This document shows positions 1-64,000 of a stretch of DNA of 64,000 nucleotides, piece by piece. The stretch is from Streptomyces sp. WM6378. GTDB lineage: Bacteria; Actinomycetota; Actinomycetes; Streptomycetales; Streptomycetaceae. Within the stretch, counting starts at the first letter, position 1. Each line of letters opens with the position of its first letter. The notes beneath the pieces are model-generated. The model saw nothing but the letters and a program-made list of their open reading frames with translations. It searched no databases and was not told the DNA's origin. The DNA is taken from contig NZ_LGDD01000292.1 in NCBI RefSeq assembly GCF_001279695.1, positions 1 to 64,000 on the forward strand. Direction: 5' to 3'. Made by a program: the position numbers and the translations under genes.

Positions 1-747
1 GGCCGGAAGGGGCGGGGGCAGCAGCACGGCGAGGCGGTGGGCGAGCAGGGACGCCGGGTGGTGCAGGGGTTCGGGGATGTTCGCGGTCAGGGTGCGGCGT
101 ACGGCCTCGGGGTCGGCTCCTCGGTCGAGCCAGACGGCGACGGCCGGGGCGAGGCGGTGTACGTCCCGTTCGGCGAGCAGGAGCCGGGGCTCGTGGCGCC
201 GTAGCGCGGCGAGGAGTTCGACGGCGGCGGGGTGCTGTCCTGCGGCTTCGGCTTCGGCTTCGGGTTCCGGCTCGGACGGGGGTTCTGGCCGGGGTGGTGC
301 GGGTGCGGGTGCGGGTGCCGGTGTCTGTGGTGCCGGGGGAGCCGGGCTCTTGCGGCGCGGCCTTGTCGGCGCCGGGCGGCCCGCCCCGGGCTGGTTGCAC
401 GACACCGTGCGGGTGACGACTCGGCCGCTGGACAGCCGCTCCCGGCTGCGGTTCAAGTAGCCGTACGCCTCCAGCTCGCGCAGCGCGGCCGCGATGCGGG
501 CCTCGCTCTCGGGGAAGCGCTCCGCGAGGGCCTTGATGCCGACGCGGGATCCGGCGGGCAGCGACTGGATGTGGACGGCGAGGCCGATCGCGAGCAGGGA
601 GAGTTCGCGGTGCTGGGCGAGGTGGTTGCCGACGACCGTGTAGCGGGTGGTGTGGCGGGTGTTGGCGTGGATGACACCGGAGTGTGGGGTGCCGTCGGGA
701 ACGCGGGGCGAGGTGCGCGGGGGCGCGCTAAGGTGCTGAGGAGCCAT
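1..747 (-). CDS. Winged-helix (HTH) domain protein, 3' end cut by window edge
   Basis: Reading the reverse strand from the ATG at 747 gives an open frame that runs off the left edge. The protein has an N-terminal block with IHANTRHTTRYTVVGNHLAQ, a helical winged-helix region of about 60 residues (SLPAGSRVGIKALAERFPES, then RELEAYGYLNRSRERL), a Pro/Ala/Glu-rich linker and a second helical region (HPAAVELLAALRRHEPRLLL). This pattern is familiar from a Streptomyces family annotated only as helix-turn-helix domain proteins, presumably DNA binding. The targets are unknown. No strong ribosome binding site is visible before the chosen ATG, so the start is tentative. The stop codon lies outside the window. 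Confidence 0.8.
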   Translation of the reverse strand, partial: MAPQHLSAPPRTSPRVPDGTPHSGVIHANTRHTTRYTVVGNHLAQHRELSLLAIGLAVHIQSLPAGSRVGIKALAERFPESEARIAAALRELEAYGYLNRSRERLSSGRVVTRTVSCNQPGAGRPAPTRPRRKSPAPPAPQTPAPAPAPAPPRPEPPSEPEPEAEAEAAGQHPAAVELLAALRRHEPRLLLAERDVHRLAPAVAVWLDRGADPEAVRRTLTANIPEPLHHPASLLAHRLAVLLPPPLPA

Positions 748-1170
748 GGGGGAAGGGGCTTTTCTTCCTTTGTGGTAGCCATCGGGAAGGTCTCTTCTTC
801 CTTGGTGGTCAGGCCCTCGTTCGGGATGCCAGTCCCGGCCGGGGGCCGATGCATGTATCGGGTTTCGCCGCCCGGAGTCCGTGTCCGCACCCGGGGCTGT
901 CGCCGCGAGCATATGCCCGCCAACAACAAGCAAATCCAGCCCAGTTGGGATATGTCACCCGTGTGAGTGACGGGAGGCTGGAGGGGGTTGGGAAGGGTGT
1001 AATCCCCTTCGGGATTGAAGGCATTTGATGTCGCGGGGCGCCGGGATGCGGCGTACCGGATCGTGGTTCACCGGGTCGCGGGCCGCTGGGTCGCGGAGGG
1101 TGCGATCCGGCGGGTGGGGGCCGAGGGGGTGGCCGGGGGTGTGCGGGGTGCTGTCGGCAGGATGGGTGCC
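748..1170. other. Divergent intergenic region with small hairpins
   Basis: This gap separates the leftward winged-helix gene from the rightward toxin locus and should hold both promoters. A perfect 6-bp hairpin with a CTTC loop lies at 1001-1016, and a looser inverted repeat (GTCAC...GTGAC) at about 955-972. No gene with credible codon bias was found here. Reading frames that extend through it are shadows. Confidence 0.4.
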
Positions 1171-2154
1171 GTGACCGAGATGATGATGGGCCGGCGGGAC
1201 GACGCCGTTGCCGGGCGTGGTGACGAGCGGGTCTGGTGCAGCGTGTCGTGGTGGCTCGCCGCGCGCAGCCGGACTCCGTACCGAGTGCAGGCCAACGGCC
1301 CGTGGGGGAGTGCGTCGGCGGCGACCGAGGACCTCTTCGGCTCCTTGATGGACGTACGTCTCCAGCTTGAGGCGCTCGGCTGGCGGCTCCTGATCAACGG
1401 GGCGCGGCCCGACGTCTGGCAGAGCGGCATGCTCCGCTCCAGTGGCAGTACCCGTGCCTACAGACTGCACCCGGGAGCGGGGACGTCACCCGATGACATG
1501 GTCGAGCTCTTCGACGGGGCCGACGCGGCGAACGTGGTCTCGGTGACCGAGCAGCGTGCCGCTTACGCGGCGTGGGAGGACTCCGTGACGGCTGCCAAGA
1601 ACAGGCTGACGGCTCCGGGGCCCGCCCTCACCGAGGCATTGAGAGCCCAGGCGAAGCGGGCACCCGGCAGCTGGCTCTATTCGATCGACCCGGCGTACGA
1701 CCCGAGGGGGACGGTGCCGCCGTACGCGGTCATCGGGGCCTGGCCGGTCGACCAGCGGGGCGAGCCCGGGGCGTTCAGCCGCAATCCCAACTACCGGCCG
1801 TCGCCGATGGCGCTCGGGCTTCCCGTCCCCACGGATGCGGTCGACGCTGCGATGCAGCTGGCAGGGACCGGACACGGGTCCGAGGCGGACCTGGTGCGCC
1901 GCTTGGCCGGAGCCACGGTCTACCTGGTGCCCACGGCCGAAGCGGGGCCGACTCTCTACTCCGATGCCGGAGGCCGCTTCGTTCCGGTACTGACCGACCC
2001 GAAACACGCCCCGAGCTCGGCACCCCAGCTACGGGCGATCCCGTGTGCCCAACTCCTCGCGTTCCTCCCGGCCGATGTCGCGCTCAAGCTGAACCCGGGC
2101 AGCCGGGTGTCCGTACGGGTTCCTTCGGCTGATGTACGGGGGGCGTTGGGCTGA
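1171..2154 (+). CDS. Type VII secretion system-associated protein (two-domain)
   Basis: About 327 residues. The GTG at 1171 was chosen because AGGA lies eight bases upstream. In-frame codons back to 1015 exist but have no ribosome site. The C-terminal half (APGSWLYSIDPAYDP, then NPNYRPSPMALGLP...PTDAVDAA and a final LNPGSRVSVRVP) matches my recollection of the actinobacterial family called type VII secretion system-associated protein, related to SseB-like folds. The N-terminal half (VWCSVSWWLAARSRTPYRVQ, then LEALGWRLLINGARPDVW) is a separate domain I do not recognise by name. It is the first gene of the rightward toxin locus, so a role in handling or exporting the WXG-containing toxin downstream is inferred. 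Confidence 0.75.
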   Translation: MTEMMMGRRDDAVAGRGDERVWCSVSWWLAARSRTPYRVQANGPWGSASAATEDLFGSLMDVRLQLEALGWRLLINGARPDVWQSGMLRSSGSTRAYRLHPGAGTSPDDMVELFDGADAANVVSVTEQRAAYAAWEDSVTAAKNRLTAPGPALTEALRAQAKRAPGSWLYSIDPAYDPRGTVPPYAVIGAWPVDQRGEPGAFSRNPNYRPSPMALGLPVPTDAVDAAMQLAGTGHGSEADLVRRLAGATVYLVPTAEAGPTLYSDAGGRFVPVLTDPKHAPSSAPQLRAIPCAQLLAFLPADVALKLNPGSRVSVRVPSADVRGALG

Positions 2155-2207
2155 CCAACCCGCCCTGAATCCGGCCCGATTCACGTTGCAATGCGAAACG
2201 GGGCTAT

Positions 2208-2624
2208 GTGATTCTGCGGGGCGTGGAGATATCCGGGGGGCCTGTGGGGCGGCAGAGGCGGCGTGAATTCGCGGCGTTGCTGGGTGAGTTCCGTCGTGCG
2301 GCAGTGTTGGTGCCCGAGACCGAGGGTGGATGGTGGACCGCCGAGTGGGGTGGGATCCGGTGGATCTGCGCGTTCTCTGACGAGGCGGCGCTGGCCCGGT
2401 TCGCGATCGCACGCGGTGAAGGCGCCGAGGAGTGGGCCTACCAACGGGTGCTCGGAGCACGGCTGTTGGACGTCGCGGTGCCCGCGCTCGGGGTGCCGGC
2501 CGGGGTCGCGCTCGATGCGGGGAGCGCGGACGGTGTGGTGTTCCCGCCGGTCGCCGGGATCGTGCCGGAGGCCGTAGCGGTCGACGCCGGAGCGTATGCA
2601 ATTGAAGGGACGGGCGGGGCATGA
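2208..2624 (+). CDS. SseB-like family protein
   Basis: 138 residues, GTG start. The central region (EFAALLGEFRRAAVLVPETE, WWTAEWGGIRWICAFSDEAAL, then a C-terminal VALDAGSADGVVFPPV) resembles the SseB N-terminal domain used by many actinobacterial secretion-associated proteins. No signal peptide or membrane segment is present. Its stop overlaps the next gene by four bases, which suggests translational coupling and one transcript with the ESX-like and Rhs genes. It is probably an accessory or adaptor protein of the toxin locus. The exact job is unknown. Confidence 0.7.
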   Translation: MILRGVEISGGPVGRQRRREFAALLGEFRRAAVLVPETEGGWWTAEWGGIRWICAFSDEAALARFAIARGEGAEEWAYQRVLGARLLDVAVPALGVPAGVALDAGSADGVVFPPVAGIVPEAVAVDAGAYAIEGTGGA

Positions 2625-3268
2625 GCGGCGGGGGCGATGGGGATCTGCGGGTTCCGCCGGAGGCCATGGTGCTGATCACGCAGGGGATCAACGGCGCGCT
2701 GAGCGAGTTGAAGGAACTCGGGCTCATCGGGGAGGCCGGGATGGGCCGCGGGTTCGACTCGATGGCGATGACCGGGCTTGAGCTGGGTGACGACGGGCTG
2801 ACGGAGACGTTCAAGTCGTTCTGCGAGCGCTGGGAGTGGGGCGTGCGGGCGCTCGTGCAGGAGGGCAACGACTTCGCCCTGAAGGCGGGCCTGTCGGCCG
2901 GGATCATGTACGAGGAGGACCAGTACATCCAGGGCGGGTTCAAGGTCCTCGCGAACTCGGCGATGGGCAATCCGCATGCGACCGAGGACCAGGTCACCGG
3001 CATGTCCTGGGGTGACCTGGCTCGTAACAACATGTACGCGCACGCCGATTTCAGCCCCGAGTCCTTCCAGAAGGCCGACGCGGACATCTGGCAGAGCATG
3101 AAGGACGCCGGCCGGGACGTCACCGACAGCAAGCTGAATCCGCTCGTGCTGGGCATGGAGGCCTCCGGGCAGGGTGACGCACTGGCCCAGTGGCGGGACG
3201 ACGAGTTCGGCCCGTCGCCCGAGGAGCGGGCGAAACAGCAGGGCACGAACGGCGGCGGCCAGGGCTGA
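2621..3268 (+). CDS. Helical ESX/WXG-like protein of the toxin locus
   Basis: 215 residues, predicted mostly helical and soluble, with a Gly/Gln-rich tail. A W-E-W-G stretch (residues about 68-71) lies between two helical segments, loosely recalling WXG100 or ESX-like partner proteins, but the length is double that of a classical WXG100 protein. No named domain is recognised. It overlaps the SseB-like gene by four bases upstream and shares one base with the Rhs gene start downstream (TGATG). That tight coupling suggests a partner, chaperone or co-exported protein for the toxin. Confidence 0.7.
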   Translation: MSGGGDGDLRVPPEAMVLITQGINGALSELKELGLIGEAGMGRGFDSMAMTGLELGDDGLTETFKSFCERWEWGVRALVQEGNDFALKAGLSAGIMYEEDQYIQGGFKVLANSAMGNPHATEDQVTGMSWGDLARNNMYAHADFSPESFQKADADIWQSMKDAGRDVTDSKLNPLVLGMEASGQGDALAQWRDDEFGPSPEERAKQQGTNGGGQG

Positions 3269-6200
3269 TGGTGGATTTCGGGGGCTTGGTCGACGGCGGG
3301 AAGAACCTGCTGAACAAGGGCCTGGGCAAGGTCGAGGAGGGGGTCGACGCCGGCAAGAAGGCGGTCGGCAGCGCCGTCGATGAAGGCGCGCACGTCACGA
3401 GCGGTCTCCTGGACCGGGTCGGCGCGCACCACCTGGCCGACCAGGTGGACGACTTCGGTGACGCCGTCGCGGCCGAACTCGGCGCCCACGTTGATGAGAA
3501 GCAGCTCGGACAGACCGATCTGTTCAACGACCTCGTCCACGGCAACCCGAAGACGATCCGGGCCAACGCCAAGCATCTCGCCGACTTCGCGACCGCGTTC
3601 GGCAAGGTCGGCCAGGGCATGCGCCGGCTGGACTCCGGGAGCTGGAAGGGGCAGGCCGCCGACGCCTTCCGCGCCCAGTTCGCGATGCACCCCGCCAAGT
3701 GGGACGAGGCGTCCTTCGCCTGCCACGACGCGTCCGGCGCCCTCGGCCACTACGCCGGGACGGTCGAGTGGGCGCAGAGCAAGGCGCAGGAGGCCATCGA
3801 GCTGTACCGGGAGGGCGAGCAGGACTCCCAGAAGGCGGTCGAGGCGTACAACAAGCAGGTCGACGCCTACAACGACAAGGTACGCAGCCATCAGGATCCC
3901 GGGCCGCAGCCGGGCCCGTTCGCCGACCCGGGCCTCGCCAAACGGCAGCGGGCCCAGGAGGTCCTCGCCGAGGCGCGCCGCCAGCGCAACGGCGCCGCGG
4001 CCACGGCGCGCGGCATGGTGCAGGGAGCCCTGGCCGCCGCTCCGGCCGAACCGCCGCCGCTGTCCCGCCTGGGCCGCGATTACAAAGACCTCATGGCAGG
4101 CGGATCGATCGAGCTCGACCATGTCTTCACGGGCGTCATCAAGGGCGGCGCCGACATCCTGAACTTCGCCCGCAGCCTCAACCCCCAGGACCCCTACAAC
4201 CTCCTGCACCCGGCCGAGTACGAGAAGGGCGTGGCCACCACGCTCACCGGCCTCGTCTCCATGGACGCCCACCCTGAGCGGGCGATCAAGAGCGCGTGGA
4301 ACGACGCCAAGCATGACCCGGCCGAGTTCGGCGGTCGTCTGCTGGACAACCTTGCCGATCCCGAGGCGTTCGCGGCGTCCGGAGTGAGGACCGCGGCCGA
4401 GCTCGGGGTCAAGGAGGCCGCGAAGGAAGGCGCCGGCGCAGGGATCAGGGAGGGCTTCGAGGGCGCTGTCGACGACACGGCCCGCGGAGCCTATGAGCAC
4501 GAACCGCACGGCTCCAGCCGCACCGAGAATGAGATGGAGTGCGTCGAGGACCCGGTTGACGTGGCCACCGGCCGGATGCTGCTGCCGCAGAAGGACCTCG
4601 CGCTGCCCGGTGCCCTGCCGTTCGTCTTCCGGCGCACCTTCGGATCGGCGTACCGCCTGGGCCGCTGGTTCGGGCCGAGCTGGGCGAGCTCGATCGACCA
4701 GCGCCTGGAGATCGACGCGGCAGGCGTGATCTTCGTCCGCGAGGACGGCAGCCTGCTGTCCTATCCGCACCCCGCGCCCGGCGTGCCCACGCTGCCCGCG
4801 CACGGTGGCTCCCGCTGGCCGCTGGACCGCGACGGCGACACGTACACCGTCACGGACCCGGGCACCGGCCTGACGCGGCACTTCGTGCTCCACAACGACG
4901 AGCTCGCCCTGCTGGACCAGCTCGACGACCGCAACGGCAACTGGATCACCTTCGAGTACGACGCCGAAGGCACCCCCACCGGGATCGCCCACCACGGCGG
5001 TTACCACCTGAAGCTCACCACGGCCGAGGGCCGGATCACCGCCCTGCACCTGGCGGGCGCGGCGCCGGACGGCAGCGACCAGCAAATCCTGTGCTACGGC
5101 TACACCGACGGCCATCTCACCGAGGTTCTCAACTCCTGTGGCCGCCCGCTGCGCTTCGGCTACGACGAGCACGCCCGCATCACGTCGTGGACGGACACCA
5201 ACGACAGCCACTTCGACTACGTCTACGACGACCGCCACCGCTGCGTGGCCCAGTCGGGTACCAACGGGCACATGAGTGCGCGGTTCGCCTACAGCGAGCC
5301 GGACCCGGCCGACGGCCTGCGGACGACGACCGTCACGAACGCGGCAGGCCACGACGAGCGCTATCTGATCAATGACCGCGAGCAGGTCGTCGGCCACATC
5401 GACGCGACCGGCGGGACGACACGCTTCGAGCTGGACCGCTACAACCGCCCGCTGTCCCGCACCGACCCGCTGGGGCACACGACCTGGTCGGCGTACGACG
5501 AGGCGGGCCGTCCCACGGAGGTCGTACGCCCCGACGGGCGCCGGACGACGATCGCCTACGACGAGGCGGGGCTGCCGGTCCGGGTGACCGGCGCCGACGG
5601 CCGGACCGTGCGTCAGACCTTCGACGAGCGCGGCAACCGCACCTCGGTCACCGACGCAGCCGGGGTGCGCACCGAGTTCACGTACGACGAGGCGGGCCAC
5701 CTCGCCGCGGTGGCGGACGGCCTCGGACACATCACCCGCATCCGGTGCGACCGTGCCGGGCTGCCGCTCGACATCACCGACCCGCTGGGCGCGGTCACCC
5801 GCTACGAGCGGGACGCCTTCGGCCGGCCGATCGCGATCACCGACCCGCTGGGCTCGACCACGCGCCTGACGTGGACGGTGGAAGGCAGGCTCGCGCGCCG
5901 CACCGCCCCCGACGGCAGCGAGGAGTCCTGGACGTACGACGGCGAGGGCAACTGCACCAGCCACACCGACCCGCTGGGCGCCGTCTCCCGCTTTGAGTAC
6001 ACGGACTTCGACCTCCTGACGGCCCGCACTGGCCCGGACGGCGTGCGCTACGCCTTCGAACACGACGCCCACCTGCGCCTGACCAAAGTCGTCAACCCCC
6101 AGGGCCTGGCCTGGAGTTACGCCTACGACCCGGCCGGGCGGCTCATCGCGGAGACCGACTTCGACGGCCGCACGCTGACCTATGCCTACGACGCGGCGGG

Positions 6201-8064
6201 CCGCCTGGCCGCGCGCACCAACGGGCTCGGCGAAACGATCCGGTACGAGCGCAATGAGCTCGGCCAGACGGTCCGCAAGGACGTCGAGGGCTCGGTCACC
6301 ACCTTCGCGTACGACATCTTCGACCAGCTCGCCCAGGCGAGCGGCCCCGACGCGACCGTGATGCTGCTCCGGGACCGGCACGGCCGGGTGAGGTCGGAGA
6401 CGGTCAACGGCCGTGAACTGTCGTACTCCTACGATGAGTTGGGGCGCCGAAACGGGCGGAAGACGCCGGGCGGCTCGGCCAGTTCCTGGACGTACGACCC
6501 GGCGGGCAACCGCACCGAGCTGACCACTTCCGGCCGGACGGTGTCGTTCGCGCACGACGCAGCCGGGCGGGAGCTGATCCGCCGCTTCGGGGAAACGATC
6601 ACCCTGGCCCACGCCTTCGACCCGCTGGGCCGCCTCACGGACCTGGCGGTGACCGGAGCGCGGGGCGAATCCATCCAGCGCCGTGCCTACCACTACCGCG
6701 CCGACGGAAACCCGACCGGCGTGGACGACCAGCTCTCCGGCTCGCGCCGCTTCGACCTGGACGCGGCGGGCCGGGTGACGGCGGTCCGGGCGGGGGACTG
6801 GTCGGAGCGGTACGCCTACGACGCGGCGGGCAACCAGACGGAGGCGTCCTGGCCCGCTGCCCACCCGGGCCAGGACGCCCTGGGCGCCCGCGCGTACACG
6901 GGCACCCGAATAACCCGGGCGGGCTCGGTCCGCTACGAACACGACGCCCAGGGCCGCGTCACCCTGCGCCAGAAGCAGCGCCTCTCTCGCAAGCCGGACA
7001 CCTGGCGGTACACGTGGGACCCGGAAGACCGCCTGACCTCGGTCGTCACCCCCGACGGCACGGTCTGGCGCTACCGCTACGACCCGCTGGGCCGCCGCAT
7101 CGCGAAGGAGCGGATGGCGGGCGAGGCGGTGGCGGAGCGGGTGTCGTTCACGTGGGACGGCACGACGCTGTGCGAACAGACGACCACGTCGTCCGCATCC
7201 CCGGCGGCGGTCTCCCTGACCTGGGACCACGCGGGCCTGCGCCCGATCGCTCAGACCGAACGAATATCGTCCCCGGACCTGCCCGTCGGCTCGATCGACG
7301 AACGCTTCTTCGCGATAGTCACCGACCTGATCGGCACCCCGAGCGAGCTGGTGGACGAGCAGGGCGAAATAGCCTGGCGCACCCGCTCGACGCTGTGGGG
7401 CACGACCACCTGGAACACAGACGCCCGCGCGTACACCCCGCTCCGCTTCCCGGGCCAGTACTTCGACCCGGAGACGGGGCTGCATTACAACTGCTTTCGG
7501 TATTACGACCCGGAATCGGCGCGCTATTTCTCGCCTGATCCACTGGGGCTGGTGGCGGCGCCGAACTCCGTAGCTTACGTTCCGACCCCCCATGTCAGTG
7601 CAGACCCGCTGGGGCTATTTGGGTGCCCGGACGAAGAGCACCTCTTCCGAGGGACGACGCGTGGCTATGACGCGAGCAGCGGAACGCAGGCATCTGGTTT
7701 TACGCCCACGTCTACAGATCCAGGAGTGGCGGCTGTTTTCGCCAGGCACTCGGAGCAGTTCGGAGATGCTGTAGTCCAGCTGATCCCTCGGAGCGCGCTG
7801 GAAGGGATTCCGCTGGAGCCAGGTTTCATACGAGCCGAAGCGGAAGTTGCAGTTGGTCTGCCGGCGTCAGAACTCGCCCAGCGGGCCAGTGTCGAGATAC
7901 CTGTGGGAGCCGCTCACGACATCCTTTCCCAGATGGGTATCCATGTGCCGAAGGTGCACGGATATCAGGGGATCAGTGACGCCCTGGGGTTCGACGTCCC
8001 GAAACTATCACCAGAACAGATCAAGCATTTTGTAGCGGAGGCATACAAGCATGGCGGCGGATAA
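3268..8064 (+). CDS. WXG-Rhs polymorphic toxin with ADP-ribosyltransferase-like tip
   Basis: 1598 residues, starting at the ATG that overlaps the previous stop. The N-terminal 290 or so residues are helical with a W-K-G motif at about residue 126, typical of actinobacterial type VII-exported toxins. A DUF6531-type entry (DPVDVATGRMLL, about residue 429) leads into many YD/Rhs repeats up to about 1400. The Rhs core end (YFSPDPLGL, then DPLGLFG at about 1450) marks where the toxin tip begins. The tip, about 146 residues, carries FRGT, TSTDP and EAEV in that order, the layout of R-S-E ADP-ribosyltransferases. GC content falls within the tip. It is probably exported and releases the tip into competitor cells; export route and activity are inferred. 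Confidence 0.85.
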   Translation: MVDFGGLVDGGKNLLNKGLGKVEEGVDAGKKAVGSAVDEGAHVTSGLLDRVGAHHLADQVDDFGDAVAAELGAHVDEKQLGQTDLFNDLVHGNPKTIRANAKHLADFATAFGKVGQGMRRLDSGSWKGQAADAFRAQFAMHPAKWDEASFACHDASGALGHYAGTVEWAQSKAQEAIELYREGEQDSQKAVEAYNKQVDAYNDKVRSHQDPGPQPGPFADPGLAKRQRAQEVLAEARRQRNGAAATARGMVQGALAAAPAEPPPLSRLGRDYKDLMAGGSIELDHVFTGVIKGGADILNFARSLNPQDPYNLLHPAEYEKGVATTLTGLVSMDAHPERAIKSAWNDAKHDPAEFGGRLLDNLADPEAFAASGVRTAAELGVKEAAKEGAGAGIREGFEGAVDDTARGAYEHEPHGSSRTENEMECVEDPVDVATGRMLLPQKDLALPGALPFVFRRTFGSAYRLGRWFGPSWASSIDQRLEIDAAGVIFVREDGSLLSYPHPAPGVPTLPAHGGSRWPLDRDGDTYTVTDPGTGLTRHFVLHNDELALLDQLDDRNGNWITFEYDAEGTPTGIAHHGGYHLKLTTAEGRITALHLAGAAPDGSDQQILCYGYTDGHLTEVLNSCGRPLRFGYDEHARITSWTDTNDSHFDYVYDDRHRCVAQSGTNGHMSARFAYSEPDPADGLRTTTVTNAAGHDERYLINDREQVVGHIDATGGTTRFELDRYNRPLSRTDPLGHTTWSAYDEAGRPTEVVRPDGRRTTIAYDEAGLPVRVTGADGRTVRQTFDERGNRTSVTDAAGVRTEFTYDEAGHLAAVADGLGHITRIRCDRAGLPLDITDPLGAVTRYERDAFGRPIAITDPLGSTTRLTWTVEGRLARRTAPDGSEESWTYDGEGNCTSHTDPLGAVSRFEYTDFDLLTARTGPDGVRYAFEHDAHLRLTKVVNPQGLAWSYAYDPAGRLIAETDFDGRTLTYAYDAAGRLAARTNGLGETIRYERNELGQTVRKDVEGSVTTFAYDIFDQLAQASGPDATVMLLRDRHGRVRSETVNGRELSYSYDELGRRNGRKTPGGSASSWTYDPAGNRTELTTSGRTVSFAHDAAGRELIRRFGETITLAHAFDPLGRLTDLAVTGARGESIQRRAYHYRADGNPTGVDDQLSGSRRFDLDAAGRVTAVRAGDWSERYAYDAAGNQTEASWPAAHPGQDALGARAYTGTRITRAGSVRYEHDAQGRVTLRQKQRLSRKPDTWRYTWDPEDRLTSVVTPDGTVWRYRYDPLGRRIAKERMAGEAVAERVSFTWDGTTLCEQTTTSSASPAAVSLTWDHAGLRPIAQTERISSPDLPVGSIDERFFAIVTDLIGTPSELVDEQGEIAWRTRSTLWGTTTWNTDARAYTPLRFPGQYFDPETGLHYNCFRYYDPESARYFSPDPLGLVAAPNSVAYVPTPHVSADPLGLFGCPDEEHLFRGTTRGYDASSGTQASGFTPTSTDPGVAAVFARHSEQFGDAVVQLIPRSALEGIPLEPGFIRAEAEVAVGLPASELAQRASVEIPVGAAHDILSQMGIHVPKVHGYQGISDALGFDVPKLSPEQIKHFVAEAYKHGGG

Positions 8065-8338
8065 CAGACTGCAAATTTATTCAGTGGAGGAGTCGAGCGG
8101 GGATTTCGCCGTCTGCATTGCGCGATGCGTGGGCGGAGTGGTGCGAACCGGGCAGAATTTCGCTATGGAGACGGCGTCGGAGCCTGTTGATTTCGAGCAT
8201 GGCGTCACGTTGACCGCTATTGATCGGTATGGCCGGAGCGTGGATTTCTTCGATCCGCCCCACGCCGCGAAGGTCTACCTGTCCGGCCCGGGGGCTTCGG
8301 TGCTGGAGCCCGGGATGATCCTTGCCGCGCGTGGCTGA
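8051..8338 (+). CDS. Putative immunity protein, EF-Tu-domain-2-like
   Basis: 95 residues. It begins 14 bases before the Rhs stop in another frame, the usual arrangement of a cognate immunity gene. The sequence is rich in alternating hydrophobic residues, suggesting a small beta-barrel. Its pattern (CIARCVGGVVRTGQNF, then LTAIDRYGRSVDFF and SVLEPGMILAARG) resembles domain 2 of translational GTPases such as EF-Tu, which ends with an ERGMVLA-type turn. That likeness is my own reading and is unverified. Its GC content is lower than that of the core genes, like the toxin tip. Confidence 0.7.
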   Translation: MAADNRLQIYSVEESSGDFAVCIARCVGGVVRTGQNFAMETASEPVDFEHGVTLTAIDRYGRSVDFFDPPHAAKVYLSGPGASVLEPGMILAARG

Positions 8339-8777
8339 GCCGCAGGGCGACTGGCCCGCGCCGCACGTCAGCGTGCCGAATGCGTGAGCCCCTGTGACGT
8401 GGGGTACGCTTCCCCGCTGCGATTGGCCAGGCCATGGCCCCGTATGGCAGACTGTCGGGGTTGCTCGGTTGAGTGCCGATGCTGCGCGCCTCCCGCCGGG
8501 AGGACCGGAAGCGAGTCCCACAGTACTCGTCGCCCCTGATCAGGGGCGGACGTACGGGAATCTTCCGGGAAGTGTCAGCGGGGCTCCGGCCAGGCGTCCG
8601 GTGGGTGTTCTGCCCCCGTCTGCGAGGTCCTGTGGCCCGCATCCCCTTGGTTGGGAAATCCCGTATGGGATTTCTGCGTAGAGGGAGTGCGACACGCCCG
8701 ACCGCGTGGGTCGGAGACAGAGTTGGTAGAACCCCCGGGTTCCAGAGCGTTACGAGACAAAGGACTACTAGGTAGCC
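8339..8777 (+). promoter_or_regulatory. Long structured 5' leader of the S10 operon
   Basis: This stretch of about 440 bases has no credible gene. A possible promoter is TTGGCC at 8423-8428 and CAGACT at 8448-8453 (19-base spacing), which would give an mRNA leader of about 320 nucleotides. Inside it are a perfect 18-base palindrome at 8531-8548 (CGCCCCTGATCAGGGGCG), a perfect 8-bp stem with a GTAT loop at 8655-8674, and a 6-bp stem at 8698-8714. Structured leaders of ribosomal operons often mediate feedback by a ribosomal protein; in Escherichia coli the S10 leader responds to L4. Whether this one does is inference. Confidence 0.5.
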
Positions 8778-9086
8778 ATGGCGGGACAGAAGATCCGCAT
8801 CCGGCTCAAGGCCTACGACCACGAGGTCATCGACTCCTCGGCGAAGAAGATCGTCGAGACGGTGACCCGCACTGGTGCGTCGGTCGCAGGCCCGGTGCCG
8901 CTGCCCACTGAGAAGAACGTGTACTGCGTCATCAAGTCGCCGCACAAGTACAAGGACTCTCGCGAGCACTTCGAGATGCGCACGCACAAGCGCCTCATCG
9001 ACATCCTCGACCCCACGCCGAAGACGGTTGACTCGCTGATGCGCCTCGACCTCCCGGCCGGTGTCGACATCGAGATCAAGCTCTGA
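8778..9086 (+). CDS. rpsJ: Ribosomal protein S10
   Basis: 102 residues of full family length, opening [20 protein letters not shown] and containing the conserved THKRLIDI and the [12 protein letters not shown] end. It is a component of the 30S head and, in other bacteria, the NusE transcription antitermination factor. It is the first gene of the S10 operon, preceded by the long structured leader. rplC follows 14 bases downstream. Confidence 0.99.
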
Positions 9087-9100
9087 AGGGACGGGCCGAG

Positions 9101-9745
9101 ATGAGCAAGAACATCAAGGGCGTCCTGGGCGAGAAGCTCGGCATGACCCAGGTCTGGGACGAGAACAACCGGGTCGTCCCGGTTACCGTCGTCAAGGCCG
9201 GGCCGTGTGTCGTGACGCAGGTTCGCACCAACGACGTCGACGGCTACGAGTCGGTACAGATCGCCTTCGGCGAGATCGACCCGCGCAAGGTGAACAAGCC
9301 CCTCAAGGGCCACTTCGCCAAGGCCGACGTGACCCCGCGCCGCCACCTGGTGGAGCTCCGCACCCCTGACGCCAGCGAGTACACGCTGGGCCAGGAGATC
9401 ACTGCCGAGGTGTTCGAGTCCGGCGTCAAGGTTGACGTCACGGGCAAGAGCAAGGGCAAGGGCTTCGCCGGTGTCATGAAGCGTCACAACTTCAAGGGCC
9501 TGGGCGCCGGTCACGGTGTGCAGCGCAAGCACCGCTCGCCCGGTTCCATCGGTGGCTGCGCCACCCCTGGCCGTGTGTTCAAGGGCGTCCGCATGGCGGG
9601 CCGCATGGGCAACGAGCGTGTCACCACCCAGAACCTGACCATCCACGCGGTTGACGCGGAGAAGGGTCTGCTGCTCATCAAGGGCGCGGTCCCCGGTCCG
9701 AACGGCGGCCTCGTCCTGGTCCGTACCGCGGCCAAGGGGGCTTGA
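9101..9745 (+). CDS. rplC: Ribosomal protein L3
   Basis: 214 residues. It carries the L3 core ([20 protein letters not shown] at the start, [16 protein letters not shown], and the conserved [15 protein letters not shown] loop). L3 binds 23S rRNA early in 50S assembly near the peptidyl-transferase centre. It sits second in the S10 operon and ends five bases before rplD. Confidence 0.99.
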
Positions 9746-9749
9746 GGTA

Positions 9750-10400
9750 ATGAGCACCATTGACATCCTTTCGCCGGCAGGCGACAAGGCCGGTACCGTC
9801 GAGCTCCCCTCGGAGATCTTCGACGCGAAGACCAGCGTTCCGCTGATCCACCAGGTCGTCGTCGCTCAGCTGGCAGCTGCCCGCCAGGGCACGCACAAGA
9901 CCAAGACCCGTGGCGAAGTCCGCGGTGGTGGCAAGAAGCCTTACCGCCAGAAGGGCACCGGCCGCGCGCGCCAGGGTTCGACCCGTGCGCCGCAGTTCGC
10001 CGGCGGTGGCGTCGTCCACGGCCCGCAGCCGCGTGACTACTCGCAGCGCACCCCGAAGAAGATGAAGGTCGCCGCCCTGCGCGGTGCCCTCTCCGACCGG
10101 GCGCGCCACTCGCGCATCCACGTCGTCACCGGCGTGGTCGACGGAACGGCTTCCACCAAGGCCGCCAAGACGCTGTTCGGCAAGATCTCGGAGCGCAACA
10201 ACCTGCTCCTGGTCGTCGAGCGCGCCGACGAGGCCGCGTGGCTGTCCGCCCGCAACCTGCCCCAGGTCCACATCCTGGAGCCGGGCCAGCTGAACACGTA
10301 CGACGTGATCGTCTCCGACGACGTGGTCTTCACCCAGGCCGCTTTCGAGTCCTTCGTGTCTGGCCCCAAGGCCGATGACAACGAGGGGAGCGAGGCCTGA
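9750..10400 (+). CDS. rplD: Ribosomal protein L4
   Basis: 216 residues from the ATG at 9750, four bases after the rplC stop. It shows the exposed loop that lines the exit tunnel ([20 protein letters not shown]) and the RALSD-type helix. In several bacteria L4 represses its own operon by binding the S10 leader, which makes the structured leader upstream of rpsJ worth testing. The stop overlaps the rplW start by one base. Confidence 0.99.
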
Positions 10401-10714
10401 TGGCCGAGATCACCAGCAAGACCTTCACGGACCCGCGCGACATTCTTGTCAAGCCGGTTGTTTCCGAGAAGAGCTACGCGCTGCTCGACGAGAACAAGTA
10501 CACGTTCATCGTCAAGCCGGGCTCCAACAAGACCCAGATCAAGCAGGCCGTGGAAGCGGTCTTCTCGGTCAAGGTCACCGGGGTCAACACGATCAACCGC
10601 CAGGGCAAGCGCAAGCGCACGAAGACCGGTTTCGGCAAGCGTGCCGACACCAAGCGCGCCATCGTGACCCTTGCTGAGGGCGACCGTATCGACATCTTCG
10701 GCCAGGCCTCCTAA
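10400..10714 (+). CDS. rplW: Ribosomal protein L23
   Basis: 104 residues with the L23 pattern [16 protein letters not shown] and [20 protein letters not shown]23 sits at the tunnel exit and is the docking point for trigger factor and the signal recognition particle. The start codon overlaps the rplD stop (TGATG). Confidence 0.99.
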
Positions 10715-10753
10715 CGGAGCGCCCTGGTCCGAATATCGGACGAGGACTGAGAA

Positions 10754-11590
10754 ATGGGTATCCGCAAGTACAAGCCGACGACTCCGGGCCGTCGTGGCTC
10801 CAGCGTCGCCGACTTCGTCGAGATCACGCGGTCCACGCCGGAGAAGTCGCTGGTCCGCCCCCTGCACAGCAAGGGCGGCCGTAACAACACCGGTCGTGTG
10901 ACCGTCCGTCACCAGGGCGGTGGCCACAAGCGCGCCTACCGCGTGATCGACTTCCGTCGTCACGACAAGGACGGCGTGCCGGCCAAGGTCGCTCACATCG
11001 AGTACGACCCGAACCGCACCGCGCGCATCGCGCTCCTGCACTACGCAGACGGCGAGAAGCGCTACATCATCGCGCCCCGTGGCCTGAGCCAGGGTGACCG
11101 CGTTGAGAACGGCCCCGGGGCCGACATCAAGCCGGGCAACAACCTGGCGCTGCGCAACATCCCGGTCGGTACGACCATCCACGCCATCGAGCTGCGTCCC
11201 GGCGGCGGTGCGAAGTTCGCCCGCTCCGCGGGTGCTTCGGTGCAGCTGCTGGCGAAGGAGGGCACGATGGCCCACCTTCGTATGCCGTCCGGCGAAATTC
11301 GCCTGGTCGACGCCCGCTGCCGCGCCACCATCGGCGAGGTCGGCAACGCCGAGCAGTCGAACATCAACTGGGGCAAGGCCGGCCGCATGCGCTGGAAGGG
11401 CGTTCGCCCGTCCGTCCGCGGTGTCGCGATGAACCCGGTTGACCACCCGCACGGTGGTGGTGAGGGCAAGACCAGTGGTGGTCGCCACCCGGTCTCCCCG
11501 TGGGGTCAGAAGGAGGGTCGTACTCGCTCGCCGAAGAAGGCATCGAGCAAGTACATCGTCCGCCGCCGCAAGACGAACAAGAAGCGCTAG
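10754..11590 (+). CDS. rplB: Ribosomal protein L2
   Basis: 278 residues, full length. It contains the conserved [14 protein letters not shown] segment with the histidine near the peptidyl-transferase centre, and the N-terminal [14 protein letters not shown]2 is a primary 23S rRNA-binding protein. A 39-base gap separates it from rplW. Confidence 0.99.
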
Positions 11591-11602
11591 GAGCGGGTTT
11601 AG

Positions 11603-11884
11603 ATGCCGCGCAGTCTCAAGAAGGGACCCTTCGTCGACGGACACCTCATCAAGAAGGTGGACGCCCAGAACGAAGCTGGTACCAAGAACGTCATCAAGAC
11701 CTGGTCCCGTCGCTCGATGATCATCCCGGCCATGCTCGGCCACACGATCGCGGTGCACAACGGCAAGACCCACGTCCCGGTGTTTGTCTCCGAGTCGATG
11801 GTCGGCCACAAGCTCGGCGAGTTCTCGCCGACTCGCACCTTCCGCGGCCACGTCAAGGACGACCGGAAGTCGAAGCGCCGCTAA
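11603..11884 (+). CDS. rpsS: Ribosomal protein S19
   Basis: 93 residues. [18 protein letters not shown] at the start and [18 protein letters not shown] near the end are typical of S19, a 30S head protein that contacts S13 and the A-site region. The basic C-terminal tail ends DRKSKRR. Confidence 0.99.
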
Positions 11885-11927
11885 CGCGGGGTGGGAACGA
11901 CTAATGACTTACACCGAAGGGACAACC

Positions 11928-12275
11928 ATGGAAGCCAGGGCCCAGGCGCGGTACATCCGCGTCACGCCCATGAAGGCCCGCCGAGTGGTGGACCTTATCC
12001 GTGGCATGGATGCCACGGAGGCTCAGGCGGTCCTGCGTTTCGCCCCGCAGGCCGCGAGCGTGCCGGTCGGCAAGGTGCTGGACAGCGCCATTGCCAACGC
12101 CGCGCACAACTACGACCACACGGACGCCTCTTCGCTGTTCATCAGCGAGGCGTTTGTGGACGAGGGTCCGACCCTGAAGCGGTTCCGTCCGCGTGCTCAG
12201 GGCCGTGCCTACCGGATCCGTAAGCGGACCAGCCACATCACCGTGGTCGTCAGCAGCAAGGAAGGAACCCGGTAA
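11928..12275 (+). CDS. rplV: Ribosomal protein L22
   Basis: 115 residues from the ATG at 11928, chosen because AAGGGA lies just upstream and L22 proteins open [14 protein letters not shown]. An in-frame ATG at 11904 would add eight unrelated residues. The exit-tunnel hairpin ([20 protein letters not shown]), where macrolide-resistance changes occur in other bacteria, is intact. The stop overlaps rpsC by one base. Confidence 0.98.
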
Positions 12276-13117
12276 TGGGCCAGAAGGTTAACCCGCATGG
12301 GTTCCGGCTCGGTATCACCACGGACTTCAAGTCCCGCTGGTACGCCGACAAGCTGTACAAGGACTACGTCAAGGAAGACGTCGCCATCCGTCGGATGATG
12401 ACGTCCGGCATGGAGCGCGCCGGCATCTCGAAGGTTGAGATCGAGCGCACCCGTGACCGCGTGCGGGTGGACATCCACACCGCGCGTCCCGGCATCGTCA
12501 TCGGCCGCCGTGGCGCCGAGGCCGACCGCATCCGCGGCGACCTCGAGAAGCTCACGGGCAAGCAGGTCCAGCTGAACATCCTCGAGGTCAAGAACCCCGA
12601 GATGGACGCTCAGCTGGTTGCTCAGGCCGTTGCCGAGCAGCTCTCCTCCCGCGTCTCCTTCCGTCGTGCCATGCGCAAGAGCATGCAGGGCACGATGAAG
12701 GCCGGCGCCAAGGGCATCAAGATCCAGTGCGGTGGCCGTCTCGGCGGCGCCGAGATGTCCCGCTCGGAGTTCTACCGCGAAGGCCGTGTGCCGCTGCACA
12801 CCCTGCGCGCGAACATCGACTACGGCTTCTTCGAGGCCAAGACGACCTTCGGCCGCATCGGCGTGAAGGTCTGGATCTACAAGGGCGACGTCAAGAACAT
12901 CGCCGAGGTTCGCGCCGAGAACGCAGCGGCCCGTGCGGGTAACCGCCCGGCCCGTGGTGGCGCCAACGACCGTCCGGCCGGTGGCCGCGGCGGCCGTGGC
13001 GGCGAGCGTGGCGGTCGCGGCCGCAAGCCGCAGCAGGCTGCGCCGGCTGCCGAGGCCCCCAAGGCCGAGGCTCCCGCCGCCGCCGCTCCGGCTGAGAGCA
13101 CCGGAACGGAGGCCTGA
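12275..13117 (+). CDS. rpsC: Ribosomal protein S3 with long C-terminal tail
   Basis: 280 residues. It has a KH domain with the [15 protein letters not shown] loop and the C-terminal S3 domain ([14 protein letters not shown]...[12 protein letters not shown]). S3 forms part of the mRNA entry helicase. The last 60 or so residues are a low-complexity Arg/Gly-rich then Ala/Pro-rich tail, longer than in Escherichia coli S3 and common in high-GC actinobacteria. Confidence 0.99.
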
Positions 13118-13122
13118 CCGAA

Positions 13123-13542
13123 ATGCTGATCCCCCGTAGGGTCAAGCACCGCAAGCAGCACCACCCCAAGCGCCGCGGTATGGCCAAGGGTGGTACGACG
13201 GTTGCGTTCGGCGAGTACGGCATTCAGGCCCTCACGCCGGCGTACGTGACCAACCGCCAGATCGAGGCGGCTCGTATCGCGATGACCCGCCACATCAAGC
13301 GTGGCGGCAAGGTCTGGATCAACATCTACCCGGACCGCCCGCTGACGAAGAAGCCTGCCGAGACCCGCATGGGTTCCGGTAAGGGTTCTCCGGAGTGGTG
13401 GGTCGCGAACGTTCACCCGGGCCGGGTGATGTTCGAGCTGTCCTACCCGAACGAGAAGATTGCTCGTGAGGCGCTCACCCGAGCTGCTCACAAGCTCCCG
13501 ATGAAGTGCCGCATCGTCCGGCGCGAGGCAGGTGAGGCGTGA
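13123..13542 (+). CDS. rplP: Ribosomal protein L16
   Basis: 139 residues. The start [19 protein letters not shown] and the motif [16 protein letters not shown] are diagnostic. L16 organises the A-site tRNA elbow region of the 50S subunit. The stop overlaps the rpmC start by one base. Confidence 0.99.
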
Positions 13543-13766
13543 TGTCGGCCGGAACCAAGGCGTCCGAACTGCGCGAGCTGGGCGACGAGGAGCTTCTCAA
13601 CAAGCTCCGCGAAGCCAAGGAAGAGCTGTTCAACCTCCGCTTCCAGGCGGCGACGGGCCAGCTCGAGAACCACGGTCGGCTCAAGTCCGTCCGTAAGGAC
13701 ATCGCCCGGATCTACACCCTGATGCGCGAGCGCGAGCTGGGCATCGAGACGGTGGAGAGCGCCTGA
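13542..13766 (+). CDS. rpmC: Ribosomal protein L29
   Basis: 74 residues. [20 protein letters not shown] and the [15 protein letters not shown] helix are characteristic. The ATG overlapping the rplP stop was preferred to the GTG just before it. L29 lies beside L23 at the exit tunnel. Its stop overlaps rpsQ by one base. Confidence 0.98.
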
Positions 13767-14050
13767 TGAGCGAGAAGAATGTGACTGAGACGACTGAGCA
13801 GCGCGGTTTCCGCAAGACCCGTGAGGGTCTGGTCGTCAGCGACAAGATGGACAAGACCGTCGTCGTCGCTGTCGAGGACCGTGTGAAGCACGCGCTGTAC
13901 GGCAAGGTCATCCGCCGTACGAACAAGCTCAAGGCGCACGACGAGCAGAACGCTGCCGGCGTCGGCGACCGCGTCCTCATCATGGAGACGCGTCCGCTGT
14001 CGGCGAGCAAGCGCTGGCGCATCGTCGAGATCCTCGAGAAGGCCAAGTAA
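13766..14050 (+). CDS. rpsQ: Ribosomal protein S17
   Basis: 94 residues. [20 protein letters not shown] and [17 protein letters not shown] fit S17, an early 16S rRNA binder. It is the last gene of the S10 block. A strong hairpin follows before rplN. Confidence 0.98.
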
Positions 14051-14093
14051 GCAAATCTCTGGGGGGTTTCCCTCAGAGTGGTTCCGCCAGGCT

Positions 14094-14135
14094 CGGCGGG
14101 GGCCGCACCTCGTAAGAGGACCGTGGCCCCCGCCG
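14094..14135 (+). terminator. Strong hairpin between S10 and spc blocks
   Basis: A perfect 11-bp GC-rich stem (14094-14104 with 14125-14135) encloses a 20-base loop that itself holds a small CCTC/GAGG hairpin. No T-run follows and the spc block continues 28 bases later, so partial termination, attenuation or an mRNA-processing site is as likely as full termination. Confidence 0.55.
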
Positions 14136-14163
14136 GGAACCGGCAGACGATCAGGAGATAGAC

Positions 14164-14532
14164 GTGATCCAGCAGGAGTCGCGACTGCGCGTCGCCGACA
14201 ACACTGGTGCGAAGGAAATCCTTTGCATCCGTGTGCTCGGTGGCTCCGGTCGCCGCTACGCGGGTATCGGTGACGTCATCGTCGCCACCGTCAAGGACGC
14301 GATCCCCGGTGGCAACGTGAAGAAGGGCGACGTCGTCAAGGCTGTCGTCGTGCGCACCGTCAAGGAGCGTCGTCGTCAGGACGGCTCGTACATCCGCTTC
14401 GACGAGAACGCGGCCGTCATCCTCAAGAACGATGGCGACCCCCGCGGCACCCGCATCTTCGGCCCGGTGGGCCGGGAGCTGCGCGAGAAGAAGTTCATGA
14501 AGATCATCTCGCTCGCGCCGGAGGTGCTGTAA
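14164..14532 (+). CDS. rplN: Ribosomal protein L14
   Basis: 122 residues, GTG start after a clear AGGAGATAG ribosome site. It opens [20 protein letters not shown] and has the [20 protein letters not shown] segment. L14 forms an intersubunit bridge. It is the first gene of the spc block. Confidence 0.99.
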
Positions 14533-14534
14533 GC

Positions 14535-14858
14535 ATGAAGATCAAGAAGGGCGACCTGGTTCAGGTCATCACCGGTAAGGACAAGGGCAAGCAGGGCAAG
14601 GTCATCGCGGCCTTCCCCCGCGAGGACCGCGTCCTGGTCGAGGGTGTCAACCGGGTCAAGAAGCACACCAAGGCCGGCCAGACCGCTCGCGGTTCGCAGA
14701 CCGGTGGCATTGTGACGACCGAGGCCCCGATCCACGTGAGCAACGTTCAGCTCGTCGTGGAGAAGGACGGCAACAAGGTCGTTACCCGCGTCGGTTTCCG
14801 CTTCGACGACGAGGGCAACAAGATCCGCGTTGCCAAGCGGACGGGTGAGGACATCTGA
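14535..14858 (+). CDS. rplX: Ribosomal protein L24
   Basis: 107 residues with a KOW motif ([20 protein letters not shown]). L24 helps to start 50S assembly. It begins two bases after rplN stops and overlaps rplE by one base. Confidence 0.99.
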
Positions 14859-15415
14859 TGGCTACCACCACCACTCCGCGTCTCAAGACGAAGTACCGCG
14901 AGGAGATCGCGGGCAAGCTGCGTGAGGAGTTCTCGTACGAGAACGTCATGCAGGTTCCCGGCCTCGTGAAGATCGTGGTCAACATGGGTGTGGGCGACGC
15001 CGCCCGCGACTCCAAGCTGATGGATGGCGCGGTTCGCGACCTCACCACGATCACCGGTCAGAAGCCGGCCGTCACCAAGGCCCGCAAGTCCATCGCGCAG
15101 TTCAAGCTGCGTGAGGGTCAGCCGATCGGCTGCCACGTCACCCTCCGTGGTGACCGCATGTGGGAGTTCCTGGACCGTACGCTGTCGCTCGCGCTGCCGC
15201 GTATCCGTGACTTCCGTGGTCTGTCGCCGAAGCAGTTCGACGGCCGTGGCAACTACACCTTCGGTCTCACCGAGCAGGTCATGTTCCACGAGATCGACCA
15301 GGACAAGATCGACCGTACCCGGGGTATGGACATCACCGTGGTCACCACGGCGACCAACGACGACGAGGGCCGCGCGCTCCTTCGTCACCTCGGCTTCCCC
15401 TTCAAGGAGGCGTAA
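14858..15415 (+). CDS. rplE: Ribosomal protein L5
   Basis: 185 residues. [19 protein letters not shown] and [19 protein letters not shown] are diagnostic. L5 binds 5S rRNA and contacts S13 across the subunit interface. The rpsZ start is five bases downstream. Confidence 0.99.
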
Positions 15416-15420
15416 GCGAG

Positions 15421-15606
15421 ATGGCGAAGAAGGCTCTCATCGCGAAGGCTGCCCGCAAGCCCAAGTTCGGTGTGCGTGCGTACACCCGCTGCCAGCGCTG
15501 CGGTCGCCCCCACTCCGTGTACCGCAAGTTCGGCCTGTGCCGCGTGTGCCTTCGTGAGATGGCTCACCGTGGCGAGCTGCCGGGCGTGACCAAGAGCTCC
15601 TGGTAA
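15421..15606 (+). CDS. rpsZ: Ribosomal protein S14, zinc-binding type
   Basis: 61 residues, the short type Z form of S14. Two CxxC pairs (CQRC and CRVC) should bind one zinc ion. Streptomyces commonly keep a longer zinc-free paralogue elsewhere under Zur control; that copy is not in this window. Confidence 0.98.
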
Positions 15607-15829
15607 TTCCCCTCTGTCCTTAGGGACTTGGGAATTTCCGGACGCTCTCGGTAAGTATCTGGTCGGCGGATGCCCTCCTCCATATGCCGTAGGCTTGTGG
15701 GGTTGGGCGTCCGCCGCCCATAACGACTTACTACGCCGTAGGTCCCCGCACCGCACCCGTCCCGCCACTGAGTGGGGAGAGGGATGGCGCATACAGGAAA
15801 CCGCGGCGAGAGAGGCCGAAGGCCGATTC

Positions 15830-16228
15830 ATGACCATGACTGACCCGATCGCAGACATGCTCACTCGTCTGCGTAACGCAAACTCGGCGTACCACGACTC
15901 TGTCGTGATGCCGCACAGCAAGATCAAGTCGCACATCGCGGAGATCCTCCAGCAGGAGGGCTTCATCACCGGCTGGAAGGTCGAGGACGCCGAGGTCGGC
16001 AAGAACCTCGTCCTCGAGCTGAAGTTCGGGCCGAACCGTGAGCGCTCCATCGCGGGCATCAAGCGGATCTCGAAGCCCGGTCTGCGTGTGTACGCGAAGT
16101 CCACCAACCTGCCGAAGGTGCTCGGCGGCCTGGGCGTGGCGATCATCTCCACGTCGCACGGTCTGCTCACCGGTCAGCAGGCAGGCAAGAAGGGCGTAGG
16201 TGGGGAAGTCCTCGCCTACGTCTGGTAG
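15830..16228 (+). CDS. rpsH: Ribosomal protein S8
   Basis: 132 residues from the ATG at 15830 ([18 protein letters not shown]), with the usual [20 protein letters not shown]-terminus. S8 is a central-domain 16S binder, and in Escherichia coli represses the spc operon. A 223-base gap before it suggests an internal promoter or processing site, but no clear hexamers were found. Confidence 0.99.
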
Positions 16229-16249
16229 TCGGGAACGGAGGAAAAGCTA

Positions 16250-16789
16250 ATGTCGCGAATCGGCAAGCTCCCCATCCAGGTTCCCGCCGGTGTGGACGTC
16301 ACCATCGATGGCCGTACGGTCCACGTGAAGGGCCCCAAGGGTTCCCTCACGCACGCCGTTGCGTCCCCCATCGAGATCGTGAAGGGTGAGGACGGCGTTC
16401 TGAACGTCATCCGCCCCAACGACGAGCGTCAGAACAAGGCCCTGCACGGCCTGTCCCGCACGCTGGTGGCCAACATGATCACCGGTGTGACCCAGGGATA
16501 CACCAAGGCGCTCGAGATCAGCGGTGTCGGTTACCGCGTCCAGGCGAAGGGCTCCAACCTGGAGTTCGCGCTGGGATACAGCCACTCGATCACCGTCGAG
16601 GCCCCCGAAGGCATCACCTTCAAGGTCGAGTCGCCCACGAAGTTCTCGGTCGAGGGCATCGACAAGCAGAAGGTCGGCGAGGTCGCCGCCAACATCCGCA
16701 AGCTGCGGAAGCCCGACCCGTACAAGGCCAAGGGTGTCAAGTACGCCGGCGAGGTCATCCGCCGCAAGGTCGGAAAGGCTGGTAAGTAA
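16250..16789 (+). CDS. rplF: Ribosomal protein L6
   Basis: 179 residues. [20 protein letters not shown] and the [15 protein letters not shown]-terminal motif identify L6, which sits at the base of the L7/L12 stalk. rplR follows three bases downstream. Confidence 0.99.
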
Positions 16790-16792
16790 GCC

Positions 16793-17176
16793 ATGGCATA
16801 CGGTGTGAAGATCGCCAAGGGCGACGCTTACAAGCGTGCCGCCAAGGCACGTCGCCACGTCCGCATCCGCAAGAACGTGTCGGGTACGGCGGAGCGTCCG
16901 CGCCTCGTCGTGACGCGTTCCAACCGCGGTATCACCGCTCAGGTCATCGACGACCTCAAGGGTCACACCTTGGCGTCGGCGTCGAACCTGGACGCTTCGA
17001 TCCGTGGGGGCGAGGGCGACAAGTCCGCGCAGGCCAAGCAGGTCGGTGCCCTGGTCGCTGAGCGCGCCAAGGCCGCCGGCGTCGAGACCGTCGTGTTCGA
17101 CCGTGGTGGCAACAGGTACGCCGGGCGCATTGCCGCTCTGGCTGACGCCGCCCGCGAAGCCGGGCTGAAGTTCTAA
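16793..17176 (+). CDS. rplR: Ribosomal protein L18
   Basis: 127 residues. The basic N-terminus and [17 protein letters not shown], followed by [20 protein letters not shown], fit L18, a 5S rRNA-binding protein. Confidence 0.99.
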
Positions 17177-17222
17177 GCCCCGGTTCCGGGACTAACGGAC
17201 GTAACAGAGAGAGGTAAATCCA

Positions 17223-17825
17223 ATGGCTGGACCCCAGCGCCGCGGAAGCGGTGCCGGTGGCGGCGAGCGGCGGGACCGGAAGGGTCGCGACGGTGGCGCT
17301 GCCGCCGAGAAGACCGCTTACGTTGAGCGCGTTGTCGCGATCAACCGCGTTGCCAAGGTTGTCAAGGGTGGTCGCCGCTTCAGCTTCACCGCGCTGGTCG
17401 TGGTGGGCGACGGTGACGGCACCGTAGGTGTCGGTTACGGCAAGGCCAAGGAAGTTCCCGCGGCCATCGCCAAGGGCGTCGAGGAAGCCAAGAAGAACTT
17501 CTTCAAGGTTCCCCGCATCCAGGGCACCATCCCGCACCCGATCCAGGGCGAGAAGGCGGCCGGCGTTGTCCTGCTGAAGCCTGCTTCCCCCGGTACCGGT
17601 GTTATCGCCGGTGGCCCGGTGCGCGCGGTGCTCGAGTGCGCCGGCGTTCACGACATCCTGTCGAAGTCGCTCGGCTCCGACAACGCGATCAACATCGTGC
17701 ACGCGACCGTGGCGGCCCTCAAGGGCCTGCAGCGTCCCGAGGAGATCGCGGCTCGCCGTGGTCTGCCCCTCGAGGCCGTCGCCCCCGCGGCTCTGCTTCG
17801 TGCGCGTGCGGGAGCGGGTGCGTAA
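17223..17825 (+). CDS. rpsE: Ribosomal protein S5
   Basis: 200 residues. The N-terminal 40 residues are Gly/Arg-rich. The S5 double-stranded RNA-binding domain ([20 protein letters not shown]) and the second domain ([19 protein letters not shown]) are complete. S5 takes part in mRNA unwinding and decoding accuracy. Its stop overlaps rpmD by one base. Confidence 0.99.
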
Positions 17826-18007
17826 TGGCCCGTCTCAAGATCACGCAGACGAAGTCGTACATCGGCAGCAAGCAGAACCACCGCGACACCCTGCGTTCGC
17901 TCGGGCTCAAGCGCCTGAACGACGTGGTTGTCAAGGAGGACCGCCCCGAGTTCCGCGGCATGGTGCAGACCGTCCGCCACCTCGTGACGGTTGAGGAGGT
18001 TGACTGA
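17825..18007 (+). CDS. rpmD: Ribosomal protein L30
   Basis: 60 residues from the ATG at 17825, which overlaps the rpsE stop (TAATGG). [20 protein letters not shown] and [17 protein letters not shown] fit L30. rplO starts one base after its stop codon. Confidence 0.98.
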
Positions 18008-18008
18008 C

Positions 18009-18464
18009 ATGGGTGAGAACAGCCCGCTGAAGGCCCATAACCTCCGTCCTGCCCCGGGCGCGAAGACCGCCAAGACCCGCGTGGGTCGTGGTGAGGCGTC
18101 CAAGGGTAAGACCGCAGGTCGTGGTACCAAGGGTACGAAGGCCCGCTACCAGGTTCCGGAGCGCTTCGAGGGTGGCCAGATGCCCCTCCACATGCGTCTT
18201 CCGAAGCTGAAGGGCTTCAAGAACCCGTTCCGCACCGAGTACCAGGTCGTGAACCTGGACAAGCTCGGCGCTCTTTACCCCGAGGGTGGAGAGGTCACGG
18301 TGGCCGACCTGGTCGCCAAGGGCGCGGTGCGCAAGAACAGCCTCGTCAAGGTCCTGGGCCAGGGCGAGATCTCCGTGGCGCTGCAGGTTTCGGTTGACGC
18401 CGTCTCCGGCTCCGCCAAGGAGAAGATTGCCGCTGCCGGCGGCACCGTCACCGAGCTCGTCTGA
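18009..18464 (+). CDS. rplO: Ribosomal protein L15
   Basis: 151 residues from the ATG at 18009. The basic Gly-rich N-terminus ([18 protein letters not shown]) and [18 protein letters not shown] are typical of L15, a late 50S assembly protein. It is the last gene before the hairpin that separates spc from secY. Confidence 0.98.
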
Positions 18465-18486
18465 GACAGCTTGATGGCTTGAACAT

Positions 18487-18526
18487 CCGACCGGGGATGC
18501 CTCTCAAATGGGGCATCCCCGGTTGG
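18487..18526 (+). terminator. Terminator-like hairpin after rplO
   Basis: A perfect 11-bp stem (18491-18501 with 18512-18522) extends to about 15 bp with one G-T pair. It encloses a 10-base loop and is followed by only a weak T-rich stretch. It lies between rplO and a candidate secY promoter, so it probably terminates or attenuates the spc transcript. Confidence 0.6.
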
Positions 18527-18576
18527 TCGTTCCTAGGGGGGCATAGTCGCCGGTAAGGTGGCGTGCACTGTCTAAG

Positions 18577-18606
18577 TTCCGTGCTGTGTGCCTGGACGGC
18601 TACAGT
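18577..18606 (+). promoter_or_regulatory. Candidate secY promoter
   Basis: TTCCGT at 18577-18582 and TACAGT at 18601-18606 are 18 bases apart, about 95 bases before the secY start. The -35 match is weak. A separate secY-adk transcript would fit the upstream hairpin. Confidence 0.35.
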
Positions 18607-18700
18607 ACGGATTTTTGGCAGATTCAAGACTTCAGTCCTTATTCGTCGATCCTCAAGACCGTCACCCTGACGCACTTGCGCGGGGGTCGCAGGAGGCACC

Positions 18701-20014
18701 GTGCTCACCGCGTTCGCCCAGGCGTTCAAGACGCCTGACCTGCGCAAGAAGCTGCTCTTCACACTCGGCATCATCGTGATCTACCGGCTCGGTACGCATG
18801 TGCCCATGCCCGGGGTGAGCTACAAGAACGTACAGACCTGTGTGGACCAGGCCCAGCAGAACAGCGGTCTGTTCAGCCTGGTCAACATGTTCAGCGGCGG
18901 TGCGCTGCTGCAGATCACGATCTTCGCGCTCGGCATCATGCCGTACATCACGGCGAGCATCATCCTGCAGCTGCTGACCGTGGTGATCCCACGCCTGGAA
19001 GCCCTCAAGAAGGAGGGTCAGGCGGGTACGGCGAAGATCACGCAGTACACGCGTTATCTGACCGTCGCGCTGGCGATCCTCCAGGGCACGGGCCTCGTGG
19101 CCACCGCTCGCAACGGCGCGCTCTTCAACGGCTGTCAGGTCGCCACGGAGATCATCCCGAACCGGTCGATCTTCACCACCATCACGATGGTCATCACGAT
19201 GACCGCCGGCACCGCCTGCGTCATGTGGCTCGGTGAGATCATCACCGACCGCGGCATCGGCAACGGCATGTCCATCCTGATGTTCATCTCGATCGCCTCC
19301 AGCTTCCCGAGCTCCCTGTGGGCCATCAAGAAGCAGGGCCACCTCGCCGGTGGCTGGATCGAGTTCGGCACCGTGGTGCTGGTCGGCCTGGTCATGGTCG
19401 GGCTCGTGGTCTTCGTCGAACAGGCCCAGCGGCGCATCCCGGTGCAGTACGCGAAGCGCATGATCGGCCGCCGGTCGTACGGCGGAACCTCGACCTACAT
19501 CCCGCTGAAGGTCAATCAGGCGGGTGTGATCCCCGTCATCTTCGCCTCGTCGCTGCTCTACATCCCGGCGCTGATCGTCCAGTTCTCGAACTCGACGGCG
19601 GGCTGGGCGACCTGGATCAAGGACAACTTGACCAAGGGCGACCATCCTTACTACATCGTCAGCTACTTCCTGTTGATCGTGTTCTTCGCCTTCTTCTACG
19701 TGGCGATCTCGTTCAACCCCGAGGAAGTCGCCGACAACATGAAGAAGTATGGTGGCTTCATCCCGGGCATCCGGGCTGGCCGACCGACCGCTGAGTACCT
19801 GAGCTACGTACTCAACCGGATCACCTGGCCGGGGTCGCTGTATCTGGGGCTGATCGCGCTCGTACCGACAATGGCGTTGATCATCTTCGGCGGCGTCCAG
19901 AGCTTCCCGCTCGGCGGGACGAGCATCCTCATCATCGTGGGTGTGGGTCTGGAAACCGTTAAGCAGATCGAGAGCCAGCTTCAGCAGCGCAATTACGAAG
20001 GGTTCCTCCGCTGA
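18701..20014 (+). CDS. secY: Preprotein translocase subunit SecY
   Basis: 437 residues, GTG start after GGAGG. Ten transmembrane segments are apparent ([20 protein letters not shown] first; [20 protein letters not shown] late). The plug-region motif [20 protein letters not shown] and the C-terminal loop [15 protein letters not shown] are present. SecY forms the protein-conducting channel of the Sec system in the plasma membrane. Its stop overlaps the adk start (TGATG), so the two are translationally coupled. Confidence 0.99.
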
Positions 20015-20670
20015 TGCGAATCGTCCTCGTCGGACCGCCCGGTGCAGGCAAGGGAACGCAGGCCGCGTTCCTTGCCCAGAACCTGGCGATCCCGCACATC
20101 TCCACGGGCGACCTCTTCCGTGCCAACATCAGCCAGGGCACGGACCTCGGCAAGCAGGCCAAGGCGTACATGGACGCCGGCAACCTGGTACCGGACGAGG
20201 TCACCATCGGGATGGCCAAGGACCGCATGGAAGCGCCGGACGCCGTGAACGGCTTCCTGCTCGACGGCTTCCCGCGCAACGTGGTGCAGGCCGAGGCGCT
20301 GGACGAGGTGCTGAAGGCGGACGGCGTGAAGCTGGACGCCGTGCTCGACCTGGAAGTCCCCGAGGACGAGGTCGTCAAGCGCATCGCGGGCCGGCGCATC
20401 TGCCGCAACGACAGCGCGCACGTCTTCCACGTGGCGTACAACGCCCCGAAGCAGGACGGCGTCTGCGACAAGTGCGGCGGCGAGCTGTACCAGCGCGGTG
20501 ACGACACCGAGGACACCGTGCGCAAGCGGCTTGAGGTCTACCACAGCGAGACCGAGCCGATCATCGACTACTACCGCGCGCAGGGGCTGGTCATCACGAT
20601 CTCCGCGCTCGGCAAGGTCGACGAGGTCACCAAGAAGGCGATGGACGCGTTGCGCCGCGAAGCGGCGTAG
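20014..20670 (+). CDS. adk: Adenylate kinase
   Basis: 218 residues. The P-loop [10 protein letters not shown], the NMP-binding segment ([11 protein letters not shown]) and a long LID domain are present, consistent with the reversible ATP + AMP to 2 ADP reaction in the cytosol. The LID has one cysteine (ICRND), a histidine (HVFH) and a CDKC pair, the Cys/His set often seen for zinc in actinobacterial enzymes. It is coupled to secY. Confidence 0.99.
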
Positions 20671-20691
20671 TCCCCGCACTCAACGCTGCCT

Positions 20692-20728
20692 ACGGCCGCG
20701 GTGCCCCTCACGGGGGTGCCGCGGCCGT
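20692..20728 (+). terminator. Hairpin terminator after adk
   Basis: A 10-bp perfect stem (ACGGCCGCGG with its complement) extends inward through a CCCC/GGGG pairing to a TCA-type loop and starts 22 bases after the adk stop. The stem is followed by TTCTG, so it is probably a GC-type terminator as often seen in this genus. Confidence 0.6.
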
Positions 20729-20753
20729 TCTGCGTCCCCGGCGCCCGTTGCCA

Positions 20754-20900
20754 GGGGCTCCGCCCCCGGACCCCCGTTCGCGCCTGAAGGGCACTCGTCC
20801 TCAAACGCCGGACGGGCTGGGTGTGCCTGCATGGGTGGCATGCAAGAGGCCGGACGGGCTGGGTGTGCCCCAAGGACGAGCGGGGCTCCGTCCCGGACGG
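20754..20900 (+). repeat. Dispersed intergenic repeat, copy A, with short tandem repeats
   Basis: 20754-20819 is a copy of the dispersed element seen again near 39.4, 41.2 and 56.2 kb: a GGGGCTCCGCCCC palindromic head, CCCCGTTCGCGCCT, then CTCGTCCTCAAACGCCGGAC. It is followed by two exact copies of CGGACGGGCTGGGTGTGCC (starting about 20812 and 20849) and a partial third near 20896. The adk-map gap of 308 bases holds this, the hairpin before it, and the map ribosome site. Confidence 0.7.
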
Positions 20901-20978
20901 GCTGGGCTGACGGCACTGGGCAGGGAAGCCTTATCGTTGTTGGTGACCCGTACCTGTCCAGAAAGGCGTGAGCCGCAC

Positions 20979-21824
20979 ATGGTGGAGATCAAGACCCCCG
21001 AGCAGATCGCGAAGATGCGCGAGGCGGGGTTGGTCGTCGCCGCGATCCACGCCGCCACCCGCGAGGCCGCGGTGCCCGGGTCCACGACGAAGGACCTGGA
21101 CGAGGTCGCCCGCAAGGTGATCGCCGAGCACGGCGCCAAGTCGAACTTCCTGGGGTACGGCGGTTTCCCCGCCACGATCTGCACCTCGGTCAACGAGGTC
21201 GTCGTGCACGGGATCCCGGACGACAAGACCGTCCTGAAGGACGGCGACATCATCTCCATCGACGCCGGCGCGATCATCGACGGCTGGCACGGCGACGCCG
21301 CGTACACCGCCTTCGTCGGCACCGGGCACGCGCCCGAGCTGATCGAGCTGTCCCGGGTCACCGAGGAGTCGATGTGGGCCGGCCTCGCCGCGGTGAAGAA
21401 GGGCAACAAGCTCCTCGACGTCTCGCGCGCGATCGAGTCGTACATCCGCCGTCAGCCGCGCCCCTCGACCGGTAAGTACGGGATCGTCGAGGACTACGGG
21501 GGCCACGGCATCGGGTCCGAGATGCACATGGACCCGCACCTCCTGAACTACGTCGACAAGCGCCGCATGCTGGGCCGCCACAACCCGAAGCTCGTCCCGG
21601 GCTTCTGCCTCGCGATCGAGCCCATGGTCTCGCTGGGTACGGCCCGCACCGAGGTCCTGGAGGACGACTGGACGGTCGTCACGACCGACGGCTCCTGGTC
21701 CTCGCACTGGGAGCACTCCATCGCCCTGACGGAGAACGGTCCGCTGGTCCTGACGATGCCGGACGGCGGCAAGGCGAAGCTGGCGGAGTACGGCATCACC
21801 ATCGCCCCCGACCCTGCGGCGTAA
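20979..21824 (+). CDS. map: Methionine aminopeptidase, type I
   Basis: 281 residues from the ATG at 20979. It removes N-terminal methionine from new proteins. Metal-ligand motifs are visible: DGDIISIDAGAIIDGWHGDA (two Asp), GHGIGSEMHMDPHLLNY (His), LAIEPMVSLG (Glu) and HWEHSIALTENGPLVL (Glu). The start is placed at the family N-terminus (VEIKTPEQIAKMREAGLVVA). The family usually follows adk in this cluster, here after the repeat-filled gap. Confidence 0.98.
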   Translation: MVEIKTPEQIAKMREAGLVVAAIHAATREAAVPGSTTKDLDEVARKVIAEHGAKSNFLGYGGFPATICTSVNEVVVHGIPDDKTVLKDGDIISIDAGAIIDGWHGDAAYTAFVGTGHAPELIELSRVTEESMWAGLAAVKKGNKLLDVSRAIESYIRRQPRPSTGKYGIVEDYGGHGIGSEMHMDPHLLNYVDKRRMLGRHNPKLVPGFCLAIEPMVSLGTARTEVLEDDWTVVTTDGSWSSHWEHSIALTENGPLVLTMPDGGKAKLAEYGITIAPDPAA

Positions 21825-21854
21825 CGATCTCCACGTCGGGGCAAACTCATCTGA

Positions 21855-21884
21855 TTCGTCTTTTCGAGTGCCCTGACGTAGACT
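21855..21884 (+). promoter_or_regulatory. infA promoter
   Basis: TTCGTC at 21855-21860 and TAGACT at 21879-21884 are 18 bases apart. The leader that follows contains CCGTGTGT (21906-21913) and its inverted copy ACACACGG (21916-21923) separated by two bases, a possible operator or RNA hairpin. I recall this infA leader as strongly conserved among streptomycetes. Confidence 0.55.
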
Positions 21885-21964
21885 GATGCGTCGGCTCTCG
21901 TGTACCCGTGTGTCCACACACGGCTGCGGGAGTCGATCAAGGTAGCCGATTCGAAAGGCGAAGC

Positions 21965-22186
21965 GTGGCCAAGAAGCAAGGTGCCATCGAAATCGAGGGC
22001 ACCGTGATCGAGTCCCTCCCGAACGCCATGTTCAAGGTGGAACTCCAGAACGGTCACAAGGTCCTCGCGCACATCAGCGGCAAGATGCGGATGCACTACA
22101 TCCGTATCCTCCCGGATGACCGGGTTGTGGTGGAGCTTTCTCCCTACGACCTGACGCGTGGCCGGATCGTCTACCGGTACAAGTAG
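21965..22186 (+). CDS. infA: Translation initiation factor IF-1
   Basis: 73 residues, GTG start after GAAAGGCGAA. The S1-like OB fold ([20 protein letters not shown], then RIVYRYK at the end) is complete. IF-1 blocks the A site during 30S initiation. It opens the alpha-operon part of the cluster. Confidence 0.99.
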
Positions 22187-22245
22187 ATCTTGCCCACGTC
22201 GCTGTTCCAGCGGCGGTGGCACTGACCCGGAGAACCTGACATCCC

Positions 22246-22359
22246 ATGAAGGTCAAGCCGAGCGTCAAGAAGATCTGCGACAAGTGCAAGGTGATCCGCC
22301 GTCACGGCCGGGTCATGGTCATCTGCGACAACCTGCGCCACAAGCAGCGCCAGGGCTGA
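22246..22359 (+). CDS. rpmJ: Ribosomal protein L36
   Basis: 37 residues, found by direct reading. The sequence begins [19 protein letters not shown] and ends LRHKQRQG. Zinc ligands C11, C14, C27 and H32 are all present, so this is the zinc-binding form of L36. It lies between infA and rpsM. Confidence 0.98.
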
Positions 22360-22548
22360 CGCACGCCGACCGACCTGCATTTCGCAGTTCTTCCCGCGAC
22401 GCGAGCAAAACGTACATACGCAGCATCCACCTGGCCGGTTTCCCCGGCTGGTGACACCTCCGGCGGGGGCCGGGGACCCGAAACGTACCTAGTACGGCGG
22501 TCGGGAGCGGTGCTGCGGAAGACCCCCGAAAACAACTGGAGCCAGTAA

Positions 22549-22929
22549 ATGGCACGCGTTTCCGGTGTTGACATCCCGCGCGAAAAGCGTGTGGAGATCG
22601 CACTCACCTACGTCTTCGGTATCGGGCGCACCCGGTCCAAGGAGATCCTCGCCTCGACCGGCGTGAACCCGAACACCCGCGTTCGTGACCTGGCCGAAGA
22701 GGACCTGGTCAAGATCCGCGAGTACGTGGACGCCAACCTCCGCACCGAGGGTGACCTTCGCCGTGAGGTTGCCGCCGACATCCGCCGCAAGGTCGAGATC
22801 GGCTGCTACCAGGGTCTGCGCCACCGTCGTGGTCTGCCGGTCCACGGTCAGCGCACCAGCACGAACGCTCGTACCCGCAAGGGCCCGCGTCGCGCCATCG
22901 CCGGTAAGAAGAAGCCGGGCAAGAAGTAG
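22549..22929 (+). CDS. rpsM: Ribosomal protein S13
   Basis: 126 residues. [20 protein letters not shown] and the basic tail ([20 protein letters not shown]) are diagnostic. S13 contacts P-site tRNA and the large subunit. The 189-base gap before it holds an inverted GGCCGG/CCGGC pair but no clear promoter. Confidence 0.99.
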
Positions 22930-23000
22930 TCCACAGCGGACGCTTTTCAGCGGTCTTCGCTGTAGGACCGATCACCTCCCCTCTCCAGCTGGAGTAAGAC

Positions 23001-23405
23001 ATGCCCCCCAAGGGTCGTCAGGGCGCTGCCAAGAAGGTGCGCCGCAAGGAAAAGAAGAACGTCGCTCACGGCCACGCGCACATCAAGAGCACGTTCAACA
23101 ACACCATCGTCTCGATCACGGACCCCTCGGGCAACGTGATCTCCTGGGCGTCCGCCGGCCACGTCGGCTTCAAGGGCTCCCGCAAGTCGACTCCGTTCGC
23201 CGCGCAGATGGCCGCCGAGTCGGCCGCCCGCCGCGCGCAGGAGCACGGCATGCGCAAGGTTGACGTCTTCGTCAAGGGCCCGGGCTCCGGTCGCGAGACC
23301 GCGATCCGCTCCCTCCAGGCCACTGGCCTGGAGGTCGGCTCGATCCAGGACGTCACCCCGACGCCGCACAACGGCTGCCGTCCGCCCAAGCGCCGCCGCG
23401 TCTGA
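23001..23405 (+). CDS. rpsK: Ribosomal protein S11
   Basis: 134 residues. [19 protein letters not shown] and the C-terminal [16 protein letters not shown] are typical of S11 on the 30S platform. In many bacteria rpsD follows, but here rpoA comes next, as usual in Streptomyces. Confidence 0.99.
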
Positions 23406-23532
23406 CGCACGTCGCTTGAGCTGGGGTTCTGGGCGGTACGGCTCCTTTGAGGCGTGCCGCCCGTACCCTTGCAGTACGCAGTAACCCAGCAGGGCATCAA
23501 ATAGTGGGTGCCCATGACTGAAGGATCTCCAC

Positions 23533-24555
23533 ATGCTTATCGCTCAGCGCCCTTCGCTGACCGAAGAGGTTGTTGACGAGTACCGCTCGCGGTTCGTCAT
23601 CGAGCCCCTGGAGCCGGGCTTCGGCTACACGCTCGGCAACTCCCTGCGTCGTACGCTCCTCTCCTCGATCCCCGGTGCCGCTGTCACCAGCATCCGGATC
23701 GACGGTGTCCTGCACGAGTTCACCACCGTGCCGGGCGTCAAGGAGGACGTCACCGACCTCATCCTGAACATCAAGCAGCTGGTCGTCTCCTCGGAGCACG
23801 ACGAGCCGGTCGTGATGTACCTGCGCAAGCAGGGTCCCGGCCTGGTCACCGCTGCTGACATCGCCCCGCCGGCCGGTGTCGAGGTGCACAACCCCGACCT
23901 GGTGCTCGCCACGCTCAACGGCAAGGGCAAGCTGGAGATGGAGCTGACCGTCGAGCGCGGTCGCGGCTACGTCTCCGCCGTGCAGAACAAGCAGCTGGGC
24001 CAGGAGATCGGCCGCATCCCGGTCGACTCCATCTACTCCCCGGTGCTCAAGGTCACGTACAAGGTCGAGGCGACCCGTGTCGAGCAGCGCACCGACTTCG
24101 ACAAGCTGATCGTCGACGTCGAGACCAAGCAGGCCATGCGTCCCCGTGACGCCATGGCGTCGGCCGGTAAGACCCTGGTCGAGCTGTTCGGTCTGGCGCG
24201 CGAGCTCAACATCGACGCCGAAGGCATCGACATGGGCCCGTCCCCCACGGACGCCGCCCTCGCCGCCGACCTGGCGCTGCCGATCGAGGAGCTTGAGCTC
24301 ACCGTTCGTTCGTACAACTGCCTCAAGCGTGAGGGCATCCACTCCGTGGGTGAGCTCGTGGCGCGCTCCGAGGCGGACCTGCTCGACATCCGCAACTTCG
24401 GTGCGAAGTCGATCGACGAGGTCAAGGCGAAGCTGGCCGGTATGGGCCTCGCGCTGAAGGACTCGCCTCCCGGCTTCGACCCGACCGCCGCGGCTGACGC
24501 GTTCGGCGCGGATGACGACGCGGACGCCGGCTTCGTCGAGACCGAGCAGTACTAA
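23533..24555 (+). CDS. rpoA: RNA polymerase alpha subunit
   Basis: 340 residues. The N-terminal assembly domain ([20 protein letters not shown]) and the C-terminal domain with its helix-hairpin-helix ([20 protein letters not shown], then [20 protein letters not shown]) are intact, followed by an acidic tail. Alpha nucleates polymerase assembly and contacts UP elements and activators. A 127-base gap separates it from rpsK. Confidence 0.99.
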
Positions 24556-24651
24556 GACGCTCCGCGGGGAGGCTGTACTGCTTCTGCGGGCCGGCCTCGG
24601 CTGGTCGCGCACACGCGATGGAGTCGCAAATCGACTCTTCCCCGCGCCCCT

Positions 24652-24684
24652 TCCGGAAGCGCCCCTTCTGGGGCTGCTTCCGGA
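24652..24684 (+). terminator. Hairpin between rpoA and rplQ
   Basis: TCCGGAAGC and GCCCC pair with GGGGC and GCTTCCGGA around a TTCT loop, with a single bulged T. It lies in the 207-base rpoA-rplQ gap and may attenuate transcription or mark mRNA processing. Confidence 0.5.
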
Positions 24685-24762
24685 TCTCCGATGGGCGACC
24701 GCCTGCTCGGACACTGACATCGGTACCTCGTACGGCCGGTGCAGATCACTAGGAGAAACAAC

Positions 24763-25239
24763 ATGCCGCGTCCCGCAAAGGGTGCCCGCCTCGGTGGCGG
24801 TGCCGCTCACGAGCGTCTGATGCTCGCCAACCTGGCGAAGTCGCTCTTCGAGCACGGCCGCATCACGACGACCGAGGCCAAGGCCCGCCGCCTGCGTCCG
24901 GTCGCCGAGCGCCTGATCACCAAGGCGAAGAAGGGCGACATCCACAACCGTCGCCTGGTGCTGCAGACGATCACCGACAAGGGCATCGTCCACACCCTCT
25001 TCACCGAGATCGCGCCCCGCTACGAGGAGCGTCCGGGTGGTTACACCCGTATCACCAAGATCGGTAACCGTCGTGGTGACAACGCTCCGATGGCCGTGAT
25101 CGAGCTGGTCGAGGGCGAGATCGCCAAGAAGGCGACCGTCGCCGAGGCCGAGGCCGCCACCGTGCGCGCCGTCAAGGAGTCCGACGCCAAGGCCGCTGAG
25201 GCCGAGGTCGCCGAGGACGCCGAGGCGAAGGACGCGTAA
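24763..25239 (+). CDS. rplQ: Ribosomal protein L17
   Basis: 158 residues from the ATG at 24763 ([20 protein letters not shown]), after an AGGAG site. The L17 core ends near [12 protein letters not shown], and a 40-residue Ala/Glu-rich acidic tail follows, an actinobacterial feature. A strong terminator follows. Confidence 0.99.
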
Positions 25240-25256
25240 GCGTTCTGAAGGCTGGT

Positions 25257-25292
25257 GAACGGGCCCGTTCCCTTCGGGGGGCGGGCCCGTTC
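25257..25292 (+). terminator. Terminator after rplQ
   Basis: A perfect 11-bp stem GAACGGGCCCG pairs with CGGGCCCGTTC around a 14-base loop and is followed by TGCTGT. It lies 17 bases after the rplQ stop and probably closes the ribosomal cluster. Confidence 0.75.
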
Positions 25293-25324
25293 TGCTGTGT
25301 GGATGCTTTGAGAGGATCTGTTAC

Positions 25325-26197
25325 GTGAGTGATGAGGTGGAGCCCGGCCTCGTCCGGGTGCGGCTCGATCTGTCGTACGACGGCAAGGACTTCTCCGGCT
25401 GGGCCCGGCAGCCGCTGGGGCGCAGGACCGTGCAGGGCGAGATCGAGGACGCGCTGCGCACGGTGACGCGCTCCGACGTGACGTACGACCTGACCGTCGC
25501 CGGGCGCACCGACGCCGGCGTGCACGCGCGCGGGCAGGTCGCGCACGTCGACCTGCCCGAGGCGGTGTGGGCCGAGCACCGCGAGAAGCTGCTGCGGCGC
25601 ATGGCCGGGCGGCTGCCGCACGACGTGCGGATCTGGCGCATCGCCGAGGCTCCGAGCGGTTTCAACGCGCGGTTCTCGGCGATCTGGCGGCGGTACGCGT
25701 ACCGGGTGACCGACAACGTCGGCGGCGTCGACCCGCTGCTGCGCGGTCATGTCCTGTGGCACGACTGGGAGTTGGACGTCGACGCGATGAACGCGGCATC
25801 CGCCGCGCTGCTCGGCGAGCACGACTTCGCGGCGTACTGCAAGAAGAGGGAAGGTGCCACCACCATCCGCACGCTCCAGGAGCTTTCCTGGGTGCGCGGC
25901 GACGACGGGATCGTCACCGCGACCGTGCGCGCGGACGCCTTCTGCCACAACATGGTGCGCTCGCTCGTGGGCGCGCTGTTGTACGTCGGCGACGGCCACC
26001 GGGGTCCCGAGTGGCCCGGCAAGGTCCTCGCGGCTGCGGTGCGCGACTCCTCCGTGCACGTGGTGAAGCCGCACGGCCTCACCCTGGAGGAAGTCGGTTA
26101 CCCCGCCGACGAGTTGCTCGCCGCGCGCAGCAAGGAGGCGCGCAACATGCGTACGCTGCCCGGGAGTTCAGGTGGCGGGCCGGGTGGCTGCTGCTGA
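25325..26197 (+). CDS. truA: tRNA pseudouridine synthase A
   Basis: 290 residues, GTG start after GAGAGGA. TruA makes pseudouridine at positions 38-40 of tRNA anticodon stems. The catalytic Asp lies in [17 protein letters not shown], and the C-terminal motif [19 protein letters not shown] is present. It sits directly behind the ribosomal cluster, as in many actinobacteria. Its 3' end overlaps the convergent next gene by 30 bases. Confidence 0.98.
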
Positions 26198-27010
26198 GGC
26201 CTGGTTGCGGCCGCGGGCGACGATCTGGTCGAAGGTGAACTTCGCGAGCTCGTCGCCCGCCGTGAACACGGCCCCGTCGGCCTTCGTCACGCTCTTGCCG
26301 TTGGCGAAGCCACCGGTCGTGAAGTAGGCGTACCGGCCATAGGAGTTGGTGGTGTTGCGGCAGACCGAACCGCCCCGGCAGAACGTGTTCACGCCCGAGC
26401 CGGAGAGGGATGCGATGCCGCCGTTCGCCTGCTCCTTGGCCTTCGTCGCCGCGGTGTCCGTGTCGAACACGGCGACGCCGACGGTGACCGCGATGCCGTC
26501 CTTGGTGAACGTGGCCCGGATGACCTGGCGGCAGCCGTTGCCGTTGAGGGCCGAGCCGAGCGAACCCTGGGTGACCGAGGCGCAGTCGGTGACCTTGTCG
26601 GTCGGGCCCTTGGCATAGACGCCGCTGCCCAGCGTCAGGCTCTTGCCCGGGAAGAGGGTGTCGGCGCTGAGCGGCGCCGTGTCCTTCTTCGCGTTGGAGA
26701 CGTAGTCGTACGGGTTGGGCGGGGGCGGCGGGGCCACCTGCGAGAACGAGGGCCCCGGCTGCGCGCTGTTGCTGGGCAGTGCCGGGGGAGAGGGCAGTTC
26801 ACTGGCCGACTTGCCGTCGTCCTTGTTGCCCGCGTTGACGATCACGGTGGCCACGACCGCGACGACGGCCGCCGTCGCGACCGCGCCGCCGCCTATGAAC
26901 AGCCACTTCTTCCGCCGGCTGCGCGCGGCCGACGCATCGGCGAGCGCCGCCCAGTCCGGTGTCTGCTGATCCCCCGGGCCCCACGCGGGTCCCCCTTGCC
27001 CAAAGCTCAT
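26168..27010 (-). CDS. Membrane-anchored protein of unknown function
   Basis: About 280 residues if it starts at the ATG at 27010 ([13 protein letters not shown]); an ATG at 27019 would add MRG. A cytoplasmic Gly/Pro-rich head precedes one transmembrane helix ([20 protein letters not shown]), a Pro/Ser linker and an extracytoplasmic domain of about 180 residues. That domain has several cysteines ([31 protein letters not shown]) likely to form disulfides. No named domain is recognised. It converges on truA. A MITE-like element begins 2-11 bases upstream of its possible starts, so its native promoter may have been displaced. Confidence 0.8.
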
Positions 27011-27020
27011 GCCGCGCATC

Positions 27021-27188
27021 TTAGAGCCTGTGTCCAAGCCCCGCCCGGGCCCGCGGCGTCTGGCACGCACGCTCGCAGCGTTGGCCGAAAGCCCTAGTAG
27101 CTCCGCTACAAGGACTTCCAGCCGCCTTGCGATCGCACGCACCGGACGCCGCGGCCTGATCCGGACGGGGCTTGGACACAGGCTCTTA
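27021..27188. mobile_element. MITE-like palindromic element, IS5-family type ends
   Basis: A near-palindrome of about 168 bp without a gene. Terminal inverted repeats GAGCCTGTGTCCAAGCCCCG match exactly at both ends, and pairing continues inward with few mismatches (CGCGGCGTC, TCGCA, GTAGC) to the centre. It is flanked by TTA on both sides, consistent with a 3-bp TNA target duplication as made by IS1031-group IS5-family elements. It should fold into one long hairpin. The family assignment is inferred from end sequence and duplication length only. Confidence 0.7.
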
Positions 27189-27231
27189 ATTCGATTGTTC
27201 AGGGGGGCAGGGCCTGCGCGACAATCCGCCC

Positions 27232-28854
27232 ATGGGACATCTTGAGGCTGCACATCTGGAGTACTACCTGCCGGACGGGCGGGTGCTGCTCGGCGACGCC
27301 TCGTTCCGGGTGGCGGAGGGCTCGGTGGTGGCCCTGGTCGGCGCCAACGGGGCCGGCAAGACGACACTGCTCCGCATGATCTCCGGCGAGCTCCAGCCGC
27401 ACGGCGGCTCGGTGTCGGTGAGCGGCGGGCTCGGCGTGATGCCGCAGTTCGTGGGCTCGGTGCGCGATGAGCGTACGGTGCGTGACCTGCTGGTCTCCGT
27501 CGCGCAGCCGCGGATCCGGAAGGCCGCGGCCGAGGTGGACGCGGCCGAGCACCTGATCATGACGGTCGACGACGAGGCCGCGCAGATGAAGTACGCGCAG
27601 GCCCTCAGCGACTGGGCCGAGGCGCACGGGTACGAGGCCGAGACGGTCTGGGACATGTGCACCATGGCCGCCCTCGGGATGCCGTACGACAAGGCCCAGT
27701 TCCGCGAGGTGCGCACGCTCAGTGGCGGCGAGCAGAAGCGGCTGGTGCTCGAAGCGCTGCTGCGCGGGCCCGACGAGGTGCTGCTCCTGGACGAGCCGGA
27801 CAACTATCTGGACGTGCCGGGCAAGCGCTGGCTGGAGGAGCGGCTGCGGGAGACCCGTAAGACCGTGCTGTTCGTCTCGCACGACCGGGAGCTGCTCTCG
27901 CGGGCCGCCGAGCGGATCGTGAGCCTGGAGCCGAGCCCCGCCGGGACGGACGTGTGGGTGCACGGCGCCGGATTCGGCACGTACCACGAGGCGCGCCGGG
28001 AGAGGTTCGCGCGCTTCGAGGAGCTCAAGCGGCGCTGGGACGAGGAGCACGCCCGCCTGAAGGCGCTGGTGCTGCGGCTGCGCAACCAGGCCGCGATCAG
28101 CCCGGACATGGCCTCGCGCTACCACGCGATGCAGACCCGCTTCAAGAAGTTCGAGGAGGCGGGCCCGCCGCCGGAGCCGCCGCGCGAGCAGGCGATCACC
28201 ATGCGGCTGCGCGGTGGACGTACCGGTGTCCGCGCCCTGACCTGCGAGAACCTTGAGCTGACCGGCCTCATGAAGCCGTTCTCGCTCGAAGTCTTCTACG
28301 GCGAGCGGGTCGCCGTCCTCGGCTCCAACGGCTCCGGGAAGTCGCACTTCCTGCGGCTGCTCGCGGGGGATCCGTCGGTGGCGCACACCGGGAACTGGAA
28401 GCTGGGCGCGCGGGTCGTGCCCGGGCACTTCGCGCAGACCCACGCCCACCCCGAGCTGCTCGGGCGCACGCTCGTCGACATCCTGTGGAGCGAGCACGCC
28501 AAGGACCGCGGGGCCGCGATGTCGGTCCTTCGCCGCTACGAGCTGGAGCGGCAGGGGGACCAGCCCTTCGACAAGCTGTCCGGCGGCCAGCAGGCCCGCT
28601 TCCAGATCCTGCTCCTGGAGCTCGCCGGCACGACGGCGCTGCTGCTCGACGAGCCGACGGACAACCTCGACCTGGAGTCGGCGGAGGCCCTCCAGGACGG
28701 TCTGGAGTCGTACGACGGCACGGTGCTCGCCGTCACCCACGACCGCTGGTTCTCGAAGACGTTCGACCGCTATCTGGTCTTCGGCTCGGACGGCGTGGTG
28801 CGCGAGACGGCGGAGCCGGTGTGGGACGAGCGACGGGTGGAGCGGGCGAGGTAG
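27232..28854 (+). CDS. ABC-F family ATPase
   Basis: 540 residues with two ATP-binding domains and no membrane segments. Domain 1 has Walker A GANGAGKT, signature LSGGEQKR and Walker [12 protein letters not shown], where Asp replaces the usual Thr of EPTN. A charged linker follows ([20 protein letters not shown]). Domain 2 has [16 protein letters not shown] and [15 protein letters not shown] proteins act on the ribosome, either as translation factors or in protecting it from antibiotics. Which applies is not clear. It starts 44 bases after the MITE. Confidence 0.9.
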
Positions 28855-28915
28855 TGCGTTTGTGCAGGCCAGGGCCCGATGTGGCGGAATTCGGCCAGGT
28901 CGGGCCCGGGCGGTT

Positions 28916-28945
28916 TTGACCCGCCTGGGGGCGCCCGGGTATCGT
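28916..28945 (+). promoter_or_regulatory. rplM-rpsI promoter
   Basis: TTGACC at 28916-28921 and TATCGT at 28940-28945 are 18 bases apart, a good housekeeping match. About 180 bases of untranslated leader follow before rplM. Confidence 0.6.
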
Positions 28946-29128
28946 TCAGGTTTGTTATGCGTATTGGCTCGGTCGTTCTCACGCGAAGAGCTCTTGCGCA
29001 AGTTCTCTGGAGCAGTTACCAGTGACTCGCATACGGGCAGCGTCCCCGGCACTGTGAGTCCCAGCTGCATGATCGCTTCAGGGTGCAGTGTGTTTGGACC
29101 CCATCCACTAAGAAGCGAAGGCTACGAA

Positions 29129-29572
29129 GTGCGTACGTACAGCCCCAAGCCCGGCGACATCACTCGCCAGTGGCACGTCATTGATGCCCGGGACGTCGTC
29201 CTGGGTCGTCTGGCGACCACCGCCGCGAACCTCCTCCGGGGCAAGCACAAGCCCGTCTATGCGCCCCACATGGACATGGGTGACTTCGTCATCATCATCA
29301 ACGCCGACAAGGTTCACCTGTCCGGCAACAAGAAGACCCAGAAGATGGCCTACCGCCACTCCGGCTACCCGGGCGGCCTCCGCTCGGTGCGCTACGACGA
29401 CCTCCTGGCGAACAACCCGGAGAAGGCCGTCGAGAAGGCCATCAAGGGCATGATCCCCAAGAACACCCTGGGCCGTCAGATGCTCTCGAAGCTGAAGGTC
29501 TACTCGGGCGACCAGCACCCCCACGCTGCCCAGCAGCCGGTGCCGTTCGAGATCACCCAGGTCGCGCAGTAG
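29129..29572 (+). CDS. rplM: Ribosomal protein L13
   Basis: 147 residues from the GTG at 29129 ([20 protein letters not shown]). The L13 motif [20 protein letters not shown] and [20 protein letters not shown] are present. L13 is an early 50S assembly protein. Reading frames starting further upstream have no ribosome site and run through the leader. Confidence 0.98.
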
Positions 29573-29614
29573 TTCCGGCCACCCCCTAAGACGTAAAGAA
29601 ATCTGAGGAGAATC

Positions 29615-30133
29615 GTGGCCGAGACCACCGTCGAGACCCCGCTTGAGGGCGACGAGACCTACGCCGAAGTGACCACCTTCGAGTCCGAGGTGCCCGTCGA
29701 GGGCGAGTACACCTCCGAGTCGATGGCTTCCCGCTTCGGTGACCCGCAGCCGGCCGCCGGCCTGGGGCGTCGCAAGAACGCCATCGCCCGCGTCCGGATC
29801 GTTCCGGGCACCGGCAAGTGGAAGATCAACGGGCGTACGCTCGAGGACTACTTCCCGAACAAGGTCCACCAGCAGGAAGTCAACGAGCCCTTCAAGGTGC
29901 TCGAACTCGACAACCGCTACGACGTCATCGCCCGCATCTCGGGTGGCGGCGTGTCCGGTCAGGCCGGCGCCCTGCGCCTCGGCGTGGCCCGTGCGCTGAA
30001 CGAGGCTGACGTGGACAACAACCGCGGCGCCCTCAAGAAGGCCGGCTTCCTCTCCCGCGACGACCGTGCGGTCGAGCGCAAGAAGGCCGGTCTCAAGAAG
30101 GCCCGCAAGGCTCCGCAGTACAGCAAGCGCTAA
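29615..30133 (+). CDS. rpsI: Ribosomal protein S9 with acidic N-terminal extension
   Basis: 172 residues, GTG start after TGAGGAG. The S9 core starts near residue 50 ([20 protein letters not shown]) and ends with the basic tail ([10 protein letters not shown]) that reaches the P-site tRNA. The first 45 residues are acidic and absent from Escherichia coli S9; actinobacterial S9 proteins often have such an extension. It is paired with rplM as usual. Confidence 0.98.
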
Positions 30134-30161
30134 ATCCGCGCCTGCCTGTACGGCTTTCGTT

Positions 30162-30195
30162 CGCCCCGGCAGCACTTCTCTGTGCTGCCGGGGCG
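30162..30195 (+). terminator. Terminator after rpsI
   Basis: A perfect 14-bp stem CGCCCCGGCAGCAC and complement with a TTCTCT loop, followed by TTCGTCT, starts 28 bases after the rpsI stop. It separates rplM-rpsI from glmM. Confidence 0.8.
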
Positions 30196-30238
30196 TTCGT
30201 CTATCTACCCCGCACTTTGAGGTTTTCGGAGGACAGAC

Positions 30239-31597
30239 GTGGGACGACTCTTCGGCACGGACGGCGTGCGCGGTGTCGCCAACTCGGATCTGACGGCTGA
30301 GCTCGCGCTCGGCCTGTCGGTCGCGGCGGCGCACGTGCTCGGCGAGGCGGGGACCTTTGAGGGGCATCGGCCGACCGCCGTGGTCGGTCGTGACCCCCGG
30401 GCGTCGGGAGAGTTCCTGGAGGCCGCGGTCGTCGCGGGTCTCGCGAGCGCGGGCGTGGACGTCCTGCGGGTCGGTGTGCTGCCCACCCCCGCGGTGGCGT
30501 ACCTCACCGGCGTGCTGGGCGCCGACCTCGGCGTGATGCTCTCGGCCAGCCACAACGCCATGCCGGACAACGGCGTCAAGTTCTTCGCGCGCGGCGGCCA
30601 CAAGCTCGCCGACGAGCTGGAGGACCGCATCGAGTCGATCTACGAGCAGCACCGCACGGGCGAGCCGTGGGAGCGCCCGACCGGCGCCGGCGTGGGCCGC
30701 GTCCGCTCGTACGACGAGGGCTTCGACCGCTACGTCGCGCACCTCATCGGGGTGCTGCCCAACCGTCTCGACGGCCTCAAGGTCGTCCTGGACGAGGCGC
30801 ACGGCGCGGCCGCCCGGGTCTCGCCGGAGGCGTTCACGCGGGCCGGCGCCGAGGTCGTCACGATCGGTGCCGAGCCGGACGGGCTCAACATCAACGACGG
30901 CTGCGGCTCCACCCACCTCGACCTCCTCAAGGCGGCCGTCGTGGAGCACGGCGCCGACCTCGGCATCGCGCACGACGGCGACGCCGACCGCTGCCTGGCC
31001 GTGGACGGCGCGGGCAACGAGGTCGACGGCGACCAGATCCTCGCGGTGCTCGCCCTCGCCATGCGCGAGGCGGGCACGCTGCGCGGCAACACCGTCGTCG
31101 GCACCGTCATGTCCAACCTGGGCTTCAAGATCGCCATGGAGCGCGAGGGCATCCAGCTCGTCCAGACCGCGGTCGGCGACCGCTACGTCCTGGAGTCGAT
31201 GAAGGAGCACGGGTACGCGCTCGGCGGCGAGCAGTCCGGCCACGTGATCATCCTGGACCACGCGACCACCGGTGACGGCACGCTGACCGGCCTCATGCTG
31301 GCCGCCCGCGTGGCCGCTACCCGCCGTCCGCTGGCCGACCTCGCCGGGGTCATGGAGCGCCTGCCGCAGGTCCTGGTCAACGTCCCCGACGTCGACAAGT
31401 CCCGGGTGTCCACCTCCGCCGAGCTCGGCGCGGCCGTCGCCGAGGCCGAGCGCGAGCTGGGCGCCACCGGCCGGGTGCTGCTCCGCCCCTCGGGCACCGA
31501 GCCGCTGGTCCGCGTGATGGTCGAGGCCGCGGACATCGAGCAGGCCCGCTCGGTGGCCGGCCGCCTGGCCGACGTCGTCAAGTCGGCGCTGGGCTGA
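30239..31597 (+). CDS. glmM: Phosphoglucosamine mutase
   Basis: 452 residues, GTG start ([20 protein letters not shown]). It interconverts glucosamine-6-phosphate and glucosamine-1-phosphate for UDP-GlcNAc and peptidoglycan. The catalytic phosphoserine loop [14 protein letters not shown], the metal loop [11 protein letters not shown], the sugar loop GGEQSGHVI and the phosphate loop [14 protein letters not shown] are all present. glmS, which makes its substrate, lies 5.5 kb downstream. Confidence 0.98.
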
Positions 31598-31611
31598 GGG
31601 AGTTGGTGCTT

Positions 31612-31644
31612 GCGCCGGTCCGCCCTGTGAGGGTGGGCCGGCGC
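31612..31644. terminator. Hairpin between glmM and coaA
   Basis: GCGCCGGTCC pairs with GGGCCGGCGC, with further CCC/GGG pairing inside, followed by TTTCGCGTTT. It lies between convergent glmM and coaA and could serve both. Confidence 0.6.
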
Positions 31645-31687
31645 TTTCGCGTTTCCGGAATTTGGGGCTGCCGTCGACCGGCACAGG

Positions 31688-32677
31688 TCAGAGCTTACGG
31701 AGCGAGATCTTCTGGATCTTGTGGTCGGGGCCCTTGCGCACGACGAGGGTGGCGCGGCCGCGCGTGGGCGCCACGTTCTCCACCAGGTTGGGCCGGTTGA
31801 TGGTGCGCCAGGTCGTCCGGGCGTAGTCGAGGGCCTCCTCCTCGGAGACCTGGGTGTACTTGCGGAAGTACGAGAACGGGTTCTGGAAGGCGGTCTCGCG
31901 CAGCTTGCGGAAGCGGTTGAGGTACCAGGTCTCGATGTCCTCGGTGCGCGCGTCCACGTACACGCTGAAGTCGAAGTAGTCCGCGAGGCCGACCCGGGTG
32001 CGGCCGTCCTGGCCGGGCAGGGCGGGCTGCAGGACGTTGAGGCCCTCCACGATCAGGATGTCCGGGCGGCGCACGACGAGGCGCTCGTCCGGCACGATGT
32101 CGTAGATCAGGTGCGAGTAGACGGGCGCGGTGACCTCGTCCTTGCCCGCCTTGATGTCGGCGACGAACCGGGTCAGGGCCCGGCGGTCGTACGACTCGGG
32201 GAAGCCCTTGCGGGACATCAGGCCGCGCCGCTGGAGCTCGGCCATCGGGTACAGGAAGCCGTCGGTGGTGACCAGCTCGACCCGGGGGTGCTCGGGCCAG
32301 CGGGCGAGCAGCGCCTGGAGCAGCCGTGCCACGGTCGACTTGCCGACCGCCACGGAACCGGCGACCCCTATGACGAACGGGGTGCCGTGCTGGGTGCCGT
32401 GCCCGTTGCCCGCGTCGCCCAGGAACGTGTTGAGGGTGCCGCGCAGATTGGCGGTGGCCCCCACGTACAGGTTGAGCAGCCGGGACAGCGGCAGATAGAT
32501 GTCGCGCACCTCGTCGAGGTCGATGACGTCACCGAGCCCGCGCAGCCGCTCGACCTCGTCGGCGGTCAGCGGCAGCGGCGTCTTGTCGCGCAGGGCGCTC
32601 CACTCTGCGCGCGTCAGGTCCACGTAGGGAGTCGCCTCCGGCTTGCGGTGGGCGCTCCGTGGCGGCGAAGTGATCAC
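31688..32677 (-). CDS. coaA: Pantothenate kinase, type I
   Basis: 329 residues from the GTG at 32677 ([20 protein letters not shown]). It phosphorylates pantothenate in the first committed step of coenzyme A synthesis. The P-loop [28 protein letters not shown] and [10 protein letters not shown] are typical of the prokaryotic type I enzyme. A longer open frame upstream lacks a start signal and crosses the strong hairpins at 32731-32803, so it was rejected. Confidence 0.95.
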
Positions 32678-32730
32678 GGGTCCATTGTTGCGGCTGTATG
32701 ACCTGCGTGGGGGGTGGGGTGGGTCACTCG

Positions 32731-32803
32731 GCCTCCCCCTCCGTCCTGAATCCGGACGGAGGGGGAGGCGTACCGGACGGCGGGCCCCCTGGGGAGCCCG
32801 CCG
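32731..32803. terminator. Tandem hairpins between coaA and the lectin gene
   Basis: The first hairpin has a perfect 16-bp stem (32731-32746 with 32754-32769, TGAATCC loop). A second CGGCGGGC/GCCCGCCG stem lies at about 32778-32803. They stand just past the leftward lectin gene stop and upstream of leftward coaA, so termination of the lectin transcript is the likely role. Confidence 0.65.
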
Positions 32804-32811
32804 GACAGGCC

Positions 32812-33936
32812 CTAGGGCAGGGACCACCAGTTGACCTGGAGGTCGGAGTCGTCGGTGATCACGAAGGCGTAGGGGCGTTGCGCCGCGTTCGGGTTGTCCT
32901 GGACCGTGATCGCTTCACCGGGGCGCTCGATGACGCGGCCCGCCGGGGTGCCCTGTGCGGCCCAGTTCCAGGCCTTGCCGTCCCACCAGTTCACATACAG
33001 CTTGGAGTCGTCGCCGATGACGAAGACGTAGGGGCGGCTGAAGGCGTTGGGGTCGTCCTTCATGGTGACGGTGCCCACGGAGTCGAGGATGAGCCGACCG
33101 CTGGGGGCGCCCTGGGCGCTCCAGTTCCACTTTGCGCCGTCCCACCAGTTCACGTAGAGCTTCGAGTCGTAGCCCTGGACGAAGACGTACGGCCGCTCCA
33201 CCGCGGTGGGGTTGTCCTGGACGCTGATGACTCCGGCGCCCTTCTTGACCGGCTGGCCCGACGGCGCGCCCTGGTCGCTCCAGTTCCATTTGGAGCCGTC
33301 CCACCAGTTGACCCATACCCGGGAGTCGTCGGTGATCACGAAGGCGTACGGGCGGGTGAAGGCGTTCGGGTTGTCCCGCATGGTGGTGACGCCGAGAGGG
33401 CGGGAGATGGTGCGGCTGGGCGGCGTGCCCTGGTCGCTCCAGTTCCATTTGGAGCCGTCCCACCAGTTGACCCACAGCCGGAAGTCGTCGGTGATGACGA
33501 AGACGTACGGCCGCTGCGGCGCACTGGGATTGTCCTGAACCGTGACGACCCCGGCACCTTCACGTACCAGGCGGCCGCTGGGGGTGCCCTGGTCGCTCCA
33601 GTTCCACTTGGCGCCGTCCCACCAGTTCACGTACAGCTTCGAGTCGTCGCCGATGACGAACGCGTACGGCCGCTGCGCCGCGTTCGGGCTGTCCTGGACC
33701 GTGACCGCGCCGACCTTCTCGATGATGCTGCGCCCGCTCGGCGCGCCCTGGGCACTCCAGTGCCACGCCTTGCCGTCCCACCAGTTGACGTGCAGCTTCG
33801 AGTCCAGGCCACGTACGAAGACGTACGGCCGCTGGGGTGCCTGCGGATCATCTTTCATGGTGACTGCGCCGGCCGTGGCCCGGACGCCGACCGTGCTGGT
33901 GGGCCTCTGCTGGTCGTTCCACTGCCATGAACCCAT
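32812..33936 (-). CDS. Seven-repeat beta-propeller, PLL-like lectin
   Basis: 374 residues from the ATG at 33936, behind a GAGAGGG site. Repeats of about 50 residues each carry [20 protein letters not shown] and [17 protein letters not shown] segments. Six repeats are complete. The seventh stops at VNWWSLP, and the N-terminal [10 protein letters not shown] would complete it, the velcro closure of a circular seven-bladed propeller. The Trp-rich repeats recall fucose-binding PLL-type lectins. No signal peptide or membrane helix is seen, so it is cytosolic or released by a non-classical route. Sugar binding is inferred. Confidence 0.8.
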
Positions 33937-34224
33937 CGGGTTTCCCTCTCCGGCCCGCGGCCCGGCGTGACACCGGCGGGGCATGCTGAGGCGTGCTCCA
34001 AGGACCCGGCACCGCGGACGGCGGCACCGGGAGGCGACAGGGACGGGGTCCGGCCGGAGTCCCGCACGGGTTGCGTGGGCGCACACTCTGGCACCGCGTT
34101 CCACGGCCTGTCACCACCGCGCGAAGGAAGGTGACGCTCCGCAGAACCGATCCGGACACGGCGGGGCTTCTCGCCCTGCCCCATGGGCAACGCGCGCCCC
34201 TTGCGCAGGGGCGAGCGAGGGGGT
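33937..34224. other. Intergenic region upstream of the lectin gene
   Basis: This gap of about 290 bases should hold the leftward lectin promoter. No convincing gene, hairpin or promoter hexamers were found. Short frames here are shadows. Confidence 0.3.
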
Positions 34225-34680
34225 TCACGGGAATGCCATCAAGTCCGGTTCTGCGTCGCCGCGTTGATGTTTCGGATCACACCAGTCGGTGGACGTCAGG
34301 CAGAGGAACATGGCCGGTCGTACGGTCCATTCGGCGATTTCTCCGGTGTGGAGGCGGAGGGTGAATCCGACGGATTCGCCGAGTCCGAGCAGGGCGCGGG
34401 CAGAAATGAATCCCTCGTCGGCCCATTGGACGGCCCGGCGCGATTCCTGAGGGGTCATGGCGAATACGTGGCCGGCGCGCAGGTCGAGGCGCAGCGCGCG
34501 GATAGCCCGGGACGCCGTGTCCAGTACGGCGCTTCGGACCAGGCGGGGTGTCTTGTCCTCGGCGGCCCGGTAGAGCAGAACCTCGTACAGGTACCTGTGC
34601 TGGATACGGGCCTCTGCGAGGGCCGGGCCCGGTGGAGCCACCCCGCTGGCTCGCTCTGATGGTGCGCGCAGTGAGTGCAT
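34225..34680 (-). CDS. Hypothetical protein
   Basis: 151 residues from the ATG at 34680, chosen because GGAGGGC lies seven bases upstream. The protein is soluble, with helical stretches (LAEARIQHRYLYEVLLYRAA, then DTASRAIRALRLDLRAGHVF and ESRRAVQWADEGFISARALL). No domain is recognised. The strand was chosen on codon bias; the overlapping rightward frame looks like a shadow. It belongs to the accessory insert between coaA and glmS. Confidence 0.55.
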   Translation of the reverse strand: MHSLRAPSERASGVAPPGPALAEARIQHRYLYEVLLYRAAEDKTPRLVRSAVLDTASRAIRALRLDLRAGHVFAMTPQESRRAVQWADEGFISARALLGLGESVGFTLRLHTGEIAEWTVRPAMFLCLTSTDWCDPKHQRGDAEPDLMAFP

Positions 34681-34949
34681 GGGCCGCCCTCCAGTGCGAG
34701 GTCGGGGCCGCCCTCTCTCTCCCCCGCCAACCGTCAGGCGGGGGAGAGGACGACCGCTGGCGACTCTCCCCCAACAGGCTTGATGGCGTGGAGAGTTGAG
34801 CCGCGCGGGGCTGTCGTTCCGCACATGCGCCCGGCGCGGTATCGCCCTGCGACCGTAGCGCTGGCTACAGATGCGTATCAACTGTTTGACGTCTAACGAG
34901 TGAGACGGCATATGCCAACTCGTTGTACGGCAAGCGGAAGCCCCCCGTC

Positions 34950-34972
34950 ATCAGGCGGGGGGCCGGTGGGAG
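34950..34972 (-). terminator. Terminator of the DUF397 gene
   Basis: CCCCCCG and CGGGGGG form a 7-bp stem around a TCATCAGG loop, just past the leftward DUF397 stop. The remaining 34681-34949 stretch holds only presumed promoter sequence for the neighbouring leftward gene. Confidence 0.55.
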
Positions 34973-34977
34973 CGGGG

Positions 34978-35172
34978 CTACTTCACGAAGTGGTCGAACT
35001 CGTTGGCCTGGGCGCCCAGCAGGAAAGCGCGGAGCTTCTCCCGGCTGGTGCGCACGATCACGTTGCCGTTGTCGCTCTCGCGAAGCAGGATCTCGTCGCC
35101 GACTTCTGCGATCTCCAGGCAGTTGCCCTCCGAGTCCGTCGAGAACGAGGACTTTTGCCACGTTATTTCCAC
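34978..35172 (-). CDS. DUF397 protein
   Basis: 64 residues from the GTG at 35172 (MEITWQKSSFSTDSEGNCLE); a GTG at 35181 would add three residues. WQKSSFS, NCLEIA and VIVRTSREKLRAFL are the DUF397 pattern. In Streptomyces these small proteins pair with an XRE/DUF5753 regulator and sometimes behave as a toxin or regulatory partner (as with the whiJ and abaA loci). The regulator ends 13 bases upstream on the same strand. Confidence 0.9.
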   Translation of the reverse strand: MEITWQKSSFSTDSEGNCLEIAEVGDEILLRESDNGNVIVRTSREKLRAFLLGAQANEFDHFVK

Positions 35173-35185
35173 TGTCTCCACGCCT

Positions 35186-36037
35186 TCATGCTTGTTGTGC
35201 GATTCCGTGAATGAAGTCTCGCGACTTGGCCGGGGCCAACGATCGCTCTTCGGTGCGGTCGAGTACGGCTCGGTAGTTGGCGAGAAGGGTTTCGGCGTCC
35301 AGGAACGCCGGGCCTGTTGGGGTGTCCATCTGCACCGTATCGAGCTGCGGCACAAGGCCATAGACGTAGAGGGTGGAACTCCCCGCGTTCGGGAACCCGC
35401 CGACCGCGAACGGGATCACGCGCACGATCACGTTGTCGCGCTCGGACTCCTTGAGGAGGTGGTCGAGCTGTGCGCGGGCGACCTTTGGGCCGCCGTACTG
35501 CATGCGCAGCGCGGCTTCGTGGATGAGGAAGGTGCAGTGCAAGGGCTGGGAGCGATCGAGTACGTCGCGACGCTTGAGGCGGTGTGACAGGCGAGTGCGC
35601 AGGTCGACCGGGCTCAGCGGTGGCACCGCCTCCTCGAACACGGCACGGGCGTACTCCTCGGTCTGGAGCTGTCCGGGTACGTGCATGATCGTGACCCCGC
35701 GCAACCCGGCCGCGTTCGCTTCGAGTTCGGCCAGATCGAGTGCGCCGCTCGACAGCCGTCCGCGGTAGTCGTCCCACCAGCCCTTGACGCGTTCCTCCGC
35801 CATGGCGACCAGCGCCTCGACGTACTTGGGATCGGGGCACTGGTAGAGGGCGGCCCAACTGCGAACGCGGTCACCGCTCAAGCCGAACCGTCCCGATTCG
35901 CTGTTGCTGATCGTGGTGCGATCCGTCCCCAGGAGCCCAGCGGCGTCGGTGAGCTGTAGGCCGGCGTGCTCGCGCATCTTTCGCAGCTCTGCACCCAACC
36001 GGCGTTGCCGTGCGGTCGGAACCTTCCTCGGCGGCAT
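35186..36037 (-). CDS. XRE-family regulator with DUF5753
   Basis: 283 residues from the ATG at 36037, behind AAGGGGAA. The N-terminal helix-turn-helix (LRKMREHAGLQLTDAAGLLG, then TTISNSESGRFGLSGDRVRS) should bind DNA. The C-terminal DUF5753 region begins near MHVPGQLQTEEYARAVF. It is the usual partner of the DUF397 gene downstream and of the divergent ATPase-domain gene. Such systems influence development and antibiotic production in model streptomycetes; the role here is unknown. Confidence 0.92.
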   Translation of the reverse strand: MPPRKVPTARQRRLGAELRKMREHAGLQLTDAAGLLGTDRTTISNSESGRFGLSGDRVRSWAALYQCPDPKYVEALVAMAEERVKGWWDDYRGRLSSGALDLAELEANAAGLRGVTIMHVPGQLQTEEYARAVFEEAVPPLSPVDLRTRLSHRLKRRDVLDRSQPLHCTFLIHEAALRMQYGGPKVARAQLDHLLKESERDNVIVRVIPFAVGGFPNAGSSTLYVYGLVPQLDTVQMDTPTGPAFLDAETLLANYRAVLDRTEERSLAPAKSRDFIHGIAQQA

Positions 36038-36281
36038 CTGGTTCCCCTTCTGTCGGCCCCCAGTGTGGCCCCGTACCGCAATGGTGGTCCACAAGTTCCA
36101 TGGTTTAGCTGAATAGGTACAACAGGTGAGACGGGTGCGCTACCTTCGTTCCAGCACCGCTTCGCTATGCCGGACGGCCGAAGTGCAGCCGCTGCGCGCC
36201 TAGTTGAGGCGTTCCTGGGGGCGGCCATCGCCACGGTCCGCCGGCAACGCGCGAGCTACAGCCGCGTTGGGAGAGAACGCA

Positions 36282-36752
36282 ATGACGATCGCAGCCTTAA
36301 CGCCTCCCGCACCACCCGACACCGCCTCGACCAGAACCCACCGCCTCTCTACCGCCAACCGGGACACGGCCGCCCGTGAGGTCCGTTCCATGGTGTGCGC
36401 CCTGCTCGGCGCGACCGGGCATGCGGGGCTCACGGAGTCCGCGGCCCTCTGCGTGAGCGAGGTGGTGGGCAACGTGCACCGGCACACCCGCTCCCCGTTC
36501 GTGCACGTCGTCGTGACGCTCGCCGAGGGGTACGTCGTGATCCACGTGCACGATGCCGAGCCCCAGAAGGAGCCGTGGGCAAGGGAGTTGACCGAGGTGC
36601 GGCAGCTCGCTGACGTCCCCGTGGGCGGCTATGGGCTGTGCATCTTGCAGCAGCTCACGGACGGGTGGGGCGTGACACGGTACGGCGGAATGTTCCCCGA
36701 ATCCAAGGCCGTGTGGTTCCGCCTCGACGACGGCGGGAGGGGCGCGGCGTGA
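36282..36752 (+). CDS. ATP-binding (HATPase) anti-sigma-like protein
   Basis: 156 residues from the ATG at 36282, behind GGGAGAG. It carries the HATPase fold of SpoIIAB/RsbW-like regulatory kinases: an N-box-like helix (CVSEVVGNVHRHTRSP), a DAEP segment and a G-box-like GGYGLCILQQLTDGWG. It is divergent from the XRE regulator, which together with DUF397 completes a trio common in Streptomyces. It may be a protein kinase or anti-sigma factor; the partner is not evident. Confidence 0.85.
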   Translation: MTIAALTPPAPPDTASTRTHRLSTANRDTAAREVRSMVCALLGATGHAGLTESAALCVSEVVGNVHRHTRSPFVHVVVTLAEGYVVIHVHDAEPQKEPWARELTEVRQLADVPVGGYGLCILQQLTDGWGVTRYGGMFPESKAVWFRLDDGGRGAA

Positions 36753-36810
36753 CGCGGCTCGATCGCGAGGCGGGGCGTCGGGTGCGCGGGCCTGGGTGAC
36801 GAGGCGTCAG

Positions 36811-36990
36811 GTTCAGCGCCGCGCGGCGCGTGTCGGGCTGCGTTCTGCGCCACACCTGCGCCGCGACACCGCTGGAAGCGGGGGAGCCGCCCGTTCTCGT
36901 GGCAAGGTGGCTCGGTCATGAGGACCCGGACTTCACCCGCGGGTACGTGCGCGAGCGGACGCGGACGTACATGCGCGTGATGGCCGGACT
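36811..36990 (+). pseudogene. Tyrosine-recombinase (integrase) C-terminal remnant
   Basis: In the frame that later becomes glmS, the residues VLRHTCAATPLEAGEPPVLV and ARWLGHEDPDFT match the last catalytic block of phage-type integrases: R-H-T, then L-G-H, followed by a diverged tail. The N-terminal and core domains are missing and there is no proper start, so it is a fragment. It sits at the glmS edge of the accessory insert and marks a past integration. The 371-base gap before glmS holds this and the glmS ribosome site. Confidence 0.65.
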
Positions 36991-37123
36991 CGGGCACTCG
37001 TGGCCTCGAAGCGCTCGATGCGTGGGTCGGCGGGAGTTGGAGCTCCCTGCCGGCTCCCAGCGGGTGTCAGGGGCGGTAAGTGACACCTTAAGTCGCTGGT
37101 CGGGCGGCCATGGAGGGGTTTCT

Positions 37124-38971
37124 ATGTGCGGAATCGTGGGTTACGTAGGCGGGCAGTCGGCGCTCGACGTCGTCGTGGCGGGGCTCAAGCGCCTTGAGTA
37201 CCGCGGATACGACTCGGCGGGCGTCTCGGTCCTCGCGGACGGTGGGCTCGCCGCGGCCAAGAAGGCCGGGAAGCTGGTCAATCTGGAGAAGGCGCTCCTG
37301 GAGGCGCCGCTGCCCGCCGGGTCGACCGGCATCGGGCACACCCGGTGGGCCACGCACGGCGGGCCGACCGACGCCAACGCGCACCCGCACCTGGACAACG
37401 CCGGGCGGGTCGCCGTCGTACACAACGGGATCATCGAGAACTTCGCCGCGTTGCGGGCCGAGCTCGCCGAGCGCGGCCACCAGCTCGCCTCCGAGACGGA
37501 CACCGAGGTCGTCGCGCACCTCCTCGCCGAGTGCCACTCCTCGGCCGAGGACCTGGCCGAGGCCATGCGGCAGGTGTGCCGACGGCTTGAGGGCGCGTTC
37601 ACGCTGGTCGCGGTGCACGCGGACGAGCCGGACGTGGTCGTGGGCGCGCGGCGCAACTCGCCGCTGGTGGTGGGCGTCGGCGAGGGGGAGGCCTTCCTCG
37701 CCTCGGACGTCGCCGCGTTCATCGCGCACACCCGCTCCGCGATCGAACTCGGCCAGGACCAGGTCGTCGAGCTGCGCCGGGACGGTGTCACCGTCACCGA
37801 CTTCGACGGGGCGCCGGCCGAGACCCGGGCCTACCACGTCGACTGGGACGCCTCCGCCGCCGAGAAGGGCGGCTACGACTACTTCATGCTCAAGGAGATC
37901 GCCGAGCAGCCCAAGGCCGTCGCCGACACGCTGCTCGGCCGGATCGACGCGGCGGGCTCGCTGACACTGGACGAGCTGCGCATCCCCGACTCCGTACTGC
38001 GCGAGGTCGACAAGGTCGTCATCGTGGCGTGCGGGACCGCCTACCACGCGGGCATGATCGCCAAGCTGGCGATCGAGCACTGGACACGGATCCCGTGCGA
38101 GACGGAGCTGGCCAGCGAGTTCCGCTACCGGGACCCGATCCTCGACCGGCGCACGCTCGTCATCGCCATCTCGCAGTCCGGCGAGACCATGGACACGCTG
38201 ATGGCGCTGCGGCACGCCCGCCAGCAGGGCGCGAAGGTGCTCGCGATCTGCAACACCAACGGGTCGACGATCCCGCGCGAGTCGGACGCGGTCCTCTACA
38301 CGCACGCGGGCCCCGAGGTCGCCGTCGCCTCGACGAAGGCCTTCCTCACCCAGCTGGTGGCCTGCTACCTGGTCGCGCTGTACCTCGGGCAGGTGCGCGG
38401 GACCAAGTGGGGCGACGAGGTCCGGGCCGTCGTGCACGACCTCGCCGAGATCGCCACCGAGGTCGACCGCGTCCTCGAAACGATGGAGCCCGTACGGGAG
38501 TTGGCGCGCTCGCTCGCCGACAAGAACACGGTGCTCTTCCTCGGCCGGCACGTCGGCTACCCGGTCGCCCTCGAAGGCGCGCTCAAGCTCAAGGAGCTGG
38601 CGTACATGCATGCCGAGGGGTTCGCGGCGGGGGAACTGAAGCACGGCCCGATCGCGCTGATCGAGGAGGATCTGCCGGTGGTTGTGGTCGTTCCCTCGCC
38701 CCGGGGGCGGTCGGTGCTCCATGACAAGATCGTTTCGAACATCCAGGAGATCCGGGCGCGGGGGGCGCGGACGATCGTGATCGCGGAGGAGGGGGACGAG
38801 GCGGTGGCGCCGTACGCGGACCATCTGATCCGCATCCCGGTCACGCCCACGCTGCTCCAGCCGCTCGTGGCGACCGTGCCGCTCCAGGTCTTCGCGTGCG
38901 AGCTGGCCACGGCCCGGGGCAACGAGGTCGACCAGCCCCGCAACCTGGCCAAGTCCGTGACGGTGGAGTGA
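37124..38971 (+). CDS. glmS: Glutamine-fructose-6-phosphate aminotransferase
   Basis: 615 residues from the ATG at 37124, behind GGAGGGG. It makes glucosamine-6-phosphate from fructose-6-phosphate and glutamine for cell-wall synthesis. The N-terminal nucleophile Cys ([10 protein letters not shown]), the glutaminase loop ([19 protein letters not shown]), two SIS domains ([34 protein letters not shown]) and the end [11 protein letters not shown] are all present. No glmS ribozyme is recognisable upstream. It acts before GlmM. Confidence 0.98.
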
Positions 38972-38975
38972 GCGC

Positions 38976-39344
38976 GTGATCATTGGTGTCGGGATCGACG
39001 TGGCCGAGATCGAGCGGTTCGGGGAGTCCATCGAGCGGACCCCCGCCATGCTCCAACGGCTGTTCGTGGAGGACGAGTTGATGCTGCCCAGCGGCGAGCG
39101 GCGGGGGGTCGCCTCGCTGGCGGTGCGGTTCGCGGCGAAGGAAGCCCTCGCGAAGGCTCTGGGGGCGCCGGCCGGGCTGTTGTGGACGGATGCGGAGGTG
39201 TACGTGGAGGGGAGCGGGCAGCCCCGGCTCCGGGTGCGCGGGTCCGTCGCCGCGCGGGCGGCGGAGCTGGGGGTTCGGCACTGGCACGTTTCGCTCAGCC
39301 ATGACGCGGGGGTCGCTTCCGCGGTGGTGATCGCGGAGGGGTGA
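38976..39344 (+). CDS. acpS: Holo-acyl-carrier-protein synthase
   Basis: 122 residues, GTG start. It transfers phosphopantetheine from coenzyme A to acyl carrier protein. [12 protein letters not shown] with the metal-binding Asp, and [13 protein letters not shown] with its Glu, are the family signatures. It starts four bases after glmS stops and is co-transcribed with it. CoaA at the other side of the insert supplies the coenzyme A pathway. Confidence 0.97.
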
Positions 39345-39385
39345 GTTTTCCCCTCCCCGCCCCTTCCCTGGACCCGCCGGGAATT

Positions 39386-39515
39386 GGTTGCCGGGTGCGG
39401 CCCGGTGGTCGTTCCTGGGGCTCTGCCCCAGACCCCGTATCGCGCCTTATGGGCGCTCGTCCTCAAACTCCCCCAAGGCCTTAAGGGCCAGGGGGGACCC
39501 CCATGACGGGCTGAA
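39386..39515 (+). repeat. Dispersed intergenic repeat, copy B
   Basis: After the acpS stop there is a GTGGTCGTTCCTGGGGCTC head, CCCAGACCCCGTATCGCGCC, CTCGTCCTCAAACTCCCCC and a palindromic AAGGCCTTAAGGGCC module ending in GACGGGCTGAA. The last module also appears in copy D but not in A or C. The rest of the 311-base acpS-nnr gap holds only GC-rich sequence and the nnr ribosome site. Confidence 0.75.
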
Positions 39516-39655
39516 GATGCCCGCATCCCCCCTCAGCCACGTACGGTCCGCAGGCGACATGGGTTCTGGTGAGGGGCGGAGCCGGGGGCGCCGGGCAGGG
39601 CACCTCCACCCCCGGCGGGTTTCGGGGAGGGGCGGGGCGGGGGAGAGTTGGCGGC

Positions 39656-41083
39656 ATGCGTACTGCCTACGACGTCGACACCGTTCGGGCCGCCGAGGGC
39701 GAGCTCATGGCCCTCCTCCCGCCCGGCGCGCTCATGCAGCGCGCCGCCGCCGGACTGGCCGCGGCCTGCGCGGACATGCTGGGCCGGGTCTACGGCGCCA
39801 GGGTCGTGCTGCTCGTCGGCAGCGGGGACAACGGCGGCGACGCCCTGTACGCGGGGGCCCGGCTGGCCCGCCGAGGCGCGGGCGTCAGCGCGGTGCTGCT
39901 CGCCCCGGACCGCGCCCACCCCGAGGGCCTCGCCGCCTTCACCCGGGCCGGCGGCCGCGTAGCCGACGACCCCTTCGAGGTCCTGGCCGTCGCCGACCTC
40001 GTACTGGACGGCATCACCGGCATCGGCGGCCGTGGGGGCCTGCGTCCCGACGCGATCCCGCTCGCCCGGGCGGCCCGCGGGTCCAACGCCGTCGTCGTCG
40101 CCGTCGACCTCCCCAGCGGCGTGGACGCGGACACGGGCGAGGTGCCCGGCGAGGCGCTGCGGGCGGATGCGACCGTCACGTTCGGGGCGTACAAGCCGGG
40201 GCTGCTCATCGACCCGGCGCGCGAGTACGCGGGGGCCGTGCGGCTCGTCCCCATCGGCCTCGACCTGCCCTCCGTCCCCGGCGTCGAGGCGCTCCAGCAC
40301 GCCGACGTGGCGGACCTGTTGCCCACTCCGGCCGCCGAGAGCGACAAGTACCGGCGGGGTGTCGTCGGGGTCGTGGCCGGTTCGGCCCGCTATCCCGGCG
40401 CGGCGGTCCTCGCGGTCGCGGGCGCGCTGCGCGGCGGGGCCGGCGCCGTGCGGTACGTCGGGCCCGGCGGCGACGCGGTGATCGCGCGCTTCCCCGAAAC
40501 CCTGGTGTCGGACGACTCGCCCGCGAAGGCCGGGCGGGTGCAGGCGTGGGTGGTGGGGCCCGGGCTGGGGGACGGTTCGGGCGTTGATGAGGTGCTCGAC
40601 TCGGACGTGCCCGTCCTGGTGGACGCCGACGGGCTGCGCGGTCTCGACCCCGACGCGGTACGGGCCCGCCCGGCGCCCACCCTGCTCACCCCGCACGCGG
40701 GCGAGGCGGCCGCGCTGCTCGGGGTGCCGCGCGAGAAGGTCGAGGCGGAGCGGCTCGCCTCGGTGCGCGAACTGGCCTCGCGGTACGGGGCGACGGTGCT
40801 GCTCAAGGGCTCGACCACGCTGGTCGCCGACGCGGCCGGCCCGGTGCGGGTCAACCCGACCGGCACGCCGTGGCTGGCGACGGCGGGCAGCGGCGACGTG
40901 CTGTCGGGGCTTGCGGGCTCGTTGCTTGCGGCGGGGCTGCGGGCGAGGGATGCGGGGGCGGTGGCGGCGTACCTCCATGGTCTGGCCGGGCGCCATGCCT
41001 CGCAGGGGGCGCCTGCGACTGCGTACGGGGTGGTTGAGGCGGTGCCGGGGGTTTGGCGGGATGTTGCCGCGTCGGGCGGGTGA
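39656..41083 (+). CDS. nnr: Bifunctional NAD(P)HX epimerase/dehydratase
   Basis: 475 residues from the ATG at 39656, behind GGGAGAG. It repairs hydrated NADH and NADPH. The N-terminal YjeF epimerase domain (VGSGDNGGDALYAGARLARR, then VDLPSGVDADTG) is followed by a kinase-like dehydratase domain (YRRGVVGVVAGSARYPGAAV, LTPHAGEAAALL and TAGSGDVLSGLAGSLLAAGL, the last being its phosphate-binding motif). It is full length for the fused form. Confidence 0.95.
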   Translation: MRTAYDVDTVRAAEGELMALLPPGALMQRAAAGLAAACADMLGRVYGARVVLLVGSGDNGGDALYAGARLARRGAGVSAVLLAPDRAHPEGLAAFTRAGGRVADDPFEVLAVADLVLDGITGIGGRGGLRPDAIPLARAARGSNAVVVAVDLPSGVDADTGEVPGEALRADATVTFGAYKPGLLIDPAREYAGAVRLVPIGLDLPSVPGVEALQHADVADLLPTPAAESDKYRRGVVGVVAGSARYPGAAVLAVAGALRGGAGAVRYVGPGGDAVIARFPETLVSDDSPAKAGRVQAWVVGPGLGDGSGVDEVLDSDVPVLVDADGLRGLDPDAVRARPAPTLLTPHAGEAAALLGVPREKVEAERLASVRELASRYGATVLLKGSTTLVADAAGPVRVNPTGTPWLATAGSGDVLSGLAGSLLAAGLRARDAGAVAAYLHGLAGRHASQGAPATAYGVVEAVPGVWRDVAASGG

Positions 41084-41109
41084 GGAGGGGCCCCACCCCG
41101 CCCTTTCCC

Positions 41110-41304
41110 GAGACCCTCCGGGGGGGGGGTGTCGTTCGGCTGCGGCCCAGTGGTCGTCCCCTGGGGCTCCGCCCCAGACCCCGTTCGCGCCTAAAGGGCG
41201 CTCGTCCTCAAACGCCGGACAGGCTGAAATGCTCCGGTGCGGGTCAGGGTCGACCCCGCTAGGGGCGCGGGGCTGTGACACGTGCGGCTCCGCCGCGTTG
41301 GGGG
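41110..41304 (+). repeat. Dispersed intergenic repeat, copy C
   Basis: It begins 27 bases after the nnr stop (AGACCCTCCGGGGGG, GTCGTTCGGCTGCGGCCC) and continues through GGGGCTCCGCCCCAG, CCCCGTTCGCGCCT and CTCGTCCTCAAACGCCGGAC to GGGGCGCGGGGCTGTGACA. It matches copy D closely but in the opposite orientation, and lacks the palindromic AAGGCC module. It fills most of the nnr to 41429 gap; I see nothing else there. Confidence 0.8.
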
Positions 41305-41428
41305 GAGCGACCAGCCATCCACGGCCCGCAGACCGAAGGGCGCCAGACCCCCAGCCCGCTGGGGCGGCTCGGACGTGCCCCGCGTGTGTGCACTCCCCTC
41401 CGCCGCCCCCGGCGGTTTCATGGCTCGC

Positions 41429-41938
41429 ATGGACCACCCCCGCGTCACCCTGGAACCCGGCGGCATCGCCGCGCTGCTCCTCGGCCCTGCCGTCGTGCTC
41501 GTCCCCGCGCCCCCGGCCATGGCGGACGGGCTCACCGCCGTCGTCCGGCCCGTGCCCGCCGGCCTCGGGCCCGTCGAGCGGATCGCGGTGGTCGAGCGGG
41601 AGGTCGCCGTCGCCGAGGACGGTCAACTCACCTCCTCCGCAGGGCTGTTGAGGCTTGGTGAGGCGTCCTCGTACGCCGCGCAGGGCGAGGCCTGCACCCC
41701 GCAGCGCCTCGCCGAGGCCCTCCGGCGGCACCGCGGTGACCTGTGGAGCGCGCTCGCCGAGTTCGGGTACGTCGGCGGGCGCGGGGGCGGGGTGCAGGCG
41801 GCGGCCCTCGCGGCGGCGTTCGCCGTGGCCCCGGGCGGTCCGGAGCCCGCCGCCCCGGACCGGGTCTTCGCGAGCGTGGAGGAGTTCGCGGCCCGGTGCT
41901 GCGCCTGGCGGGATGCCCCGCCATCCACAGGTGGGTGA
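41429..41938 (+). CDS. Hypothetical protein
   Basis: 169 residues from the ATG at 41429 (MDHPRVTLEPGGIAALLLGP); the ATG at 41420 would add MAR. Neither has a good ribosome site. Third codon positions are nearly all G or C across the frame, which supports coding. A hydrophobic stretch near the start is too short for a sure membrane helix. Later helices (TPQRLAEALRRHRGDLWSAL) look soluble. No domain is recognised. Confidence 0.55.
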   Translation: MDHPRVTLEPGGIAALLLGPAVVLVPAPPAMADGLTAVVRPVPAGLGPVERIAVVEREVAVAEDGQLTSSAGLLRLGEASSYAAQGEACTPQRLAEALRRHRGDLWSALAEFGYVGGRGGGVQAAALAAAFAVAPGGPEPAAPDRVFASVEEFAARCCAWRDAPPSTGG

Positions 41939-42049
41939 GGGCCTGGCCCGCCGCTCCCCACCGGGGCTCACCAGGGCAACCCCCGCCACCGGGTGACATC
42001 CGCCGCGCGGCTTCCGCGACACGCCCGGTGCCGGGGGTTCTCTGGGCCT

Positions 42050-43087
42050 ATGAGACAAGCACAAATTCGTCAAAAACGTCAGAAGCCGCAGAAACGTCAG
42101 AAATGGGGGGCTTGCGGGCTGGTGGTCGCGGCCGCTCTCACGCTCGGGGCCGCCGCGCCCAGCACCGGCGTCCCGCTGCCCCCGCCACCCCGCCGTCTCG
42201 CGGCACCCGCGGCACCCGCGGCCCCCGTCCCGCCCGCGCCGGGCGACCCCGCCCCGGGCAACCCCGCGCCGCCCGCCCCTGGCGACCCCGCGCCGGGCAA
42301 CACCACCACCGCCGAGGTCCTCGTCCCCGGTGAGGCGCTCGACCCGAAGGCCGGCCCCCTCGACACCCCCGACCAGGTGCTGCCCCCGCTCGTGTACCAG
42401 CCCGACGCCGCCGAGGACCGGCTCGAACCGGTTGCCGCGCCCGAGGAGACGTACCGGCTCATCGAGTACGTGCCGCAGAGCGAAGTGGCCGCCAAGCCCG
42501 GTAGTTGCACCGCCAAGGCCGGGCCGTATCAGCGGCAGATCGAGCAGTGGCTCGGGCTCAAGGTGGACGGGCGGCAGTCCTCGGCCGACTGTGACGCGAT
42601 CCGCAAGTTCCAGCAGACGCAGGGGATTTCGCCGGCCATCGGGTTCGCCGGGCCGGTCACCTGGTCCCGGATGCAGTTCCTGTCCGCGCGCAAGAATCCC
42701 AACGCCGCGCACAACTGCCCCGCGAAGGCGCAGCGGGTGGCCTGCGTGGATCTGACGCGGCAGTTGATGTGGGTGCAGATGGGGAAGAAGGTGACATTCG
42801 GGCCCGTGCCCATCCGTAGTGGGCGGGCCTCGCTGCCCACCCGGGGCGGGTGGCACAAGGTCTACTGGCGGCACAAGAACCACTGGTCGACGATCTACCA
42901 CCAGTCCATGCCGTACGCCCAGTTCTTCGACGGCGGGCAGGCCTTCCACGCCGTCTACCACAGCGTGTACACCTCGGAGGGCAGCCACGGGTGTGTGAAC
43001 CTCAGCGTCGATGATGCGCGCAAACTGTGGGACGCCCTGCGCCAGGGCGACGGCGTCTACGTGTGGGGGCACCGCGAGGGCACCTGA
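42050..43087 (+). CDS. Secreted L,D-transpeptidase with peptidoglycan-binding domain
   Basis: 345 residues from the ATG at 42050. A basic N-terminus and hydrophobic segment (WGACGLVVAAALTLGAAAPS) form a signal peptide. A long Pro/Ala/Gly linker with a repeated APGDPAPGN-type unit follows, then a PG_binding_1-like region (YQRQIEQWLGLKVDG...KFQQTQGI) and a YkuD catalytic domain whose motif SHGCVN gives catalytic Cys315 with His313. It should form 3-3 peptidoglycan cross-links or attach proteins to the wall. alr, also a wall gene, follows. Confidence 0.9.
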   Translation: MRQAQIRQKRQKPQKRQKWGACGLVVAAALTLGAAAPSTGVPLPPPPRRLAAPAAPAAPVPPAPGDPAPGNPAPPAPGDPAPGNTTTAEVLVPGEALDPKAGPLDTPDQVLPPLVYQPDAAEDRLEPVAAPEETYRLIEYVPQSEVAAKPGSCTAKAGPYQRQIEQWLGLKVDGRQSSADCDAIRKFQQTQGISPAIGFAGPVTWSRMQFLSARKNPNAAHNCPAKAQRVACVDLTRQLMWVQMGKKVTFGPVPIRSGRASLPTRGGWHKVYWRHKNHWSTIYHQSMPYAQFFDGGQAFHAVYHSVYTSEGSHGCVNLSVDDARKLWDALRQGDGVYVWGHREGT

Positions 43088-43154
43088 GCCCGCCCCCGCC
43101 GGTGTGTCCTGCGGCACAATCCGAGTCCTCGTGCGCTCTGAGAGACTTGGCGCG

Positions 43155-44309
43155 ATGACCGCGATGACTCAGTACCCCGCCGGGCGCGCCCGTGCCGAGA
43201 TCGACCTCGGCGCGCTGCGCGCCAACGTCCGTACGCTGCGCGCCTGTTCGCCCGGCGCGCAGCTCATGGCCGTGGTGAAGGCGGACGCGTACGGGCACGG
43301 CGCGGTGCCGTGCGCCAGGGCGGCGCGGCAGGCGGGCGCCGCTTGGATCGGCACCGCGACGCCGCACGAGGCGCTCGCCCTGCGCGCGGCCGGCATCGAG
43401 GGCCGGATGATGTGCTGGCTGTGGACGCCGGGCGGCCCCTGGCGCGAGGCCATCGAGGCGGACATCGACGTCTCGGTCAGCGGCATGTGGGCGCTGCGGG
43501 AGGTCACCGACGCCGCCCGCGCCGCCGGACGTACCGCCAGGATCCAGCTCAAGGCTGACACCGGGCTCGGCCGCAACGGCTGTCAGCCCGCCGACTGGCC
43601 GGAACTCGTCCACGCGGCGCTCGCCGCCCCCGGGGTGGCGGTCACCGGCCTGTGGTCGCACCTGGCCTGCGCCGACGAGCCCGGCCACCCCTCGATCGCG
43701 GCTCAGCTCTCGGTGTTCCAGGAGATGACCGCGTTCGCGGAGAAGGCGGGCATCACCCCCGAGGTGCGGCACATCGCCAACTCCCCGGCCACGCTCACCC
43801 TCCCCGAATCCCACTTCGACCTCGTGCGCACCGGCATCGCCATGTACGGCATCTCGCCCGCGCCGGAGCTCGGCACCGCGCGCGAGCTCGGCCTGCGGCC
43901 GGTCATGACGCTGTCGGCCTCGGTGGCGCTCGCCAAGCAGGTTCCGGCGGGTCACGGCGTCAGTTACGGGCATCACTACGTCACGAAGAGCGAGACCACC
44001 CTCGGCCTCGTCCCGCTCGGGTACGCCGACGGCATCCCGCGGCACGCCTCCGGGCGCGGCCCGGTTCTGGTGGGCGGGAAAGTGCGTACCGCGGCGGGCC
44101 GCATTGCCATGGACCAGTTCGTGGTCGACCTTGAGGGGGACAAGGTCGAGCCGGGCGACCGGGCCGTGCTGTTCGGGCCGGGCGACCACGGGGAGCCCAC
44201 GGCCGAGGACTGGGCGCGGGCGGCCGACACCATCGGCTACGAGATCGTGACGCGCATCGGTTCACGGGTGCCCCGCGTCTACGTGAATGAGTGTTCCGAC
44301 GACGAGTAA
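43155..44309 (+). CDS. alr: Alanine racemase
   Basis: 384 residues from the ATG at 43155; the ATG at 43164 is possible. It supplies D-alanine for peptidoglycan, using pyridoxal phosphate on Lys42 in MAVVKADAYGHGAVP. RTGIAMYGISP and the C-terminal region with GRIAMDQFVVDL are present. The gene starts 67 bases after the L,D-transpeptidase and the hydrolase gene follows 15 bases later. Confidence 0.96.
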   Translation: MTAMTQYPAGRARAEIDLGALRANVRTLRACSPGAQLMAVVKADAYGHGAVPCARAARQAGAAWIGTATPHEALALRAAGIEGRMMCWLWTPGGPWREAIEADIDVSVSGMWALREVTDAARAAGRTARIQLKADTGLGRNGCQPADWPELVHAALAAPGVAVTGLWSHLACADEPGHPSIAAQLSVFQEMTAFAEKAGITPEVRHIANSPATLTLPESHFDLVRTGIAMYGISPAPELGTARELGLRPVMTLSASVALAKQVPAGHGVSYGHHYVTKSETTLGLVPLGYADGIPRHASGRGPVLVGGKVRTAAGRIAMDQFVVDLEGDKVEPGDRAVLFGPGDHGEPTAEDWARAADTIGYEIVTRIGSRVPRVYVNECSDDE

Positions 44310-44324
44310 GAGCGGAGCGGCACG

Positions 44325-45560
44325 GTGAGCGAGAGCAGCACGGGGGACGCCGTCGTATCCGCGGTCCAGGATGCCCAGTCCGCGGTGGGGAACTGGCGTC
44401 TTGCCGGGATCGCGGGCGCCGCGGTCGGCGTGGTCGCGGCGGGCGCCGCGGCAGGGGTCGCCATAGAGCGCCTCACCGTCGGGCGCGGCATGCGCAGAAA
44501 GGCGCGGCTCGCGCTCGACGCGTCCGGGCCCTACGGGTCGCTGCGGGGCATGCCCGGCAGGGCGGTCGCCGACGACGGCACGGTCCTCTACTACGAGACC
44601 GACGAGGTCGAGCCCGAGGCGGGCGCCAACGGCTCGCGCAAGCGCCGGCTGTTCGGGCGCAAGGTCCCGGCCCCGGTCACCGTGGTGTTCTCGCACGGCT
44701 ACTGCCTCAGCCAGGACTCCTGGCACTTCCAGCGGGCCGCCCTGCGCGGAGTGCTGCGCACGGTGCACTGGGACCAGCGCAGCCACGGCCGCTCGGACCG
44801 CGGCAAGGCTCAGCGCGACGGCGTCCCGGTCGACATCGACCAGCTCGGCCGCGATCTGAAGGCCGTCATCGACGCGGCCGCGCCAAAGGGCCCGCTCGTC
44901 CTGGTGGGCCATTCCATGGGCGGCATGACGATCATGGCCCTGGCCGACCAGTACCCCGAACTGATCCGGGACCGGGTGGTCGGCGTCGGCTTCGTCGGTA
45001 CGTCCTCGGGCAAGCTCGGCGAGGTCAACTACGGCCTTCCGGTGGCCGGGGTCAACGCGGTGCGCCGGGTGCTGCCGGGCGTGCTCAAGGCGCTGGGCTC
45101 GCAGGCCGAGCTGGTGGAGCGGGGACGGCGGGCGACGGCCGACCTGTTCGCGGGCATGATCAAGCGCTACTCGTTCTCCTCCAAGGACGTCGACCCGGCG
45201 GTGGCCCGGTTCGCCGAGCGGATGATCGAGGGCACCCCCATCGACGTGGTCGCGGAGTTCTACCCGGCCTTCTCCGAGCACGACAAGACGGCGGCCCTGG
45301 CGATCTTCGCGGAGGTCCCCGTCCTGGTCCTGGCCGGCGACCGCGACCTGGTCACGCCCAGCTCGCACAGCGAGGCCATCGCCGATCTGCTGCCCGACGC
45401 GGAGCTGGTCATCGTGCCGGACGGCGGGCACCTGGTGATGCTGGAGCACCCCGAGACGGTCACCGACCGCCTCGCGGACCTCCTGGCCCGGGTCGGCGCG
45501 GTGCCGCAGGCCGCTAACGTTGGGACGTATGGAAGCACCGCACAGCAGCCCGGCGGCTGA
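44325..45560 (+). CDS. Alpha/beta hydrolase, membrane anchored
   Basis: 411 residues, GTG start. A hydrophobic segment (LAGIAGAAVGVVAAGAAAGV, residues about 26-45) should anchor it. The hydrolase fold shows an oxyanion-type SHGYCLSQDSWHF, the nucleophile elbow GHSMGG, an Asp in AGDRDLVTP and the His in DGGHLVMLEHPE. The substrate is unknown. It lies between alr and tsaE, and its end overlaps tsaE by 32 bases. Confidence 0.92.
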   Translation: MSESSTGDAVVSAVQDAQSAVGNWRLAGIAGAAVGVVAAGAAAGVAIERLTVGRGMRRKARLALDASGPYGSLRGMPGRAVADDGTVLYYETDEVEPEAGANGSRKRRLFGRKVPAPVTVVFSHGYCLSQDSWHFQRAALRGVLRTVHWDQRSHGRSDRGKAQRDGVPVDIDQLGRDLKAVIDAAAPKGPLVLVGHSMGGMTIMALADQYPELIRDRVVGVGFVGTSSGKLGEVNYGLPVAGVNAVRRVLPGVLKALGSQAELVERGRRATADLFAGMIKRYSFSSKDVDPAVARFAERMIEGTPIDVVAEFYPAFSEHDKTAALAIFAEVPVLVLAGDRDLVTPSSHSEAIADLLPDAELVIVPDGGHLVMLEHPETVTDRLADLLARVGAVPQAANVGTYGSTAQQPGG

Positions 45561-46038
45561 CGCCGGCACCCGCATGACCCTCAACTCCCCTTCCGAAATG
45601 CAGGAGTTGGGCCGCCGCATCGCCAAACTGCTCCGCCCCGGCGACCTCGTGATGCTCACCGGGGAGCTCGGCGCCGGCAAGACGACCCTCACCCGCGGCC
45701 TCGGCGAGGGCCTCGGCGTGCGCGGCGCCGTGACGTCCCCCACCTTCGTCATCGCCCGCGTCCACCCCTCGTTGACCGGCGGGCCCGCCCTGGTGCACGT
45801 GGACGCGTACCGGCTCGGCGGCGGGCTCGACGAGATGGAGGACCTCGACCTCGACGTGTCGCTGCCCGAGTCCGTGGTGGTCGTCGAGTGGGGCGAGGGC
45901 AAGGTCGAGGAGCTGTCCGACGACCGGCTCCAAGTCCTGATCGACCGGGTCGTGGGCGAGACCGACGACGACCGCAGGATCGTCACCGTCACCGGAATCG
46001 GGCCCCGCTGGACCGGCGCCGGGGTGGAGGGTCTCTGA
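45529..46038 (+). CDS. tsaE: tRNA t6A-modification ATPase TsaE
   Basis: 169 residues from the ATG at 45529. The Walker A motif GELGAGKTTLTRGLGEGL and VTSPTFVIAR are diagnostic; HVDAYRLGG and the Walker-type VVEWGEG follow. TsaE works with TsaB and TsaD in threonylcarbamoyl transfer to A37 of ANN-decoding tRNAs. Those partners are encoded 1.1-2.2 kb downstream on the same strand. It overlaps the hydrolase gene. Confidence 0.97.
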   Translation: MEAPHSSPAADAGTRMTLNSPSEMQELGRRIAKLLRPGDLVMLTGELGAGKTTLTRGLGEGLGVRGAVTSPTFVIARVHPSLTGGPALVHVDAYRLGGGLDEMEDLDLDVSLPESVVVVEWGEGKVEELSDDRLQVLIDRVVGETDDDRRIVTVTGIGPRWTGAGVEGL

Positions 46039-46120
46039 GGCCGCGGCCGGGTGCGGCTGGAGGGGGCCGTACATTCCGACAAGACGTCGGCAAAGTGTTG
46101 CGCCGGCTGCACCGGGCATG

Positions 46121-46159
46121 GTGACATGGAGACAGAGACCTGGTTAGGTTTACCTAACC
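46121..46159 (+). promoter_or_regulatory. Promoter with palindromic operator
   Basis: GTGACA at 46121-46126 and TAGGTT at 46145-46150 are 18 bases apart. The palindrome GGTTAGG-TTTA-CCTAACC at 46142-46159 covers the -10 hexamer, so a repressor bound there would block the promoter. The TTAGG/CCTAA halves recall DmdR/IdeR iron boxes, but the 4-base centre is too short for the usual 19-base box. Confidence 0.6.
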
Positions 46160-46190
46160 GCGCCTTCTTCCGCAGCCCCAGGAGGCCGCC

Positions 46191-46367
46191 ATGACCGTGC
46201 CGGAACGCGAAGCGAAGCCGCAGGCCCCGCGGGGCGTCCCGGTGCCGCTCGGGGTGTCGATACACGATCTGCTCGCCTCGTGCGCCGCGGCCACCGCCGT
46301 CTCGACCCCGCCGCGCGAGAGCGCCCCGGCGGCCGACGAGGGTGACGCGCGCAAGGACGCCGCTTAG
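46191..46367 (+). CDS. Small protein of unknown function (58 residues)
   Basis: 58 residues, ATG start behind a clear AGGAGG site. The sequence starts MTVPEREAKPQAPRGVPVPL and includes GVSIHDLLASCAAATAVS. It is too small and unlike known families for a call. It has its own promoter with a palindromic operator and breaks the run of t6A genes, so it is a regulated insertion rather than an operon member. One cysteine is present. Confidence 0.65.
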   Translation: MTVPEREAKPQAPRGVPVPLGVSIHDLLASCAAATAVSTPPRESAPAADEGDARKDAA

Positions 46368-46414
46368 TCCTATCGGGTGTTCGTCGGGTGTTCGTCGGGT
46401 GGGGCGCCGGCTGT

Positions 46415-46987
46415 TTACGGGACGACGACGACCTTCGAGTTGCGGGTCGCGAACGCCCACATCGCGTTGCCGTCCGTCCGCGTCATGCGGATCCCGCCGG
46501 CCTTCTTGTCCGTCTTGGGGCTCGTCATCGAGCCGTCCACCGCCGAGCTGAAGCCGATCGTCACGTTCTCGGTGATGGCGAACCGCACGACGTGCTCGAC
46601 CATCACCCCGTCCGAGCCGGTGATCTTGCCGCCGGTGCGCGAGAGCACGGAGTAGGTGCCGGGCTTCGGGTTGATGGTGGACGGTACGACCGCGAAGGTC
46701 TTGGGCGTCTTCGTCACCCCTACCAGCCACACCCGCTTCGCGCCGAGCGCGTACACGACACGGACACCGGTGCCGGAGTTCGCCGGCACCGTGAGGTCGG
46801 GCTTGTTGGCGGGGGAGCCGGCGGGGGGCGCGTTCGACGGCGTGCCGGACGGGGACGCGCTCGTGCCGGGCGCCGCGAGCGCGGCCCGCGGGGGCGCGCT
46901 CGCCGAGGCCTGGTAGGCGAGGAAGCCGACCACCGCGAGAGCGGCCGCGGTCAGCCCGGCCACGAACCCCGTGCTGCTCCTTGCCAC
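46415..46987 (-). CDS. Membrane-anchored or secreted protein of unknown function
   Basis: 190 residues from the GTG at 46987, chosen because AAGGGGAAG lies upstream; an ATG at 47029 would add residues with no such site. An N-terminal hydrophobic helix (GFVAGLTAAALAVVGFLAYQ) is followed by a Pro/Ser linker and a beta-rich domain (GVRVVYALGAKRVWLVGVTK, then PKPGTYSVLSRTGG and HVVRFAITENVTIGFSSAVD). No known domain is recognised. It faces leftward between rightward genes. Confidence 0.75.
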   Translation of the reverse strand: MARSSTGFVAGLTAAALAVVGFLAYQASASAPPRAALAAPGTSASPSGTPSNAPPAGSPANKPDLTVPANSGTGVRVVYALGAKRVWLVGVTKTPKTFAVVPSTINPKPGTYSVLSRTGGKITGSDGVMVEHVVRFAITENVTIGFSSAVDGSMTSPKTDKKAGGIRMTRTDGNAMWAFATRNSKVVVVP

Positions 46988-47108
46988 CTGGGCTTCCCCT
47001 TTCGTACGTACGTGCATGCCTACGGTCATACCTGCGGCTGACGGTAGCAGTAGGTGACGGCTTGGGCAGGACGCCGTGCCCCCGCCGCCGGGGTCGTAGG
47101 CTGTTCGC

Positions 47109-47762
47109 GTGCTCTTGCTCGCCGTTGATACCGCCACCCCAGCCGTCACCGTCGCCCTGCACGACGGCACCGCCGTCGTCGCCGAGTCCAGTCAGGTCGA
47201 CGCCCGCAGGCACGGGGAGCTCCTGCTGCCCGCCGTCGACCGGGTGCTCGCCGAGGCCGGCCTGAAACTCGACGCCGTGACGGACCTGGTCGTCGGCGTG
47301 GGTCCCGGCCCCTACACCGGCCTCCGCGTCGGCCTGGTCACCGCCGCGACCTTCGGCTCGGTGCTCGGCGTCCCCGTCCACGGCCTGTGCACCCTGGACG
47401 GCCTCGCCTACGCCTCGGGCATCGAGGGCCCCTTCGCGGTGGCGACGGACGCCCGCCGCAAGGAGGTCTACTGGGCCAAGTACGACGACTTCCGTACGCG
47501 CGCGGGTGAGCCCGGCGTCGACCGGCCCGCCGACATCGCGGACGAGCTGAGCGGCCTGCCCGTCGTCGGCGCCGGCGCCCTGCTCTACCCGGACTCCTTC
47601 CCCGACGCGCGAGGCCCCGAGTACCAGTCGGCGGGCGCGCTCGCCGCCCTCGCCGCCGAGAAGCTCGCCGAGGGCTCGGCCTTCCTGCCGCCGACGCCGC
47701 TGTACCTGCGCCGCCCGGACGCGCAGGTGCCCAAGAACTACAAGGTGGTCACCCCCAAGTGA
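47109..47762 (+). CDS. tsaB: tRNA t6A-modification protein TsaB
   Basis: 217 residues, GTG start. It is an ASKHA-fold, catalytically inert partner of TsaD. LLAVDTATPAVTVALHDG, RRHGELLLPAVDRVLAEAGL and GPGPYTGLRVGLVTAATFGS are diagnostic. Its stop overlaps the rimI start (GTGA). Confidence 0.97.
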   Translation: MLLLAVDTATPAVTVALHDGTAVVAESSQVDARRHGELLLPAVDRVLAEAGLKLDAVTDLVVGVGPGPYTGLRVGLVTAATFGSVLGVPVHGLCTLDGLAYASGIEGPFAVATDARRKEVYWAKYDDFRTRAGEPGVDRPADIADELSGLPVVGAGALLYPDSFPDARGPEYQSAGALAALAAEKLAEGSAFLPPTPLYLRRPDAQVPKNYKVVTPK

Positions 47763-48256
47763 CCCAAGCCGTACTGCGCGAGATGCGCTGGTGGGACATC
47801 GCGCCCGTACTCGACCTCGAACACGAGCTGTTCCCCGAGGACGCCTGGTCGGCGGGAATGTTCTGGTCCGAGCTCGCGCACGCGCGCGGGCCCGGAGCCA
47901 CCCGCCACTACGTGGTCGCCGAGGACCCGCAGGGGCGGCTCGTGGGGTACGCCGGGCTCGCCGCGGCCGGCGGCCTCGCCGACGTGCAGACCATCGCCGC
48001 CGCCCGCGACCAGTGGGGCACCGGGCTCGGCGCCCGCCTCCTGACCGATCTGCTCAAGCACGCCACCGCCTTCGAGTGCGACGAGGTCCTGCTCGAAGTG
48101 CGCGTGGACAACACCCGGGCCCAGAAGCTCTACGAGCGCTTCGGCTTCGAGCCCATCGGCTTCAGACGCGGCTACTACCAGCCGGGCAACGTCGACGCGC
48201 TCGTGATGCGGCTGAACGTCCAGGAACACGTCCAAGGAACAGAAGAGACTGACTGA
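47759..48256 (+). CDS. rimI: Ribosomal-protein-S18-alanine N-acetyltransferase
   Basis: 165 residues, GTG start overlapping the tsaB stop by four bases. A GNAT domain with [20 protein letters not shown] and the C-terminal [20 protein letters not shown] is present. RimI acetylates the N-terminus of S18 in Escherichia coli; its substrate in Streptomyces is not established. The stop overlaps tsaD by one base. Confidence 0.95.
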
Positions 48257-49359
48257 TGGCTGACGAACCGCTCGTACTGGGCATCGAGACCTCCTGCGAC
48301 GAGACCGGCGTCGGCATCGTGCGCGGTACGACGCTGCTCGCCGACGCCATCGCCTCCAGCGTGGACACGCACGCCCGGTTCGGTGGCGTGGTCCCCGAGT
48401 TCGCGTCGCGGGCCCACCTCGAAGCGATGGTGCCGACCATCGAGCGCGCCCTGAAGACCGCCGGGATCTCCGCGAAGGACCTCGACGGCATCGCGGTCAC
48501 CGCGGGCCCCGGCCTCGCGGGCGCGCTGCTCGTGGGCGTCTCGGCCGCCAAGGCGTACGCGTACGCCCTGAACAAGCCGCTGTACGGGGTCAACCACCTC
48601 GCCTCGCACATCTGCGTCGACCAGCTGGAGCACGGGCCGCTGCCCGAGCCGACGATGGCGCTGCTCGTCTCCGGCGGCCACTCCTCGCTGCTGCTCGCCC
48701 CCGACATCACCGCCGACGTCCGCCCCATGGGCGCCACCATCGACGACGCGGCGGGCGAGGCCTTCGACAAGATCGCCCGGGTCCTCGACCTCGGTTTCCC
48801 CGGCGGCCCGGTCATCGACAGGCTCGCCAAGGAGGGCGACCCGAAGGCGATCGCGTTCCCGCGCGGCCTGACCGGCTCGCGCGACCCGGCGTACGACTTC
48901 TCCTTCTCCGGCCTGAAGACCGCCGTGGCCCGCTGGATCGAGGCCAAGCGCAACGCCGGCGAGGAGGTCCCGGTGCGCGACGTCGCCGCGTCCTTCCAGG
49001 AGGCCGTGGTGGACGTGCTGACCCGCAAGGCCGTACGGGCCTGCAAGGACGAGGGCGTCGACCACCTGATGATCGGCGGCGGCGTCGCCGCCAACTCCCG
49101 GCTCCGCGCGCTCGCCCAGGAGCGCTGCGAGCGGGCCGGGATCCGGCTGCGGGTGCCGCGGCCCGGCCTCTGCACGGACAACGGCGCCATGGTCGCGGCC
49201 CTCGGCGCGGAGATGGTGGCCCGGAACCGGCCCGCCTCCGACCTCGACCTCTCGGCGGACTCCTCGCTGCCGGTGACCGAGCCGCACGTACCGGGCGAGG
49301 CGCACGCGCACTCCCACGACCACGTGCACGAGGTCAGCAAGAAGAACCTGTACTCATGA
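48256..49359 (+). CDS. tsaD: tRNA N6-threonylcarbamoyltransferase TsaD
   Basis: 367 residues. The N-terminal [14 protein letters not shown] and the metal-binding [10 protein letters not shown] are present, with [13 protein letters not shown] and a late [11 protein letters not shown] completing the ASKHA fold. It transfers the threonylcarbamoyl group to A37 of tRNA with TsaB and TsaE. A His-rich C-terminal tail ([10 protein letters not shown]) is unusual and could bind metal. Confidence 0.98.
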
Positions 49360-49607
49360 CCGTCGCGCTGATGTGGGAGGCCCGGGCGGTCGAGGGCCGC
49401 GGCGCCGAGCTCCTCGCCTGGGTGCGGGAGCGGGGTGTGGCCGGTTCGCCGCTGCGCCGCGAGGTCCTGTGCGCGCCCGGCGACCGGGTCCTCGTGATCA
49501 CCTGGTGGGACGCGCCCTACGAGGCCGAACTGCCCGAACTACCGGATCCCGACGGGGAGTTGGTGGCCAGGCCGGTGCACCGCTGGCGCTTCGAGGCGGT
49601 CGGCTGA
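49356..49607 (+). CDS. Small protein, possible ABM-like fold
   Basis: 83 residues, overlapping tsaD by four bases. [20 protein letters not shown] and [12 protein letters not shown] resemble the ferredoxin-like antibiotic-monooxygenase (ABM) fold, though no firm family is recognised. The overlap suggests co-translation with tsaD; the role is unknown. Confidence 0.7.
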
Positions 49608-49720
49608 GCCGGCCGCCCCGGGCGGCGCGTGCCACTTCCTGATCGCGCAAGGCAACCTCGCAACCGTTTTCGGCATCAATCTATGAGCAGGTGATGGCCG
49701 AAACGGACGGGTAATTGAAC

Positions 49721-50563
49721 ATGGGCTGGCTCGTGCGCAAGAAGGCGGTCGGTGCGGCCGTCTTCGGACTTCTGATGGTCGCGGGCTGCTCGTCGGGCGG
49801 TGGATCGGGCAGCACGCCCTCCGCGTCCGCGCCGTCCGCGAACGACGGCGGTACGGCGTCCCCGAGCGCGGACGCGGCCGGAGCCGAGGCCGCGTACCGC
49901 AAGTGGGGGCTCAAGCCGTTCGCGGCGCCGCCCGCGCCCCCGGCCGAGAAGCCGGTCAAGGCGAAGCCCGGCGAGGTGCCGGTGGTGAGCGACATCCCCA
50001 CCAAGGACAAGATCGTCTTCGTGACGTTCGACGACGGGGCCGAGAAGGACCCCAAGTTCGTCGAGATGATGAAGGACCTGAAGATCCCCTTCACGATGTT
50101 CCTGACCGACGACATCATCCGCAACGACTACGGGTACTTCAAACCGCTCCAGGAGCTCGGCAACTCCATCGAGAACCACACGCTCTCGCACCCCAACCTG
50201 CGCACGCTGGGCGAGGCCGCGCAGAAGAACGAGATATGCACCCAGGAGAAGAAGCTGGGCAAGGAGTACGGCAAGGCGCCCCGGCTCTTCCGGCCCCCGT
50301 ACGGCAACTGGAACGAGAACACCCGGTCCGCCGCCAAGTCCTGCGACCTCCAGGCGATCGTGCTGTGGCGCGAGTCGATGCAGATCACGAACATGCAGTA
50401 CCAGCGCGGTGACAAGAAGCTGCACCCGGGCGACATCATCCTGGCGCACTTCCGCGGCCCCAAGGAGCTCAAGGGCACGTCCATGACGGAGATGACCGCG
50501 AACATGCTCCGCCACATCCAGGAACAGGGCTTCACGGTGGCCCGCTTGGAGGACTACGTCTAG
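49721..50563 (+). CDS. Polysaccharide deacetylase lipoprotein (first of three)
   Basis: 280 residues from the ATG at 49721. The signal peptide ends in a lipobox (FGLLMVAGC), so the protein is predicted to be lipid-anchored outside the membrane. The carbohydrate-esterase-4 motifs are complete: FVTFDDGAEKDP with metal-binding Asp104/Asp105, NHTLSHPNL with His153 and His157, RLFRPPYGNWNEN, LHPGDIILAHF. It should remove acetyl groups from wall or surface sugars. It is 52% or so the same design as the paralogue at 57650, including the VARLEDYV end. Confidence 0.92.
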   Translation: MGWLVRKKAVGAAVFGLLMVAGCSSGGGSGSTPSASAPSANDGGTASPSADAAGAEAAYRKWGLKPFAAPPAPPAEKPVKAKPGEVPVVSDIPTKDKIVFVTFDDGAEKDPKFVEMMKDLKIPFTMFLTDDIIRNDYGYFKPLQELGNSIENHTLSHPNLRTLGEAAQKNEICTQEKKLGKEYGKAPRLFRPPYGNWNENTRSAAKSCDLQAIVLWRESMQITNMQYQRGDKKLHPGDIILAHFRGPKELKGTSMTEMTANMLRHIQEQGFTVARLEDYV

Positions 50564-50671
50564 GGCCACGGGGTGCGTGGCCGACGCCGCGTCCATCGGC
50601 ACGCGCCGCACCATCCATCAGTGAACAGCACGCCGCGTCCATCAGCGGACAGCACAAAAGAAGAAGGCAAG

Positions 50672-50734
50672 GAGTAATTACTCTCCCTGCCACTCTCAAG
50701 ATATAGCGCACCGGGGGGCTTGCGGCAAGGCCCC
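50672..50734 (+). promoter_or_regulatory. Rifamycin-associated element (RAE) and possible promoter of helR
   Basis: An inverted repeat GGGGCTTGCGGCAAGGCCCC at 50715-50734 matches the rifamycin-associated element reported upstream of rifamycin-inducible genes in actinomycetes, from memory. A 12-base palindrome GAGTAATTACTC lies at 50672-50683. A weak promoter, TTACTC at 50678-50683 and TATAGC at 50702-50707 (18-base spacing), would place the element over the transcription start region. Confidence 0.75.
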
Positions 50735-50821
50735 CATCGTGCCGCACAATCTCTCGCCTAGGTCCCCTACCTGCGGAAACGGGAGATTCACTCAGTGCGT
50801 GTGCTGTGCGGAGCTGATGGC

Positions 50822-52990
50822 ATGGACAACCTGACCACGAGCGCCTTCGACCTTCCCGACCGCCTTGCCGCCAAGGCCGATCCGACCCTGATCGGCGACG
50901 ACGAGCGGCACTTCGCCGCCATCGCGGAGAGCCTTGAGCAGACGATCGCCGAGCTGTCCGACCGCCTCGACACCCTGCGCAAGGCGCCCGGCGGCGTCGG
51001 CCGGGCCGTGATGGACCGGGACGTCGAGGTCCACCACGTGACCGGCCGCCTTCGCGCGCTGCGCCGCTTCGGCCTCGACCTGTGCCTCGGCCGCATCGTC
51101 GGCGCGGACGACTCCGAACCCCTCTACGTCGGACGGCTCGGCCTCACCGACAGCGAGGGCCGCCGGCTGCTGCTCGACTGGCGTTCCCCCGCGGCCGAGC
51201 CGTTCTTCGCGGCCACCCACGCCGAGCCGATGGGCCTGGCGAGCCGCCGCCGCTACCGCTGGACCCGCGGCCGGATCAGCGACTACTGGGACGAGGTGTT
51301 CAGCGCCGACGGGCTCGAAGGGCACGCGGCCCTCGACGACCAGTCCGCGTTCATCGCGAGCCTCGGCACCAACCGCTCGGCCCGGATGCGCGACGTACTC
51401 TCCACCATCCAGTCCGACCAGGACGCCATCATCCGGGCGGGCTCGCGCGGCGCCCTCGTCGTCGACGGCGGCCCCGGTACGGGCAAGACCGTCGTCGCCC
51501 TGCACCGCTCCGCCTACCTGCTGTACTCCGACCCGCGCCTGGGCCACCGCCGCGGCGGCGTCCTGTTCGTCGGCCCGCACCGGCCGTACCTGGACTACGT
51601 CGCCGACGTCCTGCCCAGCCTCGGTGAAGAGGGCGTGCAGACCTGCATCCTGCGGGACCTCGTCGCCGAGGGGGCCGCGGCGAAGGACGAGAGCGACCCG
51701 GACGTGGCCCGCCTGAAGTCGTCCGCCGACATGGTGCGGGCGATCGAGACGGCCGTCCGGTTCTACGAGGACCCGCCCACCCGGGGCATGACCGTCACGA
51801 CCCCCTGGTCCGACGTCCGGCTGACCGCCGACGACTGGGCCGAGGCATTCGACGCGCCTGGTCCTGGCACCCCGCACAACGAGGGCCGCGAGCTGGTCCG
51901 GGAGGCGCTGGTCTCGATCCTGTTCGACAAGCGCGACGGCGACGACGTCACGCCCGAGGAGTTCCGCAAAGCGGTGCTCCAGGACCGGGAGCTGGCCGAG
52001 ACCCTCAACGACGCGTGGCCCCTGCTTGACGCGGCCGATGTCGTCGGCGACCTGTGGTCGGTGCCCGCCTACCTGCGGATGTGCGCGCCCTGGCTCGCCC
52101 CCGACGACGTACGCAGGCTGCGGCGCGCGGACGCCAAGGCCTGGACCGTGTCCGACCTGCCACTCCTGGACGCGGCACGGCTGCGGCTCGGCGACCGGGA
52201 GGCGGAACGGCGCAAGCGGCAGCACGACGCCGTGGTCGCCGCCGAACGCGAGCGCATGGCCGGCGTCATCGACGAGATCATCTCGGCCTCCAACTTCAAC
52301 TCGGCCGGCGACGAGAGCGAAGGCGCGCTGCGCATGCTGCGCGGAAAGGACCTCCAGGACACCCTGATCGACGAGAGCGCCCTGCCCACCGCCGAACCGG
52401 ACCTCCTGGCCGGACCGTTCGCGCACATCGTCGTGGACGAGGCCCAGGAACTGACCGACGCGGAGTGGCAGATGCTGCTCCTTCGCTGCCCGTCCCGCAG
52501 CTTCACCATCGTCGGGGACCGCGCGCAGGCCCGGCACGGCTTCACCGAGTCGTGGCAGGAACGCCTGGAGCGGATTGGGCTCGACCGGAACGACGTGGCC
52601 TCGCTCAGCATCAACTACCGCACGCCGGAAGAGGTCATGGCCGAGGCCGAGCCGGTCATCCGGGACGCGCTCCCGGACGCCAACGTGCCGACGTCCATCC
52701 GCAGCAGCGGCGTCCCGGTGGTCCACGGATCCGTCGCGGACCTCGACGCGGTCCTGGAGCGCTGGCTCTCCGAGCACGCCGACGGGATCGCCTGCGTCAT
52801 CGGGGCGCCCGGCTTCCGGGCCACGTCCCGGGTCCGGTCGCTGACGCCGGAGCTGTCGAAGGGGCTGGAATTCGACCTGGTGGTGCTCGTCGACCCGGCG
52901 GAGTTCGGCGAGGGCATCGAGGGGGCGGTCGACCGCTATGTGGCGATGACCCGGGCGACCCAGCAGCTCGTCGTTCTGACCAGCGCCTGA
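50822..52990 (+). CDS. helR: HelR/HelD-like RNA polymerase-recycling ATPase
   Basis: About 722 residues from the ATG at 50822, which follows GGAG; an upstream GTG at 50795 would add nine residues. A coiled N-terminal arm (HFAAIAESLEQTIAELSDRL) precedes the UvrD-like ATPase with Walker A VDGGPGTGKTVVALHR, HIVVDEAQELTDAEWQ (motif II) and YRTPEEVM/VGDRAQARH segments. In Streptomyces venezuelae HelR displaces rifamycins from RNA polymerase. The RAE upstream and the close sequence pattern support that role here. Confidence 0.85.
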   Translation: MDNLTTSAFDLPDRLAAKADPTLIGDDERHFAAIAESLEQTIAELSDRLDTLRKAPGGVGRAVMDRDVEVHHVTGRLRALRRFGLDLCLGRIVGADDSEPLYVGRLGLTDSEGRRLLLDWRSPAAEPFFAATHAEPMGLASRRRYRWTRGRISDYWDEVFSADGLEGHAALDDQSAFIASLGTNRSARMRDVLSTIQSDQDAIIRAGSRGALVVDGGPGTGKTVVALHRSAYLLYSDPRLGHRRGGVLFVGPHRPYLDYVADVLPSLGEEGVQTCILRDLVAEGAAAKDESDPDVARLKSSADMVRAIETAVRFYEDPPTRGMTVTTPWSDVRLTADDWAEAFDAPGPGTPHNEGRELVREALVSILFDKRDGDDVTPEEFRKAVLQDRELAETLNDAWPLLDAADVVGDLWSVPAYLRMCAPWLAPDDVRRLRRADAKAWTVSDLPLLDAARLRLGDREAERRKRQHDAVVAAERERMAGVIDEIISASNFNSAGDESEGALRMLRGKDLQDTLIDESALPTAEPDLLAGPFAHIVVDEAQELTDAEWQMLLLRCPSRSFTIVGDRAQARHGFTESWQERLERIGLDRNDVASLSINYRTPEEVMAEAEPVIRDALPDANVPTSIRSSGVPVVHGSVADLDAVLERWLSEHADGIACVIGAPGFRATSRVRSLTPELSKGLEFDLVVLVDPAEFGEGIEGAVDRYVAMTRATQQLVVLTSA

Positions 52991-53146
52991 CCGGCTTCCG
53001 ACCGGCTCCGGAAAAAAATCCGGCGGACTTCCGGGACGGTGTCGATCGGGCCGTCTCCCGTTCGACGTATGAGTGAGAGGCGGGGAAACCATCCCCGCCC
53101 CGCACGGAACCCGCGGAAACGGGATCCACGGACAACGGAGACGATC

Positions 53147-53503
53147 ATGCCGCGCTATCTGACGATGGTCCGCATCGACGAGAACAACGCCCCCGCGGGC
53201 GGCCCCAGCCCCGAGCTCATGGAGCGGATGGGCAACCTGATCGAGGAGATGACCAAGGCCGGGGTCCTGCTCGACACCGCCGGGCTCACCCCCACCGCCG
53301 AGGGCACCCGGGTCCGCTGGAACGGCGGCCAACTGACCGTCACCGACGGCCCGTTCACCGAGTCCAAGGAGGTCGTGGGCGGCTACGCGATCATCCAGGC
53401 CAAGGACAAGGCCGAGGCGATCGAGTGGACCAAGCGCTTCCTCCAGGTCCACGAGACGGAGTGGGACGTCACCTCGGAGGTGCGGGAGATCGCCGAGGGC
53501 TAG
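53147..53503 (+). CDS. YCII-related domain protein
   Basis: 118 residues from the ATG at 53147, behind CGGAGACG. PRYLTMVRIDENNAPAGGPS and the conserved TDGPFTESKEVVGGYAIIQA match the YCII family of small dimeric ferredoxin-like proteins. The role is unknown; such genes often stand near PhnB-like and sigma-factor genes. The PhnB-like gene follows 206 bases downstream. Confidence 0.9.
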   Translation: MPRYLTMVRIDENNAPAGGPSPELMERMGNLIEEMTKAGVLLDTAGLTPTAEGTRVRWNGGQLTVTDGPFTESKEVVGGYAIIQAKDKAEAIEWTKRFLQVHETEWDVTSEVREIAEG

Positions 53504-53709
53504 GGCCAAGTCCTGTCCGGCGCGGCCGGGGCCCAGGCCCCGGCCCCTCGGGAAATGTTGCCGCCCGGCGGCCGCGGTGCTCTGCTGGTACGGCCGGGCC
53601 GCGAGGAGGCGGCGATTTTCCGGGACGTACGGCGATGAGATTCGCGCGCGGGGCCGGTCTACCTGTTGATGCCGCCCATAGGGGCCGGGCAACACCAAGG
53701 AGGCCGAGG

Positions 53710-54186
53710 ATGTCCGCGAAGCTCACTCAGAAGATCACCACCTTCCTCTGGTTCGACAGCCAGGCCGAGGAAGCCGCCAACCACTACGTCTCGATCTTCG
53801 GCGGCGACTCGAAGATCGTGGGGATCACCCGCTACACCGCGTCGGCGCCGGGCGAGCCGGGCTCGGTCATGACGGTCGACTTCCAGCTCGCGGGCCAGAG
53901 GTTCACCGCCCTCAACGGGGGCCCGCAGTTCTCCTTCACCGAGGCGATCTCGCTCTCGGTGGCCTGCGAAAGCCAGGAGGAGATCGACACGTTCTGGACG
54001 AAGCTCTCCGACGGCGGCGAAGAGGGGCCGTGCGGCTGGCTGAAGGACAAGTACGGCCTGTCCTGGCAGATCGTCCCCGCCGAACTGCCCGAGCTGCTCG
54101 GCCGGGGCGCGGAGAAGTCCGACCGGGTCATGGCGGCGGTCATGGGCATGAAGAAGCTCGACCTCCAGGCGATGCGGGACGCGTAA
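53710..54186 (+). CDS. VOC/PhnB-like protein
   Basis: 158 residues from the ATG at 53710, behind AGGAGG. TTFLWFDSQAEEAANHYVSI and NGGPQFSFTEAISLSVACES, then CGWLKDKYGLSWQIVP, are the PhnB/3-demethylubiquinone-9 methyltransferase-like VOC domain. The enzymatic role is not known for this group. Confidence 0.9.
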   Translation: MSAKLTQKITTFLWFDSQAEEAANHYVSIFGGDSKIVGITRYTASAPGEPGSVMTVDFQLAGQRFTALNGGPQFSFTEAISLSVACESQEEIDTFWTKLSDGGEEGPCGWLKDKYGLSWQIVPAELPELLGRGAEKSDRVMAAVMGMKKLDLQAMRDA

Positions 54187-54295
54187 GGCATGGCCTAAGG
54201 AGCGTCTCGACGGTTGAGACCCCCGTCCGCACCCGCTTCACCTGCGGCTTACTCTGAGGGCGTCGCGGGTGCGGGGCCCGTGCGGGGAGGGGATC

Positions 54296-54910
54296 ATGAC
54301 CGGGTTCAGCACACGGATCGCCGGGGTGGCCATGCCGGGAGGCCGGGCCTGCGAAGCCGCGCGAGCGGTGTGTGCCGAGTACGCCGACGAGGCGCTGTAC
54401 CACCACTCCGTACGGGCCTACGTCTTCGGCGCCGCGTACGCGCAGGAGCGCCAACTGGCCTTTGACGCCGAGCTGTTGTACGTCTCCGCGCTACTGCACG
54501 ACCTCGCGCTGACCGACCCCTTCGACAGCCACCGGCTGCCCTTCGAGGAGGCCGGCGGCCATCTCGCCCGGGTGTTCACGGCCGGGCTCGGCTGGGACGC
54601 GGCGCGGCGGGACCGGGCGGCCGAGATCATCGTGCTGCACATGCGGGACGACGTTCCCGCGGCGCAGGACGTGGAGAGCCACCTCCTCCAGATCGGCACG
54701 ACCGCCGACGTGTCCGGCGGCACCCTCGACGCGTTCGGCACGGAGTTCCGGGCCGAACTGCTGCGGGAGTATCCGCGGGTGGGGTTCGGCGCGGCCTTCG
54801 TCGGGCTGTTCCGGGACCAGGCGGCGCGCAAGCCGGACTGTGCGGCGGCCGGTCTGGTGGCGGGCGACTGGCCGGACCGCGTCGTGGCGAACCCGCTCGA
54901 ACGCGGCTGA
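54296..54910 (+). CDS. HD-domain protein
   Basis: 204 residues from the ATG at 54296, behind GGGAGGGG. An HD-domain arrangement is visible: HHSVRAYVFG, LLYVSALLHDLALTDPF and later GTTADVSG. These are the phosphohydrolase metal ligands. The substrate is unknown; similar proteins are annotated as cyanamide hydratase-like or simply HD domain-containing. Confidence 0.82.
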   Translation: MTGFSTRIAGVAMPGGRACEAARAVCAEYADEALYHHSVRAYVFGAAYAQERQLAFDAELLYVSALLHDLALTDPFDSHRLPFEEAGGHLARVFTAGLGWDAARRDRAAEIIVLHMRDDVPAAQDVESHLLQIGTTADVSGGTLDAFGTEFRAELLREYPRVGFGAAFVGLFRDQAARKPDCAAAGLVAGDWPDRVVANPLERG

Positions 54911-54999
54911 AGCCCGAGGGGCCGCATACCGGCCAGCTGTTGTGAACATGGCGCGGGGTGGGGTCCGGCCTCGGGGCCGCCCCCGATAATCTCTGGCGC

Positions 55000-55620
55000 A
55001 TGTCGCCCCGTTCGCCGCTTCCGCCCTCGCCGCCCCCGGTCGAGATACGCGCCTGGCCCGACCGCAACGCACTGCTCGCCGACCGGGCGCGGGTCCTGGA
55101 GGCGCTGGTCAAGGGGTACTTGGGGGTGGGGCGGCTCGGGCTGCACTGGCTGTGGGCGGCGCTCTTCGCGCTCGGCTGGTCGCTGGTCGGCACCGCGCTC
55201 ACCTCGCTCACCGACGTCCTCACCGCGATCGTCGGCGGGGTGTTCCTGCTGCTCGGCCTCGGCGTGATGATCCCGACCGGGCTCGCCGTCGGGTTCGGGC
55301 TGCGCAAGGACCGCCGGATCCGTGAACTCCTGCGCCAGTGGGCCGAGTTGGACCGCGATCCCGTGCTCGACCGGAACCTGCGCAGGCCCGGCCTGAGCCT
55401 GGCCTGGCTGGTTCCCTCGGTGCTGCTGTGCGCGGGCGGCCTCGCCGTGTGCCTGGTGCTGCCCGCGACCGCCGACCCGGGCCACGACACGTACGCGCTC
55501 GTCGTCTACGGCATGGGGCTCGGCCTCATCTGCTGGCTGACCGGCCTGGTCGGCGTCGTGAAGGCGGCCGCGCACCGGCGCTGGGTGCTGCGCTCCCTGG
55601 GCCCCGGGGCATCGCGCTGA
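55000..55620 (+). CDS. Membrane protein, hypothetical
   Basis: 206 residues from the ATG at 55000. Four transmembrane segments are apparent: WLWAALFALGWSLVGTALTS, IVGGVFLLLGLGVMIPTGLA, LAWLVPSVLLCAGGLAVCLV and YALVVYGMGLGLICWLTGLV. No enzymatic motif is seen. The first 40 residues are cytoplasmic and Pro-rich. Confidence 0.8.
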   Translation: MSPRSPLPPSPPPVEIRAWPDRNALLADRARVLEALVKGYLGVGRLGLHWLWAALFALGWSLVGTALTSLTDVLTAIVGGVFLLLGLGVMIPTGLAVGFGLRKDRRIRELLRQWAELDRDPVLDRNLRRPGLSLAWLVPSVLLCAGGLAVCLVLPATADPGHDTYALVVYGMGLGLICWLTGLVGVVKAAAHRRWVLRSLGPGASR

Positions 55621-55687
55621 CCCCGGGCCTATCCTTGGGGTGCCGCAGCGCGATGCGGTGACACATCCCGGGGGAAGGACGGCCGCA

Positions 55688-56053
55688 ATGGCCTGGTACT
55701 GGTGGATTCTGATCGTTTTCTGGATGGGCGGGTTCGGCTGGGCGATAGACAACGCCCGGACCGCGCTGCGCACCCGGCACGAGCGCAAGATGGAGCGGCT
55801 TGAGGTGGCCAAGCAGGAACGCCTCGCCGTGGAGGCCGCGCACAAGGCACCGGAACCGGTGTGCGGGTGTACGCACCACTTGGCCAAGCACGACAAGGCG
55901 GGCAAGTGCCATGAGCGGGTCGAGGTTCCGGTCGCCTGGGACGAGAACAAGAAGCCGCTCCGCTTCGAGTCGGCCCAGTGCAACTGCCAGCAGTACGTGG
56001 GCCCCCAGCCCCTGTCCCGGGTCTACGCGGACGAACTGACCGACCTCAACTAG
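55688..56053 (+). CDS. Small membrane-anchored protein, Cys-rich
   Basis: 121 residues from the ATG at 55688, behind GGGGAAGGA. One N-terminal membrane helix (WYWWILIVFWMGGFGWAIDN) is followed by a charged segment and a C-terminal part with C-G-C, HHL, KCHE and CNC groups that could bind a metal. Function is unknown; it may form a pair with the membrane protein just upstream (67-base gap). Confidence 0.78.
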   Translation: MAWYWWILIVFWMGGFGWAIDNARTALRTRHERKMERLEVAKQERLAVEAAHKAPEPVCGCTHHLAKHDKAGKCHERVEVPVAWDENKKPLRFESAQCNCQQYVGPQPLSRVYADELTDLN

Positions 56054-56073
56054 GCGTTGCGCGGGGCGGGTTG

Positions 56074-56335
56074 ATGCGGTGCGGCGGGCTGCGGCTGGTT
56101 TGCGCAGTTCCCCGCGCCCATGCGGCGGAGCCGCACGATGTCACAGCCCCGCGCCCCTGGCAGGGTCGGTGCTGGCCCGCACCGGGCATTTCAGCCCGTC
56201 ATGGGGGTCCCCCCTGGCCCTTGAGGCCTTGGGGGAGATTGAGGACGAGTGACCTTGAGGCGCGAACGGGGTCTGGGGCGGAGCCCCAGGGGACGACCAC
56301 CGGGCCGCAGCCGAACGACACCCCCCGGAGGGTCT
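56074..56335 (-). repeat. Dispersed intergenic repeat, copy D
   Basis: On the reverse strand it reads AGACCCTCCGGGGGG, GGGGCTCCGCCCCAG, CCCCGTTCGCGCCT, the palindromic AAGGCC module, GACGGGCTGAAATG and GGGGCGCGGGGCTGTGACA, ending GGGGAACTGCGC. It starts at the methyltransferase stop. It is closest to copy C in the opposite orientation, with copy B's palindromic module added. The gap of 280 bases holds only this. Confidence 0.8.
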
Positions 56336-57536
56336 AGGGGAGGGGCGGGGTGGGGCGTGGCACAGGCGTTCCGATCAGCATCGTCGGCGCCCCCGCCACC
56401 CTCGTCAGGAAGACCGTCGCCGCATTCGGCCCCGAGGGCTTCACCTTGCGCCGCACCTCCTCCGGCTCCACCGCGGACCCCCGCTTCTTCACCGTCAGGA
56501 CCCCCACCCCCCGCTCCCGCAACAACGCCTTCAACTTCTTCATGTTGAAAGGGAGTTGGTCGGTGATCTCGTACGCCGAGGTGTACGGGGACGCGTACGG
56601 CTCGTCGCTCGTCACGTACGCGATCGTCTCGTCGATCAGACGGCCCCCGCACCGCTCGACGATCTCGGCGACCAGGTGCGCGCGGATGACCGCGCCGTCC
56701 GGCTCGTACAGGTAGCGGCCGACCGGGCCCACCGGCGGCGCGGCGAGCGGGGCCGAAGTCCACAGCGCGGCGGCCGCCGGCAGCACGGTGGCGCGGAAGG
56801 CGCCCGGGGTGACCCCGGTGCCGAACCACAGGACCGCTTCCTTCACGTCGCCCCCGTCCGAGATCCACTCCGCCTCGGCCTGCGGCGGGATCGCCTCGTG
56901 CGGGATGCCGGGGGCGATCTTCAGCGCGGCGAAGGGGGCCCCGACGGCCGCCGAAATCGCCCACGACAGGGGTGGTGAGTATGCCTCCGGGTCGAAGATG
57001 CGGCCGCGGCCGCCTCGCCTCGCCGGGTCCACGAAGACCGCGTCGTACGGCGTCGTGTCGATGTCCGTCACGTCCGCGCAGCGCACCTCGATCAGGTCCG
57101 CGAGGCCCAGCGCCTCGGCGTTGGCGCGGGCCACCGCCGCCGTCAGGGGGTCGCGGTCGACCGCGAGCACCGAGATCCCGGCCCGCGCGAGGGCCAGCGC
57201 GTCGCTGCCGATGCCGCAGCACAGGTCCGCCACGCTGCGTACGCCGTGGGCGGCGAAGGCCTCCGCGCGGTGGGTGGCGACCGAGGTGCGGGTCGACTGC
57301 TCGACGCCGTTCGGCGTGAAGAACATCCGGTGGGCGTCCGCCGCGCCGAACTTCGCCACCGCCCGCTGCCGCAGCCGCGCCTGTCCGAGCGCTGCCGACA
57401 CCAGGCCCGCGTCGTGCTCGCGGCGCAGCCGGGTGGCGACCGCCAGCTCCTGGGAGGGGTCGTAATCCCGCAGCGACGCGAGCAGGGCGCGGCCCTCGTC
57501 GGTGAGCAGGAGGGAGAAGGTGTCGAGGTCGTTCAC
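56334..57536 (-). CDS. Class I SAM methyltransferase with THUMP-like domain
   Basis: 400 residues, GTG start at 57536. A helical head (LTDEGRALLASLRDYDPSQE) leads to a Rossmann methyltransferase core (VADLCCGIGSDALALARAGI, with CADVTDID and AVFVDPARR) and a C-terminal THUMP-like part (PFNMKKLKALLRERGVGVLT, then VKKRGSAVEPEEVRRKV). It may methylate RNA, in line with the THUMP-like domain; the target is unknown. Its stop overlaps copy D of the repeat. Confidence 0.88.
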   Translation of the reverse strand: MNDLDTFSLLLTDEGRALLASLRDYDPSQELAVATRLRREHDAGLVSAALGQARLRQRAVAKFGAADAHRMFFTPNGVEQSTRTSVATHRAEAFAAHGVRSVADLCCGIGSDALALARAGISVLAVDRDPLTAAVARANAEALGLADLIEVRCADVTDIDTTPYDAVFVDPARRGGRGRIFDPEAYSPPLSWAISAAVGAPFAALKIAPGIPHEAIPPQAEAEWISDGGDVKEAVLWFGTGVTPGAFRATVLPAAAALWTSAPLAAPPVGPVGRYLYEPDGAVIRAHLVAEIVERCGGRLIDETIAYVTSDEPYASPYTSAYEITDQLPFNMKKLKALLRERGVGVLTVKKRGSAVEPEEVRRKVKPSGPNAATVFLTRVAGAPTMLIGTPVPRPTPPLP

Positions 57537-57649
57537 CCCGTCATTGTCGTTCAGCCGCCGCCCCGCTGTGGGCCAGGCGGGCGATGGTGCGGCCGCCGGC
57601 GGCGGTGTCGTACGGCCCGCAGGGCCCGCGCCTGACAGGATGCGGCGCC

Positions 57650-58555
57650 ATGCAACTAGTACGACAAAAGGGAAAATCCCGGACGAAGATCGCCTGTCTC
57701 GTCCTCGGGCTCGGCGCCGCGCTGCTCGCCTCCGGCTGCACAGCCGAGGACGGCGGGACCGGACGCCCCGGCGCCGAGGCCGCCAAGAAGGGCCCCGCCG
57801 GAGCCCTCGCCGGCTACTCCGACCAGCTCAAGCAGGCCGAGACGGCCCGGCTCGCGGCCGTCAAGAAGTGGGGGCTCGCCAAGCCGCCGCTGCTCGCGCC
57901 CCCGCCGCCCAACGTCAAGCCGAGGATCACCAACCGCCCCGGCTTCGAGACGGACGGCGGCGACTCGCTGCCGCCGGTCTTCACCACCGTCCCCACCAAG
58001 GACCGGATCGTCTTCCTGACGATCGACGACGGCGCCGAGAAGGACCCCACCTTCCTGAAGATGATGCAGGAACTCCGCATCCCCTACAGCGCGTTCCTCA
58101 GCGACTACCTGGTCAAGGACGACCACGAGTACTTCAAGAAGATGCAGGGCCTCGGGGTCACCCTCAACAACCACACCCTCAACCACCGCTACATGCCCGC
58201 GCTCTCCTACGACGAGCAGCGGCACGAGATCTGCGACCAGCAGGACAAGATCGGCCAGTGGGCGGGCGTGCGGCCCCGGCTGTTCCGGCCGCCGTACGGC
58301 AACTACAACGAGGACACCCTCAAGGCCGCTCAGTCCTGCGGCATCAAGGCCGCGCCGCTGTGGGCCGCCGAGGCCTTCACCGACCACATGGAATGGCGCG
58401 AGTGGGACCGCGACCTGCACCCCGGCGACATCATCCTGACCCACTTCCGCGGCCGCCAGGACTGGAACGGCACCATGCCCGACATGATCCGGCAGGTGAT
58501 GAAGGTGATCACCGACAAGGGATACGCCGTGGCCCGTCTGGAGGACTACGTGTGA
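57650..58555 (+). CDS. Polysaccharide deacetylase lipoprotein (second of three)
   Basis: 301 residues from the ATG at 57650. The signal peptide ends in a lipobox (AALLASGC), so it is probably lipid-anchored outside the membrane. The motifs are complete: FLTIDDGAEKDP with Asp126/Asp127, NHTLNHRYM with His175/His179, RLFRPPYGNYNED, LHPGDIILTHF, and the VARLEDYV end. It closely resembles the protein at 49721, so the two are paralogues. The third copy starts 19 bases downstream. Confidence 0.92.
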   Translation: MQLVRQKGKSRTKIACLVLGLGAALLASGCTAEDGGTGRPGAEAAKKGPAGALAGYSDQLKQAETARLAAVKKWGLAKPPLLAPPPPNVKPRITNRPGFETDGGDSLPPVFTTVPTKDRIVFLTIDDGAEKDPTFLKMMQELRIPYSAFLSDYLVKDDHEYFKKMQGLGVTLNNHTLNHRYMPALSYDEQRHEICDQQDKIGQWAGVRPRLFRPPYGNYNEDTLKAAQSCGIKAAPLWAAEAFTDHMEWREWDRDLHPGDIILTHFRGRQDWNGTMPDMIRQVMKVITDKGYAVARLEDYV

Positions 58556-58574
58556 CCGGTCCCGGGGAGCCGCG

Positions 58575-59114
58575 GTGAAGCGCGCGCACCGGCTCCGGGC
58601 TGCTCTGGCCGGGCTGCTCGCCGCCGGTGCGCTGCTAAGCCCGCTGGCCGGGTGTACCGAGCCGACCGAGCCCGCCGCCCCGTTCGAGCGGCTCGGGCGC
58701 AGGGCCGCGCGGAAGGTGGTGCCGCGCGCCGGACCCGACGCGCGGGTGGTCGCCGCCCGGCGCTGGGGCCTGGCCGCGCCGCTGGAGCCGGCCCCGCGCC
58801 CGCCCGCCGTCCGCCCGGCCCTGCCCTACGTCGTCGACCGGGTCCCGCTGCACGGCGCGAAGGTGGTCTTCCTGACCTTCGACGACGGGCCCGGCACCGA
58901 CCCCGGCTTCCCCCGCATGGTCCGCGACCTCAAGCTCCCGGTCGCCCTGTTCCTCACCGACAGTGTGGCCGCACCCGGCTACGACCGCGTCGAGCCCCTG
59001 CGCGCCCTCGGCGCCGGCGAGAGCGGCATCAGCGCGACCCGGCTGACCGCGCGGCTGCTCGACGAGGTCCAGGCGCAGGGATTCGCGGTGGGGCGGCTTG
59101 AGGACTACCTCTGA
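58575..59114 (+). CDS. Truncated polysaccharide deacetylase-like lipoprotein (third of three)
   Basis: 179 residues, GTG start. A lipobox (SPLAGC) and the first catalytic motif (VVFLTFDDGPGTDP, Asp103/Asp104) are preserved, then PVALFLTDSV. The text then jumps to LTARLLDEVQAQGFAVGRLEDYL, so about 110 residues carrying the His-rich, RPPYGN and HPGD motifs are missing compared with its neighbours. The frame is open and codon bias is normal, so it looks like an internal deletion kept in frame. It is probably catalytically dead. Confidence 0.8.
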   Translation: MKRAHRLRAALAGLLAAGALLSPLAGCTEPTEPAAPFERLGRRAARKVVPRAGPDARVVAARRWGLAAPLEPAPRPPAVRPALPYVVDRVPLHGAKVVFLTFDDGPGTDPGFPRMVRDLKLPVALFLTDSVAAPGYDRVEPLRALGAGESGISATRLTARLLDEVQAQGFAVGRLEDYL

Positions 59115-59146
59115 GCGCCGATCGCTGAGTGCCTACCTCCGAGTAC

Positions 59147-60571
59147 CTACCGCTGAGCGCTCATCCTCAGCGGGTCGAGCTCCAACTCTCCCTCAAATGA
59201 GCCCAGTTCAGCTTCCCGCTGACGTTCGCCGCTGTCGCTGATCCGGATGAGCAGCGCGATCATCAGCCAGTTCGCGACCAGCGACGAGCCGCCCTTGGCG
59301 AGGAACGGCAGCGCCTTGCCGGTCAGCGGGATCAGGCCGGTCACTCCGCCCGCGACCACGAACACCTGGAGCGCGAGGGCCGCCGCGAGGCCGGTCGCGA
59401 GCAGCTTGCCGAAGCCGTCGTGCGCGGCGAGCGCGGCGCGCAGGCCCCGCTGCACAAGGAGCGCGTACAGGGCGAGGACCGCCATCATCCCGGCCAGGCC
59501 GAGCTCCTCGCCGACCGTGGTCAGGATGAAGTCGCTGCGGCCCGCGAAGCCCACGAGTTCGGGGTGGCCGCGGCCGAGGCCGGTGCCGGTCATGCCGCCG
59601 CTGCCGAAGCTGAACAGGGCCTGGGCCGCCTGGTCGGAGATGAGGCCCGGCGGGCGCCGCTCGGGCGGCAGATAGATGTCGAAGGGGTGCAGCCAGGCGA
59701 CGATGCGGCCCTTGACGTGCGGCTCGGTCGAGCCGACGACGAACGCCCCGGCCGCCGCCATCACGATGCCGGTCAGGATCCAGCTGGTGCGCTGGGTGGC
59801 GACGTACAGCATCACCACGAACAGGCCGAAGAAGATCAGCGAGGTGCCGAGGTCGCGCTCGAAGACCAGGACGAGCAGGCTCACCACCCAGATGGTCAGG
59901 ATGGGTGCGAGCTGGCGGCCGGGCGGCAGCCGGACCCCGAGCACCTTGCGGCCGGTGAGCGCGAGCGAGTCCTTGTGGACGACGAGGTAGCCCGCGAAGA
60001 ACACCGCGATCATGATCTTGACGAATTCGCCGGGCTGCAGCGAGAACGGGCCGATGAAGATCCAGCGCTTGGCGCCGTAGGTGTCGCCGGGAAAGAACGC
60101 CGGGGCCATGAGCAGCACGAGCGCCGCGGCCATGCAGAGGTAGATGTAGCGCTGGAGGCGGCGGTGGTCGCGCAGCACGGCCAGGGTGGCGAGCGCGACC
60201 GCGAAGCCGATGACCGTCCAGATGAGCTGGCCCGAGGCGGTGGCCTCCGCCTTGAACTTGTGCGCGTACGTGGGGTCGAGCCGGTAGAGCAGCACCAGGC
60301 CGAGGCCCGAAAGGAGCAGGGCGAGCGGCAGGATCAACGGGTCGGCGTACGCGGCGTACCGGCGCACCGTGAGGTGCCCGGCGAGCGCGATCAGTGCCAT
60401 GCTGATCGCGAACTCGTAGGTGGCGCGCGGGAGTTGGCCCGTCATGGCCATCGCGGCCGCCGCGTGGCCGAACGTGGTCACGGCGACGACGAGCAGCAGG
60501 AGCAGCGCCTCGGAGCGGCGGCGCCGGGCCGCGACAGGACCGGGGGCGCCGGCCCGGATCAGTCGACGCAC
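59147..60571 (-). CDS. FtsW/RodA family SEDS protein
   Basis: 474 residues from the GTG at 60571. Ten or so membrane helices are visible. SEDS-family markers are LQPGEFVKIMIAVFFAGYLV, GRGHPELVGFAGRSDFILTT with VGEELGLAGMM, and GVTGLIPLTGKALPFLAKGG, the last close to the family's GGSS signature. It polymerises peptidoglycan glycan strands together with a class B PBP, which is not encoded here; FtsW-like or RodA-like role is undecided. It overlaps the LCP gene by 13 bases. Confidence 0.93.
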   Translation of the reverse strand: MRRLIRAGAPGPVAARRRRSEALLLLLVVAVTTFGHAAAAMAMTGQLPRATYEFAISMALIALAGHLTVRRYAAYADPLILPLALLLSGLGLVLLYRLDPTYAHKFKAEATASGQLIWTVIGFAVALATLAVLRDHRRLQRYIYLCMAAALVLLMAPAFFPGDTYGAKRWIFIGPFSLQPGEFVKIMIAVFFAGYLVVHKDSLALTGRKVLGVRLPPGRQLAPILTIWVVSLLVLVFERDLGTSLIFFGLFVVMLYVATQRTSWILTGIVMAAAGAFVVGSTEPHVKGRIVAWLHPFDIYLPPERRPPGLISDQAAQALFSFGSGGMTGTGLGRGHPELVGFAGRSDFILTTVGEELGLAGMMAVLALYALLVQRGLRAALAAHDGFGKLLATGLAAALALQVFVVAGGVTGLIPLTGKALPFLAKGGSSLVANWLMIALLIRISDSGERQREAELGSFEGELELDPLRMSAQR

Positions 60572-61755
60572 GGGATGCCGCCGCCGTCGATGACCGGGGG
60601 CGAGGGCGCCGGGGGCGCCTTGCTCGGAGCCGGCGCCGGGGAGCCCCCGGGCGTGGTGGGCGGCGTCGAATGAACCGGATTGGTCTGTTCTGCGACTATC
60701 TGCTTGATCTTCACCGGATCGACGATATTGACGTCTTCGCCCCGGTGTTTGGCGAATCGCTCGATCGGAAGTGTCGCGAATGCCACATTCCCGCCCGATA
60801 CGTTCTTGGCCTGCTTGAGGAACGACATCAGGTCCCAGCCCTTGTCGGTGACGAGGTCCTGCTTGGCCACGTTCAGCAGGTTGAGCAGGCGGACCGGGTC
60901 GGTGAAGGTGCCGGCCGAGGCGAGCTTCTGCGTCGCCGAGGCGAGGAACGCCTGCTGGCGGCGCGTACGGTCCAGGTCGCCGCCGTCGAGCCCGTGCCGC
61001 TGCCGCACGAACGCGAGGGACTGCTGCCCGTTCAGGGTCTGCTTCCCGGCCGGGAAGTCGGCGCCCGAGTACTTGTCCTTCACGGGATGTTTCAGGCAGA
61101 CCGTCACTCCGTCCAGGGCGTCGGCCAGGTGGTAGAACCCGGCGAGATTGACCTCGGCGAAGTGGTCGATGGGCACGCCGAGGAAGTTGCGCACGGTCTC
61201 GATCTCGGCCCGGCGGCCCGCCTCGCGGCCCGCCGTCTCCAGCTTGCCCCGGTCGGTGACGCCCTGCGCGGCCAGCTTCTCCTCGGTGCGGGCCTTCTCC
61301 AGGCCGTACGCCTTCTTGATCTTGTCCTGGCCGTGGCCCGGAATGTCGACCAGGTCGTCGCGGGGCACCGAGAACGCCTTCGCCTTGCTGCCGTCGGCCG
61401 GCACGTGCAGGAGGATCAGGGTGTTGGTGTTGTAGCCGCCGATGTCGGAACTGCCCGCGTGCAGCTTGTCGAGGACCTCGGGCGGCAGGTCGTCGCCGTT
61501 CTGGTCCTTGCGGCTGTCCAGGCCCATCAGCAGGATGTTGGTGTCCCCGCCCACGGACTTCGGCGCGTTGTCGCCGAGCGCGTGCGAGGTGCCGATGCTC
61601 CCGGCCAGATCGCGGTACAGGTACCAGCCGCCGGCCAGCGCGCACAGCACCAGGACGACGGCGGCAAGGGCGAGCGCGCGCACCAGGCGCATCGGGCCGG
61701 AACGCTTCCTGCGACGGCGGTTGATCGGGCTGCGGCTCATTCGACGGTGGCTCAC
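60559..61755 (-). CDS. LytR-CpsA-Psr (LCP) family protein
   Basis: 398 residues, GTG start at 61755; the ATG at 61740 is possible. A short basic head and one membrane helix (VRALALAAVVLVLCALAGGW) are followed by the LCP domain (DTNILLMGLDSRKDQ, TNTLILLHVPADGSKAKAFS, VPRDDLVDIPG and FVRQRHGLDGGDLDRTRRQQ). LCP enzymes attach polymers such as teichoic acids or arabinogalactan to the wall. The end is Pro-rich. It is cotranscribed with the FtsW/RodA gene. Confidence 0.93.
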   Translation of the reverse strand: MSHRRMSRSPINRRRRKRSGPMRLVRALALAAVVLVLCALAGGWYLYRDLAGSIGTSHALGDNAPKSVGGDTNILLMGLDSRKDQNGDDLPPEVLDKLHAGSSDIGGYNTNTLILLHVPADGSKAKAFSVPRDDLVDIPGHGQDKIKKAYGLEKARTEEKLAAQGVTDRGKLETAGREAGRRAEIETVRNFLGVPIDHFAEVNLAGFYHLADALDGVTVCLKHPVKDKYSGADFPAGKQTLNGQQSLAFVRQRHGLDGGDLDRTRRQQAFLASATQKLASAGTFTDPVRLLNLLNVAKQDLVTDKGWDLMSFLKQAKNVSGGNVAFATLPIERFAKHRGEDVNIVDPVKIKQIVAEQTNPVHSTPPTTPGGSPAPAPSKAPPAPSPPVIDGGGIPCVD

Positions 61756-61790
61756 GCCGACCGATCCTCGGCCGTCGGCGCTGAAGGAAA

Positions 61791-61833
61791 CCTGAGAGTC
61801 CTGAAGACGCTTTCAGGAATCCGTTCTTTCAGG
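61791..61833 (-). promoter_or_regulatory. Direct and inverted repeats upstream of the LCP-FtsW genes
   Basis: CTTTCAGG occurs at 61810-61817 and 61826-61833 (16-base spacing), and CCTGAA at 61800-61805 forms an inverted repeat with TTCAGG. This lies in the 109-base gap between sensor kinase and LCP genes, upstream of the leftward LCP start. It is a candidate binding site for the neighbouring response regulator. Confidence 0.45.
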
Positions 61834-61864
61834 GACCCGTCGCTCTTGTCGGGAACCCGTTGCT

Positions 61865-63220
61865 TCAGGGGCGCCCCGGCAGCCGCACCGTGAACGTCGC
61901 GCCCGGGCCCGCCCCCGCCGACAGCTCCCCGCCGTGTGCCCGCGCGATCTCGCGGGCGATCGCGAGCCCGAGCCCGGTGCCGCCGCTCTCCCGGGCGCGG
62001 GCGGCGTCCAGGCGTACGAAGCGCTCGAAGATCCGCGACCGGTCGGCGGCCGGGATGCCGGGCCCGTCGTCCGCGACTTCGAGGATCGCGTCCACGCCCT
62101 CCCGGGCGGCCCGCACCCGCACTTCGGTACGGGCGTGCCGCACCGCGTTGTCGACCAGGTTGGCCAGCATCCGCTCCAGTTGCGCCGGGTCGCCGCGCAC
62201 CGGCACGGGAGCGTCCGCGAGCAACTCGACCGGGACCCGGGCGGCCCGCCTGCGCGCGGTGTCCTCCGCCGCGAGCAGCGTCAGGTCGACCGGCTCGGCC
62301 AGGGGCTGCGGGTGGGCGTCGAGGCGGGCCAGGAGCAGCAGGTCGGCGGCGATCCGCTGGAGCCGCTCGGTGTCGTCGAGCGCGGCCCGCACCGAGGCCA
62401 AGTCCGGTGCAGCGAGGGCGACTTCGAGCCGGGAGCGGACCGCGGCGATCGGGTTGCGCAGCTCGTGCGAGGCGTCGGCGACGAACTCGCGCTGGCGGAC
62501 GTGGGCCTGTTCGAGCCGGTCGAGGGTGGCGTTCACGGTCCGGGCGAGCAGCGCGATCTCGTCGGCGCCGCCGGGGTCGGGGACCCGCCGGTCCAGTTCG
62601 CTGGAGCTGACCTCGGCGAGCTCGGTGCGGATCGAGGTCACCGGGCGCAGCGCGAGCCCGGTGCCGGCCCAGGCGATGGCGGCGGCGAGCGCGATCAGCG
62701 GCGGGGCGCTGGCGAGCAGGGCCCACCCGATGGCGCCGGTCGCGTCGTCGACGTCGCTGAGCACGGTCATCCCGTACACGTAGCTCGCGGGGCCGCCGGG
62801 AATCTGGGCGCGTACGACGACGGCGACCTCGTGACGGCCCGCGTCGTTCAGGAGCCGCGAGGTCGAGTCCTGGCCGTCCGGCGGGCGCAGATCGGCCAAT
62901 TCCCCGGCGGCGCCGGTCTCCTGGCTGGCGGCGGTCATCCGGCCCCGCTCGTCGAGCACGAGGACGAGGTCGACGCCGTCGTCCGGCGGCGGCAGCTGCG
63001 CGCGTACGGTCCCGGTGTTGACCTGGGCGGCGACCTTGCGGGCGGCCAGCTCGGTGCGGCCGGTGGTGTTGTCGAGGAGGTTGGAGCGCAGCACGACGTA
63101 GAGCCAGATCCCGCCCGCGGCGAGCAGCAGCGCCATCGCGAGGGCGGAGGCCGCGGCGACCTTCCCGCGCACGGTCCGGGGCAGGAGCAATTTCATGAGC
63201 TTCGGCGGCTCAGCCCCCAT
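61865..63220 (-). CDS. Sensor histidine kinase
   Basis: 451 residues from the ATG at 63220, which overlaps the response regulator by 11 bases; the ATG at 63196 (MKLLLPRTV) is possible. Two membrane helices (AAASALAMALLLAAGGIWLY and IGWALLASAPPLIALAAAIA) enclose an extracellular sensor of about 110 residues. HAMP, the phospho-acceptor DASHELRNP, the N-box (MLANLVDNAVRHA), DDGPGIP and GTGLGLAIAREI follow. The ligand is unknown. Confidence 0.95.
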   Translation of the reverse strand: MGAEPPKLMKLLLPRTVRGKVAAASALAMALLLAAGGIWLYVVLRSNLLDNTTGRTELAARKVAAQVNTGTVRAQLPPPDDGVDLVLVLDERGRMTAASQETGAAGELADLRPPDGQDSTSRLLNDAGRHEVAVVVRAQIPGGPASYVYGMTVLSDVDDATGAIGWALLASAPPLIALAAAIAWAGTGLALRPVTSIRTELAEVSSSELDRRVPDPGGADEIALLARTVNATLDRLEQAHVRQREFVADASHELRNPIAAVRSRLEVALAAPDLASVRAALDDTERLQRIAADLLLLARLDAHPQPLAEPVDLTLLAAEDTARRRAARVPVELLADAPVPVRGDPAQLERMLANLVDNAVRHARTEVRVRAAREGVDAILEVADDGPGIPAADRSRIFERFVRLDAARARESGGTGLGLAIAREIARAHGGELSAGAGPGATFTVRLPGRP

Positions 63221-63899
63221 CGGGCGCCATCCGGTAACCGACCCCGTGCACGGTCAGGATCGATCGACGGCCGAACGGAGAATCGATCTTCTTCCTGAGC
63301 GAAGAGACATAGACCTCGACGATGTTCGGATCGATCCCGCCGTCCGGTCCCGCGGTGCTGTCCCAGACCTCGTCCAGGATGTGCTGCTTGGCGACGGCCT
63401 GGCCCGGCTCGGCCATCAGGCAGGCGAGGACCGCCAGCTCGCGGGCGGTCAGCTCGATCTCCCGCTCGCCGCGCCGGCAGCGCCGGGCGGCCGTGTCGAG
63501 GGTGAGGTCGCCGGCCTGGAGGGTGTCCTGGCGCGCGGCTCCCGCCCGCCGGCCGAGCGCCCGGAGGCGGGCGAGCAGCACCACGAACGAGAAGGGCTTG
63601 GTCAGATAGTCGTCGGCCCCCGAGTCGAGCCCGTCGGCCTCGTCGTACTCGCCGTCCTTGGCGGTCAGCATCAGGACGGGGGTGAGGTCGCCGAGCCGCC
63701 GCATCCGCCGGCAGATCTCGTATCCGCTGAGCCCGGGCAGCATCAGGTCGAGCACGACCGCGTCGTACCCGCCGGTGAGCGCGAGGTCGAGCCCGCGGTG
63801 GCCGTCGTGCGCGACGTCGACCCAGTGCCCCTCGGCGGAGATGCCCCGACGCAGCGAGTCGGCGAGCCCGGTTTCGTCCTCGACGACCAGAATGCGCAT
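63210..63899 (-). CDS. OmpR-family response regulator
   Basis: 229 residues from the ATG at 63899 (MRILVVEDETGLADSLRRGI); a longer reading adds MATCVTLDG without a ribosome site. The receiver domain phosphorylation site is Asp51 in AVVLDLMLPGLSG, and the C-terminal winged helix (REIELTARELAVLACLMAEP, then DEVWDSTAGPDGGIDPNIVE) binds DNA. It is paired with the sensor kinase and followed by wall genes, so control of envelope functions is likely. Confidence 0.96.
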   Translation of the reverse strand: MRILVVEDETGLADSLRRGISAEGHWVDVAHDGHRGLDLALTGGYDAVVLDLMLPGLSGYEICRRMRRLGDLTPVLMLTAKDGEYDEADGLDSGADDYLTKPFSFVVLLARLRALGRRAGAARQDTLQAGDLTLDTAARRCRRGEREIELTARELAVLACLMAEPGQAVAKQHILDEVWDSTAGPDGGIDPNIVEVYVSSLRKKIDSPFGRRSILTVHGVGYRMAPDGG

Positions 63900-63960
63900 G
63901 CCGTCCAGGGTCACACAGGTGGCCAAAGGCCCGGGAAGCGTCCGCCGCGACGGTGGCAGA

Positions 63961-63987
63961 TTGGCACTCCGCTTGACCGAGTGCTAA
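63961..63987 (+). promoter_or_regulatory. CIRCE operator (HrcA site)
   Basis: TTGGCACTC, nine bases, then GAGTGCTAA: the CIRCE inverted repeat with one mismatch in the left arm (consensus TTAGCACTC). HrcA represses heat-shock genes through it. TTGACC at 63973-63978 followed 17 bases later by the partial CTAGT at the edge may be the promoter. The controlled gene, probably groES-groEL, lies to the right of the window. Confidence 0.9.
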
Positions 63988-64000
63988 TCACCGTCCTAGT

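Follow-up and report, generated by a model that had tools for sequence, protein, structure and literature searches.

The window (the whole 64,000-nucleotide stretch of Streptomyces sp. WM6378 DNA that was analysed) carries a gene for an Rhs/YD-repeat toxin followed by a small gene on the same strand (Table 1). Besides the T7SS_signal domain, the Rhs protein has a DUF6531 domain, RHS repeats and a C-terminal Rhs core, after which comes the tip. Export by a type VII route would be expected from the T7SS_signal domain, and the toxin is probably secreted and antibacterial. A small open reading frame overlapping the Rhs stop had been recognised in an earlier sequence-only reading; it starts inside the tip with an ATG at 8051, 9 nt after a GGAGG, and overlaps the toxin frame by 14 nt. 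Two small genes, at 2208-2624 and 2621-3268, precede the Rhs gene. Among 36 loci, homologues of both were seen at L016, L018, L028, L033, L034 and L040, and a homologue of the second also at L020, L025, L031 and L042. The product of the first gave a weak SseB-like match, and the two products are possibly export partners for a T7SS-type toxin. Ribosomal protein genes begin with rpsJ at 8778. The host genome (9.49 Mb) holds a single copy of the small gene's family, and its tuf gene lies on a separate contig (C359); at loci L013 and L038 a member of the family sits between tuf and rpsJ.

Table 1. Features of the toxin and candidate immunity genes in the window
Feature	Position	Strand	Basis
Rhs/YD-repeat toxin, 1624 aa	3190..8064	+	ORF and domain search; GTG is the putative start
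T7SS_signal domain (PF21725), residues 48-288 of the toxin	3331..4053	+	E 2.3e-95
Toxin tip, 147 aa, tentatively predicted ART-like fold; stop codon 8062-8064	7621..8064	+	
Tip Arg10, candidate NAD-binding Arg	7648..7650	+	Invariant in 35/35 aligned rows; putative catalytic role
Tip Ser31, in T-S-[TS]-D	7711..7713	+	Invariant in 35/35 rows; putative catalytic role
Tip Glu73-x-Glu75	7837..7845	+	Both Glu invariant in 35/35 rows; putative catalytic role
GGAGG Shine-Dalgarno of the immunity gene, within the tip	8037..8041	+	Sequence
Immunity candidate, 95 aa, EF-Tu domain-2-like barrel	8051..8338	+	ORF, predicted model, profile comparisons

No Pfam match was obtained for the tip. It has the arginine, serine and candidate catalytic glutamate that define the R-S-E class (Tox-ART-RSE), at R10, S31, E73 and E75, all invariant in an alignment whose 35 rows include near-duplicates. 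Invariant Arg, Ser and Glu-x-Glu form the pattern of protein arginine ADP-ribosyltransferases. This pattern and the tentatively predicted ART-like fold suggest that the tip may be ADP-ribosyltransferase-like, with NAD-dependent catalysis as its candidate activity. Imm-ADP-RGHD, the all-alpha ADP-ribosylglycohydrolase immunity of Tox-ART-RSE toxins as defined in a passage of PMC3482391, was considered for the small protein and rejected, the latter being 95 aa long, predicted to be all beta and without such a Pfam match.

The small protein had been likened to EF-Tu domain 2 from its letters, including a VLEPGMILA turn near its end. A predicted model of the protein has the domain-2 beta-barrel fold, and a terminal E-x-G-[MQ]-[IV] turn is indeed common to both. 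Kinship at the level of Pfam was below threshold. The window protein did not match PF03144 (GTP_EFTU_D2); matches were obtained for 2 of 72 relatives (best E 0.0056) and for one of 10 distant relatives (L172), the latter at 17.6 bits, under the gathering cut-off of 30.3. The protein is also a stand-alone ORF rather than part of a translational GTPase.

For the profile comparisons, 13 actinobacterial genomes supplied 80 translational GTPase stretches resembling domain 2, some of them duplicate rows, which were clustered and sorted by hand into groups whose names are our presumptive assignments from sequence features. In HHalign, where each E-value refers to a single comparison, the barrel profile A2 aligned with the EF-Tu/SelB group over 86 columns (residues 6-95; probability 65.8%, E 5.7e-5), its score of 30.5 being reached by none of 150 column shuffles (null maximum 21.0). 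For the TypA-like group the score was 24.9, with an alignment confined to residues 6-53 (0/150 shuffles), and shuffles reached the scores for EF-G (26/150), LepA (10/150), IF2 domain 4 (28/150) and RF3 (1/150). EF-Tu alone gave 60% (0/150) and SelB alone 10% (1/150). When 24 distant relatives were added, the resulting 96-sequence profile matched EF-Tu/SelB with 89.7% probability (E 1.9e-6; score 37.4, the highest of 200 shuffles scoring 17.9), EF-Tu alone with 84%, SelB with 35% (0/200) and the TypA-like group with 11% (0/200); the shuffles reaching the other scores numbered 35/200 for EF-G, 12/200 for LepA, 23/200 for IF2 domain 4 and 2/200 for RF3. Thus, among the GTPase groups compared, the strong full-length signal was limited to EF-Tu/SelB. 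Searches of all PDB sequences with hmmsearch found no EF-Tu with profiles A1 or A2. With a distant set of 25 sequences EF-Tu was the top row (E 0.034, residues 213-294) and made up 10 of 17 rows, and with 90 sequences it took the top five places and seven of the 14 rows (best E 0.11); neither search is significant by itself, and both rank one domain of EF-Tu first. Judged from these profiles, homology between the barrel and EF-Tu domain 2 is beyond chance. The two share the barrel fold, a collinear alignment from end to end, glycine turns and an arginine, the invariant R25 of the barrel aligning with that of the EF-Tu G-R-[IV]-E-R-G strand; they differ in that the barrel has about 19% identity to EF-Tu domain 2 and a conserved set of its own (E13, C22, C26, D68, H71 and K74).

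The tip was found in 16 of 392 Streptomyces genomes (14 whole, 2 remnants) and the barrel family in 60. In all 16 tip-bearing genomes a barrel match lay on the same strand no more than 14 nt from the tip match, and 44 of the 60 barrel-bearing genomes had no tip match. In other genera of the Streptomycetaceae a tip stood upstream of the barrel in three of seven barrel-bearing genomes (L162, L163, L164), the remaining four being without an upstream tip; with a genome of another actinobacterial family, in which the tip is followed by the barrel (G671, L191), this makes four pairs outside Streptomyces. At L163 the pair is on a different carrier, the tip being preceded by ...TTPVLVHNTN..., presumably a HINT-type pretoxin ending. 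Since the barrel gene is translationally coupled to the tip and has stayed next to it in several genera and on different carriers, the two appear to form a toxin-immunity cassette, in which the barrel would neutralise the tip. A distant tip was also found in Amycolatopsis.

Counted by locus, 65 barrel loci (36 from contigs and 29 from the genome search, overlapping sets, as with L018 and L050) had a whole tip just upstream in 14 cases, a remnant in 7 and none in 44, and in at least 18 of these 44 the barrel is fused to another domain. At 18 of 36 loci (L024-L027, L029, L030, L032, L035-L037, L039 and L041-L047; e.g. L030:5986-6750) it forms the N-terminal part of a protein of about 250-275 aa with no toxin tip just upstream; Pfam gave nothing for three of these 18 or for a longer fusion (L181). 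The matches of the distant barrels L165, L166 and L167 begin about 35 nt (L177: 26 nt) downstream of a transposase frame that we take to be IS256-like. At L028 and L031 the barrel gene has, about 270 nt upstream, an Rhs protein whose tip is of another kind (IYRTPKG..., perhaps HYD1-like).

The results proper are the predicted barrel, its profile kinship with EF-Tu, the pairing of the two genes and, for the tip, the residue pattern together with a tentatively predicted ART-like fold. The likeness to EF-Tu suggests that the barrel may safeguard the cell that makes it by resembling whichever protein the toxin targets or binds. We propose, with a probability of roughly 0.45, that the small gene encodes the cognate immunity protein and that this protein, by mimicking the domain-2 surface of EF-Tu, binds the tip and so inactivates it. 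The tip would dock on this surface of EF-Tu or modify it, the barrel would bind the tip directly in its place, and the bound barrel would titrate the toxin away from EF-Tu or block the active site of the tip; toxin binding, the target and decoy action are what we infer. That the immunity protein descends from EF-Tu domain 2, or is a remote relative of it, is a part of the decoy explanation held at a little under even odds. Its furthest form, in which domain 2 was captured and now gives immunity to an ADP-ribosyltransferase toxin with EF-Tu as its target or docking site, is more doubtful; if it were true, the toxin may ADP-ribosylate the decoy too, for example at R25.

The conserved positions of the tip-paired immunities (18 positions; 23 rows, 21 distinct) were mapped onto host EF-Tu (L002) by profile alignment. 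EF-Tu was identical at five (I9, R25, G29, I57, G79), similar at six (L7, R32, L54, Y60, V75, L85) and different at seven (E13, C22, C26, G34, D68, H71, K74). Positions that would keep the fold are apparently common to both proteins and most candidate contact residues are not, which counts against a decoy and is why EF-Tu mimicry is placed below even odds, and the captured-domain form lower. The observation of a protein like EF-Tu domain 2 is confirmed, and the decoy of the toxin's target suggested from the sequence alone is supported in part.

On the same grounds an ordinary immunity scaffold, tentative as it is, comes next: a co-opted domain-2 barrel would serve as a lid or plug over the NAD cleft of the tip, with no target mimicry, and the toxin may then act on proteins or nucleic acids of whatever kind, or just hydrolyse NAD. 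According to a passage of PMC13324451, blocking of the active site is the usual mode of T6SS immunity proteins, an ART-fold Rhs toxin that solely hydrolyses NAD(P) is reported in a passage of PMC13285283, and the polar residues conserved among the paired immunities for the most part differ from those of EF-Tu. A lid leaves unexplained, however, why the strong full-length profile signal is limited to EF-Tu/SelB. Improbable is an action through RNA, whereby the barrel would hold the end of a tRNA or other RNA as the domain-2 face of EF-Tu does, and shield, or compete for, RNA ADP-ribosylated by the tip: the invariant residues of the tip presumably point to protein arginine as substrate, Tpt1 uses an R-H-R-R set, and nothing here points to RNA binding by the barrel. 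That the small protein is a passenger or T7SS accessory merely following the toxin is very unlikely, although many family members are away from a tip and some are fused to another domain, given the adjacency in 16/16 tip-bearing genomes and the pair on the different carrier at L163.

Immunity proteins are usually regarded as binders of the toxin, and little is learnt from their fold about what the toxin acts on. Here, barrel fold and profile kinship indicate a named candidate target, EF-Tu, so the target of the toxin could be guessed from its antidote. Two unannotated families are thereby linked, which recur in the Streptomycetaceae and were found side by side in a single genome from a different actinobacterial family. 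Among the open-access PMC matches listed, by titles, abstract starts and passages, no EF-Tu-like immunity protein is described; in the first 300,000 of the 357,715 characters of the survey PMC3482391, 'EF-Tu', 'elongation factor', 'translation factor', 'mimic' and 'decoy' each occur 0 times. Among the closest known systems, PF0907 (1xe1, 4pgo) and Pbp11 (7anu) of Pyrococcus differ in being archaeal, and no toxin link was found for them here.

A target decoy is plausible because the Rhs ART TreTu ADP-ribosylates EF-Tu (passages of PMC10469887; a cited title says P-loop) and the polymorphic toxin CdiA-CT NC101 contacts EF-Tu domain 2 (passages of PMC9086364). The window tip differs from TreTu in sequence, as its profile A3 matched no PDB chain at E <= 10, though TreTu chain 8s2n is present in the PDB. 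The immunity protein of TreTu, TriTu, is reported in passages of PMC12487901 to be similar in fold to KreA. The barrel stands apart from it, there being no sign here of a domain-2 barrel in TriTu. TriTu reportedly acts as a lid. With CdiA-CT NC101 the window tip would share contact with EF-Tu domain 2; in contrast, CdiA-CT is a tRNase of BECR fold and its immunity protein CdiI is listed as all-helical. ImmD of colicin D is likewise an immunity protein imitating the substrate of its toxin (a title cited in PMC9086364), but it imitates tRNA and not a protein, and the decoy proposed here, if true, would be the protein counterpart of such tRNA-mimicking immunity.
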